A stretch of 45,254 bases of DNA from contig NZ_QBKP01000004.1 in NCBI RefSeq assembly GCF_003054195.1, positions 1 through 45,254 of the forward strand, read 5' to 3'. Shown here in pieces: positions 1 to 45,254 of the stretch (position 1 is its first letter; each line of letters begins with the position of its first letter). A program made the translations under genes and the position numbers. The notes below the pieces were generated by a model that was given only the letters and a program-made list of their open reading frames with translations, had not been told where the DNA came from and ran no database searches. Source of the DNA: Gemmobacter caeni (GTDB lineage: Bacteria; Pseudomonadota; Alphaproteobacteria; Rhodobacterales; Rhodobacteraceae).

Positions 1-21
1 ACACCGCGCTCGGCATACCCG

Positions 22-351
22 TCACGGAAGCTGTGGGATAAGTCCGTCCGGGGAAAGGGGAACCTCGGCCATAACCCGATTTGTGCAACAGAGCCAGTCG
101 GCGCCGCGAATGCTGTCCTTGCACTCGAAGGCCCAGATCTCGGCCCGGACAACTTCCACCGGGCGGGCATTGGCTGCGGGGGCAATCGCGGCGGCGCGGG
201 CCGCAGCCCGGCGCTTCATCTCCCGCCATGCCTGTGCCAACGATACCTTGAAGAAGGCGCGCAGCCGGGAAGCCGGGGCGCGGACGCTCCACAGGTCTTG
301 CTTGGCCCAGGTCCATGCGAGGCGGAACAGTGCGGCGCGGTCAATGGCCAT
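22..351 (-). CDS. Unknown 109-aa protein, phage/element-like
   Basis: I do not recognise a named family. The product is a 109-residue basic protein with no signal peptide or membrane segment. An FFKVSLAQAWREMK stretch at residues 33-46 resembles the F..AL..AW...K pattern of small proteins in alphaproteobacterial prophages; that is a family impression, not a proven match. The ATG at 351 is preceded by a GAGGGG ribosome site about 7 bases upstream. The gene is divergent from a small XRE-type regulator, with 79 bases between them, as is common for element modules under local control. The stop lies at 22-24, so the gene is complete in the window. Confidence 0.55.
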   Translation of the reverse strand: MAIDRAALFRLAWTWAKQDLWSVRAPASRLRAFFKVSLAQAWREMKRRAAARAAAIAPAANARPVEVVRAEIWAFECKDSIRGADWLCCTNRVMAEVPLSPDGLIPQLP

Positions 352-430
352 GGCTAGCCCCTCGGGTTGATATAAATTATACTATCCATGGGCCGATCTA
401 TGATCAATATAAATTATATCAGGTTTGCAC
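352..430. promoter_or_regulatory. AT-rich divergent promoter/operator region with paired ATATAAATTATA boxes
   Basis: The spacer between the two divergent genes is far richer in A/T than its surroundings. It carries two near-identical boxes, TGATATAAATTATAC at 368-382 and AATATAAATTATATCA at 406-421. Each is nearly self-complementary, and the outer TGATATAA and TTATATCA halves face each other. This is the usual look of an operator bound by the adjacent XRE-type repressor, and the boxes could also contain -10 elements for both directions. Binding by that protein is inferred. Confidence 0.5.
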
Positions 431-673
431 ATGACAGGGGAACAGATCAGGGCTGCGCGCGCGCTCTTGAAATGGTCGGCGCGGGAATTGGCAGATGCCA
501 GCGGGATCGGCTGGGCGACAATCCAGAGGCTTGAAAGCAAAAACGGCCCGCTTGCCGGTTACGGCCAGACGCATGAAGCCATCCGCAAGGCCCTCGAAGC
601 CCAAGGCGTCCAGTTCCTCGAAGCCGGGCAGGTTGCCGCCGGGCCGGGGGCCGCGCTGGGCGGCAAGGAATGA
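431..673 (+). CDS. Small XRE-family helix-turn-helix regulator
   Basis: This 80-residue DNA-binding protein has a Cro/C1-type helix-turn-helix. TGEQIRAARALLKWSAREL forms the first helices, ADASGIGWATIQRLESK forms the turn and recognition helix, and a short GVQFLEAGQ tail follows. It has no other domain, so it is probably a local repressor or activator. The ATG at 431 has an AGG motif about 7 bases upstream; a TTG at 425 in the same frame is less likely. It is divergent from the unknown protein at 22-351 and shares the AT-rich boxes with it, which suggests autoregulation. Small regulators of this kind are common on mobile elements. Confidence 0.8.
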   Translation: MTGEQIRAARALLKWSARELADASGIGWATIQRLESKNGPLAGYGQTHEAIRKALEAQGVQFLEAGQVAAGPGAALGGKE

Positions 674-1168
674 CGGGCAGCCCCCGGATTTTTTCGGGAG
701 AGGGGAACAGCCCGCCCCCCGGTTCGCAGATCGGGGTGCCGCCGTTTTACCTCGGGCGTTTAGTTTAGGCTTCGTCGCAGGTTTAGCGGCTGCGGCGCCG
801 GGCGCTTCGCTGCCCCGCATAGCGAAAGGCCGGGGGAGGAAACTACCCGCGCAGGGCCAGCCGCCCGTCCTGTTCTTCGCCTATCGGCGCCTATTTTATG
901 TCACCAATCGCGCGCCTGCGCGCGCGTGAATTGCGCTTTTCACGTCCAAGGGTTCAGCCTGTTCCCGTGAAAGCGCGGCGCCGGGCCTCGCGTCACGACC
1001 ACCGATAAATCGGTGCGACCTCGCGTTATGGCCTCACCTGAATCGGTGTGGCTGCCTCGCGTGATGATGTCCAATAAATCGGTGCTGCGCTGCGTCCGGT
1101 CCAAAAAACTGTGTTAGCAAACGCCCTGCATGAAGCCCCCCGGTCCCCTTCCTTGCCGGTCCAGACTT
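674..1168. other. Gene-free accessory gap (495 bases) with hairpin and tandem repeat
   Basis: No convincing protein is seen on either strand; the open frames here are arginine/alanine-rich shadows. The stretch contains a bulged inverted repeat, GCGCTTTTCACG at 933-944 against CGTGAAAGCGC at 966-976. It also contains the three-copy imperfect tandem repeat annotated separately at 986-1089. A 36-codon frame at 898-1008 opens with ATG, but it lacks a ribosome site and any recognisable pattern, so it is not called. Confidence 0.6.
986..1089. repeat. Three-copy imperfect tandem repeat, 33-36 bases per unit
   Basis: Three head-to-tail units start at 986, 1019 and 1055. Each begins with CCTCGCGT and carries AATCGGTG about 20-25 bases later, with a variable middle. 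Two of the three contain ATAAATCGGTG. The spacing is close to three to three and a half helical turns, so it could be an iteron-like or operator array, or a decayed repeat of a mobile element. No direct repeat of a tRNA end was found nearby. Confidence 0.6.
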
Positions 1169-1336
1169 TTACCCACCCCCTCGGGCTTGCCGGGCGCGCT
1201 TGGCGCGTTTCTTGCAGCCCGGCGAACAGAACACCGCATCGGCGCGGCGCCAGAGCGGCACCGGGTCGCCGCAATGCGGGCAGATCCAGCCATTGCGCTG
1301 CAAGCGCCGCAGCACCGCCACCGCGCGGGCTATCAC
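1169..1336 (-). CDS. Small zinc-ribbon protein (55 aa), prophage-type
   Basis: A 55-residue frame starts at GTG (1334-1336), directly after an in-frame TAG, and ends at TAA (1169-1171). It encodes a compact zinc ribbon with cysteines at 19, 22, 37 and 41 (WICPHCGDPVPLWRR, then VFCSPGCKKR), followed by a basic tail. Small CxxC...CxxxC proteins of this shape are typical of prophages and integrated elements in Rhodobacteraceae, where their function is unknown; nucleic-acid binding is plausible. No strong ribosome site is visible, and no other gene of the same element is recognisable next to it. The four cysteines with ribbon spacing make chance unlikely. Confidence 0.65.
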   Translation of the reverse strand: MIARAVAVLRRLQRNGWICPHCGDPVPLWRRADAVFCSPGCKKRAKRARQARGGG

Positions 1337-1627
1337 CTACAATGAACCCGGAAGATCCCAACTGACCCCGGAAAACCTCGGGCAAGTCAAGAAAAACAGG
1401 GGGTTGCAGTGATCGCAGGCCGGTTTCAACGCTGCGGCGCGCTGTCATGCAGTAAGTCGTGAAAAGGCCCTTCAAGGGGCGTTGAAGGCCAATTGAAGGC
1501 GTGGCGGGCGTTATGTGCCAGAAGGCCGAAAGCCCAAGAAAACAAGGCGGAATCGGGGATATGCGCCGAGAGACCGCCATCGGGCGACAGTTCCGAACAT
1601 GGAAATCAGGTGCCAAGTTTGCTTCGG

Positions 1628-1712
1628 CTGTTCCATGTTTGGGTATGATAATGAAATTTATACATATTTCCTTTGACAGCCCCACTGTGAAAGACCGCTG
1701 AACATGGAACAG
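1628..1712. repeat. Perfect 12-base inverted repeat flanking an AT-rich core
   Basis: CTGTTCCATGTT at 1628-1639 and AACATGGAACAG at 1701-1712 are exact reverse complements, separated by 61 bases. A third half-site, GAACATGGAA, lies at 1595-1604. The enclosed segment is AT-rich (ATGATAATGAAATTTATACATATTT region) and contains TTGACA at 1673-1678, but I see no good -10 box. The layout could be an operator pair for a looping repressor, a recombination site or a remnant element end. No gene adjoins directly. Confidence 0.55.
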
Positions 1713-2002
1713 ATTTTGACTTCCTGCTCCCTTGCAGCGTGCGACAGAGGCTGTAGATTCGGGGCCGATCAAAGTGTAGCGTTAACGCATATCGCTTGGC
1801 AGGAACGGCCCCAGAGCTGCCGGTCGACGTGTCAGAGTGTAGTATCAGTGCGTTCCCGAAAGCTGCCGTTCGACTGGCGTCGCAGCAAAGCTTAGGCCAT
1901 AATGGCGGCTACGCAGGACTTTGCTGCCGTTAATCGCTACAGCAAGCCAGAGGTGGGCCGGCTGTCCGGCCTGAACCCTGTGCAATAATATTGCCTGTGC
2001 CA

Positions 2003-2029
2003 TGTCACAAAAGCCTAGGCCGTCTCGTC
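2003..2029 (+). promoter_or_regulatory. Predicted ECF41 promoter (TGTCACA-N16-CGTC)
   Basis: TGTCACA at 2003-2009 is followed by 16 bases and CGTC at 2026-2029, 32 bases before the ATG at 2062. ECF41-group sigma factors are known to recognise a TGTCACA -35 element and a CGTC -10 element upstream of carboxymuconolactone-decarboxylase-type genes. Such a gene and an ECF41 sigma gene follow immediately. A second CGTC at 2021-2024 gives an unsuitable 11-base spacer. The promoter would make the pair self-activating. Confidence 0.75.
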
Positions 2030-2061
2030 TTCTCGGTGTCAGATCAACCTGGAGATAGACG

Positions 2062-2535
2062 ATGACACCTCGCATGACCGACCATTTCAAACGCATTGGC
2101 AGCGCCTTCAACGGCCTTGTCACCTTCGAGACCGAGCTGCGCAAGGGCCCGCTGGACCATGTGCTTCTGCATCTGGTCAAACTGCGCGCCAGCCAGATCA
2201 ACGGCTGCGCCTTCTGCATCCAGATGCATGTCTCCGACGCGCTGAAAGATGGCGAAAGCCATCTGCGGCTGCATATGGTGGCAGGCTGGCGCGACAGCAC
2301 GCTGTTCACGCCGCGCGAACGGGCGGCGCTGGCCTGGACGGAAAAGCTGACCACAGTTGCCGCGGCGCATCCCACGGATGCAGATTGGGAGGCGGTCTCG
2401 GCGGTATTCAATGCGGATGAGCTGGCCTTCCTGACCTTTGCCATCAGCGGCATCAACCTGTGGAACCGGACCCAAATTGCCTTTAGCGTGGCGCATGGGC
2501 TGGATCTGCCCGCCGAACGCCCCCATGCGGCCTGA
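2062..2535 (+). CDS. Carboxymuconolactone decarboxylase / AhpD-like family protein
   Basis: This 157-residue all-alpha protein carries the AhpD-type redox motif C49-A-F-C52-x3-H56 (NGCAFCIQMH), used in this superfamily for thiol-based peroxidase or related chemistry. The physiological substrate is unknown. The length and the single core domain fit CMD-family members linked to ECF41 sigma factors, often called COE proteins. The ATG at 2062 has a GGAG ribosome site about 7 bases upstream. Its last 11 bases overlap the sigma gene, implying translational coupling, and the ECF41-type promoter lies 32 bases before the start. A stress or redox response is inferred; no substrate can be read from the sequence. 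Confidence 0.88.
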   Translation: MTPRMTDHFKRIGSAFNGLVTFETELRKGPLDHVLLHLVKLRASQINGCAFCIQMHVSDALKDGESHLRLHMVAGWRDSTLFTPRERAALAWTEKLTTVAAAHPTDADWEAVSAVFNADELAFLTFAISGINLWNRTQIAFSVAHGLDLPAERPHAA

Positions 2536-3382
2536 TCCCGTTGATATCTTTCAGGCGCAGCGGCCTCGGCTGCTGCGCCTGGCCTACCGGATGCTGGGCA
2601 GCCATGCCGAGGCCGAGGACATGGTGCAGGAGGCCTGGCTGCGCTGGCAGAATGGCGATCATGGTCAGGTCGCAGAACCGGCGGCCTGGCTGACGCGGGT
2701 CGTGTCGCGCCTTTGCCTCGACCAGATGAAATCGGCCCGCGCGCGGCGCGAGACCTATCCCGGCACCTGGCTGCCCGAGCCGCTGATCGAAGAACCCGAC
2801 GATGCGCTGCGCCCTGACAACCTGCCACTGTCGCTGATGGTGGCGCTGGAGCGCTTGTCGCCGCTGGAGCGTGCGGCCTTCCTGTTGCACGATGTTTTCG
2901 GTCAACCGCTGGATGAGGTGGCCCGTACCATTGACCGTGCCCCCGCCGCCACGCGGCAACTGGCGGCCCGGGCGCGGGCGCATGTGCAGATCGACCGCCC
3001 ACGCTATACCGTGCCGCGCGACACCGGGACGGCGCTGGCCCGGGCCTTCTTTGACGCCTGCAAGACCGGCGATGCGGCAGCACTTGGCACCATGCTGGCC
3101 GAAGGTGCCACGCTGCATGCCGATGGTGGTGGCAAGGTGAATGCAGTTCTGAACGTGATCCGGGGCGAGGCCGCGATCACCCGCATGTTCGCGGCCCTGT
3201 CGCGCAAATTCGGTGCGGAAATGGAACTGCTGAGCACAACCACGATCGACGGATTGCCGGGCTTCATCTCCCGCATTGCCGGCTCTCTGCAAACCACGGC
3301 GCTGGACATCACGGACGGCCGTATCAACCGGATCTACATCACCCGCAACCCGGACAAGCTGACCGGGGTGCTGCCGCATTGA
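2525..3382 (+). CDS. ECF41-group RNA polymerase sigma factor with SnoaL-like C-terminal extension
   Basis: A 285-residue extracytoplasmic-function sigma factor. Region 2 spans about residues 8-75 (RLLRLAYRMLGSHAEAEDMV) and region 4 about 100-155. The C-terminal SnoaL/NTF2-like extension (165-285) takes the place of a separate anti-sigma factor in this group. Three ECF41 signatures are visible: WLPEP at 82-86 in the linker, DGGGK at 200-204 and NPDKL at 275-279. In this family the extension both restrains and enables activity. The ATG at 2525, inside the end of the AhpD-like gene, is preferred over an upstream in-frame ATG at 2438, which would add unrelated residues. No classical anti-sigma gene is adjacent, consistent with ECF41. 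Confidence 0.92.
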   Translation: MRPDPVDIFQAQRPRLLRLAYRMLGSHAEAEDMVQEAWLRWQNGDHGQVAEPAAWLTRVVSRLCLDQMKSARARRETYPGTWLPEPLIEEPDDALRPDNLPLSLMVALERLSPLERAAFLLHDVFGQPLDEVARTIDRAPAATRQLAARARAHVQIDRPRYTVPRDTGTALARAFFDACKTGDAAALGTMLAEGATLHADGGGKVNAVLNVIRGEAAITRMFAALSRKFGAEMELLSTTTIDGLPGFISRIAGSLQTTALDITDGRINRIYITRNPDKLTGVLPH

Positions 3383-4132
3383 TTGTGATCGACGCATATC
3401 GGATCACGGGCATGAAAATGCGGCTGTCAGCAACAATCGAATGACAGGAGACATCGGAAGAGCGAAACTAAAATGAGTCATGCTCTGACGGTCCGCAAAG
3501 GGCTCCGAGCAACATGCTGCGAGGCACCTACCCGCAGTTTCGCGGGCCACTGGCCACGAAGGGCGGGGCCCGGCCCTAGACGGTCATTCACTAAGCCTGA
3601 TGCTGCCTCGCCGCGTTCCCGAAAGCGGACCTTAGTGCGCGGTACAGCAAATTTGGCAGGTCAGATGGACGACAAGGGGTAGTCGCGCTCGCGGCCTTGG
3701 GGACCGCCCCCCGGATATCTCCGAACACTCTTGCTGCAACTTTCGAGTAAAAGACTGCAAAATTATGTGTCAACTATCATCCGTTACACCCAACTCCGCT
3801 GGCCGTGACCGGACGGACATCCGGTTGTCGTGGGGCGATGCTGCCGGTCCCGTGACGTTCAGGCCGTGCGGCGACGGGCCGGCCCTCTGGCGACCTGCGA
3901 CGGCGATGCCATGGTCGAGAGAGGTAAAACCGAGGCGCTGGAAGGCGGCGCTCCGCGCCAGCCGGAAGCGCGGGAGCACTGCAAACCCTTGAGCGACCTC
4001 GGGCAGGTTGCCCCATAGCGCGATATGACGCATGGTTTAGCTGCATTGCGGATGCGAGTTTGATGCAGGTCAAGGCGGCAACGGGTCTGTCGTCCGATAC
4101 CAGCCGCAACACAGCCAACCGGAGTTCCGTCC
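3383..4132. other. Gene-free gap (750 bases) before ccoG
   Basis: I find no supported gene. A weak hairpin, GTGATC at 3385-3390 with GATCAC at 3402-3407, follows the sigma gene, and another, CTGTCA at 3424-3429 with TGACAG at 3442-3447, may help end transcription. An 87-codon minus-strand frame at 3770-4033 reads MRHIALWGNLPEVAQGF at its start, but it has no ribosome site and no recognisable domain, so it is not called. The right end contains the FNR-like box annotated separately. The structural genes of the oxidase, ccoNOQP, are not here. Confidence 0.6.
4060..4073 (+). promoter_or_regulatory. FNR/FnrL-like binding site upstream of ccoG
   Basis: TTGATGCAGGTCAA at 4060-4073 matches the FNR consensus TTGAT-N4-ATCAA in nine of ten fixed positions. 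It lies 59 bases before the ccoG start, a suitable place for activation. In Rhodobacter and Paracoccus, cbb3 oxidase genes are controlled by FnrL/FnrP under low oxygen, so this site is expected. Binding here is inferred. Confidence 0.75.
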
Positions 4133-5554
4133 GTGACCAGCCCCGATACCGAGCCGCACAGCCTTTACGCCGCCCGCGAGCCCATCTTTCCAAAGCGGAT
4201 CAAGGGCAATTTCCGCACGCTGAAGTGGTGGCTCATGGCCCTGATGCTGGGGGCCTATTACCTCGCGCCTTGGATTCGCTGGGATCGCGGACCGGAACTG
4301 CCGGATCAGGCGATCCTGCTGGATATGGCTGGCCGACGCTTCTTCTTCTTCATGATCGAGATCTGGCCGCATGAATTCTATTTCGTCGCGGGCCTGCTGA
4401 TCATGGCGGGGCTGGGCTTGTTCCTGTTCACCTCGGCCGCAGGGCGGGTCTGGTGCGGCTATGCCTGCCCGCAGACGGTCTGGACCGATCTGATGATCCT
4501 TGTCGAACGCTGGGTCGAGGGGGACCGCAACGCCCGGCTGCGGCTGTTTCGTCAGAAATGGGATGCCGAGAAAATCCGCAAGCGCCTGGTGAAATGGACG
4601 CTGTGGCTGCTGATCGGTCTGGCGACGGGCGGGGCATGGATCTTCTATTTCACCGATGCGCCGACGCTGGCCCGCGACCTGGTGACTGGCAACGCGCATC
4701 CGATCGCCTATACGACGCTGTTCATCCTGACGGCGACGACCTTTGCCTTCGGCGGTTTCTTCCGCGAACAGGTCTGCATCTATGCCTGCCCCTGGCCGCG
4801 CATCCAGGCCGCGATGATGGACGAGGACACGCTTACCATCGGGTATCGCGAATGGCGGGGTGAGCCGCGCGGCAAGCCGGGGGTGGCGGGCAACGGCGAC
4901 TGCATTGACTGCAAGGCCTGCGTCAACGTCTGCCCGATGGGAATCGACATTCGCAACGGACAGCAACTGGCCTGCATCACCTGTGGTCTCTGCATTGATG
5001 CCTGCAACGAGATCATGGACAAGATCGGCAAGCCGCGCGATCTGATCGGGTATCTGGCGCTGACCGACGAGACCCGCGAGCGGGCGGGTCAGCCGCCGAA
5101 ATCGGTGTGGAAACACGTCTTCCGCCCGCGCACGATCCTTTACACGACGCTTTGGGCGGGTGTGGGTGTGGCCCTGCTGGTCGCGCTGTTCATGCGCTCG
5201 GATATCGATGTGAACGTCTCGCCGATCCGCAATCCGCTGTATGTCACGCTCTCGGATGGTACGATTCGCAATGCCTATGACCTGCGGCTGCGCAACAAGC
5301 TGGGGGCGGCGCACGACTATGCGATCAGCGTGACGTCGGAGGCCGATCTGCGCGTTCGGATCGAGGGAACGGATGGCGATACGGTGAGCGTCCCTGCCAA
5401 TGACACCCTCTCTGTCCGCATGTATCTTGAGGCCCAGCCGGGCAGCGAGGCGGCGCAGCAGGAACGCACCGAAGTACGGCTCTGGATCAACGACGCCGAT
5501 GGCGGCGATACGCGGGTTCACCATGACACCGTGTTCCACGGGAAGGACAACTGA
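4133..5554 (+). CDS. ccoG: CcoG: membrane ferredoxin-like protein for cbb3 oxidase assembly
   Basis: A 473-residue inner-membrane iron-sulfur protein (RdxA/FixG family) that acts with CcoH, CcoI and CcoS in maturing cbb3-type cytochrome oxidase; CcoG has been linked to copper reduction. Membrane segments lie near residues 33-48, 83-102, 155-173, 190-208 and 337-354. A membrane-side CGYACPQTVW motif is at 108-117 and CIYACP at 215-220. Two 4Fe-4S sites are C257/C260/C263/C267 and C281/C284/C287/C291. The C-terminal third is the periplasmic beta-sandwich domain usual for the family. The start is GTG with GGAG about 9 bases upstream. The stop is one base before ccoH. Confidence 0.96.
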   Translation: MTSPDTEPHSLYAAREPIFPKRIKGNFRTLKWWLMALMLGAYYLAPWIRWDRGPELPDQAILLDMAGRRFFFFMIEIWPHEFYFVAGLLIMAGLGLFLFTSAAGRVWCGYACPQTVWTDLMILVERWVEGDRNARLRLFRQKWDAEKIRKRLVKWTLWLLIGLATGGAWIFYFTDAPTLARDLVTGNAHPIAYTTLFILTATTFAFGGFFREQVCIYACPWPRIQAAMMDEDTLTIGYREWRGEPRGKPGVAGNGDCIDCKACVNVCPMGIDIRNGQQLACITCGLCIDACNEIMDKIGKPRDLIGYLALTDETRERAGQPPKSVWKHVFRPRTILYTTLWAGVGVALLVALFMRSDIDVNVSPIRNPLYVTLSDGTIRNAYDLRLRNKLGAAHDYAISVTSEADLRVRIEGTDGDTVSVPANDTLSVRMYLEAQPGSEAAQQERTEVRLWINDADGGDTRVHHDTVFHGKDN

Positions 5555-5555
5555 G

Positions 5556-6011
5556 ATGGCAGAAATCACAGGGCGTCAGGTGCTGGTGGTGACCGTCGGG
5601 GCCTTCGCCATCATCATCGCGGTCAATGTTCTGATGGCCTACAAGGCGATCAGCACCTTTCCAGGGCTGGAGGTACAGAACTCTTATGTCGCCTCGCAAA
5701 GCTTCGACAGTGACCGCAAGGCGCAGGAGGCGCTGGGCTGGATGCTGGTGCCCGAATATCGCAACGGCGAGGGCCTGCATCTGACCTTTACCGATGCCTC
5801 GGGACAGTTGGTGCCGGTGCGCGACCTGAACGTTCTGATCGGCCGCACCACGACCGCGGCTGACGACCAGACCCCGACATTCGTGCGCGAGGCCGGGGTA
5901 TACAAGGCGGCCGTCGATCTGGCGCCGGGCAAGTGGATGCTGCACGTCGAGGCGCATGCCGAGGATGGCACGCTGTTCCGGCAACGGCTTGATCTGTTCA
6001 TCCGGGGGTAG
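5556..6011 (+). CDS. ccoH: CcoH: cbb3 oxidase assembly membrane protein
   Basis: A 151-residue FixH/CcoH protein with one N-terminal membrane segment (about residues 8-28) and a periplasmic domain. The domain carries the family pattern N-S-Y-V-A-S-Q-S-F around 42-50 and a late G-K-W stretch near 132-134. CcoH is required for stable assembly of the cbb3 complex. The ATG at 5556 lies one base after the ccoG stop, and the gene ends three bases before ccoI, so this is a tight operon. Confidence 0.93.
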   Translation: MAEITGRQVLVVTVGAFAIIIAVNVLMAYKAISTFPGLEVQNSYVASQSFDSDRKAQEALGWMLVPEYRNGEGLHLTFTDASGQLVPVRDLNVLIGRTTTAADDQTPTFVREAGVYKAAVDLAPGKWMLHVEAHAEDGTLFRQRLDLFIRG

Positions 6012-6014
6012 GCC

Positions 6015-8234
6015 ATGACGCTGGCGCAACGGATTGATCGGGGGCCGGAAGACACCGGCCTTGGGGCGCCTTCTGCCTGTCCGGCCTGCGTGGCTGCACC
6101 TTCGGCGGAACGTCTGGCGCAGATGGCGGGTCCGCAGGATGCGCGGCTGATGCTCTCGGTGCCGATGGCTCATTGCGCGGCCTGTATCTCGACCGTGGAA
6201 CAGGCGCTGGCGGATGTGCCCGGCGTCCGCTTGGCCCGGATGAACCTGACGCTGAAGCGGGTGTCCGTCGATGCCGATCCCGCACTTGAGGCCGCCCCCC
6301 TGATCGCCGCGCTGAAAGGCGCAGGCTACGAGGCACATGAACTGGACGCGGGCCTGCTGAGCGCGACCGAGACCGACAAGCAGGGCCGCGATCTGCTGAT
6401 GCGGCTGGGTGTTGCCGGCTTTTCCATGATGAACGTCATGCTTCTGTCGGTTGCCGTGTGGTCGGGCGCCGAAGATGCGACGCGCGACATGTTCCACTGG
6501 ATTTCCGGGGCTATTGCCCTGCCGACAGTGGTCTTTGCCGGTCAGCCGTTTTTCAAATCCGCCTGGGCCTCACTGCGTGTCGGGCGACTGGGAATGGATG
6601 TTCCGATCAGCCTCGCGCTGATCCTCGCTTCGGCGATTTCGGTCTTCGAGACGATGAAGTCCGGGCATCACGCTTATTTCGATGCGGCGGTGATGCTGGC
6701 GTTCTTCCTGCTCGCCGGGCGCTATCTTGATCACCGCACCCGCGCAGTGGCGCGGTCGGCGGCAGAGGAGCTTGCGGCGCTGGAAGTGCCCCGTGCCACC
6801 GTAGTGCGCGAGGGCGAGGAAGTGGCGGTCGCCATTTCCGAGATTGCGGTGGATGAACTGGTGCGGGTGCGCCCCGGTGGCCGGATGCCGGTGGACGGGG
6901 TGATCGTCGAGGGCACGTCGGAGCTGGACCGCTCGCTGCTGACCGGGGAAAGTCTGCCGGTCTGGGCTGGGCCTGATACCGTGGTCAGTGCGGGCGAGGT
7001 CAACCTGACAGGTCCGCTGACCCTGCGCGTCACGGCGGCGGGCAAGGATTCCAGCCTGCATCGCATGGCCGATCTGGTCGCGGTGGCCGAGGCGGCCAAG
7101 ACCCGCTACACCAGCCTTGCCGAACGCGCGGCGCGCGCCTATTCGCCGCTGGTCCATCTGCTCAGCTTTTCCGCCTTCGGGTTCTGGATGTGGAAAACCG
7201 GGGGTGACCTGCGCTATGCGGTCAATATCTCTGCTGCCGTGCTGATCATCACTTGCCCCTGTGCGCTGGGGCTGGCGGTGCCTGCGGTGGTGACTGCGGC
7301 CTCGGGCAAGCTGTTCCGCAAGGGTCTGCTGATCAAAGACGGCACCGCGCTGGAGCGTCTGGCCGAGGTGGATACCGTCGTCTTCGACAAGACCGGGACG
7401 CTGACGCTGGGCGTGCCGGAGCTGACCAATCTGGGCGAGCATCCGCGTCAGGCCGCCGAGGTGGCGATGGCGCTGGCCGGGGCTTCGGCGCATCCGCTGG
7501 CGCAATCGCTGGCGCAGGCGGGGCGCGCGGCAGGGCTGCATCCGGCGCAGGTATCCGATTTGCGCGAGGTGCCGGGCTATGGCGTCGAGGGGCAATGGCG
7601 CGGCCGCCGGGTGCGGTTGGGCCGCGCCGGCTGGTGCGCGGCCGAGGCCCTGCCGGTGACCGCGACTTATCTTTGCACCGGCGAAGGCAGCCCGCGCGCC
7701 TTTACCTTTGCCGACCGGCTGCGGCCGGGTGCCGCCGAGGCGGTGGCCGCCTTGCAGGCGCAGGGCAAGGACATCCGGCTGATCTCCGGTGATGCCGAAG
7801 GGGCGGTGGCCGATCTTGCCGGGCGTCTGGGGATCCGTCACTGGACGGCAGGCGCGCTGCCTGCCGAAAAGGCGGCAGAGGTCGCGGCGCTGACTGCTGC
7901 GGGGCACAAGGTGCTGATGGTCGGGGACGGGCTGAACGATACTGCCGCGCTGACGGCGGCAGATGTGTCGATCTCGCCCGCGACTGCGCTGGATGCGGCG
8001 CGTACTGCCTCGGACATCGTGCTGCTGGGGCAGGATATGGCACCGATTGCCGATGCGACCCGGATCGCGCGGCAATCGACCCGGCGCATCCGCGAGAATT
8101 TCAGTATTTCCGCGCTTTACAACGTGGTGGCTGTGCCGCTGGCACTGGTGGGGCTGGCCACGCCGCTGGCGGCGGCGCTGGCGATGTCGCTGTCATCCAT
8201 ATCCGTGACGCTGAATGCGCTGCGGCTGAAATGA
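6015..8234 (+). CDS. ccoI: CcoI: copper-translocating P1B-type ATPase
   Basis: A 739-residue P-type ATPase (FixI/CcoI) that exports copper across the inner membrane for insertion into cbb3 oxidase. A Cys-rich start (CPAC at 22-25) precedes a heavy-metal-associated domain with C54-A-A-C57. The membrane core follows, with TGES at 310-313 (actuator), the copper-path CPC at 414-416, the phosphorylated aspartate in DKTGT at 458-462, and a GDGLND hinge near the C-terminus. The usual TGD triplet is here SGD. It lacks the long duplicated metal-binding domains of CopA types, as expected for the slow FixI class. It sits between ccoH and ccoS. Confidence 0.96.
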   Translation: MTLAQRIDRGPEDTGLGAPSACPACVAAPSAERLAQMAGPQDARLMLSVPMAHCAACISTVEQALADVPGVRLARMNLTLKRVSVDADPALEAAPLIAALKGAGYEAHELDAGLLSATETDKQGRDLLMRLGVAGFSMMNVMLLSVAVWSGAEDATRDMFHWISGAIALPTVVFAGQPFFKSAWASLRVGRLGMDVPISLALILASAISVFETMKSGHHAYFDAAVMLAFFLLAGRYLDHRTRAVARSAAEELAALEVPRATVVREGEEVAVAISEIAVDELVRVRPGGRMPVDGVIVEGTSELDRSLLTGESLPVWAGPDTVVSAGEVNLTGPLTLRVTAAGKDSSLHRMADLVAVAEAAKTRYTSLAERAARAYSPLVHLLSFSAFGFWMWKTGGDLRYAVNISAAVLIITCPCALGLAVPAVVTAASGKLFRKGLLIKDGTALERLAEVDTVVFDKTGTLTLGVPELTNLGEHPRQAAEVAMALAGASAHPLAQSLAQAGRAAGLHPAQVSDLREVPGYGVEGQWRGRRVRLGRAGWCAAEALPVTATYLCTGEGSPRAFTFADRLRPGAAEAVAALQAQGKDIRLISGDAEGAVADLAGRLGIRHWTAGALPAEKAAEVAALTAAGHKVLMVGDGLNDTAALTAADVSISPATALDAARTASDIVLLGQDMAPIADATRIARQSTRRIRENFSISALYNVVAVPLALVGLATPLAAALAMSLSSISVTLNALRLK

Positions 8235-8241
8235 GGCTGGA

Positions 8242-8400
8242 ATGGGTATCCTGACGTTTCTGATTCCGATCTCGCTGTTCATGGGCGGGGTCGGGCTGGT
8301 GGCCTTCTTCTGGGCGTTGAAGAAGGGGCAGTTTGACGATCCGCAGGGCGATGCGAACCGCATTCTGACCAAGGATTACGACGACCGCCCCAAGCAGTAA
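8242..8400 (+). CDS. ccoS: CcoS: small cbb3 oxidase maturation protein
   Basis: A 52-residue membrane protein with one N-terminal hydrophobic segment (about residues 3-21) and a polar tail beginning KKGQFDDPQGDANRIL. The FDDPxGxxxRIL pattern is diagnostic for CcoS/FixS. In Rhodobacter, CcoS is needed for cofactor insertion into cbb3 oxidase. The ATG lies 7 bases after the ccoI stop, and it is the last gene of the operon. GC-rich hairpins follow at once. Confidence 0.93.
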   Translation: MGILTFLIPISLFMGGVGLVAFFWALKKGQFDDPQGDANRILTKDYDDRPKQ

Positions 8401-8405
8401 TGTCG

Positions 8406-8440
8406 AAGGGGGGTTGTCTGCCCCCTTGCCCCTGCGGGGC
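8406..8440. terminator. Pair of GC-rich hairpins between ccoS and hemC
   Basis: AAGGGGG at 8406-8412 pairs with CCCCCTT at 8421-8427, and GCCCC at 8428-8432 pairs with GGGGC at 8436-8440. The two genes converge here, so the hairpins probably end both transcripts. A GATATTTT box follows directly; see the dispersed element. Confidence 0.5.
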
Positions 8441-8444
8441 ACCC

Positions 8445-8470
8445 CCCGAGGATATTTTGCCAAGGTAAGG
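8445..8470 (+). repeat. Dispersed intergenic element, copy 1
   Basis: CCCGAGGATATTTTGCCAAGG follows a GC-rich hairpin, the pattern shared with copies near 15683, 23904 and 42977: a GC-rich stem, then GRKATTTT-like, then a purine-rich AAG.GAAG end. It looks like a family-wide short element of Rhodobacteraceae intergenic regions. Its role is unknown. Confidence 0.4.
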
Positions 8471-8471
8471 C

Positions 8472-9440
8472 TCAGCGCCAGGCGAAGAAGTCTTTCGGGG
8501 CTTGCGCCAGCAGGTCGGCAGCCAGTTGGCGGCCAAGCGCAGTGCCATCGCTGGCGGGGCCGCGAATGTCGCCGGTGATGGTTTCGGAACCGTCGGGGCG
8601 CAGAATCTCGCCGCGCAACCAGAGGTCGCGGCCGTCCAGCAGCGCAAGCCCGGCGATGGGGGTTTCGCAAGACCCATCCAGCGCCGCCAGATAGGCACGC
8701 TCGGCAGCAAGGCGCAGGCCAGTGGGCGTGTGATGCAGCGCGGCGAGCATCGCCTCGGTGCGTGGATCGTTCAGGCGTCGCTCCACACCGATGGCGCCCT
8801 GCGCGACGGCGGGCAGCATGTCTTCGGGTTCGATGGCGGAGCGGGCGACATGCGCCATGCCCAGCCGGTTCAGCCCGGCCATGGCAAGGAACGTGGCCGA
8901 GGCCACGCCATCGGCCAGCTTCTTCATCCGGGTCTGGACGTTGCCGCGAAACTCCACCACCTCCAGATCCGGGCGGCGCGCTTTCAACTGTGCGCGGCGG
9001 CGCAGGCTGGAGGAGCCGACTCGGGCACCCTGCGGCAGGTCGGCGATGCCGGTGGCGGTGGCGGAGACGAAGGCATCGCGCACATCCTCCCGCGGGAGGT
9101 AGCAATCAAGGATCAGCCCCCCGGGCTGCGCCACCGGCATGTCCTTCATCGAATGGACCGCGATGTCGATGCCCCCGGACAAGAGTGCCTCTTCGATTTC
9201 CTTGGTGAAGAGGCCCTTGTTGCCGATCTCTTTCAGCGGGCGGTCAGCGGCGATCAGCACCGAGTCGTCGCCGGTCGTCTTGATGATCACGATGCGGAAG
9301 GCGTCTTCGGGCAGACCGAAGGCGGCCATCAGCCGGTCGCGCGTCTCATGGGCCTGAGCCAGCGCCAGCGGCGAGCCGCGGGTGCCGATCTTCAGCGGTT
9401 CGGCGGGGGTGGGGAGTGCGAGCGTCATGCCCATCGGCAT
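8472..9440 (-). CDS. hemC: Hydroxymethylbilane synthase (porphobilinogen deaminase)
   Basis: Condenses four porphobilinogen molecules into hydroxymethylbilane in the cytoplasm, the third step of haem synthesis after ALA. With the start chosen here the protein has 322 residues. The N-terminal KIGTRGSPLALAQA is at 17-30, the HSMKDMP stretch at 96-102, and the cofactor-bearing cysteine C258 lies in GSCETPIAG. The ATG at 9440 is favoured because AAGG lies 2-3 bases upstream of it; ATGs at 9434 and 9428 are possible. The gene follows the M20 peptidase gene on the same strand after 27 bases. It converges with ccoS. Confidence 0.96.
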   Translation of the reverse strand: MPMGMTLALPTPAEPLKIGTRGSPLALAQAHETRDRLMAAFGLPEDAFRIVIIKTTGDDSVLIAADRPLKEIGNKGLFTKEIEEALLSGGIDIAVHSMKDMPVAQPGGLILDCYLPREDVRDAFVSATATGIADLPQGARVGSSSLRRRAQLKARRPDLEVVEFRGNVQTRMKKLADGVASATFLAMAGLNRLGMAHVARSAIEPEDMLPAVAQGAIGVERRLNDPRTEAMLAALHHTPTGLRLAAERAYLAALDGSCETPIAGLALLDGRDLWLRGEILRPDGSETITGDIRGPASDGTALGRQLAADLLAQAPKDFFAWR

Positions 9441-9467
9441 AGCCTTGCGGCGCCTGCCTTGCAACGG

Positions 9468-10775
9468 TCAGCGCGCCGCAGGGGCCAGCAGATCCGCCAG
9501 AACCAGCGCCATGACAAGGGCGCTGTCCTGCATGTCCTGCATACCGACCCATTCGTCAGGCTGATGCGCCAGATGCAGCAGGCCCGGCCCGTAGGCGATG
9601 CAGTTCTTCAGCCTTCCGATGCGGTCAATATGCTTCTGGTCATAGGTGCCCGGCGAGACGACGTAATCGGCGACCTGGCCCAGCACTTTTTCGATGGCGG
9701 CGGCTGTAGACCGCACCACCGGGGCGGCGCGTTCGGTCATGGTGGGCTGCACCTCGAACAGGTCGCGGATGGTGTAATCGAAGCCGGGGCGACTGGATTT
9801 CAACCCGTCGAGCAGGCTCGTCATCTCAGCCTTCACCTCGGGCAGGGCTTCCTCGATCAGGAAACGGCGGTCGAGCACGATGCGGCAGCGGTCGGCGACG
9901 CAGGGCGCGGGCAGGCCGGTGAAGCCGGGTTCGGCCTCGGCCTCGCCGCCGTGGATCGAATTGATGTTCAGTGTCGATTGCCGGGCGCCCTCGGGCACCA
10001 CCGGCATGGCGGTGCGCTTGGTGGAGAGGTGGGGATAGAGGCGATGCTCGATCTCCTCCAGCACCGCGCCCATGTGGCGGATGGCGCTGTCGCCGAGGAA
10101 GGGCATGGAGCCATGGGCGATGCGGCCCTTGGTTTCCACCTCGGCCCACCAGACGCCGCGATGGCCCAGACAGATGCGGTCCTTGTGCAGGGGTTCGGGG
10201 ATGATGACGTGCTGCACGCGGTCGGGGTCGAACCAGCCCTGTCCGGCAAGGTAGGCGACACCGCCATAGCCGCCGGATTCCTCGTCTGCCGTGGCGCTGA
10301 TTTCGATGGCGCCGGAGAAATCGGGGCAGGTGGCGATGAAGGCTTCGGCCGCGATGATGCTGGCGGCAAGGCCGCCCTTCATGTCGCAGGCGCCCCGGCC
10401 ATAGATGCGGTCCCCGTCGAGCTCCCCGCCAAAGGGCTCGCGGGTCCAGCCATGGCCGACCTCCACCACATCGTGATGGCTGTTGAAATGCACGCAGTCG
10501 CCGGGTGCGCTGCCTTCCCGCCGCGCCACCATGTTCCAGCGCGGCCATGTCTCGCTGTCGCCCGGTGCGCCCTCGGCCCGCACCAGCGCGGTGACGAAGC
10601 CGCGCGCCGACAGCCGGTCGGACAGGTAATCGCAGATCTCGCGGTAATGCCGACCCGGCGGGTTCAGCGTGGGAATGCGGATCAGATCCTGCGTCAGCGC
10701 GATCAGGTCATCGCGACGGGCGGCGATTTCGGCGGCGAGGCGGGGGTGCAGATCAGGTTCCATTTTGCGGATCAT
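9468..10775 (-). CDS. M20-family metallopeptidase (ArgE/DapE-like)
   Basis: A 435-residue zinc hydrolase of the acetylornithine deacetylase / succinyl-diaminopimelate desuccinylase family. Metal and catalytic residues are visible in order: H100-H101-D102 in FNSHHDVV, D131 in GACDMKGG, and E165-E166 in ATADEESGG. A dimerisation domain lies between about 200 and 320. True DapE is near 380 residues and ArgE near 385; this longer form belongs to a broad subgroup whose substrate cannot be read here. It could start at residue 5 (10763); neither ATG has a good ribosome site. The gene lies upstream of hemC on the same strand and is divergent from the cyclase-family gene with only 24 bases between. 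Confidence 0.85.
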   Translation of the reverse strand: MIRKMEPDLHPRLAAEIAARRDDLIALTQDLIRIPTLNPPGRHYREICDYLSDRLSARGFVTALVRAEGAPGDSETWPRWNMVARREGSAPGDCVHFNSHHDVVEVGHGWTREPFGGELDGDRIYGRGACDMKGGLAASIIAAEAFIATCPDFSGAIEISATADEESGGYGGVAYLAGQGWFDPDRVQHVIIPEPLHKDRICLGHRGVWWAEVETKGRIAHGSMPFLGDSAIRHMGAVLEEIEHRLYPHLSTKRTAMPVVPEGARQSTLNINSIHGGEAEAEPGFTGLPAPCVADRCRIVLDRRFLIEEALPEVKAEMTSLLDGLKSSRPGFDYTIRDLFEVQPTMTERAAPVVRSTAAAIEKVLGQVADYVVSPGTYDQKHIDRIGRLKNCIAYGPGLLHLAHQPDEWVGMQDMQDSALVMALVLADLLAPAAR

Positions 10776-10799
10776 AGGGACGGGGCCTAGCGTTCGGCA

Positions 10800-11378
10800 A
10801 TGGACTGGATCGACCTTACCCGCCCGATGGATGAAACGCTGACGGTTTATGCGGAGCCGGGCTATTCCGACCCACCGTTCAGCGTTGAATCATGGTGCGA
10901 CATCGCCGGGCAGGGCTATGCGGTGCAGCGGCTCGCGCTCGGCACGCAATGCGGCACCCATATCGACGCCCCTGCCCATATGGCTGAAGGCGGCGCCACG
11001 CTGGAGGCGCTGCCGGTTTCCGCGCTGGTCGGGCGATATGTCACGCTGCGACCGGGGCAGGTGCCGGAGCGGGGCGACGCGACGCTGCTGTTCGTCGATG
11101 GCACGGCAGGGCCGGTCACGCGGGCCGGGTTCGACGCGGCACTGGCGCTGGGCTTTCCGGTCTGGGTCATGGCGGGCGGGTTGCAGGTGACGGGGGAGGA
11201 ACCCTTGTTCCTGCATCGGGCGCTGGCCCGAGCCGGGGTCTATCTGGTCGAGGATCTGGATGAGGTGGCCGTGGCGCAGTTGCCTGACCGGGGCGAGATC
11301 ATCGCGCTTCCCCTGCGTCTGGTCGGCACCGGCGGATCGCCCTGTCGCGTTCTGGCGCGTGGTGATGAGCTGCGTTGA
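10800..11378 (+). CDS. Cyclase-family protein (kynurenine formamidase-like)
   Basis: A 192-residue metal-dependent hydrolase of the cyclase/KynB fold. The zinc site is seen in TQCGTHIDAPAHM, with H54, D56 and H60. LTRPMDETL at the N-terminus is the usual opening of this family. Members hydrolyse N-formylkynurenine, isatin or similar compounds. No tryptophan-catabolic gene lies next to it, so the substrate is open. The neighbouring divergent M20 hydrolase may act on a related amide, but this is inference. The ATG has no clear ribosome site. Confidence 0.82.
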   Translation: MDWIDLTRPMDETLTVYAEPGYSDPPFSVESWCDIAGQGYAVQRLALGTQCGTHIDAPAHMAEGGATLEALPVSALVGRYVTLRPGQVPERGDATLLFVDGTAGPVTRAGFDAALALGFPVWVMAGGLQVTGEEPLFLHRALARAGVYLVEDLDEVAVAQLPDRGEIIALPLRLVGTGGSPCRVLARGDELR

Positions 11379-11508
11379 TTTTCCCTTGCGGCTGGCGCAG
11401 GCTTGGGCGGTAAGCGTGTCAGGCCGCGACGCAATTTTTCCGCGCGCGGTTCTGGTAAGGTGCCTGTGACCCGCACATATGTAAACGAGATTCACTTGGA
11501 GGAGCCCG

Positions 11509-12582
11509 ATGGCCACGTTTGATGCCCAGATCGCCGAAAGCCAGAAGCAGATCGCAGAGGCTCAGGAAAAGATTGCCGCCATCACAACCCGGATCGAAAC
11601 CGCGCGTCAGAACCTGTCGCAGGGCGACGCTTCCATCGACATCGAGAATGCGACGCTGGAGGATGTTCACAAACACACCGACCTGATGAACGCCAATATC
11701 GCCGAGCTGATCATGGGGCTGGACGATGTGACGGCGGGTTTCACCGAAGATTTCAACGAACTGCGGTCGAAAACCACCATGGAAAGCGTGGTAGGCTTCT
11801 TCTCGGGCTCCAAATCCGAAGCGATGCGGCAGGAACGCCTGCGCACCGCCTCGATCGACAGCAAGTTGCAGGATCTGATCTCGAAATCCGATGTGATCGT
11901 GAAGCTGCTGCAAGGGCAGCTTGACCTGCTGAACGGCCAGAAAACCAAGGTGGAGGCAAACCTCGTCAGCACGCTCGACGAGCGTGAAACCACCGTGGCC
12001 GAGCTGGAGGCCGTGCGCACCCGCGTTGCCGCCATGGACCCGCAGATCATCGAACTGGAAAACAAGATCGCGGTTGAACAGGACGCCGCCGCGCGCACCA
12101 AGCTGGAAACCGATCTTGCGACGCTGAACGCCGAATACAATGCGCTGGTGCAGGATGAACAGGTGAAGCTGGCGAAAAGCCAGACGCTTGAGCGTTATAT
12201 CGAGAAGGGCAAGACCTGGGTCGACAGTTTGCAGAACCAGGCGGCGACGCAGATGGTGCTGATCAACAAGCTGCAAACCGACACCCGTCAGCGAGTGGTG
12301 CTGTATGACGCGCTGACGTCCTCACTGAAAACAGCGCAGCAGCAGGATGTTGCGCACCGGATCAACGAGATCGGCGTCAAGACCGACCAGGAGGCGCAGG
12401 CCGCCATGGCCGCCATCGGCACCGCCACAAATCAGCGCATGGCCGACATGCTGGAGGCGCACGAGGGCCATATGGTCTTTGCGCGGCAGGTGCTGGAGGC
12501 GAAGGCCAAGGCTGACGAACGCTTTGCGCGGCGCTTTGCCAAGATCGTCGAGAAACACGACAAGAACCAGTATGGCGAATAA
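11509..12582 (+). CDS. Soluble coiled-coil protein, first gene of the AAA/DUF1523 operon
   Basis: A 357-residue, almost entirely alpha-helical protein with no signal or membrane segment. Heptad-like runs rich in A, E, K, Q and L cover about residues 5-45 and 120-250 (for example IAESQKQIAEAQEKIAA). A more compact helical region is at 250-345, and a basic end (RRFAKIVEKHDK) follows. I do not recognise a named family; it loosely recalls TelA-type and PspA-like helical proteins, but no signature settles it. The ATG has a strong GGAGGA site 6 bases upstream. It lies directly before an unknown gene and an AAA+ ATPase, which suggests it is a filament, adaptor or substrate for that ATPase (inference). 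Confidence 0.82.
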   Translation: MATFDAQIAESQKQIAEAQEKIAAITTRIETARQNLSQGDASIDIENATLEDVHKHTDLMNANIAELIMGLDDVTAGFTEDFNELRSKTTMESVVGFFSGSKSEAMRQERLRTASIDSKLQDLISKSDVIVKLLQGQLDLLNGQKTKVEANLVSTLDERETTVAELEAVRTRVAAMDPQIIELENKIAVEQDAAARTKLETDLATLNAEYNALVQDEQVKLAKSQTLERYIEKGKTWVDSLQNQAATQMVLINKLQTDTRQRVVLYDALTSSLKTAQQQDVAHRINEIGVKTDQEAQAAMAAIGTATNQRMADMLEAHEGHMVFARQVLEAKAKADERFARRFAKIVEKHDKNQYGE

Positions 12583-13713
12583 GTGTCCGATACGGTGAAA
12601 GAGGCGCTGACCGACGATCACGCCACGCTGTCTGACGGCCTGCTGGCGCGGCGGTATTTCGCCAAGTTCGACGCGATCACCGGCCATCTGGGTCGGGTCG
12701 CGGCGGAACTGGAGGCCGAGGGGCGTCTGGGTCGGCTGGAGGCGCGGGTAATCGGCGGCTATGTGCAGCGGCTCGCGGCGACCTTCCGCGCGCTCAGCCA
12801 CAAATATCTGATGACCGGGCGGCTGGAGGGCGCGCTGCCCGGTGCGCCGACCTTTGACCGGCATGAAAGCGGCTTTCCCATCGCGCAGGAACTGATGCTG
12901 ATGGCGGTGGATGCGCAGCATGCCGTGCAGCATCTGGCGGGTATGGCGGCGGAGGCGGAGCTGAAAGACCGGATGGTGCGCCAGATCGTCGGTGATCTGA
13001 CGGTGCCGACGCAGTTGCAATTCGCGCTGTCGCAGCGGCTTTATTACGAGGCGCTGAAGGCGGGCGGGCTGTTTCAGGCGCGCAACGACCCCGATGCGCA
13101 ATGGGTGGCCGATGTGGGCGACCGGCGGCGCTTTCTGGTGCATTGGGCGGTTTACGACACGCAAACCAACCTGCCCGCGGTTTATCTGCTGGAGGTGGAG
13201 GATACCGGCCGCCGCCCCTTTCCGACCGATGACCGCCGCTGGCCGCAGGCGCAGGCGCATCTGATGGCGCAATCTCTGGCGGGGCTGAAGCTCGTGACCA
13301 TTGCCATGGGATTCGACCGCGACTTCGCCGATCTTTACCCCCGGCGGCTGCGGCGGATCACGCTGGGGCCGATGTATTCGCACAGCTTCACCCTGCAATC
13401 CGGCCCCATCGCCGAGGTGCTCGCCAATGCCATGGCCCCGACGGGCGAGGATTGGGCGCTGGTCTGGACCATCGAAGATCTGCTCTCGGACCGTGAGGAA
13501 GAGGTGAAGGACGGCTGGTTTTCCACCGCTTTACGGCAGGTCTGGCGGCTGGATCCGGTGAACGGCGGTGAGACCGGCGCCACGCGGCTGGAACGCATGA
13601 TGATCCTGCCGGAACGCCCCTATCAGGCGCTGGCCGAGCTGAACCCGCCCGGTTTCGCCAATATCCGTAAATTCGTTGTGGGTGCCGGCGGGCGCCTCAT
13701 TCCCGCGAGGTAG
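12583..13713 (+). CDS. Unknown protein B of the AAA/DUF1523 operon
   Basis: A 376-residue soluble protein of no family I can name. The first 150 residues look helical (ALSHKYLMTGRLEGALPG, QHAVQHLAGMAAEAEL), and the rest is mixed alpha/beta. No catalytic motif, signal or membrane segment is seen. Translation starts at GTG immediately after the TAA of the coiled-coil gene, with no spacer, and the stop is two bases before the ATPase ATG. This tight packing implies production with the ATPase in fixed proportion. A role as a partner or adaptor is inferred from position only. Confidence 0.8.
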   Translation: MSDTVKEALTDDHATLSDGLLARRYFAKFDAITGHLGRVAAELEAEGRLGRLEARVIGGYVQRLAATFRALSHKYLMTGRLEGALPGAPTFDRHESGFPIAQELMLMAVDAQHAVQHLAGMAAEAELKDRMVRQIVGDLTVPTQLQFALSQRLYYEALKAGGLFQARNDPDAQWVADVGDRRRFLVHWAVYDTQTNLPAVYLLEVEDTGRRPFPTDDRRWPQAQAHLMAQSLAGLKLVTIAMGFDRDFADLYPRRLRRITLGPMYSHSFTLQSGPIAEVLANAMAPTGEDWALVWTIEDLLSDREEEVKDGWFSTALRQVWRLDPVNGGETGATRLERMMILPERPYQALAELNPPGFANIRKFVVGAGGRLIPAR

Positions 13714-13715
13714 AA

Positions 13716-15647
13716 ATGAGCACACGCGACACGATGGAGCTGAAGGAAGAAACCATCCGTGCCCATTACGAGGGGGCGCTGGGCTTGCTGACCGGCTTCG
13801 ATCACGCGCCACGCATCGCCACGGCAACGGCGGCCCCGGCGGCGGAACCCGAACGCTCGCCCGGGATCGGGGCGCGGCCGCGTTTCCGGTCGACCGTGCC
13901 GGGGATGGCGGCGCGGCCCGTGGCCCGGCCCGGCGGCGTGCGGCTGGTCGAACGGATCGAGGCTTTGGGCGAGGGTCTGGTGACGCCGCCCGAGGCGCAG
14001 GCGCTTGCGGCGCTGCGGCGGGGTCTCGCCATTGCGCTGGCCATGGGGGAAACCTTTGCGCAAGGGTCCGCGCTGGCCGAGTTGAAACGTGCCAACCTTG
14101 AGGCCCGCCTGCCCGAACCGCGCCGGGCCGAGTTTACCGCGCTGCTGGCTGCCGAGGCGCTGGTGGTGTTGCATGCCTTCGCCAATGCCACGGCCTATCT
14201 GCTGGCGCCTGCGCTGGGCGAGGTGACGGTGGAACTGGGCACGGTCGAGGAGATCCTGACCGACAACGCACCGCTCGCGCTGCAAGGTGCGCTGTGGGAG
14301 CTGGATCAGGACATCGCCACCCATGGCACGGATGACCCACGCCTGATCGCCACCATCGCTGCCTTCTGCGAGGCGCTGATGACCCGCGTCGCCTCCCGCG
14401 TCGAGGGCGTGGCACCTGCCGCACTGTTTGCCGCTCAAAGCTGGCGGGTGGAGGCGGACGGGCTGACCCTTGCAGGCTTCAGCCCCGCCCGCGCCGCGAA
14501 GGGCACGGCACTGACCATGCAGTTCAGGAAACCGACCGAGGTGGTCGGCAACCATATCGCCAAATATCAGGCGATGCGGCTGGCCAAGATGCTGATGGCC
14601 TATGATTTCAGCCGGAAGCTCAACCCCTTCGCGGAACTGGGCGGCTTCATCTTCACCTTCATGGGCGATGGCAAACCGGGCACCGGCAAGACCACGCTTA
14701 TTCAGATGATGGCGGGGCTGTTGAACGATTACTGCAAGGTCGCGGGCTACCCGTTCCGCTATCAGAACTTCTCGATAGACCAGATCGACAGCTATCAGGG
14801 CAAATCAGGGCAGAACGCCAAGGCCTTCATCACCAATGTCATCGACCCGGCGGTGATTGCCTTCGGCACCATCGACGACATCGACCAGATCGCGGGCAAG
14901 CGCGGCGACCGGCAGTCGAGCGCGGGCCAGCAGGAGGTGACGGCGGTGTTCATGGAGGCCTTCGCCGGCGCCAATACCGTGGTGCGCGGCAATTGCACCT
15001 TTGGCATGTTCTCGAACTATCCCGAAAACGTCGATGACGCGCTGCGTCAGCGGGCGGGTGCACGGTTTCTGGTGGATGGGCCGCAAAGCCGCGAGGATTA
15101 CATCGACATCCTCGCGCTGCTGCTGGGCAAGAACCATGCGATTCCGCTGGGGGAGCATGACCTGTTTGCCGCGCAGGAGATCAAGCGCGCCGTGGCGGCG
15201 AGTTTCGAAAAACACGCCCGCCCGCAGGAGGACGGCCTGATCCGGGTGTTCGACAAGGTGGCGGCTGACATCGGGCCGCTGGACACGATCGCGAAGCTTG
15301 GCACCTACCTCAAGGCGATCCAGCAGGCCGATGACCGTTTCACCGGGCGGGCGATCAAGAACATCACCGACGCGGTGAAGGTGCGGGCAATGGATTTCGA
15401 ACTGCCCGACGCTTGGATGGAAACCCCCGACCTGTTCCTGTTTCAGCCTTATGAGCGGAAGATGGAGATGATCCGAAGCCTGATGACGCCAATCACGGTG
15501 GAAATGGTGGTGCAGGAGATCAACCGCTACGCGGATTCGGAATTCCGCTATGCGGACAAATCGGACGAGGCTGCGATCAGCGCCATGGTCCGTGATTTCG
15601 GCCGGCAGGAAGAGGCGAAGCGGCGCTATCTGGAGGGGCGGGGATGA
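13716..15647 (+). CDS. Classical-type AAA+ ATPase with a long N-terminal domain
   Basis: A 643-residue ATPase. About 270 residues precede the ATPase module; they include an alanine/proline-rich linker (35-70) and a helical domain (75-240). Walker A is GDGKPGTGKTT at 317-327, and Walker B is VIAFGTIDDID at 380-390. The sensor-1 asparagine is N434 in MFSNYPENVDDAL, followed by arginines at 444, 446 and 450 (RQRAGAR), where classical AAA proteins carry their arginine fingers. The order resembles FtsH/Vps4-class unfoldases, but no protease or membrane segment is fused. It probably works as a ring on partners encoded beside it. The exact substrate is unknown. Confidence 0.9.
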   Translation: MSTRDTMELKEETIRAHYEGALGLLTGFDHAPRIATATAAPAAEPERSPGIGARPRFRSTVPGMAARPVARPGGVRLVERIEALGEGLVTPPEAQALAALRRGLAIALAMGETFAQGSALAELKRANLEARLPEPRRAEFTALLAAEALVVLHAFANATAYLLAPALGEVTVELGTVEEILTDNAPLALQGALWELDQDIATHGTDDPRLIATIAAFCEALMTRVASRVEGVAPAALFAAQSWRVEADGLTLAGFSPARAAKGTALTMQFRKPTEVVGNHIAKYQAMRLAKMLMAYDFSRKLNPFAELGGFIFTFMGDGKPGTGKTTLIQMMAGLLNDYCKVAGYPFRYQNFSIDQIDSYQGKSGQNAKAFITNVIDPAVIAFGTIDDIDQIAGKRGDRQSSAGQQEVTAVFMEAFAGANTVVRGNCTFGMFSNYPENVDDALRQRAGARFLVDGPQSREDYIDILALLLGKNHAIPLGEHDLFAAQEIKRAVAASFEKHARPQEDGLIRVFDKVAADIGPLDTIAKLGTYLKAIQQADDRFTGRAIKNITDAVKVRAMDFELPDAWMETPDLFLFQPYERKMEMIRSLMTPITVEMVVQEINRYADSEFRYADKSDEAAISAMVRDFGRQEEAKRRYLEGRG

Positions 15648-15682
15648 GCGTTTGGGGGCCCTGCCCCCGCGCCTGCGGAGCG

Positions 15683-15710
15683 CCCCGGGATATTTGGGAA
15701 CAGATGAAAG
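15683..15710 (+). repeat. Dispersed intergenic element, copy 2 (within the operon)
   Basis: The 75-base space between the ATPase gene and the next gene holds a GC-rich hairpin region (GGGGGCCCTGCCCCC at 15655-15669). CCCCGGGATATTTGGG follows at 15684-15699, then AACAGATGAAAG. It resembles the copies near 8445, 23904 and 42977. Its place inside an operon may reduce expression of the genes downstream. Confidence 0.4.
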
Positions 15711-15722
15711 GAGCGGGTTGCG

Positions 15723-17093
15723 GTGCGGCGGCTGATTGAAAAGGGCCTGATGTTCGGCAATCTGGTCGAGGTGTCCTCGCCTGCGCTGGTAGAACGCTAT
15801 CGGCGGGCGCTGCGGCATCTGACGGGCAAGGACACGACGCTGACCGATTTTCACATCGACATTTCCGGCTATTCGCCGGAGATCGGCGATGAGCTGGGAG
15901 ATGATCTTTATCTCAACCCCAATGGCTGCAACCGGCAGTTCATCCTGCTGACCACGGCGCAGAAAACGGCGCCGCTGCTGCATATCAGGTTTTCAACATC
16001 GCGCGGCATCCTGCAACAGTTCATCGAGGCGAACGAGGCGCAGTTGTTCGCGCTGACCGCGCGCGATGCGGTGGCCGGAGAGTTGGAGAACAGCGTTTAC
16101 GAAGTGTCCACCCCGGCGCGGCTGTTCGACATGCGGCGGGTGACGGTGCAGGCCGACACCATCGGCGGCCATGTGCGCGATGCGGGCAAGCTTGCCGCGC
16201 TGGTGGATCGGTTCCGGCGCGAGCCGGAAGGCTGGCGCGACGATGTGCTGATCGCGCAGATGATCGAACTTGCCAAAAAGACTGGCGATGTGACGCGGGT
16301 TCCAATCTCGTTGCCCGCCATGAGCTTTGAACAGCCTGATTTCTGGACCGCGCATTTCGGCGGCCTGTATATCTTCCGCGAGCTGGCCTTTACGGGGGTA
16401 ATCACACGCGCGCCGAAAGCGGGGCTCGGCGCCCTGCCAGTGGCGCCGGTGATGGATCTGGGGGACCGGAACGCGATTGCCGATTGGCTGGAGCGGAACA
16501 AGCTGGTCGAACCCATCGTGCAGGCGCGGGGCACGGATGTGGCGGCGATCCTGCGGCAGAAGATGGATTTCATTCTGGTCGATGCGGCAGACGCGCTGAA
16601 CCTTGATCTGGGGCAGGCGACGCGGGCCGATCTGCGCAAGATCGCGCATCGGCTGGGTGCGGCGCTGCCGGCGGAGTTTCAGGGGTTGGGCGCGCTGCTG
16701 CGCTGGGTGGAAGGGGCGGGGGACTGGCCGCGGCTCACCTCGGAACATCCGGCCTATTTCTATACGTTGCGGGCAAGGCCGGGTCGCCTTCGCGATCTGG
16801 TGAACATGCTTCTGGCCGAGCTGGCGCCGTTGGACGTGCGGCAGCTTTACATCACCCACAAGGAACTGTTCTACGACAGCTACCGCAGCTGGAGCGACCG
16901 CAAGCGGCAATATGTGGCGGATTTTCTGGAGCGGGAGTATCTGGTGGACCGGCAGGGTGCCCGACGCGCGCTGTTCGGACCGGAGCCGGGGATGGATGAG
17001 TTGCAGCGCCCGGAAATGCGTGAGGGGCCGAAACCGGCGCCCGATCTGTTGCAACGTGTCGGGCCCTGGGGGGCGGTGAGGGGGAGGGGATGA
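15723..17093 (+). CDS. Unknown protein D of the AAA/DUF1523 operon
   Basis: A 456-residue soluble protein with no family name I can assign. It begins MRRLIEKGLMFGNLVEVS and contains a long mixed region. Near residue 380 it has a conserved-looking stretch (YITHKELFYDSYRSW, then KRQYVADFLEREYL), and it ends in a proline/glycine-rich tail. No signal, membrane segment or catalytic signature is seen. The start is GTG, with AAAGGAG about 9 bases upstream; an ATG at residue 10 (15750) is an alternative. The stop overlaps the next ATG by four bases. A GC-rich element separates it from the ATPase gene. Its role is inferred only from the operon. Confidence 0.82.
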   Translation: MRRLIEKGLMFGNLVEVSSPALVERYRRALRHLTGKDTTLTDFHIDISGYSPEIGDELGDDLYLNPNGCNRQFILLTTAQKTAPLLHIRFSTSRGILQQFIEANEAQLFALTARDAVAGELENSVYEVSTPARLFDMRRVTVQADTIGGHVRDAGKLAALVDRFRREPEGWRDDVLIAQMIELAKKTGDVTRVPISLPAMSFEQPDFWTAHFGGLYIFRELAFTGVITRAPKAGLGALPVAPVMDLGDRNAIADWLERNKLVEPIVQARGTDVAAILRQKMDFILVDAADALNLDLGQATRADLRKIAHRLGAALPAEFQGLGALLRWVEGAGDWPRLTSEHPAYFYTLRARPGRLRDLVNMLLAELAPLDVRQLYITHKELFYDSYRSWSDRKRQYVADFLEREYLVDRQGARRALFGPEPGMDELQRPEMREGPKPAPDLLQRVGPWGAVRGRG

Positions 17094-17356
17094 TCGGTAT
17101 TCTGCGTGCCTGGCTTCTTGGCCTTGTCGTCCTGACGGCCTTCTACTGGCTGCTGAAGATCTACTTCCGGTCCACCCGGCGCGAGAGGCTGGAAAAGCAG
17201 TTCGAGGCCGAGGCGATGACGGGCGACCGCGATGCCTGGGTCGAAGCGCAGATGAAGGACTACGGGCGCAGCCTGAAGCTGAAGCTCGTCTGGCTGGTTT
17301 ATATCCTGCCGATGATCGGCATGGCACTGGCCATCTATTTCGTGAATTACGACTGA
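17090..17356 (+). CDS. Small two-helix membrane protein of the AAA/DUF1523 operon
   Basis: An 88-residue protein with hydrophobic segments at about 5-24 (WLLGLVVLTAFYWLLKIYF) and 67-84 (WLVYILPMIGMALAIYF). They enclose a charged loop of some 40 residues that begins with RSTRRERLEK. The positive-inside rule places the loop in the cytoplasm, where it could meet the soluble operon proteins. The ATG overlaps the stop of the preceding gene (ATGA), so translation is likely coupled. The family is not recognised. Confidence 0.8.
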   Translation: MIGILRAWLLGLVVLTAFYWLLKIYFRSTRRERLEKQFEAEAMTGDRDAWVEAQMKDYGRSLKLKLVWLVYILPMIGMALAIYFVNYD

Positions 17357-17371
17357 AGGAGTGCCCTTGGC

Positions 17372-18025
17372 ATGTGGAAATATATCAAATGGGGCTTCCG
17401 CATCACGGTGCTGATCATCGTGGCGGCCTTCCTGCACTACACTTTGCCGCAGCGGGATATCGTGCGGATCACCGGCACCTACAACCGGCTGACCGAGGTG
17501 GGGGCGAACTCGATCTTCTACGCCTCGCCCGACAGCGGCACGACCACCAATACGGTGGACCGGCGTGACATCCGTTTCATCGAGGCGGCCTATCCCGATG
17601 GTGGGCCGATGGTCTATCGCAACGAGGATACCGGCTGGATCTGGCCGCCCTATTTCAAATACGACAGCTCCAACCTTCAGGCCGAGGCGACCAATGCGAT
17701 CTCGCCCAAGGACAAGCCGGAATGGGTGGCGGTCACGCATTACGGCTGGCGGCTGCCGATCTTCTCGATCTATCCCAATGCGGTGAAGATCAAGCCCGTC
17801 GCGGGGCCGGATGTGCGGCTGATCCCTTGGGTGAACATCGTGGTTCTGGTGCTGCTGGGTCTGCTGGTCCTGATGCTGTGGCGCATGTGGGCCCAGTTCA
17901 AGGAGCGGATGATCGAACCGGCAATGGATGATCTGAACAACACGCTGGATGCGGTGGATGCGCGGGCCGATGCGGCGCGGGACCGGGCGCGGGGCTTCTG
18001 GGGGCGGTTGTTCGGCAGGAAATGA
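17372..18025 (+). CDS. DUF1523 family membrane protein
   Basis: A 217-residue protein matching the DUF1523 pattern as I know it. An N-terminal membrane segment (7-24) precedes a periplasmic domain with HYTLPQRDIVRITGTYNR, repeated acidic-aromatic motifs and a GWIWPPYFKYD stretch. A second membrane segment lies at about 151-170, and a cytoplasmic coiled tail (RMIEPAMDDLNNTLDAVDAR) follows. The function of DUF1523 is unknown. A GAAGGAG site precedes the ATG. It closes the operon and ends at a strong bidirectional hairpin. The cytoplasmic helical tail could dock the soluble partners (inference). Confidence 0.85.
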   Translation: MWKYIKWGFRITVLIIVAAFLHYTLPQRDIVRITGTYNRLTEVGANSIFYASPDSGTTTNTVDRRDIRFIEAAYPDGGPMVYRNEDTGWIWPPYFKYDSSNLQAEATNAISPKDKPEWVAVTHYGWRLPIFSIYPNAVKIKPVAGPDVRLIPWVNIVVLVLLGLLVLMLWRMWAQFKERMIEPAMDDLNNTLDAVDARADAARDRARGFWGRLFGRK

Positions 18026-18032
18026 CGGTAGG

Positions 18033-18054
18033 GCCGGGGGCCTTGGCCCCCGGC
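18033..18054. terminator. GC-rich bidirectional terminator hairpin
   Basis: GCCGGGGGCC at 18033-18042 and GGCCCCCGGC at 18045-18054 form a perfect stem between two converging genes. There is no T-run, so it may act in both directions by stalling or mRNA protection. Confidence 0.6.
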
Positions 18055-18061
18055 GTCCTGC

Positions 18062-18880
18062 TCAGTCGCCGAGCTTGGCGTGAACCTCGTCCAGGTCAAT
18101 CTCGCCAATCGGCATCTTGTTGCCCGGATTGTCGAAATCGTATTTGAACAGCTGGAAATCGCGCTTGTAGATTTCCCAGACCAGATGGCGCGACAGGTCA
18201 TCGAAGTAGTCTTCCACCGGGTGCAACCGCTTGGGGCCATGCCCCTCGCTTTCGTTGAACTTCGGGATCTTCTTCAGGTTGACCTTTTTCTTGCTCTTGA
18301 TGTTGTCCAGCACGACCTGCATGCCTTCATCGAATTTTTCGGTGAAGAAGATGTGGTCATACTGGCCGCCGTTGACGATGAAGGTCGAGATATGGCCCGA
18401 CATCGCCGACCAGTGGATGTCCGGCTCCATCGGTTTGCGCCAGCGGATCGTATCGCGCGCGAACAGCAGGAAGCGGCGGAAGCTCGCGATCTGGTCGAAC
18501 TCCTGTTTGCCATCGTCGCCACCGACCTCGATGCCGTATTTCTGGATCAGAAGCGGTACAAGGTTGCCGCGATAGCGTTTGCCATTGCGCTGGATGCCGC
18601 AGATCTTGTCGAAGAAGCTCGACAGGATGCGGGTATAGGGGTTGCGCACGCAGGTGAAGGCATAGCTCTTGTGCCCCTTCACATTCGCCTCGATCAGGGG
18701 TTGGCTGGCCTCCTGGCTCCATTTGTGGAGGCCCTTGGTCGAATCGTGGATGTCGCCGTCGAAGAACTTGCCATGGTCGGAATAGAACATGATCTGCCCG
18801 ATGGACGAGCAGGCACACTTGGGCACGACCCGATACACCACACTTTCGCTTTCCGTCATCCAGGTTCCCGGGAACCCCAT
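18062..18880 (-). CDS. Sulfotransferase family protein
   Basis: A 272-residue PAPS-dependent sulfotransferase (family 2 type). The 5'-phosphosulfate-binding stretch is VPKCACSSIG at 19-28, and the 3'-phosphate site is VRNPYTRILSSFF at 78-90; these are the two hallmark PAPS contacts. The C-terminal half is rich in aromatic and charged residues, as in carbohydrate sulfotransferases. The ATG at 18880 has a GGAGG site 9 bases upstream. A longer TTG start at 18949 would read through a GC-rich hairpin and is unlikely. It is divergent from a GT14 glycosyltransferase, suggesting that both act on one surface glycan. The acceptor is unknown. Confidence 0.85.
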   Translation of the reverse strand: MGFPGTWMTESESVVYRVVPKCACSSIGQIMFYSDHGKFFDGDIHDSTKGLHKWSQEASQPLIEANVKGHKSYAFTCVRNPYTRILSSFFDKICGIQRNGKRYRGNLVPLLIQKYGIEVGGDDGKQEFDQIASFRRFLLFARDTIRWRKPMEPDIHWSAMSGHISTFIVNGGQYDHIFFTEKFDEGMQVVLDNIKSKKKVNLKKIPKFNESEGHGPKRLHPVEDYFDDLSRHLVWEIYKRDFQLFKYDFDNPGNKMPIGEIDLDEVHAKLGD

Positions 18881-18904
18881 CGGCCACGCCTCCAAACACC
18901 TTTC

Positions 18905-18922
18905 GCCCCGCGGGGGCGGGGC
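18905..18922. other. Hairpin in the sulfotransferase leader
   Basis: GCCCCGC at 18905-18911 and GCGGGGC at 18916-18922 are a perfect 7-base inverted repeat around GGGG. It lies 25 bases upstream of the sulfotransferase ATG, within its untranslated leader. It may affect translation; there is no T-run to make it a terminator. Confidence 0.4.
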
Positions 18923-19027
18923 TTCTGTCTTACTCGTCACAAAAAGCAAACAAACACTGTCTTTTCAATGACCAGTAAAGCATTTTATGGAAACAGTGAC
19001 GAATAGCATCGGGGTCAGGTTTCCTGC

Positions 19028-20605
19028 ATGGCAAAGATTGCCTATATTTTGTTGTGCCACAAGGACCCTGAAGGGATCATCGCTCAGGCGCAGCGCCTGA
19101 CGGCGGCTGGTGACTATATCTCGATCCACTTCGATGCCCGCGCGAAGCGGGAGGATTTTGACCAGATCCGTTCCGCGCTGGCGAACAACCCCTCGGTGAC
19201 CTTCGCGCGGAAGCGGCTCAAATGCGGCTGGGGGGAGTGGAGCCTGGTCGATGCCTCGTTGCAGGCAGTGCGCGCGGCGGTTGAGGATTTTCCGCGCGCG
19301 ACACATTTCTACATGCTGTCGGGCGACTGCATGCCGATCAAGACCGCCGAATATGCCCATGATTTCCTGGATCGTGAAGAAGCCGACTACATCGAGAGCT
19401 TCGATTTCTTCTCTTCGGACTGGATCAAGACCGGCATCAAGGGCGAGCGGCTGATCTACCGCCACTGGTTCAACGAACGGACCCAGAAATGGCTGTTCTA
19501 CACCTCGATGGGGCTACAGCAGAAATTCGGGCTGGAGCGGACGATCCCCGAGGATCTGACCATCCAGATCGGCAGCCAGTGGTGGTGCCTGCGCCGCCGC
19601 ACGGTGGAATGGATTCTGGATTTCTGCCGCAAACGGAAGGATGTGATGCGATTCTTCCGCACCACCTGGATTCCCGATGAAACCTTCTTTCAGACGCTGG
19701 TGCGCCATCTGGTCCCGCACGAGGAAATCCGCACCCGGACGCTTACCTTCCTGATGTTCACTGACTACGGAATGCCGGTGAACTTCTACAACGATCAGTA
19801 TGATCTTCTGATCGCGCAGGATTATCTGTTCGCCCGCAAGATCTCGGTCGATGCGCAGGAGCTGAAAGAGCGGCTGGGCAACCTGTACACCTCCGAAGGG
19901 GTGCATTTCCCGGTGTCGAACGAGGGGCGCAGCCTCTACAAGTTTCTGACTGGCCGAGGCCGGATCGGCCGTCGTTTCGCTCCGCGCTTCTGGGAGACCG
20001 AGGCGAGCCTTGGACGCGAACGCACGCTGCTGATTGTCACCTGCAAGAAATGGCACGTTGCCAAGCGGCTGGTGCAGCGCATCCGCGATGTTACCGGGCT
20101 GGCGGCGGTGGATTATGTGTTCAGCGAGGCATCGACCCCGTTGCCCGATCTGGGCGGGATCCAGTCTACTCTGGAAAAGCGCACGCGCCATCGCCGGGCG
20201 CTGGTGCGGATGCTGTTCGATTACTGGGATACCGACAAGCTGGTGCTGTGCATCGACCCCGCGAATGTGGAGCTGATGCAGGATTTCTACAATGACCGCT
20301 CTAACGTACGGCTGCTGGAAATCGAATGCGACTTTACCGACGACTATCTTCTGGGCCACGCCCGGCGGGTGGGGCTGGCAGGGGACAGGACGCCACAAGA
20401 GGTTCTGGACCGGCTGCTGCCGACCATCCGCTATGACGTGCGCTTTGAAAGCGACCGTATCCGCGACGCGGATTTCGAGAATTTCCATCGTATCCGGCAG
20501 GCTGCCACGGTAGAGGATAATGCCGGACCGCTGGCCGCCTTTCTGGGTGTGTCGCGCGGCAAGGCGCAAGAAATCGCAGAAACCCATTATCTGTTCGTGG
20601 ACTGA
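19028..20605 (+). CDS. GT14-type (core-2/I-branching) glycosyltransferase with extra C-terminal domain
   Basis: A 525-residue cytoplasmic or membrane-associated transferase. Residues 1-250 match the core-2/I-branching beta-1,6-GlcNAc / xylosyltransferase family (GT14): IAYILLCHKDPEG at 4-16, MLSGDCMPI at 96-104, IGSQWWCLRR at 181-190 and PDETFFQTL at 216-224. Residues 330-525 form a second alpha/beta domain (LLIVTCKKWHVAKRLVQRI) of unknown role that is found attached to this transferase in Rhodobacteraceae. A sugar-nucleotide donor (UDP-GlcNAc or UDP-xylose) is expected. It is divergent from a sulfotransferase and 5 bases upstream of a HIT gene. A capsule, O-antigen or exopolysaccharide role is inferred. 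Confidence 0.88.
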   Translation: MAKIAYILLCHKDPEGIIAQAQRLTAAGDYISIHFDARAKREDFDQIRSALANNPSVTFARKRLKCGWGEWSLVDASLQAVRAAVEDFPRATHFYMLSGDCMPIKTAEYAHDFLDREEADYIESFDFFSSDWIKTGIKGERLIYRHWFNERTQKWLFYTSMGLQQKFGLERTIPEDLTIQIGSQWWCLRRRTVEWILDFCRKRKDVMRFFRTTWIPDETFFQTLVRHLVPHEEIRTRTLTFLMFTDYGMPVNFYNDQYDLLIAQDYLFARKISVDAQELKERLGNLYTSEGVHFPVSNEGRSLYKFLTGRGRIGRRFAPRFWETEASLGRERTLLIVTCKKWHVAKRLVQRIRDVTGLAAVDYVFSEASTPLPDLGGIQSTLEKRTRHRRALVRMLFDYWDTDKLVLCIDPANVELMQDFYNDRSNVRLLEIECDFTDDYLLGHARRVGLAGDRTPQEVLDRLLPTIRYDVRFESDRIRDADFENFHRIRQAATVEDNAGPLAAFLGVSRGKAQEIAETHYLFVD

Positions 20606-20610
20606 AACCG

Positions 20611-20997
20611 ATGCCCTACACCTATGACCCGCAGAACATCTTCGCCCGTATCCTGCGTGGCGAGATTCCCAACCGGACGGTGCTGGAAACCGCGCATACG
20701 CTGGCCTTCCACGACATCGCACCGCAGGCGCCGGTGCATGTGCTGGTGATCCCGAAAGGCGCCTATGTGACCTACGATCACTTTGCCCGCGACGCCTCGG
20801 ATGCCGAGATCGCGGATTTCCACCGTACGGTGGCCAAGGTCTGTGCGCTGCTGGGCATTCAGCCGGGCGAGGGGGGCGAGGGGTTCCGCGCCATCACCAA
20901 TGCCGGGGAGCATGGCGTGCAGGAAGTCCCGCATTTCCACCTGCATATCCTGGGGGGCCGCCCCATGGGGCGGATGGTGGCGCGCGCCGAGGGCTAA
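20611..20997 (+). CDS. HIT-family nucleotide hydrolase
   Basis: A 128-residue HINT-branch histidine-triad protein. The triad is seen in VPHFHLHILGG near residue 110, and the N-terminal NIFARILRGEIPNRTVLET and a DIAPQAPVHVLVIPK stretch are typical. Family members hydrolyse purine nucleoside phosphoramidates and acyl-adenylates. The gene follows the GT14 gene after 5 bases and shares its transcription. A link to glycan work is not evident. Confidence 0.93.
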   Translation: MPYTYDPQNIFARILRGEIPNRTVLETAHTLAFHDIAPQAPVHVLVIPKGAYVTYDHFARDASDAEIADFHRTVAKVCALLGIQPGEGGEGFRAITNAGEHGVQEVPHFHLHILGGRPMGRMVARAEG

Positions 20998-21064
20998 TGC
21001 GCAGACTTCGGGTCGTTTCCGGGGCTGCCAGACGTCAGTCTGGCCAAAACCCCGGAGGAGACCC

Positions 21065-21529
21065 ATGCCCATACACTTCACAGCCCTTGCCACCGAAACC
21101 GTGCGCCGCCTGCAAGCGGGCGGTGCAGATGCCAACCATATGGCGCCGGAGCGCCATATCGCGCAGGGCAGCGGCAACCCCTGCCGCCATTGCCTGAGCA
21201 TGATCCCCGAAGGTGCGCCGATGCTGGTGCTGGCGCATCGGCCCTTCCCGGTCATGCAGCCCTATGCCGAATGCGGGCCGATCTTTCTGTGTGCGGAAGA
21301 TTGCCGTCAGGGCGGCGGGGCGGATCTGCCCGCAATGCTGGCCTCGCCGGATTACATCATCCGGGGCTACGGCCATGACGACCGTATCGTCTATGGCACC
21401 GGCGCGGTGGTCCCGACCGATCGCCTGATCGCCGAGGCGGAGGCACGGCTGGATGATCCGCGCATCGCCTATCTGCATGTCCGGTCGGCCCGGAACAATT
21501 GCTACCAGTGCCGGATCGACCGGGCCTGA
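21065..21529 (+). CDS. DUF1203 family protein
   Basis: A 154-residue protein matching DUF1203 as I know it: NPCRHCLSMIPEGAPMLVLAHR early on, then PYAECGPIFLC and a C-terminal NNCYQC. Its cysteine-rich, metal-binding-like layout is characteristic, but its function is unknown. The ATG has a GGAGGAG site 5 bases upstream. It follows the HIT gene after 67 bases and converges with pyrG across 18 bases. Confidence 0.85.
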   Translation: MPIHFTALATETVRRLQAGGADANHMAPERHIAQGSGNPCRHCLSMIPEGAPMLVLAHRPFPVMQPYAECGPIFLCAEDCRQGGGADLPAMLASPDYIIRGYGHDDRIVYGTGAVVPTDRLIAEAEARLDDPRIAYLHVRSARNNCYQCRIDRA

Positions 21530-21547
21530 GCGGCAGGCCGCACGAGG

Positions 21548-23191
21548 TCAGACCAGTCGGCTGACCTCGACCGCCGCGCGCACGAAATCGGCGAACAGCG
21601 GATGCGGGGCGAAGGGCTTCGATTTCAGTTCCGGGTGGAACTGCACGCCGATGAACCACGGGTGGTCCTTCACCTCAACGATTTCCGGCAGACGGCCATC
21701 GGGCGACATACCCGAGAAGATCAGCCCACAGCTTTCCAGCTTGTCCTTGTAGCGGATATCCACCTCGTAGCGGTGGCGGTGGCGTTCCTCGATCTCGGTT
21801 GCGCCATAGACGCGGGCGACATTGGAGCCATCCTTGAGGCTGGCGTTATAGGCGCCAAGCCGCATGGTGCCGCCCTTGTCGTCACCGACCTTGCGTTCGA
21901 CCTTGTGATTGCCCTGCACCCATTCCTTCAGGTGATAGACCACCGGAGTGAACCGCTTTGCGCCGGCCTCGTGGTCAAACTCCTCGGAACCTGCATCGGT
22001 CATCCCGGCCAGATTGCGCGCGGCCTCGATCACCGCCATCTGCATGCCAAGGCAGATGCCCAGATAGGGCAGGCCCTTTTCACGGGCATATTGCGCGGCG
22101 CGAATCTTGCCTTCGGTGCCGCGTTCGCCAAAGCCGCCGGGCACGAGGATGGCCTGGAAACGTTCCAGATGCGGGGCGGGGTCTTCGCGTTCGAAGATCT
22201 CGCTGTCGATCCATTCGGCTTTCACGCGGGTCCGGTTGGCCATGCCGCCGTGGGTCAGCGCCTCGGCAATGGATTTGTAGGCATCTTCCAACTGAGTGTA
22301 TTTGCCGACGATGGCGATGCGCACCTCACCCTCGGCATGGGTCAGACGGTCCATCACATCTTCCCAGCGGGCAAGATTCGGGCGGGGCGCCGGGGCGATG
22401 CCGAAGGCATCCAGCACCGCCTGGTCCAGCCCCTCGCGATGATAGGCCAGCGGCGCCTCGTAGATCGTTTTCAGGTCATAGGCCGGGATCACCGCTTCGG
22501 GGCGCACATTGCAGAATAGCGCGATCTTGGCGCGCTCCTTTTCCGGGATCGGATGTTCGGAACGGCAGACCAGCACATCGGGGGCAAGACCGATGGATTG
22601 CAGTTCCTTCACGCTGTGCTGGGTCGGCTTGGTTTTCAATTCGCCGCTGGCCGCCAGATAGGGCAGCAGCGTCAGGTGCATCAGGATGCACTGGCCGCGC
22701 GGGCGTTCGTGGATGAACTGGCGGATCGCCTCGAAGAAGGGCAGGCCCTCGATGTCGCCCACGGTGCCGCCGATTTCACAGAGCATGAAATCAACCTCTT
22801 CCTCGCCGATGCGGAGGAAATCCTTGATCTCGTTGGTGACGTGGGGAATCACTTGGATCGTCTTGCCGAGGTAATCGCCCCGGCGTTCCTTCTCCAGCAC
22901 ATTGGAATAGATCCGGCCGGAGGAGATAGAATCGGTCTTGCGGGCCGAAACGCCGGTGAAGCGTTCGTAATGGCCAAGATCGAGGTCGGTTTCGGCGCCA
23001 TCGTCGGTCACGAAGACCTCGCCATGTTCAAACGGCGACATGGTGCCCGGATCGACGTTCAGATAGGGATCGAGCTTGCGCAGCCGCACCGAATAGCCCC
23101 GCGCCTGCAACAGCGCCCCAAGCGCCGCAGAGGCAAGCCCCTTGCCGAGCGAGGACACCACACCGCCGGTGATGAAGATGTAACGTGCCAT
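21548..23191 (-). CDS. pyrG: CTP synthase
   Basis: Makes CTP from UTP, ATP and glutamine. The 547-residue protein starts [18 protein letters not shown], the N-terminal synthase domain's ATP loop. The [21 protein letters not shown] stretch and GGTVGDIE follow. A C-terminal class-I glutamine amidotransferase domain carries GICLGMQM (nucleophile cysteine) and HPE near the end. The start at 23191 is chosen because the residues before it in frame are not family-like. The length is normal for the family. secG lies upstream on the same strand. CTP itself usually regulates the enzyme allosterically. Confidence 0.98.
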
Positions 23192-23350
23192 TGTGCGGGT
23201 CTCCCGTGAAACGCTCGAAAGGTAAGGCGATTCGCAACATCGGAATCGCAGCATCACGGGAGCCATGGCTTAGCCGGATTTTCGGCAAAGCGCAACAGGC
23301 CCGCTAGATGCTGTTTGCAGCCGCGGCGATATGCCTAGTATTAGTGACCG

Positions 23351-23749
23351 TCAGTTGTTCTGCGCGGGGGCTTCGACCGGCTGATCGGCGCGCGGCGGCG
23401 TAAGCGGCGCATCGGTGGTGCCGGGCGGCAGCAGATCGGTGCCAAGGGGCGAGGCAGGCTGTTGCTCAGCCGGGGCTTTTGCCGGGGCAGAGCCGCCGAT
23501 CTGGTCGATAACCGAGCCACCGTCGGCCTGACGCGCTGCCATGATCGTCAGCGTGAGCGAGGTCACGATAAAAGCCGTCGCAAAGATCCAGGTCAGCTTC
23601 GTCAGGGCGTTGGCTGCGCCGCGGGCCGAAACGACCCCACCGCCACCGCCACCCATGCCAAGGCCGCCACCCTCCGACCGCTGCAACAGCACGACGCCGA
23701 TGAGCAGGAGCGCGAGGATCAGATGGATGGTGAGGATGACGTTTTGCAT
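23351..23749 (-). CDS. secG: SecG preprotein translocase subunit
   Basis: A 132-residue inner-membrane protein with two hydrophobic segments (about 3-20 and 53-70). They enclose the glycine-rich LQRSEGGGLGMGGGGGG loop that defines SecG. A long polar C-terminal tail rich in alanine and proline (from about residue 80) is common in alphaproteobacterial SecG. It assists SecYEG-dependent export. The upstream frame to 24007 is not coding-like, and the ATG at 23749 is the natural start. It precedes pyrG by 159 bases. Confidence 0.95.
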   Translation of the reverse strand: MQNVILTIHLILALLLIGVVLLQRSEGGGLGMGGGGGGVVSARGAANALTKLTWIFATAFIVTSLTLTIMAARQADGGSVIDQIGGSAPAKAPAEQQPASPLGTDLLPPGTTDAPLTPPRADQPVEAPAQNN

Positions 23750-23903
23750 GGTCCCGCCGTTTTCGGTGCTGACGCGCCTATCTAGGCGGAAGGGGCCAAG
23801 GGCGCAAGGGCACAGGTGCGCCGCAGGGGGCGGTGTTGTGCCGGTCAGGTGTGATTGTGCCGGGTTCGCCACCCCGAAGGCGTTCGGGATGGCGGTGTTG
23901 ATT

Positions 23904-23925
23904 GAGTATTTGGACAAGAAGCAGG
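23904..23925 (+). repeat. Dispersed intergenic element, copy 3
   Basis: GAGTATTTGGACAAGAAGCAG between secG and the PNPOx-like gene matches the tail of the copies at 8445, 15683 and 42977. The GC-rich hairpin part is replaced here by CACCCCGAAGGCG. Confidence 0.4.
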
Positions 23926-23957
23926 CGGCAGAGGCCGGGCGGGACGGCGAACGGCGC

Positions 23958-24668
23958 TCAGCTTTCTTCCTGCCAGCGGGTGAAGCTGTCTTGCAGGGCG
24001 GTATCAAGGGCGCGTCCCGCTGCGAAGGCGCTCAGATGTGCGGGCAGGGGTATGGTGTCGGGAAGGACGGGCGAGGGTTCGGGGTGGCCGATCACCGTCG
24101 TCACCGGGATCACCCCGGCCCAGACCGGCCAGATGCCATCCTCCTCGTCATCGCCGACATTGACGCCGCGCACTTTGGCGCTGGCTTCCTCTATCTCCAT
24201 GCGGACGACGGAGGTGGCCTTGATTTCCTGTGTGGTCATCGGGCGCAATTCGGCATTGCGGCCGGGGAACAGGCGGTCTGTCACAGCGTAGAGGGCGCGT
24301 TCCTTTTCCGCCGCGTCGTCGACAAGGTGAGCTTTGCCAAAGACCATGGCGCAACGGAAGTTGGCAGAATGGTTGAAGGCCGAACGGGCCAGCACCAGCC
24401 CGTCCAGATGGGTGACGGTAACGCAGACCGGCAGTCCGGGGCCCTGGGCGCGCAGCATGCGGCTGGCGGAGGAGCCATGCCAGTAAAGCGTTTCCCCATC
24501 GCGCCAGTGGATCGTGGGCGTGCAATAGGGCAGGCCGTCGATCGTATAAGCGACATGAGCCAGCATAGCGCTGTCGAGGATCGCGTGGACGGTGGCCCGG
24601 TCATAGCTGCCGCGTTTGGGGTTGCGTTTGATGCGGCTGCGCGGGCCGGGGGTGTAGGGGGCGGTCAT
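23958..24668 (-). CDS. PNPOx-like split beta-barrel (pyridoxamine phosphate oxidase family) protein
   Basis: A 236-residue flavin-binding split-barrel protein of the PNPOx superfamily. Typical features are RGSYDRATVHAIL at the start, AHVAYTIDGLPYCTPT, WRDGETLYWHGSSASRML and the NHSANFRCAMVFG stretch. Related proteins bind FMN or F420 and reduce or sense small molecules; PLP synthesis proper (PdxH) is a different subgroup. It is divergent from a MocR-type regulator, a standard pairing in which the regulator controls its neighbour. The ATG at 24668 is 81 bases from the regulator start. Confidence 0.85.
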   Translation of the reverse strand: MTAPYTPGPRSRIKRNPKRGSYDRATVHAILDSAMLAHVAYTIDGLPYCTPTIHWRDGETLYWHGSSASRMLRAQGPGLPVCVTVTHLDGLVLARSAFNHSANFRCAMVFGKAHLVDDAAEKERALYAVTDRLFPGRNAELRPMTTQEIKATSVVRMEIEEASAKVRGVNVGDDEEDGIWPVWAGVIPVTTVIGHPEPSPVLPDTIPLPAHLSAFAAGRALDTALQDSFTRWQEES

Positions 24669-24715
24669 GGTCTACCTGTCGAAGCCGATTGTTTGCAGCA
24701 GATGTAAGGGGCAGA

Positions 24716-24737
24716 ATTGGTTTGGCAGAGATCCAAT
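24716..24737. promoter_or_regulatory. Candidate MocR operator
   Basis: ATTGG at 24716-24720 faces CCAAT at 24733-24737 across 12 bases, 13 bases before the regulator's ATG. It lies in the divergent intergenic region, where MocR regulators bind repeat sites. The assignment is inferred. Confidence 0.35.
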
Positions 24738-24749
24738 CAGGGGAAAATT

Positions 24750-26141
24750 ATGCAGACCAATAGGCCGGACTGGTCGGCGCTGATGCCCATTCTGCCAGAG
24801 CAGGGACCGAGGGCACGGGCGATATATGCGGCTCTTCGGCAGCGGATCGAGGAGGGTGCCCTGCCGTCGGGCACCAAACTGCCGCCCACGCGCGATCTGG
24901 CGGCGCGGCTGGGGGTGGCGCGCGGGGCGGTGGTGGCGGCGTTCGAGATGCTGGCGGCCGAGGGCTTCACCGAGGCAAAGGTCGGGTCTGGCACATTCGT
25001 GGCCGAGGCGGTGCCGTGCCTGGTGCCGGCGGGTCCGGCGCCGGTGCCTCCGGTCTTTGTGGCGCGCGACCTGCCGGGCGATCTGGGTCTGGGATTTCCC
25101 GATCCGCAAAGTCTTGACCGCCTGCGGGCCATCCTTGCGCGGGTTCTGGCGCGGCCACCGGCAGCGCTGTTCCATTATGGCGATCCGCAGGGCGATGCGA
25201 CATTGCGGGCCGAGGTCGCCGCCTATCTGCGTGCGGCGCGGGGGTTGCGGCTGGACCCGGCGCAAGTGGTGATCACCACCGGGGCACAAGGGGCGCTGGA
25301 TCTGGTGGCGCGGGCGGTGCTGGCGCCCGGTGATCCGGTCTGGATGGAAGATCCGGGTTATCCTTCGGCCAAGGCGGCGTTCGCGGCGCAACGGCTGGTG
25401 CCGGTGCCGGTGGATGACGAGGGGCTGGATGTCGCGGCGGGGCGGGTACTTTGTGCCGGGGCGCGGGCGGCCTATGTCACGCCCTCGCACCAGTTTCCGC
25501 TGGGGGTGGTTTTGACCATGCGGCGGCGTCTGGCGCTTCTGGACTGGGCGGCAGAGGCCGGTGCCTGGGTCGTCGAGGATGATTATGACAGCGAGTTCCG
25601 CTTTGCCGGGCCGCCCCTGGCCGCGATGCAGGGCATGGATGGGCGGGGCCGGGTGATCTATGTCGGCACCTTTTCGAAAGCGCTGATGCCGGGGCTGCGG
25701 CTGGGCTATATGGTTTTGCCCGAGCCACTGCTGGCGCCGGTGATTGCACTGCGCGGGCGGGCCGACCGGGCGCCTTCGGCACTGACGCAGGCGGCAATGG
25801 CCGAGTTTCTGGCTGCGGGCCATTTCGCGCAGCATCTGAAACGCGCGCGGCGACGGGTGCGGGCGGCGCGGGATGCGCTGGTATCCGAACTCGCGGCGGC
25901 AGGGCATCGGGTCCGCATCCCCGAGCAGGGCCTGCATCTGGTCGTGGCGCTGTCCGATACCGCCGACGATCTGCGACTGGCGGGCCTGGCCCGGGCCGCA
26001 GGGCTTGGCGCGCGGTCGCTTTCTGCGATGTCGATGCAGCCCGGCGGTCGCAAGGGGCTGGTCATCGGCTTTTCCGGCCACGAGCCCGAAACGCTGGCGG
26101 CGGCAGTGCGGCGCGGTCTGGCGGCGGCTGGTCTGACCTGA
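24750..26141 (+). CDS. MocR/PdxR-type GntR regulator with aminotransferase domain
   Basis: A 463-residue regulator. A GntR winged helix spans about residues 20-85 (IYAALRQRIEEGALPSGTKL, then TRDLAARLGVARGAVVAAFE). A class-I aminotransferase-like domain follows, with the PLP-binding lysine K310 in GTFSKALMPGLRLGY and the DDYDSEFRF motif near 275. Regulators of this class sense PLP or an amino compound through this domain. It is divergent from a PNPOx-like gene and probably regulates it. The ATG at 24750 is preferred over a GTG-like start at 24717, since GGGGA lies about 6 bases upstream. Confidence 0.92.
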   Translation: MQTNRPDWSALMPILPEQGPRARAIYAALRQRIEEGALPSGTKLPPTRDLAARLGVARGAVVAAFEMLAAEGFTEAKVGSGTFVAEAVPCLVPAGPAPVPPVFVARDLPGDLGLGFPDPQSLDRLRAILARVLARPPAALFHYGDPQGDATLRAEVAAYLRAARGLRLDPAQVVITTGAQGALDLVARAVLAPGDPVWMEDPGYPSAKAAFAAQRLVPVPVDDEGLDVAAGRVLCAGARAAYVTPSHQFPLGVVLTMRRRLALLDWAAEAGAWVVEDDYDSEFRFAGPPLAAMQGMDGRGRVIYVGTFSKALMPGLRLGYMVLPEPLLAPVIALRGRADRAPSALTQAAMAEFLAAGHFAQHLKRARRRVRAARDALVSELAAAGHRVRIPEQGLHLVVALSDTADDLRLAGLARAAGLGARSLSAMSMQPGGRKGLVIGFSGHEPETLAAAVRRGLAAAGLT

Positions 26142-26225
26142 GGTGCAGCGGGCATTTTCCGCTGTCATCGCGCGCGCGGCCTCTATATACCGGCGCCGGT
26201 TTCACACCTCCGAAGGAGTCTGGAC

Positions 26226-27518
26226 ATGGCCAATGTCGTCGTCGTCGGTGCCCAATGGGGCGACGAGGGAAAAGGCAAGATCGTTGACTGGCTGAGCGAG
26301 CGCGCCGATGTGATCGCGCGGTTTCAGGGCGGCCACAACGCGGGCCATACGCTCGTCATCGACGGCAAGGTCTACAAGCTGAATGCGCTGCCTTCGGGTG
26401 TGGTGCGCGGCGGCAAGCTGTCGGTCATTGGCAATGGCGTGGTGCTGGACCCCTGGCATCTGGTGTCAGAGATCGCCAAGATCCGCGAGCAGGGCGTGAC
26501 CATCACCCCCGAGACGCTGATGATCGCGGAAAACACCCCGCTCATCATGCCCTATCATGGCGAACTGGACCGCGCGCGAGAGGCGCAGGTCGCGGTCGGC
26601 AAAATCGGCACCACCGGGCGTGGGATCGGGCCGTGTTATGAGGACAAGGTGGGGCGGCGGGTGATCCGTGTCGCCGATCTGGCCGATCAGGCGACGCTGG
26701 AACTGCGCGTCGACCGGGCGCTGGTGCATCACAATGCGCTGCGCGCCGGTCTGGGGCTGGAGCCGGTGGACCGTGACGCGCTGATCGCCGCGCTGAACGC
26801 CATCGCGGGCGAGATCCTGCAATATGCCGCGCCGGTCTGGAAAGTGATGAACGAGCTGCGCCGCGCGGGCAAACGTATCCTGTTCGAAGGCGCGCAGGGT
26901 TCGTTGCTGGACATCGACTTTGGCACCTATCCCTATGTCACCTCGTCGAACGTGATCGCGGGGCAGGCGGCGACAGGTGTGGGCCTCGGGCCGAACGCCA
27001 TCGACTTCGTTCTGGGCATCGTGAAAGCCTATACGACCCGCGTCGGCGAAGGCCCGTTCCCGACCGAGCTGCATGATGCCGATGGCGAACGTCTGGGGAC
27101 GCGGGGCCATGAGTTCGGTACGGTGACCGGGCGCAAGCGCCGCTGTGGCTGGTTCGATGCGGCGCTGGTGCGGCAGACCTGCGCGATTTCCGGCATCAAC
27201 GGCATCGCGCTGACCAAGCTGGACGTGCTGGACGGGTTCGAGACGATCAAGATCTGCACCGGCTACATGCTGGACGGGCAGGCGCTGGATTATCTGCCGA
27301 CCGCCGCCGATCAGCAGGCGCGCTGCACCCCGGTTTATGAGGAAATCGAGGGCTGGAGCGAATCGACCGAAGGCGCGCGCAGCTGGGCCGATCTGCCGGG
27401 CGCCGCGATCAAATACGTTCGCCGTGTCGAAGAGCTGATCGGTTGCCCGGTGGCGATGCTGTCGACCAGCCCGGAACGGGACGACACCATTCTCGTCACC
27501 GATCCTTTCGAGGATTGA
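26226..27518 (+). CDS. purA: Adenylosuccinate synthetase
   Basis: Joins IMP and aspartate using GTP, the first committed step to AMP. The 430-residue protein begins [20 protein letters not shown], with the GTP-binding glycine loop. [15 protein letters not shown] and [12 protein letters not shown] follow in the usual order. An AAGGAG site precedes the ATG, and TATATA at 26184 is a possible -10 element. Length and motifs are entirely standard. It is followed within 10 bases by a DUF2842 gene. Confidence 0.98.
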
Positions 27519-27528
27519 TCCCGTGGCA

Positions 27529-27756
27529 ATGGGCTATCGCGTCCGCAAGCGCCTTGCGCTGGTGATCCTTCTGGTCGGTCTGCCGTTTTATATTGGCGCG
27601 GTCTGGGGGATCATGGGGGCACTGGACCGGCCGCCGATCTGGGTGGAGTTCCTGGTCTATGTCGGGCTCGGCTTCCTGTGGATGCTGCCATTCAGGTTCA
27701 TCTTCAGGGGGATCGGCCGGGCTGACCCGGATGCGCCCCCGGCACAGGACGACTGA
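27529..27756 (+). CDS. DUF2842 family membrane protein
   Basis: A 75-residue membrane protein from the ATG at 27529 (a GTG at 27523 is also possible). It has two hydrophobic segments (about 9-30 and 40-58), RKRLALVILLVGLPFYIG in the first, and a PFRFIFRGIGRADPD end typical of DUF2842. Its function is unknown. It follows purA closely and ends before a strong terminator, so it is likely read from the purA promoter. Confidence 0.85.
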   Translation: MGYRVRKRLALVILLVGLPFYIGAVWGIMGALDRPPIWVEFLVYVGLGFLWMLPFRFIFRGIGRADPDAPPAQDD

Positions 27757-27762
27757 AAAGGG

Positions 27763-27790
27763 AAAGGCGGAAGGGAAACCTTCCGCCTTT
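27763..27790. terminator. Perfect 12-bp hairpin with GAAA loop
   Basis: AAAGGCGGAAGG at 27763-27774 pairs perfectly with CCTTCCGCCTTT at 27779-27790 around a GAAA tetraloop. The purine/pyrimidine flanks make it a likely terminator in both directions between converging genes. Confidence 0.8.
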
Positions 27791-27848
27791 CGCCTGTCCG
27801 GGGAGGGTGGCAGCCCGTCGGACCCGGAAAAGGGGGTGAGCCTTTGGC

Positions 27849-29984
27849 TCAACCCACCAGTTTGCGGGCCTCGGCCAGATAGTGCGAATCTTCTGCCAGT
27901 GCATACTGGCCCCGGCGGACCTTCACGATACGGCCGGTGCGCAGCAGCGTCCCGAAGCTGCGCAGGCTGTCCTCGCGCAGGCTCGATTCGGAGTCCGAGA
28001 GGCTGGCGACCTGCCGCATGATCTGTGGCCGGGTGAATTGCGGGCGGCCCTCGACACAGGCGGCATAGGCGGCGGCGGCCTCCAGCAGCGCCCCCAGGTC
28101 CTGCGCACCAAGGCGTTCTGCAAATTCCGCGAAGCCACGGGTGTCGGCGAAGAGGTTGTCCTCGTTCTCCAGCTCGTCATCTTCTTCTTCGGCCAGGGCG
28201 GCGGAACCCGCGATGCGGCGCGGACGGATCGGGCCAACCTCGGCCGGGCGCGGCGCAGGTTCGGTCACCGGCGCGCGGTCGATGCGCTGTTCCGAAACCA
28301 GAACCAGCGGGCTGGGCCGGGTCGCGTTCGGGGCGGACGGACGTACGATGCGGGACAGATCCTCGCGATAGGGATCTTGCCGTTCGGTATCGTTCACCGG
28401 CTTGGCAGCCCCGGCGCGGCGCTCGGCCACGGTGGCGGCCACGGCGGCCTTGAGATGGGCGATGGCCGACAGGCGACGGCGATTCTCCGCCCCCTGCATC
28501 TGGTTGTTCGTCTCGGCAATCAGCCGTGACATAGCAGCCTCGCCTTCGGGTTCGCCGTCCGCCAGCGCGTTGCGGCGCGGGGCAATCGCCGGACGTACCG
28601 GCCGGACGGGGCGAATGGCGGTAGGTTCATGCGGCACGGGGGCGCTCGGCGGCGGCAGATCGGGCGTTTCTGCGCCGAGCTCCGCTTCGACTTCGCCAAG
28701 TTCTCGCAGCAGATCGGCTTCGGCCTCGGGCGACAGCGGGGCGTCCTCCTCGGCGGGCCGGGTGGTGGCTTCCATCACCTCTTCGGCATCGTCGGCGGGT
28801 TGCGGCGTCGTGCGGCGGATGCGGATGACACGGGCACGGGCGCGCTGGATACGTTCCGAAGCGGTGCCGCCGGTTTCATCTTCTTGCAGTTCGGCCGCTT
28901 CAGGGGCGGTCGCAGCCTCGGCAGGTTCTGTCTGGGCTTCCGGCTCCGGCGCGGCGTCCGGCGTGATCTCCTCCTCGTCCTCCGACAGGAAATCATCGTC
29001 ATCCAGGCTGTCAGCCAGATTCGCTGCCGGGGCGGTGGCAGGTGCGTTCAGCTTTGCCAGCAGATCATCAAGATCATCGCCGTCATCCGCTTCGTCATCG
29101 CTGTCACGGGCCATCTCGGGCTCTGCCAGGATCTCGGCTTCTGCCTCGACTTGCAGGGCGGCGAGGATGTCTTCGGACTGCTCGTCAGAAACTTCGGAGT
29201 CTTGCGCAGCAGCGGCGTCTTCGTCGACATGCGTATCGAGACCCGCCAGATTGGCCAGCAGTGCATCTTCGGCGCCGAAATCGGCTTCGGGTTCGGGCGA
29301 GGTGAAATCTTCGCTGTCATCCACGACCGGCTCAGCCACCGATTCGGCCACATCTTCGATTTCGGCGGGCTCGGGCAGGGCGAGATCGGCCATGTCGGGG
29401 TCAGACAGGGCCAGAGCATCTTCTTCCACAACGTCGTCGACAGGCAATTCCGCAACCGGAGTCGCCGGCACATCCTCTGCGGCCTCATTCTCGAAATATT
29501 CGGCAGCAGCGGGCGCGGCCGTCACCACGGCAGCGGCAGGCACCTTGGCTTCGGCCACGGCGCGGCGGATGCGCGAAAGCTTGGCGGCAACGCTTTCCGA
29601 TTGCGGCGCGGGCTCAGGTTCTGCCGCTCTCGGGGCAGGAGGCGTCTCCTTGGCGGCAACCTGAGGCGCCGACGCGGCAGGTGCGGAGGCAACGGGTGCG
29701 CTGATCGCGGCCTTGGCCGGGATATCGGAATCGCCTGCCCGCAGGATCACGCCGTTTTCCTGGATCTTTGCCTCGACCCGGCGCTGGATCTCGCGTTCGG
29801 CAATCCGGTGCAGCATCGCCGCATCGGGGGTTGGCGGTTCGGCGCCGAAATAGCGGTCTTCGGCGGCGAGATCACGGAAATACTCGGCAATCGCCTTCAT
29901 CGTGTTGAAGGGGTCGTCGAATCCCTCCAGCGTGCAGGAAAACGTGCCATAGGACACCGTAAGAATTTTACTTGCTCCGACCAT
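27849..29984 (-). CDS. Large acidic protein with conserved ends and disordered centre
   Basis: A 711-residue protein with no named function I can support; homologues are sometimes labelled as chemotaxis proteins without evidence. The N-terminal 85 residues (MVGASKILTVSYGTFSCTL, then DPFNTMKAIAEYFRDLAAED) form a conserved compact domain. Residues 120-460 are long acidic, alanine/glutamate/proline-rich low-complexity sequence and probably disordered. The last 120 residues, after LAEEEDDELENEDNLF, form a second folded, conserved part ending YALAEDSHYLAEARKLVG. There is no signal, membrane segment or catalytic motif. The start at 29984 is chosen over 30038 because conserved-looking sequence begins there. 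Confidence 0.8.
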   Translation of the reverse strand: MVGASKILTVSYGTFSCTLEGFDDPFNTMKAIAEYFRDLAAEDRYFGAEPPTPDAAMLHRIAEREIQRRVEAKIQENGVILRAGDSDIPAKAAISAPVASAPAASAPQVAAKETPPAPRAAEPEPAPQSESVAAKLSRIRRAVAEAKVPAAAVVTAAPAAAEYFENEAAEDVPATPVAELPVDDVVEEDALALSDPDMADLALPEPAEIEDVAESVAEPVVDDSEDFTSPEPEADFGAEDALLANLAGLDTHVDEDAAAAQDSEVSDEQSEDILAALQVEAEAEILAEPEMARDSDDEADDGDDLDDLLAKLNAPATAPAANLADSLDDDDFLSEDEEEITPDAAPEPEAQTEPAEAATAPEAAELQEDETGGTASERIQRARARVIRIRRTTPQPADDAEEVMEATTRPAEEDAPLSPEAEADLLRELGEVEAELGAETPDLPPPSAPVPHEPTAIRPVRPVRPAIAPRRNALADGEPEGEAAMSRLIAETNNQMQGAENRRRLSAIAHLKAAVAATVAERRAGAAKPVNDTERQDPYREDLSRIVRPSAPNATRPSPLVLVSEQRIDRAPVTEPAPRPAEVGPIRPRRIAGSAALAEEEDDELENEDNLFADTRGFAEFAERLGAQDLGALLEAAAAYAACVEGRPQFTRPQIMRQVASLSDSESSLREDSLRSFGTLLRTGRIVKVRRGQYALAEDSHYLAEARKLVG

Positions 29985-30121
29985 CGGATGCTCGCCTTCT
30001 ACTAACCTATGACCCCAATTTACCTTCCGGCCGCTCAATTCCGTGGACAGACCGGGGTAATTTGAAGGATTGATTATGGCCCGTGGCGCCGGTGCCTGCC
30101 TTATTTCGGAACAGTATCCCC

Positions 30122-30802
30122 ATGAATGCGGTCATTGTCGAATCCTCCGATCCGGTCACGCTTGTCGCGGGCGGTCCGGTACGGCTGGCCGAGTTGCGGA
30201 TGGCGCTGCGGCGGGCGCCTGTGATTGTGGCTGCCGATGGTGGGGCTGACCGGGCGCTGGGTCTGGGAGTGGTGCCGCAGGCCGTGATCGGTGACCTCGA
30301 TTCCGTTTCCGCGCGCGCGCGCGAGTCGCTGGTGGATGTCTTGCACCCGATCACCGAGCAGATGACCACCGATTTCGACAAGGCGCTGCGATCCATTCGC
30401 GCGCCGTTCGTGCTGGCCCTGGGCGCGACGGGGGGGCGGATGGACCATGAGCTTGCGGTGCTGTCGGTGCTGGTGGCTCATGCTGCCCGCCCCAACCCAA
30501 TGCCTTGTCTGCTTCTGACGCCCGAGGATGTAATCTTTGCGGTTCCGCCACAAATTCGTCTGAATCTGCGGGCGGGGGACAGGCTGTCGCTGTTTCCGAT
30601 GATGCCCGTTTCCGGATGCAGCACGGGGTTGCGCTGGCCTATCGACGGAATTGCCTTTGCGCCGGACGGGATGATCGGCACCTCCAACGAAGTGGCCGAA
30701 GGGCCGGTGCAATTGCGGCTGGATGGGCCGGGGATGCTGGCGATTCTGCCGCGCGGTCGTCTGGATGCCGCTTTGACGGGCCTGCTGGGGGCGGTGGCAT
30801 GA
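30122..30802 (+). CDS. thiN: Thiamine pyrophosphokinase
   Basis: Phosphorylates thiamine to thiamine pyrophosphate with ATP. In this 226-residue protein the family motifs appear in order: AADGGADRAL, GDLDS, TEQMTTDFDKAL and LGATGGRMDHELA. The ATG at 30122 fits the usual N-terminus (VESSDPVTLVAGG); an upstream frame to 30083 adds nothing recognisable. Its stop overlaps the next gene (ATGA), so the two are cotranslated. No TPP riboswitch was seen upstream, which suits a salvage enzyme. Confidence 0.93.
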   Translation: MNAVIVESSDPVTLVAGGPVRLAELRMALRRAPVIVAADGGADRALGLGVVPQAVIGDLDSVSARARESLVDVLHPITEQMTTDFDKALRSIRAPFVLALGATGGRMDHELAVLSVLVAHAARPNPMPCLLLTPEDVIFAVPPQIRLNLRAGDRLSLFPMMPVSGCSTGLRWPIDGIAFAPDGMIGTSNEVAEGPVQLRLDGPGMLAILPRGRLDAALTGLLGAVA

Positions 30803-31578
30803 AAGGCGAATCGACGGGGTGGTTGGCAGCAGGCGCTGCCGGGGTTTTCTGCCGGACCGGCTGTCGTCTGGCCCCGCGTCAGGGGGCAGAGGTCTGTGAC
30901 AACCCCGCTACCTGCCTTGCGGCCGGATTGCGCCCCTGCCCGGATTGCGACCCGCTGGATCAGCGGGCCAACGGGTTTGACGCGGGGCTGGCCGGGGCGC
31001 TGGTGCGGCTTGGCGGCGGTGGCGACGGGCCTGTCGTGCTGCATGCCGCTTTGTTGCCGACACCTCTGGGCGAAATGCTGGCGATCTGCGACGCGCAGGC
31101 CATCCGCCTGCTGGAATTCACCTCGCGCCCGGTGCTGGCCCGGGAGGTAAGGGCGCTTGCCCGCGCGGCAAAGGGCCGAATCGCTCCGGGTCAATCCGCG
31201 ATGACCGAGAGGCTGGCGCATGGTTTGCAGCGTTATTTCGCCGGAGATTTCGGTGCGGCTGACTTGCCGCTGGCGCCGCTCGGCACGCCCTTTCAGATCA
31301 GGGTCTGGCACGAGTTGCGCCGTATTCCGCCCGGCGTCACGATCCGATATGCCGATCTTGCGGCCCGGATCGGCAGGCCCGACGCCGTTCGGGCGGCTGC
31401 TGCGGCCAACGGGGCCAATCCGGTGGCGATTCTCATCCCCTGCCACCGAATCCTGGGCTCGGACGGCAGCCTGACCGGCTATGGCGGTGGGTTGTGGCGC
31501 AAACAGTACCTGCTCGGGCTGGAAAGCGCGCAGGCTCCGGGCGGTGAATCGCTTGACGCTGACCGGATTTCCGCCTAA
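30799..31578 (+). CDS. Ada zinc domain fused to O6-methylguanine-DNA methyltransferase
   Basis: A 259-residue DNA repair protein of unusual composition. Residues 16-51 match the Ada zinc-binding methyl-phosphotriester domain, with C18, C22, C47 and C50 (FCRTGC, then PCPDC) in the E. coli Ada spacing, except that the loop is two residues shorter. The AraC-type DNA-binding domain that normally follows is absent. Instead the MGMT domain begins near residue 78 and holds the active-site C215 in IPCHRILG. The N-terminus is about 20 residues shorter than in Ada. The gene overlaps thiN by four bases. Loss of the activator part implies that it cannot control transcription as Ada does. Either repair of both lesions or use of the zinc domain for DNA contact remains possible. 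Confidence 0.88.
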
Positions 31579-31581
31579 AGG
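31553..31581 (+). promoter_or_regulatory. Candidate rpmB promoter (TTGACG-17-TAAAGG)
   Basis: TTGACG at 31553-31558 and TAAAGG at 31576-31581 are separated by 17 bases, at the very end of the upstream repair gene and 101 bases before the L28 start. Rhodobacteraceae promoters often have a strong -35 and a weak -10, as here. It would give a leader of about 95 bases. Confidence 0.45.
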
Positions 31582-31600
31582 GCTGCGATGGAATTCGGTA

Positions 31601-31616
31601 CCCGCAGCTTTGCGGG
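31601..31616 (+). other. Leader hairpin upstream of rpmB
   Basis: CCCGCA at 31601-31606 pairs with TGCGGG at 31611-31616 around GCTT. It lies in the predicted untranslated leader of L28, where ribosomal protein genes can be autoregulated. No such role is proven here. Confidence 0.35.
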
Positions 31617-31682
31617 CGCTTTGGGTGTTACTCCGGGCCGCCGCTCAACGGGGCACAGGTCCGAAAGACAAGGAACAAGACG

Positions 31683-31970
31683 ATGTCGCGCGTCTGCGAA
31701 CTGAGCGGTAAAGGCCCGATGGTTGGTAACAACATCAGCCACGCCAACAACAAGACCAAACGGCGCTTCCTGCCGAACCTGAATGACGTCACCCTGATCT
31801 CGGACGTTCTGGGCCAGTCGTTCAAGCTGCGCGTGTCCTCGGCCGCGCTTCGGACCGTCGATCACCGTGGCGGCCTGGATGCTTTCCTCGCGAAAGCCAA
31901 GGATGACGAGCTTTCGGCCAAGGCGCTGAAGATCAAGAAAGAGATCGAGAAGGCTCAGGCTGCCGCCTGA
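31683..31970 (+). CDS. rpmB: 50S ribosomal protein L28
   Basis: A 95-residue large-subunit protein. It starts [20 protein letters not shown] and continues with [19 protein letters not shown], both diagnostic of L28. The basic N-terminal two thirds match the family, and the C-terminal helix ([17 protein letters not shown]) is the alphaproteobacterial extension. An AAGGAAC ribosome site precedes the ATG. It is followed by a clear terminator. Confidence 0.97.
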
Positions 31971-31992
31971 TCCTGACTTCGGTCGGATGTTG

Positions 31993-32016
31993 AAGCCCCG
32001 CCTTTGGCGGGGTTTT
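31993..32016 (+). terminator. Rho-independent terminator after rpmB
   Basis: CCCCGCC at 31996-32002 pairs with GGCGGGG at 32006-32012 around TTT, and TTTT then a T-rich GCTTTT follow. This is a textbook plus-strand terminator. Confidence 0.85.
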
Positions 32017-32091
32017 GCTTTTGGTGCGGGCAGGATGCCGCAGGGGCATTGCCGCGCTGGTCAAACCCGGGGCGCTGCGCTAGGCAAGGTC

Positions 32092-32442
32092 ATGCGCCGT
32101 TTTATCCGACATCTGACCGGAATGTTCGTGCTGCTGGCCTTTGTGGCCGGTGCGCTCGGGCTTGGCGTGGCGCGGGCGCTGCCAGTGGCTGTGTCCGAAA
32201 TGGAAATCTGCTCTGAGGGCCAGACCCGGCTTCTGAGTGTGGACGCCGCCGGCCGGCCTGTCGGGCCGGTGCATCTTTGCCCCGATTGCGTCATCGGCGC
32301 CTCTGCCGCCCCGCCGGGGTCACTGCCGCCCCCGGAGCGGCCCGCAGGCCGGATCACCCGGGCGGAATGGCCGGCTCCGCATGCGGAAATGGCGCAAGCC
32401 CGGCCCCGGCCTTCGGCGCGGGGTCCACCTGTCCTGTCGTGA
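32092..32442 (+). CDS. Exported small protein upstream of PCuAC (DUF2946-like)
   Basis: A 116-residue protein beginning with basic residues and a hydrophobic segment (about 10-27, LTGMFVLLAFVAGALGLGV) that looks like a signal peptide or anchor. A short cysteine motif LCPDC follows near 62-66, and the tail is proline-rich. It resembles DUF2946-type proteins often found in copper operons, but the match is by impression. The ATG has AAGG upstream. It lies 39 bases before the copper chaperone gene, supporting a shared role in copper handling. Confidence 0.6.
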   Translation: MRRFIRHLTGMFVLLAFVAGALGLGVARALPVAVSEMEICSEGQTRLLSVDAAGRPVGPVHLCPDCVIGASAAPPGSLPPPERPAGRITRAEWPAPHAEMAQARPRPSARGPPVLS

Positions 32443-32481
32443 TCTCTTTCCGACACAGACCTCAATCAAAGGACAGAACAA

Positions 32482-32994
32482 ATGACCCTTTTCAAATCGC
32501 TTCTGAGCGTTGCCGCCCTCTGCGTTGCCCTTCCGGCTTTTGCCGGGGATATCGAGGTGAAGGATGCCTATGCGCGCACCTCGTCCATGATGTCCAAGTC
32601 CGGTGCGGCTTTCATGGTGATCGAGAACCATGGCGATGCGGATGACCGTCTGGTCTCGGCCGCGTCGGATGTGGCGCAGAAGGTTGAACTCCATACCCAC
32701 AAGGACATGGGCGATGGCGTTATGAAGATGATGAAAGTGGAGGAAGGCTTTGCCGTTCCCGCCCACAGCGAACATGCGCTGGCGCGTGGCGGCGATCACG
32801 TTATGCTGCTGGGCCTGACGCGCGAACTGAAGCAGGGCGATATGGTCAGCGTGACCCTGACTTTCGAGAAGGCAGGTGAAATGACCGTCGAAATTCCGGT
32901 GGATCTTGAGCGTCAGGATGGCATGCAGATGGGCGGCGGCATGGGCCACGACCACAGCAAGATGAACCACGGTCAGACGGGCGCCTCGAACTGA
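32482..32994 (+). CDS. PCuAC periplasmic copper(I) chaperone
   Basis: A 170-residue periplasmic protein with a signal peptide (cleavage after about residue 22, PAFA-GD). The domain carries the copper ligands of the family in MVIENHG and ELHTHKDMGDGVMKMMKVE, with VPAHSEHALARGGDHVM following. The C-terminus is rich in Met and His (MQMGGGMGHDHSKM), an additional soft-metal site. PCuAC proteins deliver Cu(I) to the CuA or cbb3 oxidase, so the protein could cooperate with ccoI, although the genes are apart. The upstream exported gene is likely cotranscribed. Confidence 0.92.
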   Translation: MTLFKSLLSVAALCVALPAFAGDIEVKDAYARTSSMMSKSGAAFMVIENHGDADDRLVSAASDVAQKVELHTHKDMGDGVMKMMKVEEGFAVPAHSEHALARGGDHVMLLGLTRELKQGDMVSVTLTFEKAGEMTVEIPVDLERQDGMQMGGGMGHDHSKMNHGQTGASN

Positions 32995-32998
32995 GCCT

Positions 32999-33760
32999 TC
33001 AGCAGCCCCGCCGGTCCAGCACCTCGTCCACCCAGAGGGGGGCAAGCTGCGTGGCGGGGCCAAGCCTGATCTCGTGAAAATCCGGGGCGACGGCGCTCGC
33101 CTCGGTATTCAGTTCAAGACAATGCGCGCCCGCGCGGGCTGCATCCTGTGCGAAGGCCGCTGCGGGGTATACCGTGCCTGAACTGCCGATCGCGACGAAC
33201 AGATCAGCGCTGCGCAGCAAGTCCCACACTGTTTCCATGTGATGCGGATATTCGCCGAACCAGACGATGTCGGGGCGGGCCTGTCGCGCGTGGCAGGTGG
33301 GGCAGGGCGTTGCGGGATGCATCGCGGCGGGGGCTGGCCAGCGATGGCCACAAGCGGCGCAGAGCGCGCCCTCCAGTGCGCCATGCATGTGAAGGACATC
33401 GGACGACCCTGCGCGTTCATGCAGGTCATCCACATTCTGTGTCACGATCCGCACCTTGCCGGGCCAGTGGCGTTGCAGACGCGCCAGCGCCTCATGCGCG
33501 GCATTCGGATGCGCTGCACGCGCATTGGCCCGGCGGGCATTATAGAAATCGTGCACCAGCGCGGGATTCCGGGCGAAGCCTTCGGGCGTGGCAACCTCGT
33601 TCAGGTCATAACGGGTCCAGAGGCCATTCTTGTCGCGGAAGGTGCCCAACCCGCTTTCCGCGCTGATCCCGGCGCCGGTCAGGATGACGATGGTTTCGAT
33701 TGCGGTGTGCTCCTGCGGGGCTGCTGATGGTGTCGCGGTCAGCCGGACCAGTTGACCCAC
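32999..33760 (-). CDS. cobB: SIR2-family NAD-dependent deacylase
   Basis: A 253-residue sirtuin that removes acyl groups from lysines using NAD. GAGISAESGLGTFRD, TQNVDDLHERAG and the catalytic histidine in LHMHG are visible. The zinc site is CAACG and CPTC. The N-terminus is about 25 residues longer than the usual CobB and lacks another ATG; a GTG or TTG start nearer to ETIVILTGAG is possible. The start overlaps the end of the DUF2332 gene by 22 bases. It converges with the copper chaperone gene across 4 bases. Confidence 0.93.
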   Translation of the reverse strand: MGQLVRLTATPSAAPQEHTAIETIVILTGAGISAESGLGTFRDKNGLWTRYDLNEVATPEGFARNPALVHDFYNARRANARAAHPNAAHEALARLQRHWPGKVRIVTQNVDDLHERAGSSDVLHMHGALEGALCAACGHRWPAPAAMHPATPCPTCHARQARPDIVWFGEYPHHMETVWDLLRSADLFVAIGSSGTVYPAAAFAQDAARAGAHCLELNTEASAVAPDFHEIRLGPATQLAPLWVDEVLDRRGC

Positions 33761-34764
33761 TGTCCATGAAAACCCGCCCGGCCCATCGCAAGGTCCAGAT
33801 CGCCGGGCCAGAGACGCAGGCGCAGTCCGGCGCCCTCTGCCCCCGCATCCGCTTCCATCCCGAACCAGGCCAAAGGGGTGTCGGGCGTCGCACGCGCGCC
33901 TGCGGCTTCAAGTAGCCTTGTGCCCCGCCGCTGCGCCTCGGGCGGAAAATATTGCCAGGCAACCGTATGACAGACCAGATGCAGATGGCCGGGGCTGGTT
34001 GATGCCAGGCGCTGTTCCAGCCATTCCACCGCATCCGCCTGATCGACGGTCGCGTCCTGCACCTGCAAGGCAGCGCGCGTGCGCGACAGCCGGTCGGCCT
34101 GATCTGGCCAAAGGCAGGACAGCAGGCGCAGTTCATCCTCCGGCCGGTCAGCACGCAGCGGGGCCAGATCGACGCCGCGCCGCCGGGCGATGACGGGTGG
34201 TGTGGCAGGGGGCAGTGGCCCGTGCCAGTCGGGTTTCAATCGCAAAACGGCATCCGCCGGGCCGAAGCGCCGCCCGGCAATATCCAGGGCGTAGCGGTCG
34301 AACATCAGGTTCAGCCCTGCGCTTGCGCCCAGTTCTGACAGTACGATGGGCAGGCCGAACCGCGCGGTCAGCCAGTGCGCCACGGCGATCAGCACGGCAG
34401 AGCGGCGGATTTCATTGGTCTGCGGCGCGCGGTTGCACCACTGGCTCAGGAAGGCATCATGCCGGTGGAGGGCGGCATCCAGTGCCAGCCCAAGATCGCC
34501 GCCAGCGCCGCCGGGATAAGCCGCCGCCAGCGCGTCATCCTGCCCGGTCAGCACTAGCGCATGCAGGCCGCTGGCCAGCCGAAGGGGCAAGGAGGCACCG
34601 CGCGGCCCGATCTCCCCCGGCCAGTCCACGAAACGACGCGCCAGATCGGTGTCACCAGGCCAATGCGCCGCCAGATGGCGCATAAGCCGCTCCATGAAGG
34701 GTGAGCCAAGCGCTGCGCAACTCGCGGCCTGCTCGGCAAAGGCCGCAGGCAGACGGTCAGCCAC
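33739..34764 (-). CDS. DUF2332 family protein
   Basis: A 341-residue protein fitting DUF2332 by its start (DRLPAAFAEQAASCAALGSPF), LSELGASAGLNLMFDRY in the middle and a late LVCHTVAWQYFP. The middle motif resembles the glycine loop of SAM-dependent methyltransferases. The function is unknown. It lies between a small exported protein gene (6 bases upstream) and cobB (overlapping), forming one transcription unit. Confidence 0.85.
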   Translation of the reverse strand: MADRLPAAFAEQAASCAALGSPFMERLMRHLAAHWPGDTDLARRFVDWPGEIGPRGASLPLRLASGLHALVLTGQDDALAAAYPGGAGGDLGLALDAALHRHDAFLSQWCNRAPQTNEIRRSAVLIAVAHWLTARFGLPIVLSELGASAGLNLMFDRYALDIAGRRFGPADAVLRLKPDWHGPLPPATPPVIARRRGVDLAPLRADRPEDELRLLSCLWPDQADRLSRTRAALQVQDATVDQADAVEWLEQRLASTSPGHLHLVCHTVAWQYFPPEAQRRGTRLLEAAGARATPDTPLAWFGMEADAGAEGAGLRLRLWPGDLDLAMGRAGFHGQWVNWSG

Positions 34765-34770
34765 GGAGGG

Positions 34771-35085
34771 TCAGCCGGCGCAATAGGCCTCGGCGGTCTG
34801 GCCGAAAGATTTGTAACGCTCCCAGAACGCGTCATCGGCTTCGCGTTTCGAAATCCAGACCTCATGTGCCAGATCCGGGTCTGCCATCATCTTGGCGGCC
34901 TTCCGCTGGTCGCGGCCCGTCAGCGTCATGTCGGCGACCTGCTGGATGCAGCCGCAGATGGCCGGGTTGGCCGAGCCGCGATCAGAGCGCAGGCAAGCCC
35001 GTTCGATCGAGCCTGCAAATACGGAAGTCGCCATGACGGGAAGCACCAATGCGCCAAAGGCGCCTGCCAGAACCAGTTTCTTCAT
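34771..35085 (-). CDS. Small exported protein with four cysteines
   Basis: A 104-residue protein with a clean signal peptide (residues 1-24, VMATSVFAG). The mature part begins SIERACLRSDRGSANPAICG and has cysteines at about 31, 44, 46 and 102, suggesting disulfides in the periplasm. It is conserved in Rhodobacteraceae, where it is sometimes labelled an arginine transporter without evidence. A good promoter lies 56 bases upstream. It is cotranscribed with the DUF2332 and cobB genes. Confidence 0.8.
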   Translation of the reverse strand: MKKLVLAGAFGALVLPVMATSVFAGSIERACLRSDRGSANPAICGCIQQVADMTLTGRDQRKAAKMMADPDLAHEVWISKREADDAFWERYKSFGQTAEAYCAG

Positions 35086-35140
35086 GTCTCTGCCTCATGC
35101 CGCCGGGACGAGGGTCCGCCCCGGTCATTTTCTGGCAACA

Positions 35141-35169
35141 ATTATGACGATTCGGGGCAAATTTATCAA
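35141..35169 (-). promoter_or_regulatory. Sigma-70 promoter TTGATA-17-CATAAT
   Basis: Read on the minus strand, TTGATA (complement of 35164-35169) and CATAAT (35141-35146) are exactly 17 bases apart, 56 bases before the exported protein gene. This is one of the best promoter matches in the window. Confidence 0.65.
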
Positions 35170-35226
35170 TGATCTGGCGCAAACCGGCGAAAATTGGCCG
35201 AAACGGCGGGGGCAGCGCCGGATGAT

Positions 35227-35247
35227 GCGGGGCGCAGGGCACCCCGC
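35227..35247 (-). terminator. Hairpin after the Hint-domain gene
   Basis: GCGGGG at 35227-35232 pairs with CCCCGC at 35242-35247 across a 9-base loop, 24 bases beyond the stop of the minus-strand Hint gene. No T-run is seen, so it is a weak candidate. Confidence 0.35.
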
Positions 35248-35270
35248 CGCAAGATGATGTGGCCTGAAGC

Positions 35271-36419
35271 TCAGGCAGCCAGTAGGGCCGTGTGATTGCG
35301 CAGGTGCCTTTCGGCCATCTGACGCCCCCGCCGACCGGGCACCAGCACCCGCGCCGGGCGCAGCCAGCCGCTGTCGAGAATCGCCAGTTCCGGGAACAGT
35401 GCAAGGATTTCCTGCGCTGCCTCATTGCCCAGAGCGCGCATCGCCATCGGGCCCGGATACAGGCTTTCGCTGGGGGCGCCGTCGGCAAAGAGGATTTCAT
35501 GCCGGTCGAACATCAGATGCACATAGGTGACGGGTCGCAGGCTGTCATCGCGCGTAATGCCCGGCAGACCGATCAGATGGCAGGCGGCAACCAATACCTC
35601 TTCGGTCTCGAACATCCGCTGCGCGATCCGCGAGCGGACCAGCATCCGGTGCTGTGGTGACACATGCATCTCGCGCTCCGGCTGACCGGGGCCGAGCGCC
35701 CCGGCGGCGATGCGCACCGGCCGCAAATGTGCCGACGCGGCCAGTTCGGCGGAAGACAGGCTTCGCGTGCCGATCCAGCGCAGCGCCTGTGCCCCGTGAT
35801 CGGCGGTTTCCACCAGATCACCGACGGCAAGACTTTCGATGGCGCGCAGGCCATCGCGGGTGCGGATCAGCGTGCCTGCCGTGAAACAGGGGATTTCGAT
35901 ATCGAAAATATCAGGATCGAACGAGATAACCGCGTTCAGAACCGTGTTGTTCGGGAACGGTGTCGCCTGATTGATGGTGATGGACCGCAGCGCGTTGATG
36001 CCATCCCAGTCGGGCAGGTAATTGGCGTTGGGCCGCAGAAACAGGTCGCCGTTTGTCATCTGCACGATGGTCGCCACCTGGCCGGAGGTGCTGCCGTCGG
36101 GCAGAGTGATGGTAATGTCGCCCCGGAAGGTGGTCTGGATCGTCTGGCCGCTGATCGTGCCCGGCGTTGTCGGGCTGTCGAAGCTGAACTGGCTGAGGAA
36201 ATTGTTGGTCTGGTTGAACGGTGCGGTGAAAACCTGCGCCCCGCCGCTGCTGGTGGTGGTGCCCGTAACCGCCACCGGCGCGATATGCCCCGGTCCGGTG
36301 ACGGAATAGCCGTTCATCCCTGCGGCATTGAGCTGGCTTTGAGTGACATTGCTGGAAGCTGTGCTGTCGATGGCGGGCAGGTTCCCGATCCATAGCCAAT
36401 TGACCGTACTGGTCGGCAT
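35271..36419 (-). CDS. Hint-domain (hedgehog/intein-type) protein
   Basis: A 382-residue protein. The N-terminal 170 residues are Thr/Ser/Asn-rich (TGTTTSSGGAQVF, SQFSFDSPTTPG), like a secreted repeat or adhesin part, and lack a classical signal peptide. The Hint domain starts at C178 in PCFTAGTLIRTRDGLRAIES, with GDLVETADHG and the HVSPQHRML motif, and ends by about residue 320. Such domains can self-cleave through the starting cysteine. In Rhodobacteraceae they are linked to type-I secreted proteins, but no RTX repeats or transporter are here. Upstream there is an AT-rich region with palindromes. The substrate and fate of cleavage are open. Confidence 0.85.
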   Translation of the reverse strand: MPTSTVNWLWIGNLPAIDSTASSNVTQSQLNAAGMNGYSVTGPGHIAPVAVTGTTTSSGGAQVFTAPFNQTNNFLSQFSFDSPTTPGTISGQTIQTTFRGDITITLPDGSTSGQVATIVQMTNGDLFLRPNANYLPDWDGINALRSITINQATPFPNNTVLNAVISFDPDIFDIEIPCFTAGTLIRTRDGLRAIESLAVGDLVETADHGAQALRWIGTRSLSSAELAASAHLRPVRIAAGALGPGQPEREMHVSPQHRMLVRSRIAQRMFETEEVLVAACHLIGLPGITRDDSLRPVTYVHLMFDRHEILFADGAPSESLYPGPMAMRALGNEAAQEILALFPELAILDSGWLRPARVLVPGRRGRQMAERHLRNHTALLAA

Positions 36420-36740
36420 CGCAAATTCCCCCGAACTGGTAACGCCCTTGCCGGGCGGCGGAGCATGGCAGCGGCCCGCAGCTACAGGGGATGGGAAGGG
36501 CCGCGGCGAATGTCAAATCGTGCAAAATTCGTGGCGAAAGCGTGTTTACTTTAAGAAATTCATGCAATTGCAGGATATCATGGCAAGATCTGGCTGTTTC
36601 CGGAATGGAAACGGGTCGAGCATGCTGTGAGGGGCCAAAAATTCCCCCCTGACGGGAGCCGATCCTGCCCGATCCCCCGCTGATCCCCGGCACGCAAATC
36701 CCCCTTCCCGGCCCTTGCATGACAGGATATATGCGCGCCC
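36420..36740. other. Intergenic region (321 bases) with palindromes, between Hint gene and lepA
   Basis: No gene is seen. An AT-rich patch at 36520-36590 holds the perfect palindrome TGCAATTGCA at 36563-36572. GTTTCC at 36596-36601 and GGAAAC at 36607-36612 form an inverted repeat. The patch suits a regulated promoter for the Hint gene. The lepA side is GC-rich, with GATATA near 36728 and no ribosome site. Confidence 0.55.
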
Positions 36741-38540
36741 ATGACCCAGCTTGACCGTATCCGCAATTTCTCGATCGTGGCCCATATCGACCACGGCAAA
36801 TCCACCCTCGCCGACCGTCTGATCCAGATGACGGGCACGGTGGCTGCGCGCGACATGAAGGCGCAGATGCTGGACAGCATGGATATCGAGCGCGAGCGCG
36901 GCATCACCATCAAGGCCAACACCGTGCGGATCGAATATCCGGCGAAGGATGGCAATACCTACATCCTGAACCTGATCGACACGCCCGGACACGTTGACTT
37001 TGCCTATGAGGTCAGCCGGTCGATGCGCGCGGTCGAAGGCTCGCTTCTGGTGGTGGATGCGTCGCAAGGGGTCGAGGCGCAGACGCTGGCCAATGTCTAT
37101 CAGGCGATTGACGCAGGTCATGATATCGTGCCGGTGCTGAACAAGGTCGACCTGCCTGCCGCCGACCCCGAGCGGGTCAAGGAAAACATCGAGGATGTGA
37201 TCGGCATCGACGCCAGCGACGCCATCACGATTTCGGCCAAGACCGGCCTCGGCATTCCGGATGTGCTGGAGGCTATCGTGAAGCGCCTGCCCGCACCCAA
37301 GGGCGACCGCGATGCGCCGCTGAAGGCTATGCTGGTCGACAGCTGGTATGACGCCTATCTGGGTGTCGTCGTCATGATCCGCGTCATCGACGGCGTGATC
37401 AGGAAGGGCGACCGGGTCAAGATGATGCAGACCGGCGCGGTTTACGGCATCGACAAGCTGGCGGTGCTGAAACCGCAGATGGTGGATATTCCCGAACTGG
37501 GGCCGGGCGAGATCGGCGTGCTGACCGCTTCGATCAAGCAGGTGCGCGACACCCGCGTGGGCGATACGATCACGCATGAGCGCAAGCCCTGCGACGCGCC
37601 GCTGCCGGGGTTCAAACCCGCGCAGCCGGTGGTGTTCTGCGGTCTTTTCCCGGTCGATGCCAATGACTTCGAGGCGTTGCGTGACGCCATCGAAAAGCTG
37701 GCGCTGAACGACGCGAGCTTCAGTTATGAAATGGAAACCTCGGCCGCGCTTGGTTTTGGGTTCCGCATGGGCTTCCTCGGGCTTCTGCATCTGGAGGTCG
37801 TGCGCGACCGGCTGGAGCGGGAATATGACCTTGATCTGATCACCACCGCGCCTTCTGTGGTCTTCAAGCTGCACATGAAGGATGGCGAGGTGCGCGAGTT
37901 GCACAACCCCGCCGACATGCCCGACCTGACCTATATCGACCATATCGAAGAGCCGCGCATCAAGGCCACGATCATGGTGCCCGACGAATATCTGGGCGAC
38001 ATCCTGAAGCTTTGCCAGGATCGCCGGGGTATCCAGCTGAACCTTACCTATGCGGGCAGCCGCGCGATGGTCGAATATGACCTGCCTCTGGCCGAGGTGG
38101 TGTTCGATTTCTATGACCGGCTGAAGTCGGTGACCAAGGGCTATGCTTCGTTTGACTATCAACTGTCGGAATACCGGGAGGACAATCTGGTGAAGATGTC
38201 CATTCTGGTGAACGACGAGCCGGTGGATGCGCTGGCGATCATGGTTCACCGCGACCGGGCCGAGGCGCGGGGGCGCGTGATGGTGGAGAAGCTGAAAGAG
38301 CTGATCCCCCGTCACATGTTCAAGATCCCGATCCAGGCGGCGATTGGCGGCCGTGTCATCGCGCGCGAAACGATCAGCGCCATGCGCAAGGACGTGACCG
38401 CGAAATGCTATGGCGGCGACGCGACCCGGAAGAAGAAGCTCTTGGAGAAGCAGAAAGAGGGCAAGAAGAAGATGCGCCAGTTCGGGAAAGTGGAAATCCC
38501 GCAAAGCGCCTTCATCAATGCGCTCAAGATGGATAGCTGA
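36741..38540 (+). CDS. lepA: Elongation factor 4 (LepA)
   Basis: A 599-residue ribosome-associated GTPase that helps translation under stress. GTPase motifs are AHIDHGKST at 14-22, [14 protein letters not shown] and [10 protein letters not shown]. The EF-G-like domains and the LepA-specific C-terminus ([13 protein letters not shown], then [21 protein letters not shown]) are complete. The length is exactly typical. There is no clear Shine-Dalgarno sequence before the ATG. The neighbours are unrelated. Confidence 0.98.
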
Positions 38541-38729
38541 GGCATAGCGTATTTAGGGCCCATGCCCCTGACCGTATCGGGGGTATGCTGGCCTCCATAA
38601 AGGGCGCTTGATACGCGTGGCGCTCTCTGGCCTGTTTCGGCAACGGAAGCCGCCGTGTCTGCAATCTCTGGTTGACGTCTGGGCTGCCTGCCGGGCAGCT
38701 TGGGCCGAAACTCCTCAGGGGCGGGCCGG

Positions 38730-39401
38730 ATGTCGGGATTTGCGGTAATCTTCAGGCTCATCACGGGGATGCTGCTGCTTGTGCCTGCCGGGCGCGCGGT
38801 GGCGGAAGAGGACTGGCAACCCCGCATCGAGTGTGGCTCACCCACGTCGCAGGGAACGCGGGTTTATAATGGCCGTCGGCACCAAGAGATTGTCAGCGAG
38901 GTTTCGGGGGAACGCATCAGTTCGCTGACCGGCGGGAGCTCTCGTGTCGCAAAGCGCCACGCGCTTATCAAACGCAGCGACTGCTGGGTTACGTTCTGGT
39001 CCTTTGAGGAGGACGGCCAAAAGACGCGCATGAAACGCCAGACGGGTTCTTTCCGTGAGGTCGAGGACTATCCGCCGGAGAATCGTTTTAGGCCGGTGCC
39101 ATATGGGGCGACCGTAGGCCAACAAACCGGCCGGGATTTTATGGCGCAGATCGACAGCGAGGCGGCGGCCTGTCGCGCGGCCTATGACCTGGTGATCAGA
39201 TCGTTCCGAAATGGCATCAATACAGAAGAAGACCGCAACAGGCATGTCGCCATTGTCGAGGAGATGAACGCTTGCATGTGGCGACGTGCCGAGGCGCTCG
39301 ACAAGACAGGTTTTCTTGGGAAGTGGTATTCGGCTGAGGATGATCGCGACCATCTGTTCGCGGTGGTTGAAGGCAAGCTGCATATCAGAATGCTGAGGTG
39401 A
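38730..39401 (+). CDS. Exported protein of unknown function
   Basis: A 223-residue protein from the ATG at 38730. A probable signal peptide (residues 1-25, FRLITGMLLLVPAGRAVAE) is followed by a mature domain with no family I recognise. Cysteines lie near residues 32, 84, 149 and 184 of the mature part. The neighbours are unrelated, and codon use is less GC-biased than in lepA. An alternative ATG at 38700 adds ten polar residues ahead of the signal and is less likely. The gene converges with the ETF-QO gene. Confidence 0.65.
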   Translation: MSGFAVIFRLITGMLLLVPAGRAVAEEDWQPRIECGSPTSQGTRVYNGRRHQEIVSEVSGERISSLTGGSSRVAKRHALIKRSDCWVTFWSFEEDGQKTRMKRQTGSFREVEDYPPENRFRPVPYGATVGQQTGRDFMAQIDSEAAACRAAYDLVIRSFRNGINTEEDRNRHVAIVEEMNACMWRRAEALDKTGFLGKWYSAEDDRDHLFAVVEGKLHIRMLR

Positions 39402-39447
39402 CAGCCGGATTGCGGTGAGCGCTGCGGGGGCATGTCCTGCAATGAAA

Positions 39448-39471
39448 AGCGGCAGGGTTTCCCCTGCCGCT
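39448..39471 (-). terminator. Rho-independent terminator after the ETF-QO gene
   Basis: AGCGGCAGGG at 39448-39457 pairs with CCCTGCCGCT at 39462-39471. On the minus strand the stem is followed by TTTT, so it ends the ETF-QO transcript. It can also serve the converging gene. Confidence 0.8.
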
Positions 39472-39477
39472 ATTGCC

Positions 39478-41121
39478 TTACATGTTCGGGTAGTTTGGGC
39501 CGTCACCGCCCTGTGGCGTGGTCCAGTTGATGTTCTGCGACGGGTCCTTGATATCGCAGGTCTTGCAGTGGACGCAATTCTGGAAGTTGATCTGGAACCG
39601 CGCCTCGGCGCCTTCGCCGATCACCTCGTAGACGCCAGCGGGGCAGTAGCGTTGCGCCGGTTCGTCATATTCGGGCAGGTTGACGCGGATCGGCAGCGAC
39701 GGGTCTTTCAGCTTCAGATGCGCGGGCTGGCTTTCATCGTGGTTGGTGAAGCTGAAGGCCACGTTGGTCAGCCGGTCGAAGGACAGTTTGCCGTCGGGCT
39801 TCGGATAGTCGATCTTCTTGAAATCCTTCGCCTTGCCGGTTGCTGCCGCATCGGTCTTGCCGTGTTTCAGCGTGCCGAACAGCGTCAGGCCGATGGTGTT
39901 GAGCCACATATCGGCGCCGCCGCCCATCAGCGAGGCGACGAGGCCGAATTTCGACCACAGCGGCTTGACGTTGCGGACCTTCTTCAGATCCTTGCCGATC
40001 GGGCCGGTGCGGACTTCGGTTTCATAGGCAGCAAGTTCGTCGCCCTCGCGGCCTGCCTTGATCGCGTCAAAGGCGGCTTCGGCGGCGGCTTTGCCCGACA
40101 GCATGGCGTTATGGTTGCCCTTGATGCGGGGCACGTTCACCATGCCGACCGAACAGCCCAGCAGCGCCACGCCCGGCGCCACCATCTTGGGCATTGACTG
40201 CCAACCGCCCTCGCTGATCGCACGAGCGCCATAGGCCACGCGTTTCCCGTCTGCCAGCAGATCAGCCACCATCGGGTGATGCTTGAAGCGCTGGAATTCC
40301 ATATAGGGATAGAGATGCGGGTTGGCGTAGTTCAGGTGAACCACAAAGCCGACATAGACCTGATTGTTTTCAAGGTGGTAGATGAACGAACCACCCCCGG
40401 CATTCGACCCGAGCGGCCAGCCCATCGTGTGAGTGACCGTGCCCTCGCGGTGCTTGGCGGGGTCGATCTCCCAGATCTCTTTCATGCCGATGCCGAATTT
40501 CTGCGGGCAATGGCCCTTCGACAGGTCATATTTCGCGATGACCTCCTTCGAGAGCGAACCGCGAACGCCTTCCGCGAGGAAGACGTATTTGCCACGCAGC
40601 TCCATCCCCGGCTCGTAGTTCGGGCCGGGCTGGCCGTCTTCACCCAAGCCGAACTCGCCGGCGACGACGCCGACCACCCGGTCACCTTCGTAAACCAGTT
40701 GCGAGCAGGACATGCCGGGGAAAATCTCGACCCCCAGCCCTTCGGCCACGCCCGCCATCCAGCGGCAGACATTTGCCATCGAGACGATGTACTTGCCGTG
40801 GTTGTTCATGAAGGGCGGCATAGGCCAGTTCGGGATGCGCGCCTGCCCGGCCGGGCCGAGGATGTAGAAATTGTCTTCTTTCACCTCGGTCTTGATCGGG
40901 GCGTCCATCGACTGCCAGTCGGGCAGCAGGGCATCCAGCCCGCAGGTATCCAGCACGGCACCGGACAGGATATGCGCGCCGACCTCGGACCCTTTCTCCA
41001 ACAGCACGACATTCAGATCGGGGTCGAGCTGTTTCAGCCGGATCGCCGCTGACAGACCAGCAGGCCCGCCCCCTACGATCACAACATCGTATTCCATGCT
41101 CTCGCGTTCGATCTCTGCCAT
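39478..41121 (-). CDS. Electron transfer flavoprotein-ubiquinone oxidoreductase
   Basis: A 547-residue membrane-associated flavoprotein that passes electrons from ETF to ubiquinone, ending beta-oxidation and amino-acid dehydrogenation. The FAD-binding VVIVGGGPAGLSAAIRL is near residue 14. The 4Fe-4S ligands are in CPAGVYEV and NCVHCKTCDIKDPSQNI near the end. The sequence closes NWTTPQGGDGPNYPNM, as in mitochondrial and proteobacterial ETF-QO. The start at 41121 is chosen since the ten preceding residues lack family resemblance. It is divergent from greA. Confidence 0.96.
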   Translation of the reverse strand: MAEIERESMEYDVVIVGGGPAGLSAAIRLKQLDPDLNVVLLEKGSEVGAHILSGAVLDTCGLDALLPDWQSMDAPIKTEVKEDNFYILGPAGQARIPNWPMPPFMNNHGKYIVSMANVCRWMAGVAEGLGVEIFPGMSCSQLVYEGDRVVGVVAGEFGLGEDGQPGPNYEPGMELRGKYVFLAEGVRGSLSKEVIAKYDLSKGHCPQKFGIGMKEIWEIDPAKHREGTVTHTMGWPLGSNAGGGSFIYHLENNQVYVGFVVHLNYANPHLYPYMEFQRFKHHPMVADLLADGKRVAYGARAISEGGWQSMPKMVAPGVALLGCSVGMVNVPRIKGNHNAMLSGKAAAEAAFDAIKAGREGDELAAYETEVRTGPIGKDLKKVRNVKPLWSKFGLVASLMGGGADMWLNTIGLTLFGTLKHGKTDAAATGKAKDFKKIDYPKPDGKLSFDRLTNVAFSFTNHDESQPAHLKLKDPSLPIRVNLPEYDEPAQRYCPAGVYEVIGEGAEARFQINFQNCVHCKTCDIKDPSQNINWTTPQGGDGPNYPNM

Positions 41122-41407
41122 CCGCGTCTCCCCTGTGGCTACGGGCGCCACGCGCCGCTTGCTGGATTTGTCCGGGGTTTTGTCTGCCCCAAGGGAAAGC
41201 GCCCGTCAATCGTGACGCAACATCAAAGCGCTGCATCGCGGCATAGGAGAAATATTCTTGCGGTGCCTGTGACGCAACCATCCGCCGATCTGTCGTTTCC
41301 CTGCCGCGGCCCCTTGCATTTGCGGCGCCGGTGCGGTCTGGTGAGGCCAAGACGACGGAGAGTCATGGCCTGGCCGGGCCGTGGCTTTGTTTTTTGGTGA
41401 GAGACCG

Positions 41408-41878
41408 ATGGAAAAGATTCCGATGACCCGCGCAGGGTTCGACACGCTGGATGGCGAACTGAAGCACCTGAAATCGGTGGAGCGTCCCGCCATCATCCAG
41501 GCCATTGCCGAGGCGCGCGAGCTGGGTGACCTGTCGGAAAACGCCGAATACCATTCCGCGCGCGAAAAGCAGAGCTTCATCGAAGGCCGCATCAAGGAGC
41601 TTGAGGGCACGCTGTCGCTGGCCGAGGTGATCGACACCGCGAAACTGTCGGGGCCGATCAAGTTTGGCGCCACGGTGACGCTGGTGGACGAGGACACGGA
41701 TCAGGAAAAGACCTATCAGATCGTCGGTGAGGTCGAGGCGGATCTGGAGCGCGGGCTGCTGAATATCCGCTCGCCGCTGGCGCGGGCACTGATCGGCAAG
41801 GACGAAGGCGACAGTGTCGAGGTCAAGACGCCGGGCGGCGACCGCAGTTACGAAGTGCTGAGCGTCCGTTATATCTGA
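41408..41878 (+). CDS. greA: Transcription elongation factor GreA
   Basis: A 156-residue factor that rescues backtracked RNA polymerase. The N-terminal coiled coil contains [23 protein letters not shown] with the acidic tip (D-L-S-E-N-A-E-Y). The C-terminal FKBP-like domain ends [13 protein letters not shown]. The ATG at 41408 fits the family ([14 protein letters not shown]); an upstream frame to 41381 is not conserved. The upstream 286 bases contain a repeated GTGACGCAAC. Confidence 0.97.
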
Positions 41879-41893
41879 GGCGAGGGAGGCACC

Positions 41894-42883
41894 ATGCCCG
41901 AACCGCATGACAGCCCGATGGGTGGCGCGGCAGAGACCGGCGCCCGGTTTTCGCGTGTGGAGGCCGTGGCCGCTGCGCTGAGCGTGATCTGGGTGGTGGC
42001 TGTCGCCGCCTATCTTCTGGCCGGGCCGGGGGAAGGCGGGACGCTTGATCTGGTGATGACGCTGGTCATGGTGTTCCTGCCCATCGCGCTGATCTGGATC
42101 GGGGTTACGACGCTCCGGTCGGTGCAGGATCTGCGGGCCGAAGCCGCGCGGTTGCAGGCTTCGGTTGAAACCATGCGGGCAACCTGGGTGCAGAGTCAGG
42201 TGCAGCCTTCCGTCGAGCAGAAGTTGCAGGAGATCGAGCGTGCGGCCAAAACGGCCGAGACGGTGCTGGCCACCTTCACCTCGCGCCGCGATGCCTCGCT
42301 TGTACAGGCCTCGGCGGACCGCAAGGCGGCGCTGGTCGCCCCGTCAAGGGGCGCTGCGGCCGAGGATCAGCCGGCGCTGGCGCTGGGAACTCCGGCGGAG
42401 GATCTTCGTGCGCCGCTGTCGGTGGCTGAATTCATCCGCGCGCTGCAATTCCCCGAGAACCCCGATGACCGTGACGGGTTTCGGGCGCTTCGTCTGGCAC
42501 TGGAGGATCGCACGGTCGCCAAGCTGATCCGCGCCGCGCAGGATGTGCTGACGCTGCTGGCGCAGGAAGGCATCTATATGGATGACCTGAAGCCGGATCG
42601 GGCGCGGCCCGAACTGTGGCGCAGTTTCGCCCAAGGCGAACGCGGGCGGGCAATTTCAGGGCTGGGCGGGATTCGCGACCGTTCGTCGCTGGCGCTGACG
42701 GCAGGGCGGATGCGGGAAGACCCGATCTTCCGCGATGCGGCGCATCACTTCCTGCGGACGTTCGACCGGACTTTTACTGAATTCGAGAAGAACGCCACTG
42801 ATGCCGAACTGGTTGATCTGGCGGATACCCGCACCGCGCGCGCCTTCATGCTGTTCGGCCGGGTGGCGGGGGTTTTCGAGTAG
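41894..42883 (+). CDS. Membrane-anchored coiled-coil protein of unknown function
   Basis: A 329-residue protein with two N-terminal membrane segments (about 24-42 and 53-72). A coiled-coil stretch (SVQDLRAEAARLQASVETM, residues 76-135) and a folded C-terminal part (from about 170, EFIRALQFPENPDDRDGF) follow. Its family is not recognised, though homologues in this group are likely from the conserved C-terminus. It follows greA after 15 bases and probably shares its promoter. A strong hairpin follows. Confidence 0.75.
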   Translation: MPEPHDSPMGGAAETGARFSRVEAVAAALSVIWVVAVAAYLLAGPGEGGTLDLVMTLVMVFLPIALIWIGVTTLRSVQDLRAEAARLQASVETMRATWVQSQVQPSVEQKLQEIERAAKTAETVLATFTSRRDASLVQASADRKAALVAPSRGAAAEDQPALALGTPAEDLRAPLSVAEFIRALQFPENPDDRDGFRALRLALEDRTVAKLIRAAQDVLTLLAQEGIYMDDLKPDRARPELWRSFAQGERGRAISGLGGIRDRSSLALTAGRMREDPIFRDAAHHFLRTFDRTFTEFEKNATDAELVDLADTRTARAFMLFGRVAGVFE

Positions 42884-42903
42884 CCCGCGCTTTTCAGGCG
42901 GAA

Positions 42904-42921
42904 CGGGCCCTTGTGGGCCCG
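42904..42921 (+). terminator. Terminator hairpin after 41894-42883
   Basis: CGGGCCC at 42904-42910 pairs with GGGCCCG at 42915-42921 around TTGT, followed by GCGTCTTTTAT. It is a likely terminator on the plus strand. Confidence 0.7.
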
Positions 42922-42976
42922 CGCGTCTTTTATCTCGTCGTCCGCCTTTGGCGGATCGCCTCGGCTGTGCCTCCGG

Positions 42977-43003
42977 CGGGAGTTTTTTTGCAGGAAGCAA
43001 ATA
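42977..43003 (+). repeat. Dispersed intergenic element, copy 4
   Basis: CGGGAGTTTTTTTGCAGGAAG after a GC-rich stretch (CTGTGCCTCCGG) matches copies 1-3 in layout. It lies at the 3' end of the P450 gene. Confidence 0.35.
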
Positions 43004-44356
43004 TCAGACCGGGGTGGCGGAGAGCCATACGCCGCCTTCGGGACGCAGGGTAAGGATCATCACGGGATTTGGGCGCTTGCCAGGCACCGGAGCGAAGGCG
43101 AAGCGTGCAAGCAGGGTGGCAAGGATGATCACGGCCTCCTGCATGGCGAAGCTGGCGCCGATGCAGATGCGGGGACCGTCGCCGAACGGCAGGAAGGCGA
43201 AGCGTTCGGGGCGGCTGTCGAGGAAGCGTTCGGGGTGGAAGCTGTCGGGGTCATGCCAGAGCCTGTGATGGCGATGCAGCGCGTAGATCGGCAGGATCAC
43301 CGTATCGCCGGGCCGGATCTCGCGCCCGCAGAGCCGGTCCATTTCTTGTGCGGTGCGTGAGAGGAAAGCGGCGGGCGGGTAAAGGCGCAGGGTTTCCTCG
43401 ACCATGGCGCGGATGAAGGGCAAGTGGGGCAGATCGTCCGCCGTCGCGGCGCGGGTGCCGAGGCGGGCCTGCGCTTCTTCCCGCGCGCGCGCCTGCCGGG
43501 CGGGGTCGAAAGCAGCGAGGTAGAGCGCCCAGGACAAGGTGAGGGCGGTGGTTTCATGGCCTGCGACGATGAAGGTCAGCAGGTTGTCGCGCAACTCTGC
43601 CGTGGTCATCCGGCGGCCGGTTTCCGGGTCTTGCCCGGCGAGCAGCAGGTCCAGCAGGTCGGGCGGGATGGAGGGACCGCGGGTCCGGCGGTTCGCTATG
43701 GTGGAATCGGCCATCTGTTTCATGGCCCCCATGCGGTTGCGGGCTTGCAGGCGCGAGGGGCGAGGCACCCAGCCGGGCAGACCGAGGATGTCGAGCAGCG
43801 AGACCCTGGCGGTGCCTGCGATGTAATCCTCGATGGCGAGATGGACGGCGGCGGGGTTCAGCCCGTCGCCGCCGGCGAAGGTCACATCGGAGATGACGTC
43901 GAAGGTGGTGCGCACCATTTCGTCGAACAGATCGACCGCGCGCGGCCCGGCGGCGGCGATGCGGGCACTTGCCGCTTCGGCGGCGGCGGTCATCACCGGG
44001 GCGAGAGCTGCGACGTTGCGATGCGAGAAGACCGGCGCGGCGGTGCGGCGCTGCCAGAGCCAGCTTTGCCCTTCGGCCACGAAGAGGCTGTCGCCGATGG
44101 CGGGTTCCAGCAGCAGTTTGGTGACCACGGATTTCGGGTAATCCTGCACCCGGTCGCGCAGGATCTGCCGCAGCGCGCCGGGGTCCATCACCATATGCCA
44201 GCGCTTGCCGGTGCGGCCCGACAGGATCGGGGCATGGGTGGCGATTTCGGGGATCAGTTCCAGCACGTTGCGGCGCCCGGCACGCAGCGAGCCGAGAATG
44301 CCCAGAGGCCTGGTCGCGAGCGGCACGCGGACGGGCAGGGCGGTGGTTGAATCCAT
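43004..44356 (-). CDS. Cytochrome P450
   Basis: A 450-residue soluble haem-thiolate monooxygenase. The I-helix oxygen motif is AGHETT, ExxR is in EETLRLYPP, and the haem-binding FGDGPRICIG holds the axial cysteine. The ATG at 44356 has an excellent AGGAGGT site 5-6 bases upstream; a longer frame to 44662 is not coding. The layout resembles CYP102-type or fatty-acid/terpene-type bacterial P450s without a fused reductase, so it needs external redox partners, and none are adjacent. The substrate is unknown. Confidence 0.95.
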   Translation of the reverse strand: MDSTTALPVRVPLATRPLGILGSLRAGRRNVLELIPEIATHAPILSGRTGKRWHMVMDPGALRQILRDRVQDYPKSVVTKLLLEPAIGDSLFVAEGQSWLWQRRTAAPVFSHRNVAALAPVMTAAAEAASARIAAAGPRAVDLFDEMVRTTFDVISDVTFAGGDGLNPAAVHLAIEDYIAGTARVSLLDILGLPGWVPRPSRLQARNRMGAMKQMADSTIANRRTRGPSIPPDLLDLLLAGQDPETGRRMTTAELRDNLLTFIVAGHETTALTLSWALYLAAFDPARQARAREEAQARLGTRAATADDLPHLPFIRAMVEETLRLYPPAAFLSRTAQEMDRLCGREIRPGDTVILPIYALHRHHRLWHDPDSFHPERFLDSRPERFAFLPFGDGPRICIGASFAMQEAVIILATLLARFAFAPVPGKRPNPVMILTLRPEGGVWLSATPV

Positions 44357-44462
44357 CTGGACCTCCTGTTCCCAGGATATAGGCACGGGATCGCCCGAGG
44401 CAATTCCGCGTCGTTGCATGGTCGGTGGCAAGCGGGTAATCGGAGGGCACCCAGACCGGAGA

Positions 44463-45074
44463 ATGCCGATGTCGCGACCTGCCCGCCGCCTTGCCTTGCC
44501 TCTGATGCTGCTGCTGACGGCGGCCTGTGCGAAGAACGACCTGTCCGATCCGCCTGCAGACCTGGGGGATTTTGTGCTGGGGCACAACATTGTCGTGGCC
44601 GACAAGATGCAGAAGGTGCCGATTTCCCGCGAGGCGACGGTGGAGGAATGGGAAGCCGCCATGAAGAAGGCGGTGGATGATCGTTTCGGGCGCTACGAGG
44701 GCAAGCGGATCTACAATATCGGCATCTCGGTCGATGCCTATGCCCTTGCTCCTCCCGGGGTTCCGGTGGTGCTGTCACCCAAGTCGGTGCTGGCGATCAC
44801 GGCGAATGTCTGGGATGACGCGAAACAGAAGAAGCTGAATGCCGAGGGCAAGAAAATGACCATTTTCGAGAACCTCGATGGCGACAGCGTCGTGGGTTCC
44901 GGGCTGACCAAGACGCGTGAGCAGCAGATGGCGGCGCTGTCCTTCAACGCGGCCAGGGCGGTGGAGAAGTGGTTCCTCGACAACCCTGAATGGTTTGACC
45001 TGCCTGCAAAGGGCAAAAAGCCGAAGACCGGGGATGCCGCAGCCGCCGAAGATACAGGCGCCGAAGGCAAGTGA
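44463..45074 (+). CDS. Putative lipoprotein
   Basis: A 203-residue protein with a lipoprotein signal: basic start, hydrophobic LALPLMLLL, then the lipobox LTAAC with C22. The mature part is polar (DLGDFVLGHNIVVADKM, then VVLSPKSVLAITANVWDD) and ends in an Ala/Lys-rich tail. It is typical of alphaproteobacterial outer-membrane lipoproteins of unknown function. The ATG at 44463 was chosen, with another at 44469 also possible. The tuf gene follows after 90 bases. Confidence 0.78.
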   Translation: MPMSRPARRLALPLMLLLTAACAKNDLSDPPADLGDFVLGHNIVVADKMQKVPISREATVEEWEAAMKKAVDDRFGRYEGKRIYNIGISVDAYALAPPGVPVVLSPKSVLAITANVWDDAKQKKLNAEGKKMTIFENLDGDSVVGSGLTKTREQQMAALSFNAARAVEKWFLDNPEWFDLPAKGKKPKTGDAAAAEDTGAEGK

Positions 45075-45077
45075 TAC

Positions 45078-45106
45078 TTGATTTTCCCGGCTTTCATGGC
45101 TAAGTC
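45078..45106 (+). promoter_or_regulatory. Candidate tuf promoter (TTGATT-17-TAAGTC)
   Basis: TTGATT at 45078-45083 and TAAGTC at 45101-45106 are 17 bases apart, 59 bases before the EF-Tu start. The -10 is weak, but the -35 is good. Confidence 0.4.
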
Positions 45107-45164
45107 GCGCCCGGTGTAGATTACGGGCCTTGTCCTCAGGGCCCCACAGACCGCGAGGGCCCCC

Positions 45165-45254
45165 ATGGCAAAGGCAAAGTTTGAACGGAACAAACCGCAC
45201 GTCAACATTGGCACGATTGGCCACGTTGACCACGGGAAGACGACGCTGACCGCT
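45165..45254 (+). CDS. tuf: Elongation factor Tu, 5' end only
   Basis: The first 30 codons of EF-Tu, cut by the window edge. [20 protein letters not shown], followed by [10 protein letters not shown], contains the GTPase G1 loop (GHVDHGKTT) and is diagnostic. The gene is intact as far as seen. Confidence 0.97.

What the first reader, a model, noticed from the sequence alone, without database searches (positions are those of the whole stretch)
11509..18025. Six-gene operon of an AAA+ ATPase with coiled-coil and membrane partners, function unknown
A soluble coiled-coil protein, an unknown protein, a classical-type AAA+ ATPase, a second unknown protein, a two-helix membrane protein and a DUF1523 membrane protein are packed with zero to four-base junctions, apart from one 75-base gap. 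This mixes a helical polymer-like protein, an AAA ring and two membrane anchors, the same parts list as ESCRT-III/Vps4-like membrane-remodelling or unfoldase systems. None of the six has an assigned function I know. Similarity to ESCRT is architectural inference only.
Basis: partly seen in the sequence, partly recalled or inferred. Interest (0 to 1): 0.78.

Follow-up and report, generated by a model that had tools for sequence, protein, structure and literature searches.

The report
AAA ATPase operon with swappable gene
A four-gene ATPase module found in many alphaproteobacteria keeps the same core parts but often carries a different extra gene, some of them toxin-like or membrane-bound, at one fixed position of its operon, which suggests an uncharacterised, possibly immune, system with exchangeable effectors.

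Summary
The six genes are real and correctly placed, but they are two units. A (coiled coil), B (no family), C (classical AAA) and D (DUF6638) form a module: A was found in 0 of 80 C-lacking genomes searched, and A-B-C-D order held in 64 of 64 C-bearing loci read. E and F (DUF1523) persist without A-D (DUF1523 in 73 of the same 80 genomes). Recognised slot genes include putAbiC, AbiJ, Mrr, PIN, Fic, Schlafen and DUF559 domains; most are unrecognised. ESCRT-III/Vps4 membership is not supported. Best reading: a membrane-linked AAA+ chassis with exchangeable effectors, probably a conflict (anti-phage) system. The architecture is shown; the function is inferred. My text searches found no paper on it.

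The parts
11509..12582 (+). gene A: soluble coiled-coil protein, 357 aa, no known family; the most conserved member of the module
12583..13713 (+). gene B: soluble protein, 376 aa, no family; no PDB sequence match below E 0.48
13716..15647 (+). gene C: classical AAA ATPase, 643 aa; GDGxPGTGKT (Walker A) and a DD at the Walker B position (motif names recalled) invariant in the 20- and 8-sequence alignments; N-terminal region of about 270 residues without a family
15648..15746 (+). C-D slot, EMPTY in this window. ATGA at 15644-15647 overlaps the C stop, as at many filled slots, but opens only a 31-codon frame here
   Evidence: sequence (frame counted by eye); slot defined
15747..17093 (+). gene D: DUF6638 (PF20343), 448 aa, soluble; confident predicted fold (pLDDT 90) without a match in PDB or BFVD at E <= 0.001
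17090..17356 (+). gene E: two-helix membrane protein, 88 aa; travels with F
17372..18025 (+). gene F: DUF1523 (PF07509) membrane protein, 217 aa; present in most relatives searched, with or without A-D
9468..10775 (-). flank: M20-type peptidase gene (name recalled from the sequence, not scanned; a homologue beside DUF1523 in Paracoccus is annotated as acetylornithine deacetylase family); relatives lie within 2 kb upstream of A in 18 of 60 family loci and upstream of E or F in 11 of 25 sites without A-D
10800..11378 (+). flank: putative cyclase (PF04199) between the M20 gene and A in this genome

Best explanation
A-D is a constant, ATP-driven chassis. C is predicted to form an AAA ring; A is a coiled-coil scaffold; B and D are adaptors. 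It is tied to the inner membrane through E-DUF1523 (this family and several others) or DUF2333 (Phyllobacteriaceae, Ahrensiaceae, Sinorhizobium, Shinella). Shown here: the four-gene linkage, the presence or absence of A-D beside a stable E-F pair, and a slot between C and D (less often A-B or B-C) that holds a gene of lower GC3, most often starting on the C stop codon, whose family changes between close relatives. Inferred: the slot gene is an effector (membrane-active protein, nuclease or toxin) made together with C, held or positioned by the chassis, and released or activated when the chassis senses infection or envelope damage, as in an abortive-infection or conflict system. Ring, scaffold and adaptor roles are also inferred. 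The trigger, the target and the role of ATP are unknown.
For: Linkage: A in 0 of 80 C-lacking genomes (that search had no positive of its own; control: A in 60 of 60 C-bearing loci read from the same set); order A-B-C-D in 64 of 64 loci and in Vibrio and rhizobial plasmids. Slot: C-D at least 250 bp in 100 of 135 deduplicated loci, against 0 of 95 for D-E and 0 of 95 for E-F (loci in which E was recognised) and 0 of 22 for D-DUF2333; in 73 of 100 an ORF of at least 80 aa starts at the C stop, 52 with a 4-nt overlap; its GC3 median is 0.52 against 0.81 in C, lower in 64 of 73; control windows inside C gave 63 of 2080. Turnover: 35 families in 73 loci; 5 of 32 locus pairs with C at least 95% identical share a family. 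Specificity: three slot families lie just downstream of C in 15 of 17, 5 of 8 and 5 of 6 hits among 196 genomes (the last two include the query's own genome). One family keeps a membrane-anchor block (56% mean identity) while the rest varies (17%); one member ends in putAbiC. Domain tallies.
Against: The core is strongly conserved and single-copy and the flanks I recognise are housekeeping genes, which is not typical of defence systems (general knowledge). No PADLOC model recognises A-F well: A weak LmuB 4e-4, C weak TRIP13 3.4e-5, others none. Most slot ORFs have no recognised domain, and no matched set of non-slot genes was scanned, so enrichment for defence domains is not measured. Some are not defence-like (glycolipid-binding PF06475, thioredoxin). 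The commonest slot family, a membrane protein of about 110 aa, is tied to E-F rather than to A-D (43 of 43 hits at this locus, 12 of them in genomes without C), so not everything in the slot is an effector, and it is counted in the turnover figures. Slots are short or empty in 35 of 135 loci, this window included. L205 has A-B-C without D. No phage or fitness data.
Confidence: 0.5

Rival explanations
1. A-D is a housekeeping envelope or proteostasis machine, and the slot is a privileged landing place: toxins, restriction genes and membrane genes that settle there gain steady expression, or are guarded by the chassis as PrrC is by its restriction enzyme. The cargo is defensive, the chassis is not.
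For: High conservation of A and C and recurrent flanking genes at both site types. General toxin and nuclease domains (PIN, Fic, Mrr, DUF559) occur among slot ORFs. prrC embedded in an R-M operon is a precedent (PMC3874165, passages seen).
Against: Three slot families are found mostly in this slot (25 of 31 hits), which a neutral landing place would hardly produce; frequent 4-nt overlap with the AAA gene; A-D is absent from many relatives and decayed in one (L126).
Confidence: 0.3
2. Slot proteins are clients: the AAA ring with adaptors B and D assembles or extracts varying membrane complexes, and the slot holds the gene of the current client.
For: Many slot ORFs have predicted membrane segments; adjacent membrane genes E, F, DUF2333.
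Against: Does not explain nuclease, PIN, Fic, AbiJ or Schlafen cargo, nor the fast turnover.
Confidence: 0.12
3. One reading: an ESCRT-III/Vps4-like membrane remodelling system in which A polymerises on the membrane and C disassembles it.
For: Same parts list; C's weaker sequence matches include Vps4, katanin and fidgetin-like 1; PspA or Snf7 next to AAA ATPases is known in bacteria (PMC11237479, passages seen).
Confidence: 0.08

Closest known systems
MoxR-vWA ternary (VMAP, iSTAND, FtsH) conflict systems, Kaur et al. 2020 (PMC7159879, passages seen)
   Same: AAA+ chaperone core plus constant partners, with effector domains that are continually displaced between related organisms
   Different: Here the ATPase is classical AAA (PF00004), no vWA or MoxR partner was recognised, and the variable part is a separate gene in a fixed slot
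EcoprrI with embedded prrC (PMC3874165, passages seen)
   Same: A toxin gene embedded inside the operon of a larger complex that keeps it latent
   Different: Chassis is an AAA module, not restriction-modification; the embedded gene changes family often
PspA or Snf7 operons with AAA ATPases (PMC11237479, passages seen)
   Same: Coiled-coil protein, AAA ATPase, membrane proteins
   Different: A has no recognised PspA or Snf7 domain; that paper's main text does not mention DUF1523
DUF6638, DUF1523 and DUF2333 families (Pfam PF20343, PF07509, PF10095)
   Same: D, F and the replacement of F in rhizobial relatives belong to them
   Different: They are names without function; I saw no description of the linkage with A-B-C or of the slot

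Membership tests
ESCRT-III/Vps4 | Snf7 (or PspA) domain in the polymer protein | tested here: not met
   (window A, E up to 1); not among the 25 of 45 weakly matched families that were shown for 61 homologues
ESCRT-III/Vps4 | N-terminal MIT domain in the ATPase | tested here: not met
   (E up to 1)
ESCRT-III/Vps4 | classical AAA ATPase domain | tested here: met
   (PF00004, 1.4e-12)
ESCRT-III/Vps4 | ESCRT-III helical core in A | tested here: inconclusive
   model pLDDT 64, no match at E <= 0.001; the 50 rows shown are coiled coils and helical bundles of many kinds
TelA (PF05816) | sequence profile relation of A to TelA | tested here: not met
   hhalign probability 0.1 and 0.0 percent; a separate TelA gene is in 36 of 41 family genomes
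MoxR-vWA ternary conflict systems | MoxR ATPase with vWA partner | tested here: not met
   C is PF00004; no vWA match in A, B, D, E, F
MoxR-vWA ternary conflict systems | constant core with rapidly exchanged effectors | tested here: inconclusive
   exchange of the slot gene is shown; that it is an effector is inferred
known anti-phage systems (PADLOC-DB 2.0.0) | core proteins match a system model | tested here: not met
   B, D, E, F none; A weak LmuB hit 4e-4; C weak TRIP13 hit 3.4e-5 and weaker IetA hits
anti-phage system (general) | protects against phage | not testable with these tools
   needs experiment
restriction-modification operon with embedded toxin | R-M genes in the operon | tested here: not met
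   no R-M domain in A-F

The most novel reading that the evidence does not exclude
A new class of bacterial immune chassis: a membrane-docked classical AAA ring with coiled-coil scaffold and two adaptors, whose variable part is a plug-in effector translated by coupling to the ATPase. Effectors share docking modules (such as the NEIGD membrane anchor) and bear exchanged killing domains, so that a conserved core is re-armed by recombination between C and D.
Probability: 0.35. Interest if true: 0.9.

Novelty: new variant of a known kind. Interest (0 to 1): 0.78.

Why it matters
Three DUF families gain a shared context. If the slot gene is an effector, one conserved machine in many alphaproteobacteria displays a natural library of interchangeable effectors at a single known position, most of them without a known domain, so new toxins could be found by reading what lies between C and D. 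It would also give a tractable test of how an AAA+ machine holds effectors in check. If instead the chassis is housekeeping, it is an unusual case of a translation-coupled landing site inside a conserved operon.

Tried and rejected
A as a divergent TelA: looked plausible by eye, but profile comparison gave nothing with 21 or 68 A sequences. A as PspA/Snf7: no domain found, no fold match. B and D as paralogues: no. Fold of D as a clue to function: good model (pLDDT 90) but no match at E <= 0.001 in PDB or BFVD. A, B, D relatives in PDB by profile: none below E 0.09. Phage origin: the window's C in 0 of 50,697 phage records and no relative in viral contigs; the Vibrio C found 9 phage records by its AAA domain only (best 4e-6); A is on one viral contig near its end, not followed. 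The 361-aa gene beside DUF1523 on a Pseudomonas plasmid is not A. DUF1523 and DUF2333 papers (4 and 1 listed; passages seen in one of each) gave no function; DUF6638 is in 0 papers. Text searches for an AAA module with variable effectors or for this cluster listed nothing on it by title and abstract start (7 of 7 listed, 1 of 1, 5 of 5, 8 of 157); one paper is used as an analogy.

Limits of the counts. The 60 family loci are 20 chosen for diversity and 40 from the high end of the ranking out of 113 C-bearing genomes. Three of 83 C-lacking genomes were left out (limit of 80 handles). The 25 sites without A-D are 5 plus 20 picked from the DUF1523 hits. The 80 named loci are the best 80 of 486 relatives by similarity to the Vibrio ATPase. 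The 135 loci are what remains of 148 read (60 family, 4 others, 80 named, 4 plasmid) after 3 duplicates and 10 in which one of A-D could not be called whole: L133, L194, L199, L202, L205, L216, L229, L231, L232, L237. L205 (Roseovarius sp. ZX-A-9) is a true exception, with A-B-C but no D, E or F behind C; L199, L229, L231 and L232 reach contig ends, and L133, L194, L202, L216 and L237 show all four by tblastn. Duplicates were not removed. D-E and E-F distances count only loci in which E was recognised; in 7 others an ORF of 88-105 aa lies between D and F. Related loci are not independent, so the GC3 p-value (2.3e-12) is only a guide. Pfam and PADLOC scans covered 51 slot ORFs that I picked and 82 of the 84 listed (two of L193 left out), from all three junctions (C-D, A-B, B-C), out of 238 mechanical ORF calls; some may not be genes.
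Full report
Observation. C is a classical AAA ATPase, D is DUF6638, F is DUF1523; A, B and E match no family above a cut-off. Two details differ: D probably starts at 15747, so the gap after C is 99 bases, and E and F are 15 bases apart.

Two units, not one. C was found in 113 of 196 genomes of the order, in 53 of 88 genera (two of the 113, G123 and G137, give only pieces). In 64 of 64 C-bearing loci that I read (60 of the family, 4 from outside it) the order is A-B-C-D-F, with E recognised between D and F in 55 of 64 and an ORF of similar size there in 7 more. Of the 83 genomes without C, 80 were searched for A: 0 of 80 (that search had no positive of its own, the control being the 60 of 60 C-bearing family loci). 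DUF1523 is in 73 of the same 80. Of 25 such sites read, none shows A-D at E <= 0.01, 19 have E next to F, and 11 have the M20 gene upstream, as 18 of 60 family loci with the module have within 2 kb; one of the 25, L180, has a faint piece of A (E 0.004). One genome holds only pieces of A, B, C and D (L126). So A-D is a module that is present or absent beside a stable E-F pair. One genome (G007) has a full A-F locus and a second E-F pair elsewhere.

Wider range. DUF1523 lies behind the module in 53 of these 80, DUF2333 in 22, both in 0, neither in 5, of which L205 is a real absence and the others are short contigs or contig ends. The DUF2333 loci belong to Phyllobacteriaceae (Mesorhizobium, Aminobacter, Aquamicrobium, Nitratireductor), Ahrensiaceae and unnamed relatives, and FTHF ligase follows in 21 of 22, thymidine kinase precedes in 16 of 22; two rhizobial plasmid loci are alike (L193, L194). 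The split is not by order: Roseibium, also Hyphomicrobiales, has DUF1523. Vibrio plasmids of 0.88-0.94 Mb carry C (4 records), and the one read has A-B-C-D alone, followed by mfd. On R. leguminosarum plasmid pSK03 only a diverged A and DUF2333 were found at the rhizobial site, and that A lacks part of the most conserved C-terminal coil; this is one locus, but it hints that this segment works with B-C-D. In a quick tree of 86 ATPases one clade of 24 (support 99) holds 23 DUF2333 loci and L198, in which neither partner was found; the tool warns that long branches meet there.

The slot. In 135 deduplicated loci with A-D complete, the C-D distance has a median of 619 bp, a maximum of 2131 bp, and is at least 250 bp in 100 of 135. 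A-B reaches 250 bp in 45 of 135 and B-C in 13 of 135; D-E in 0 of 95, E-F in 0 of 95 (loci with E recognised), D-DUF2333 in 0 of 22. In 73 of the 100 long C-D gaps an ORF of at least 80 aa starts within -8 to +12 nt of the C stop, 52 with a 4-nt overlap. In one search (no deduplication, ORFs of at least 60 aa) the numbers were 77 of 104, against 63 of 2080 random windows inside C; the longest ORF lies on the operon strand in 95 of 104 and on the other in 9. GC3 of these ORFs is 0.52 (median) against 0.81 for C and 0.80 for D, lower than C in 64 of 73. They fall into 35 families (sizes 14, 10, 5, 5, 5, 2, 2, 2, 2 and 26 singletons, some of which may be spurious ORFs); among pairs of loci whose C proteins are at least 95% identical 5 of 32 share a family, and the nearest relative by C shares it in 11 of 73. 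Eight Ruegeria loci whose C proteins form one shallow clade carry mostly different ORFs; by eye only L252 and L272 are alike. This window has the empty form; the ATGA at the C stop is there but opens only 31 codons.

What the slot genes are. Scanned one by one, ten proteins: putAbiC (L048), SLFN_AlbA_2 (L133), RNase_T with BRCT (L139) and DUF559 (L134) pass the cut-offs; DUF4145 (L140) and RHH (L044) are below them; L036, L150 and one of L139 match nothing, and L040 has one sub-threshold match of no meaning. Tallies over slot ORFs of all three junctions, in 51 and 82 ORFs: DUF559 (2 and 6), DUF4145 (2, weak), PIN (2, plus one PIN_10), DUF2971 (2), Mrr, AbiJ_NTD4 and Fic (1 each), and PADLOC candidate families PDC-S31, S02, S04, S37 and S48; other hits include glycolipid-binding (2), DUF4279 and thioredoxin domains. 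Most members match nothing. No control set was scanned. Where else do the families live? In 196 genomes of the order, a two-helix family with a conserved NEIGDTLAG block has 17 hits, 15 directly downstream of C; a second family has 5 of 8 there and a DUF4145-like family 5 of 6, the query's own genome included in the last two. In the first family the anchor block is 56% identical on average and the part behind it 17% (15 members, 105 pairs): a constant anchor with variable tails. A membrane protein of about 110 aa, the commonest slot family, behaves otherwise: 43 of 43 hits are at this locus, 31 behind C and 12 just upstream of DUF1523 in genomes without C. It seems to be a further part of the E-F side.

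Mechanism. Shown: linkage, presence and absence, slot, start-stop overlap, different composition, turnover, families that live mostly in the slot. From established knowledge (recalled): 4-nt stop-start overlaps couple translation, and AAA proteins act as rings. Inferred: the slot protein is an effector controlled by the A-D machine at the membrane. The pattern works like systems with an NTPase chaperone core and exchanged effectors (Kaur et al. 2020, passages) and like PrrC held inside a restriction complex (PMC3874165, passages), but it is a member of neither by the features tested. ESCRT-III/Vps4 membership fails on the domains tested, though a fold-level relation of A is not settled because its model is poor (pLDDT 64).

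Against this reading. The core is conserved like a housekeeping machine and sits among housekeeping genes; 35 of 135 C-D gaps are short or empty; L205 has A-B-C without D; most slot genes are of unknown kind; the commonest of them belongs to the E-F side; and nothing links the module to phage experimentally. A housekeeping chassis with a privileged landing site remains a serious rival (0.3).

Print. DUF6638 occurs in 0 papers of the library, DUF1523 in 4, DUF2333 in 1; by listings, and by passages in two of them, none describes this module. The library holds only open-licence papers and no preprints.

Noticed in passing
window 18062-18949 (-) and 19028-20605 (+): A sulfotransferase (PF03567) and a Core-2/I-branching glycosyltransferase fused to DUF5928 stay together as a pair near F in a number of relatives.
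   Followed up: partly
G000 contig C2 330389-330835: The window's genome has a second, diverged DUF1523 gene (5.8e-33).
   Followed up: no
L195 7992-9629: On a Pseudomonas plasmid DUF1523 is followed by a TerD-vWA gene, a possible link of DUF1523 to Ter-type stress systems.
   Followed up: partly
L192: Circular Vibrio plasmids of 0.88-0.94 Mb carry C and A; the one read has mfd, secA and RNase H family genes nearby.
   Followed up: no
L197 9794-10867: Degenerate A homologue beside DUF2333 without B-C-D, missing part of the most conserved coil.
   Followed up: partly
A-B junction of many loci, e.g. L136, L138, L148: A second, smaller slot: 71 gaps of at least 180 bp, 48 with an ORF of at least 50 aa at the A stop; several are about 80-110 aa with two predicted helices.
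   Followed up: partly
L281, L282: Two viral contigs encode relatives of the NEIGD slot family.
   Followed up: no
G007 contigs C1 and C3 (L171, L124): One genome has the full A-F locus and, elsewhere, a second E-F pair beside an M20 gene.
   Followed up: no
window 11509-12579: Thirteen of 61 A homologues weakly match effector-associated domain EAD9 (best E 0.0015), possibly a coiled-coil chance match.
   Followed up: no
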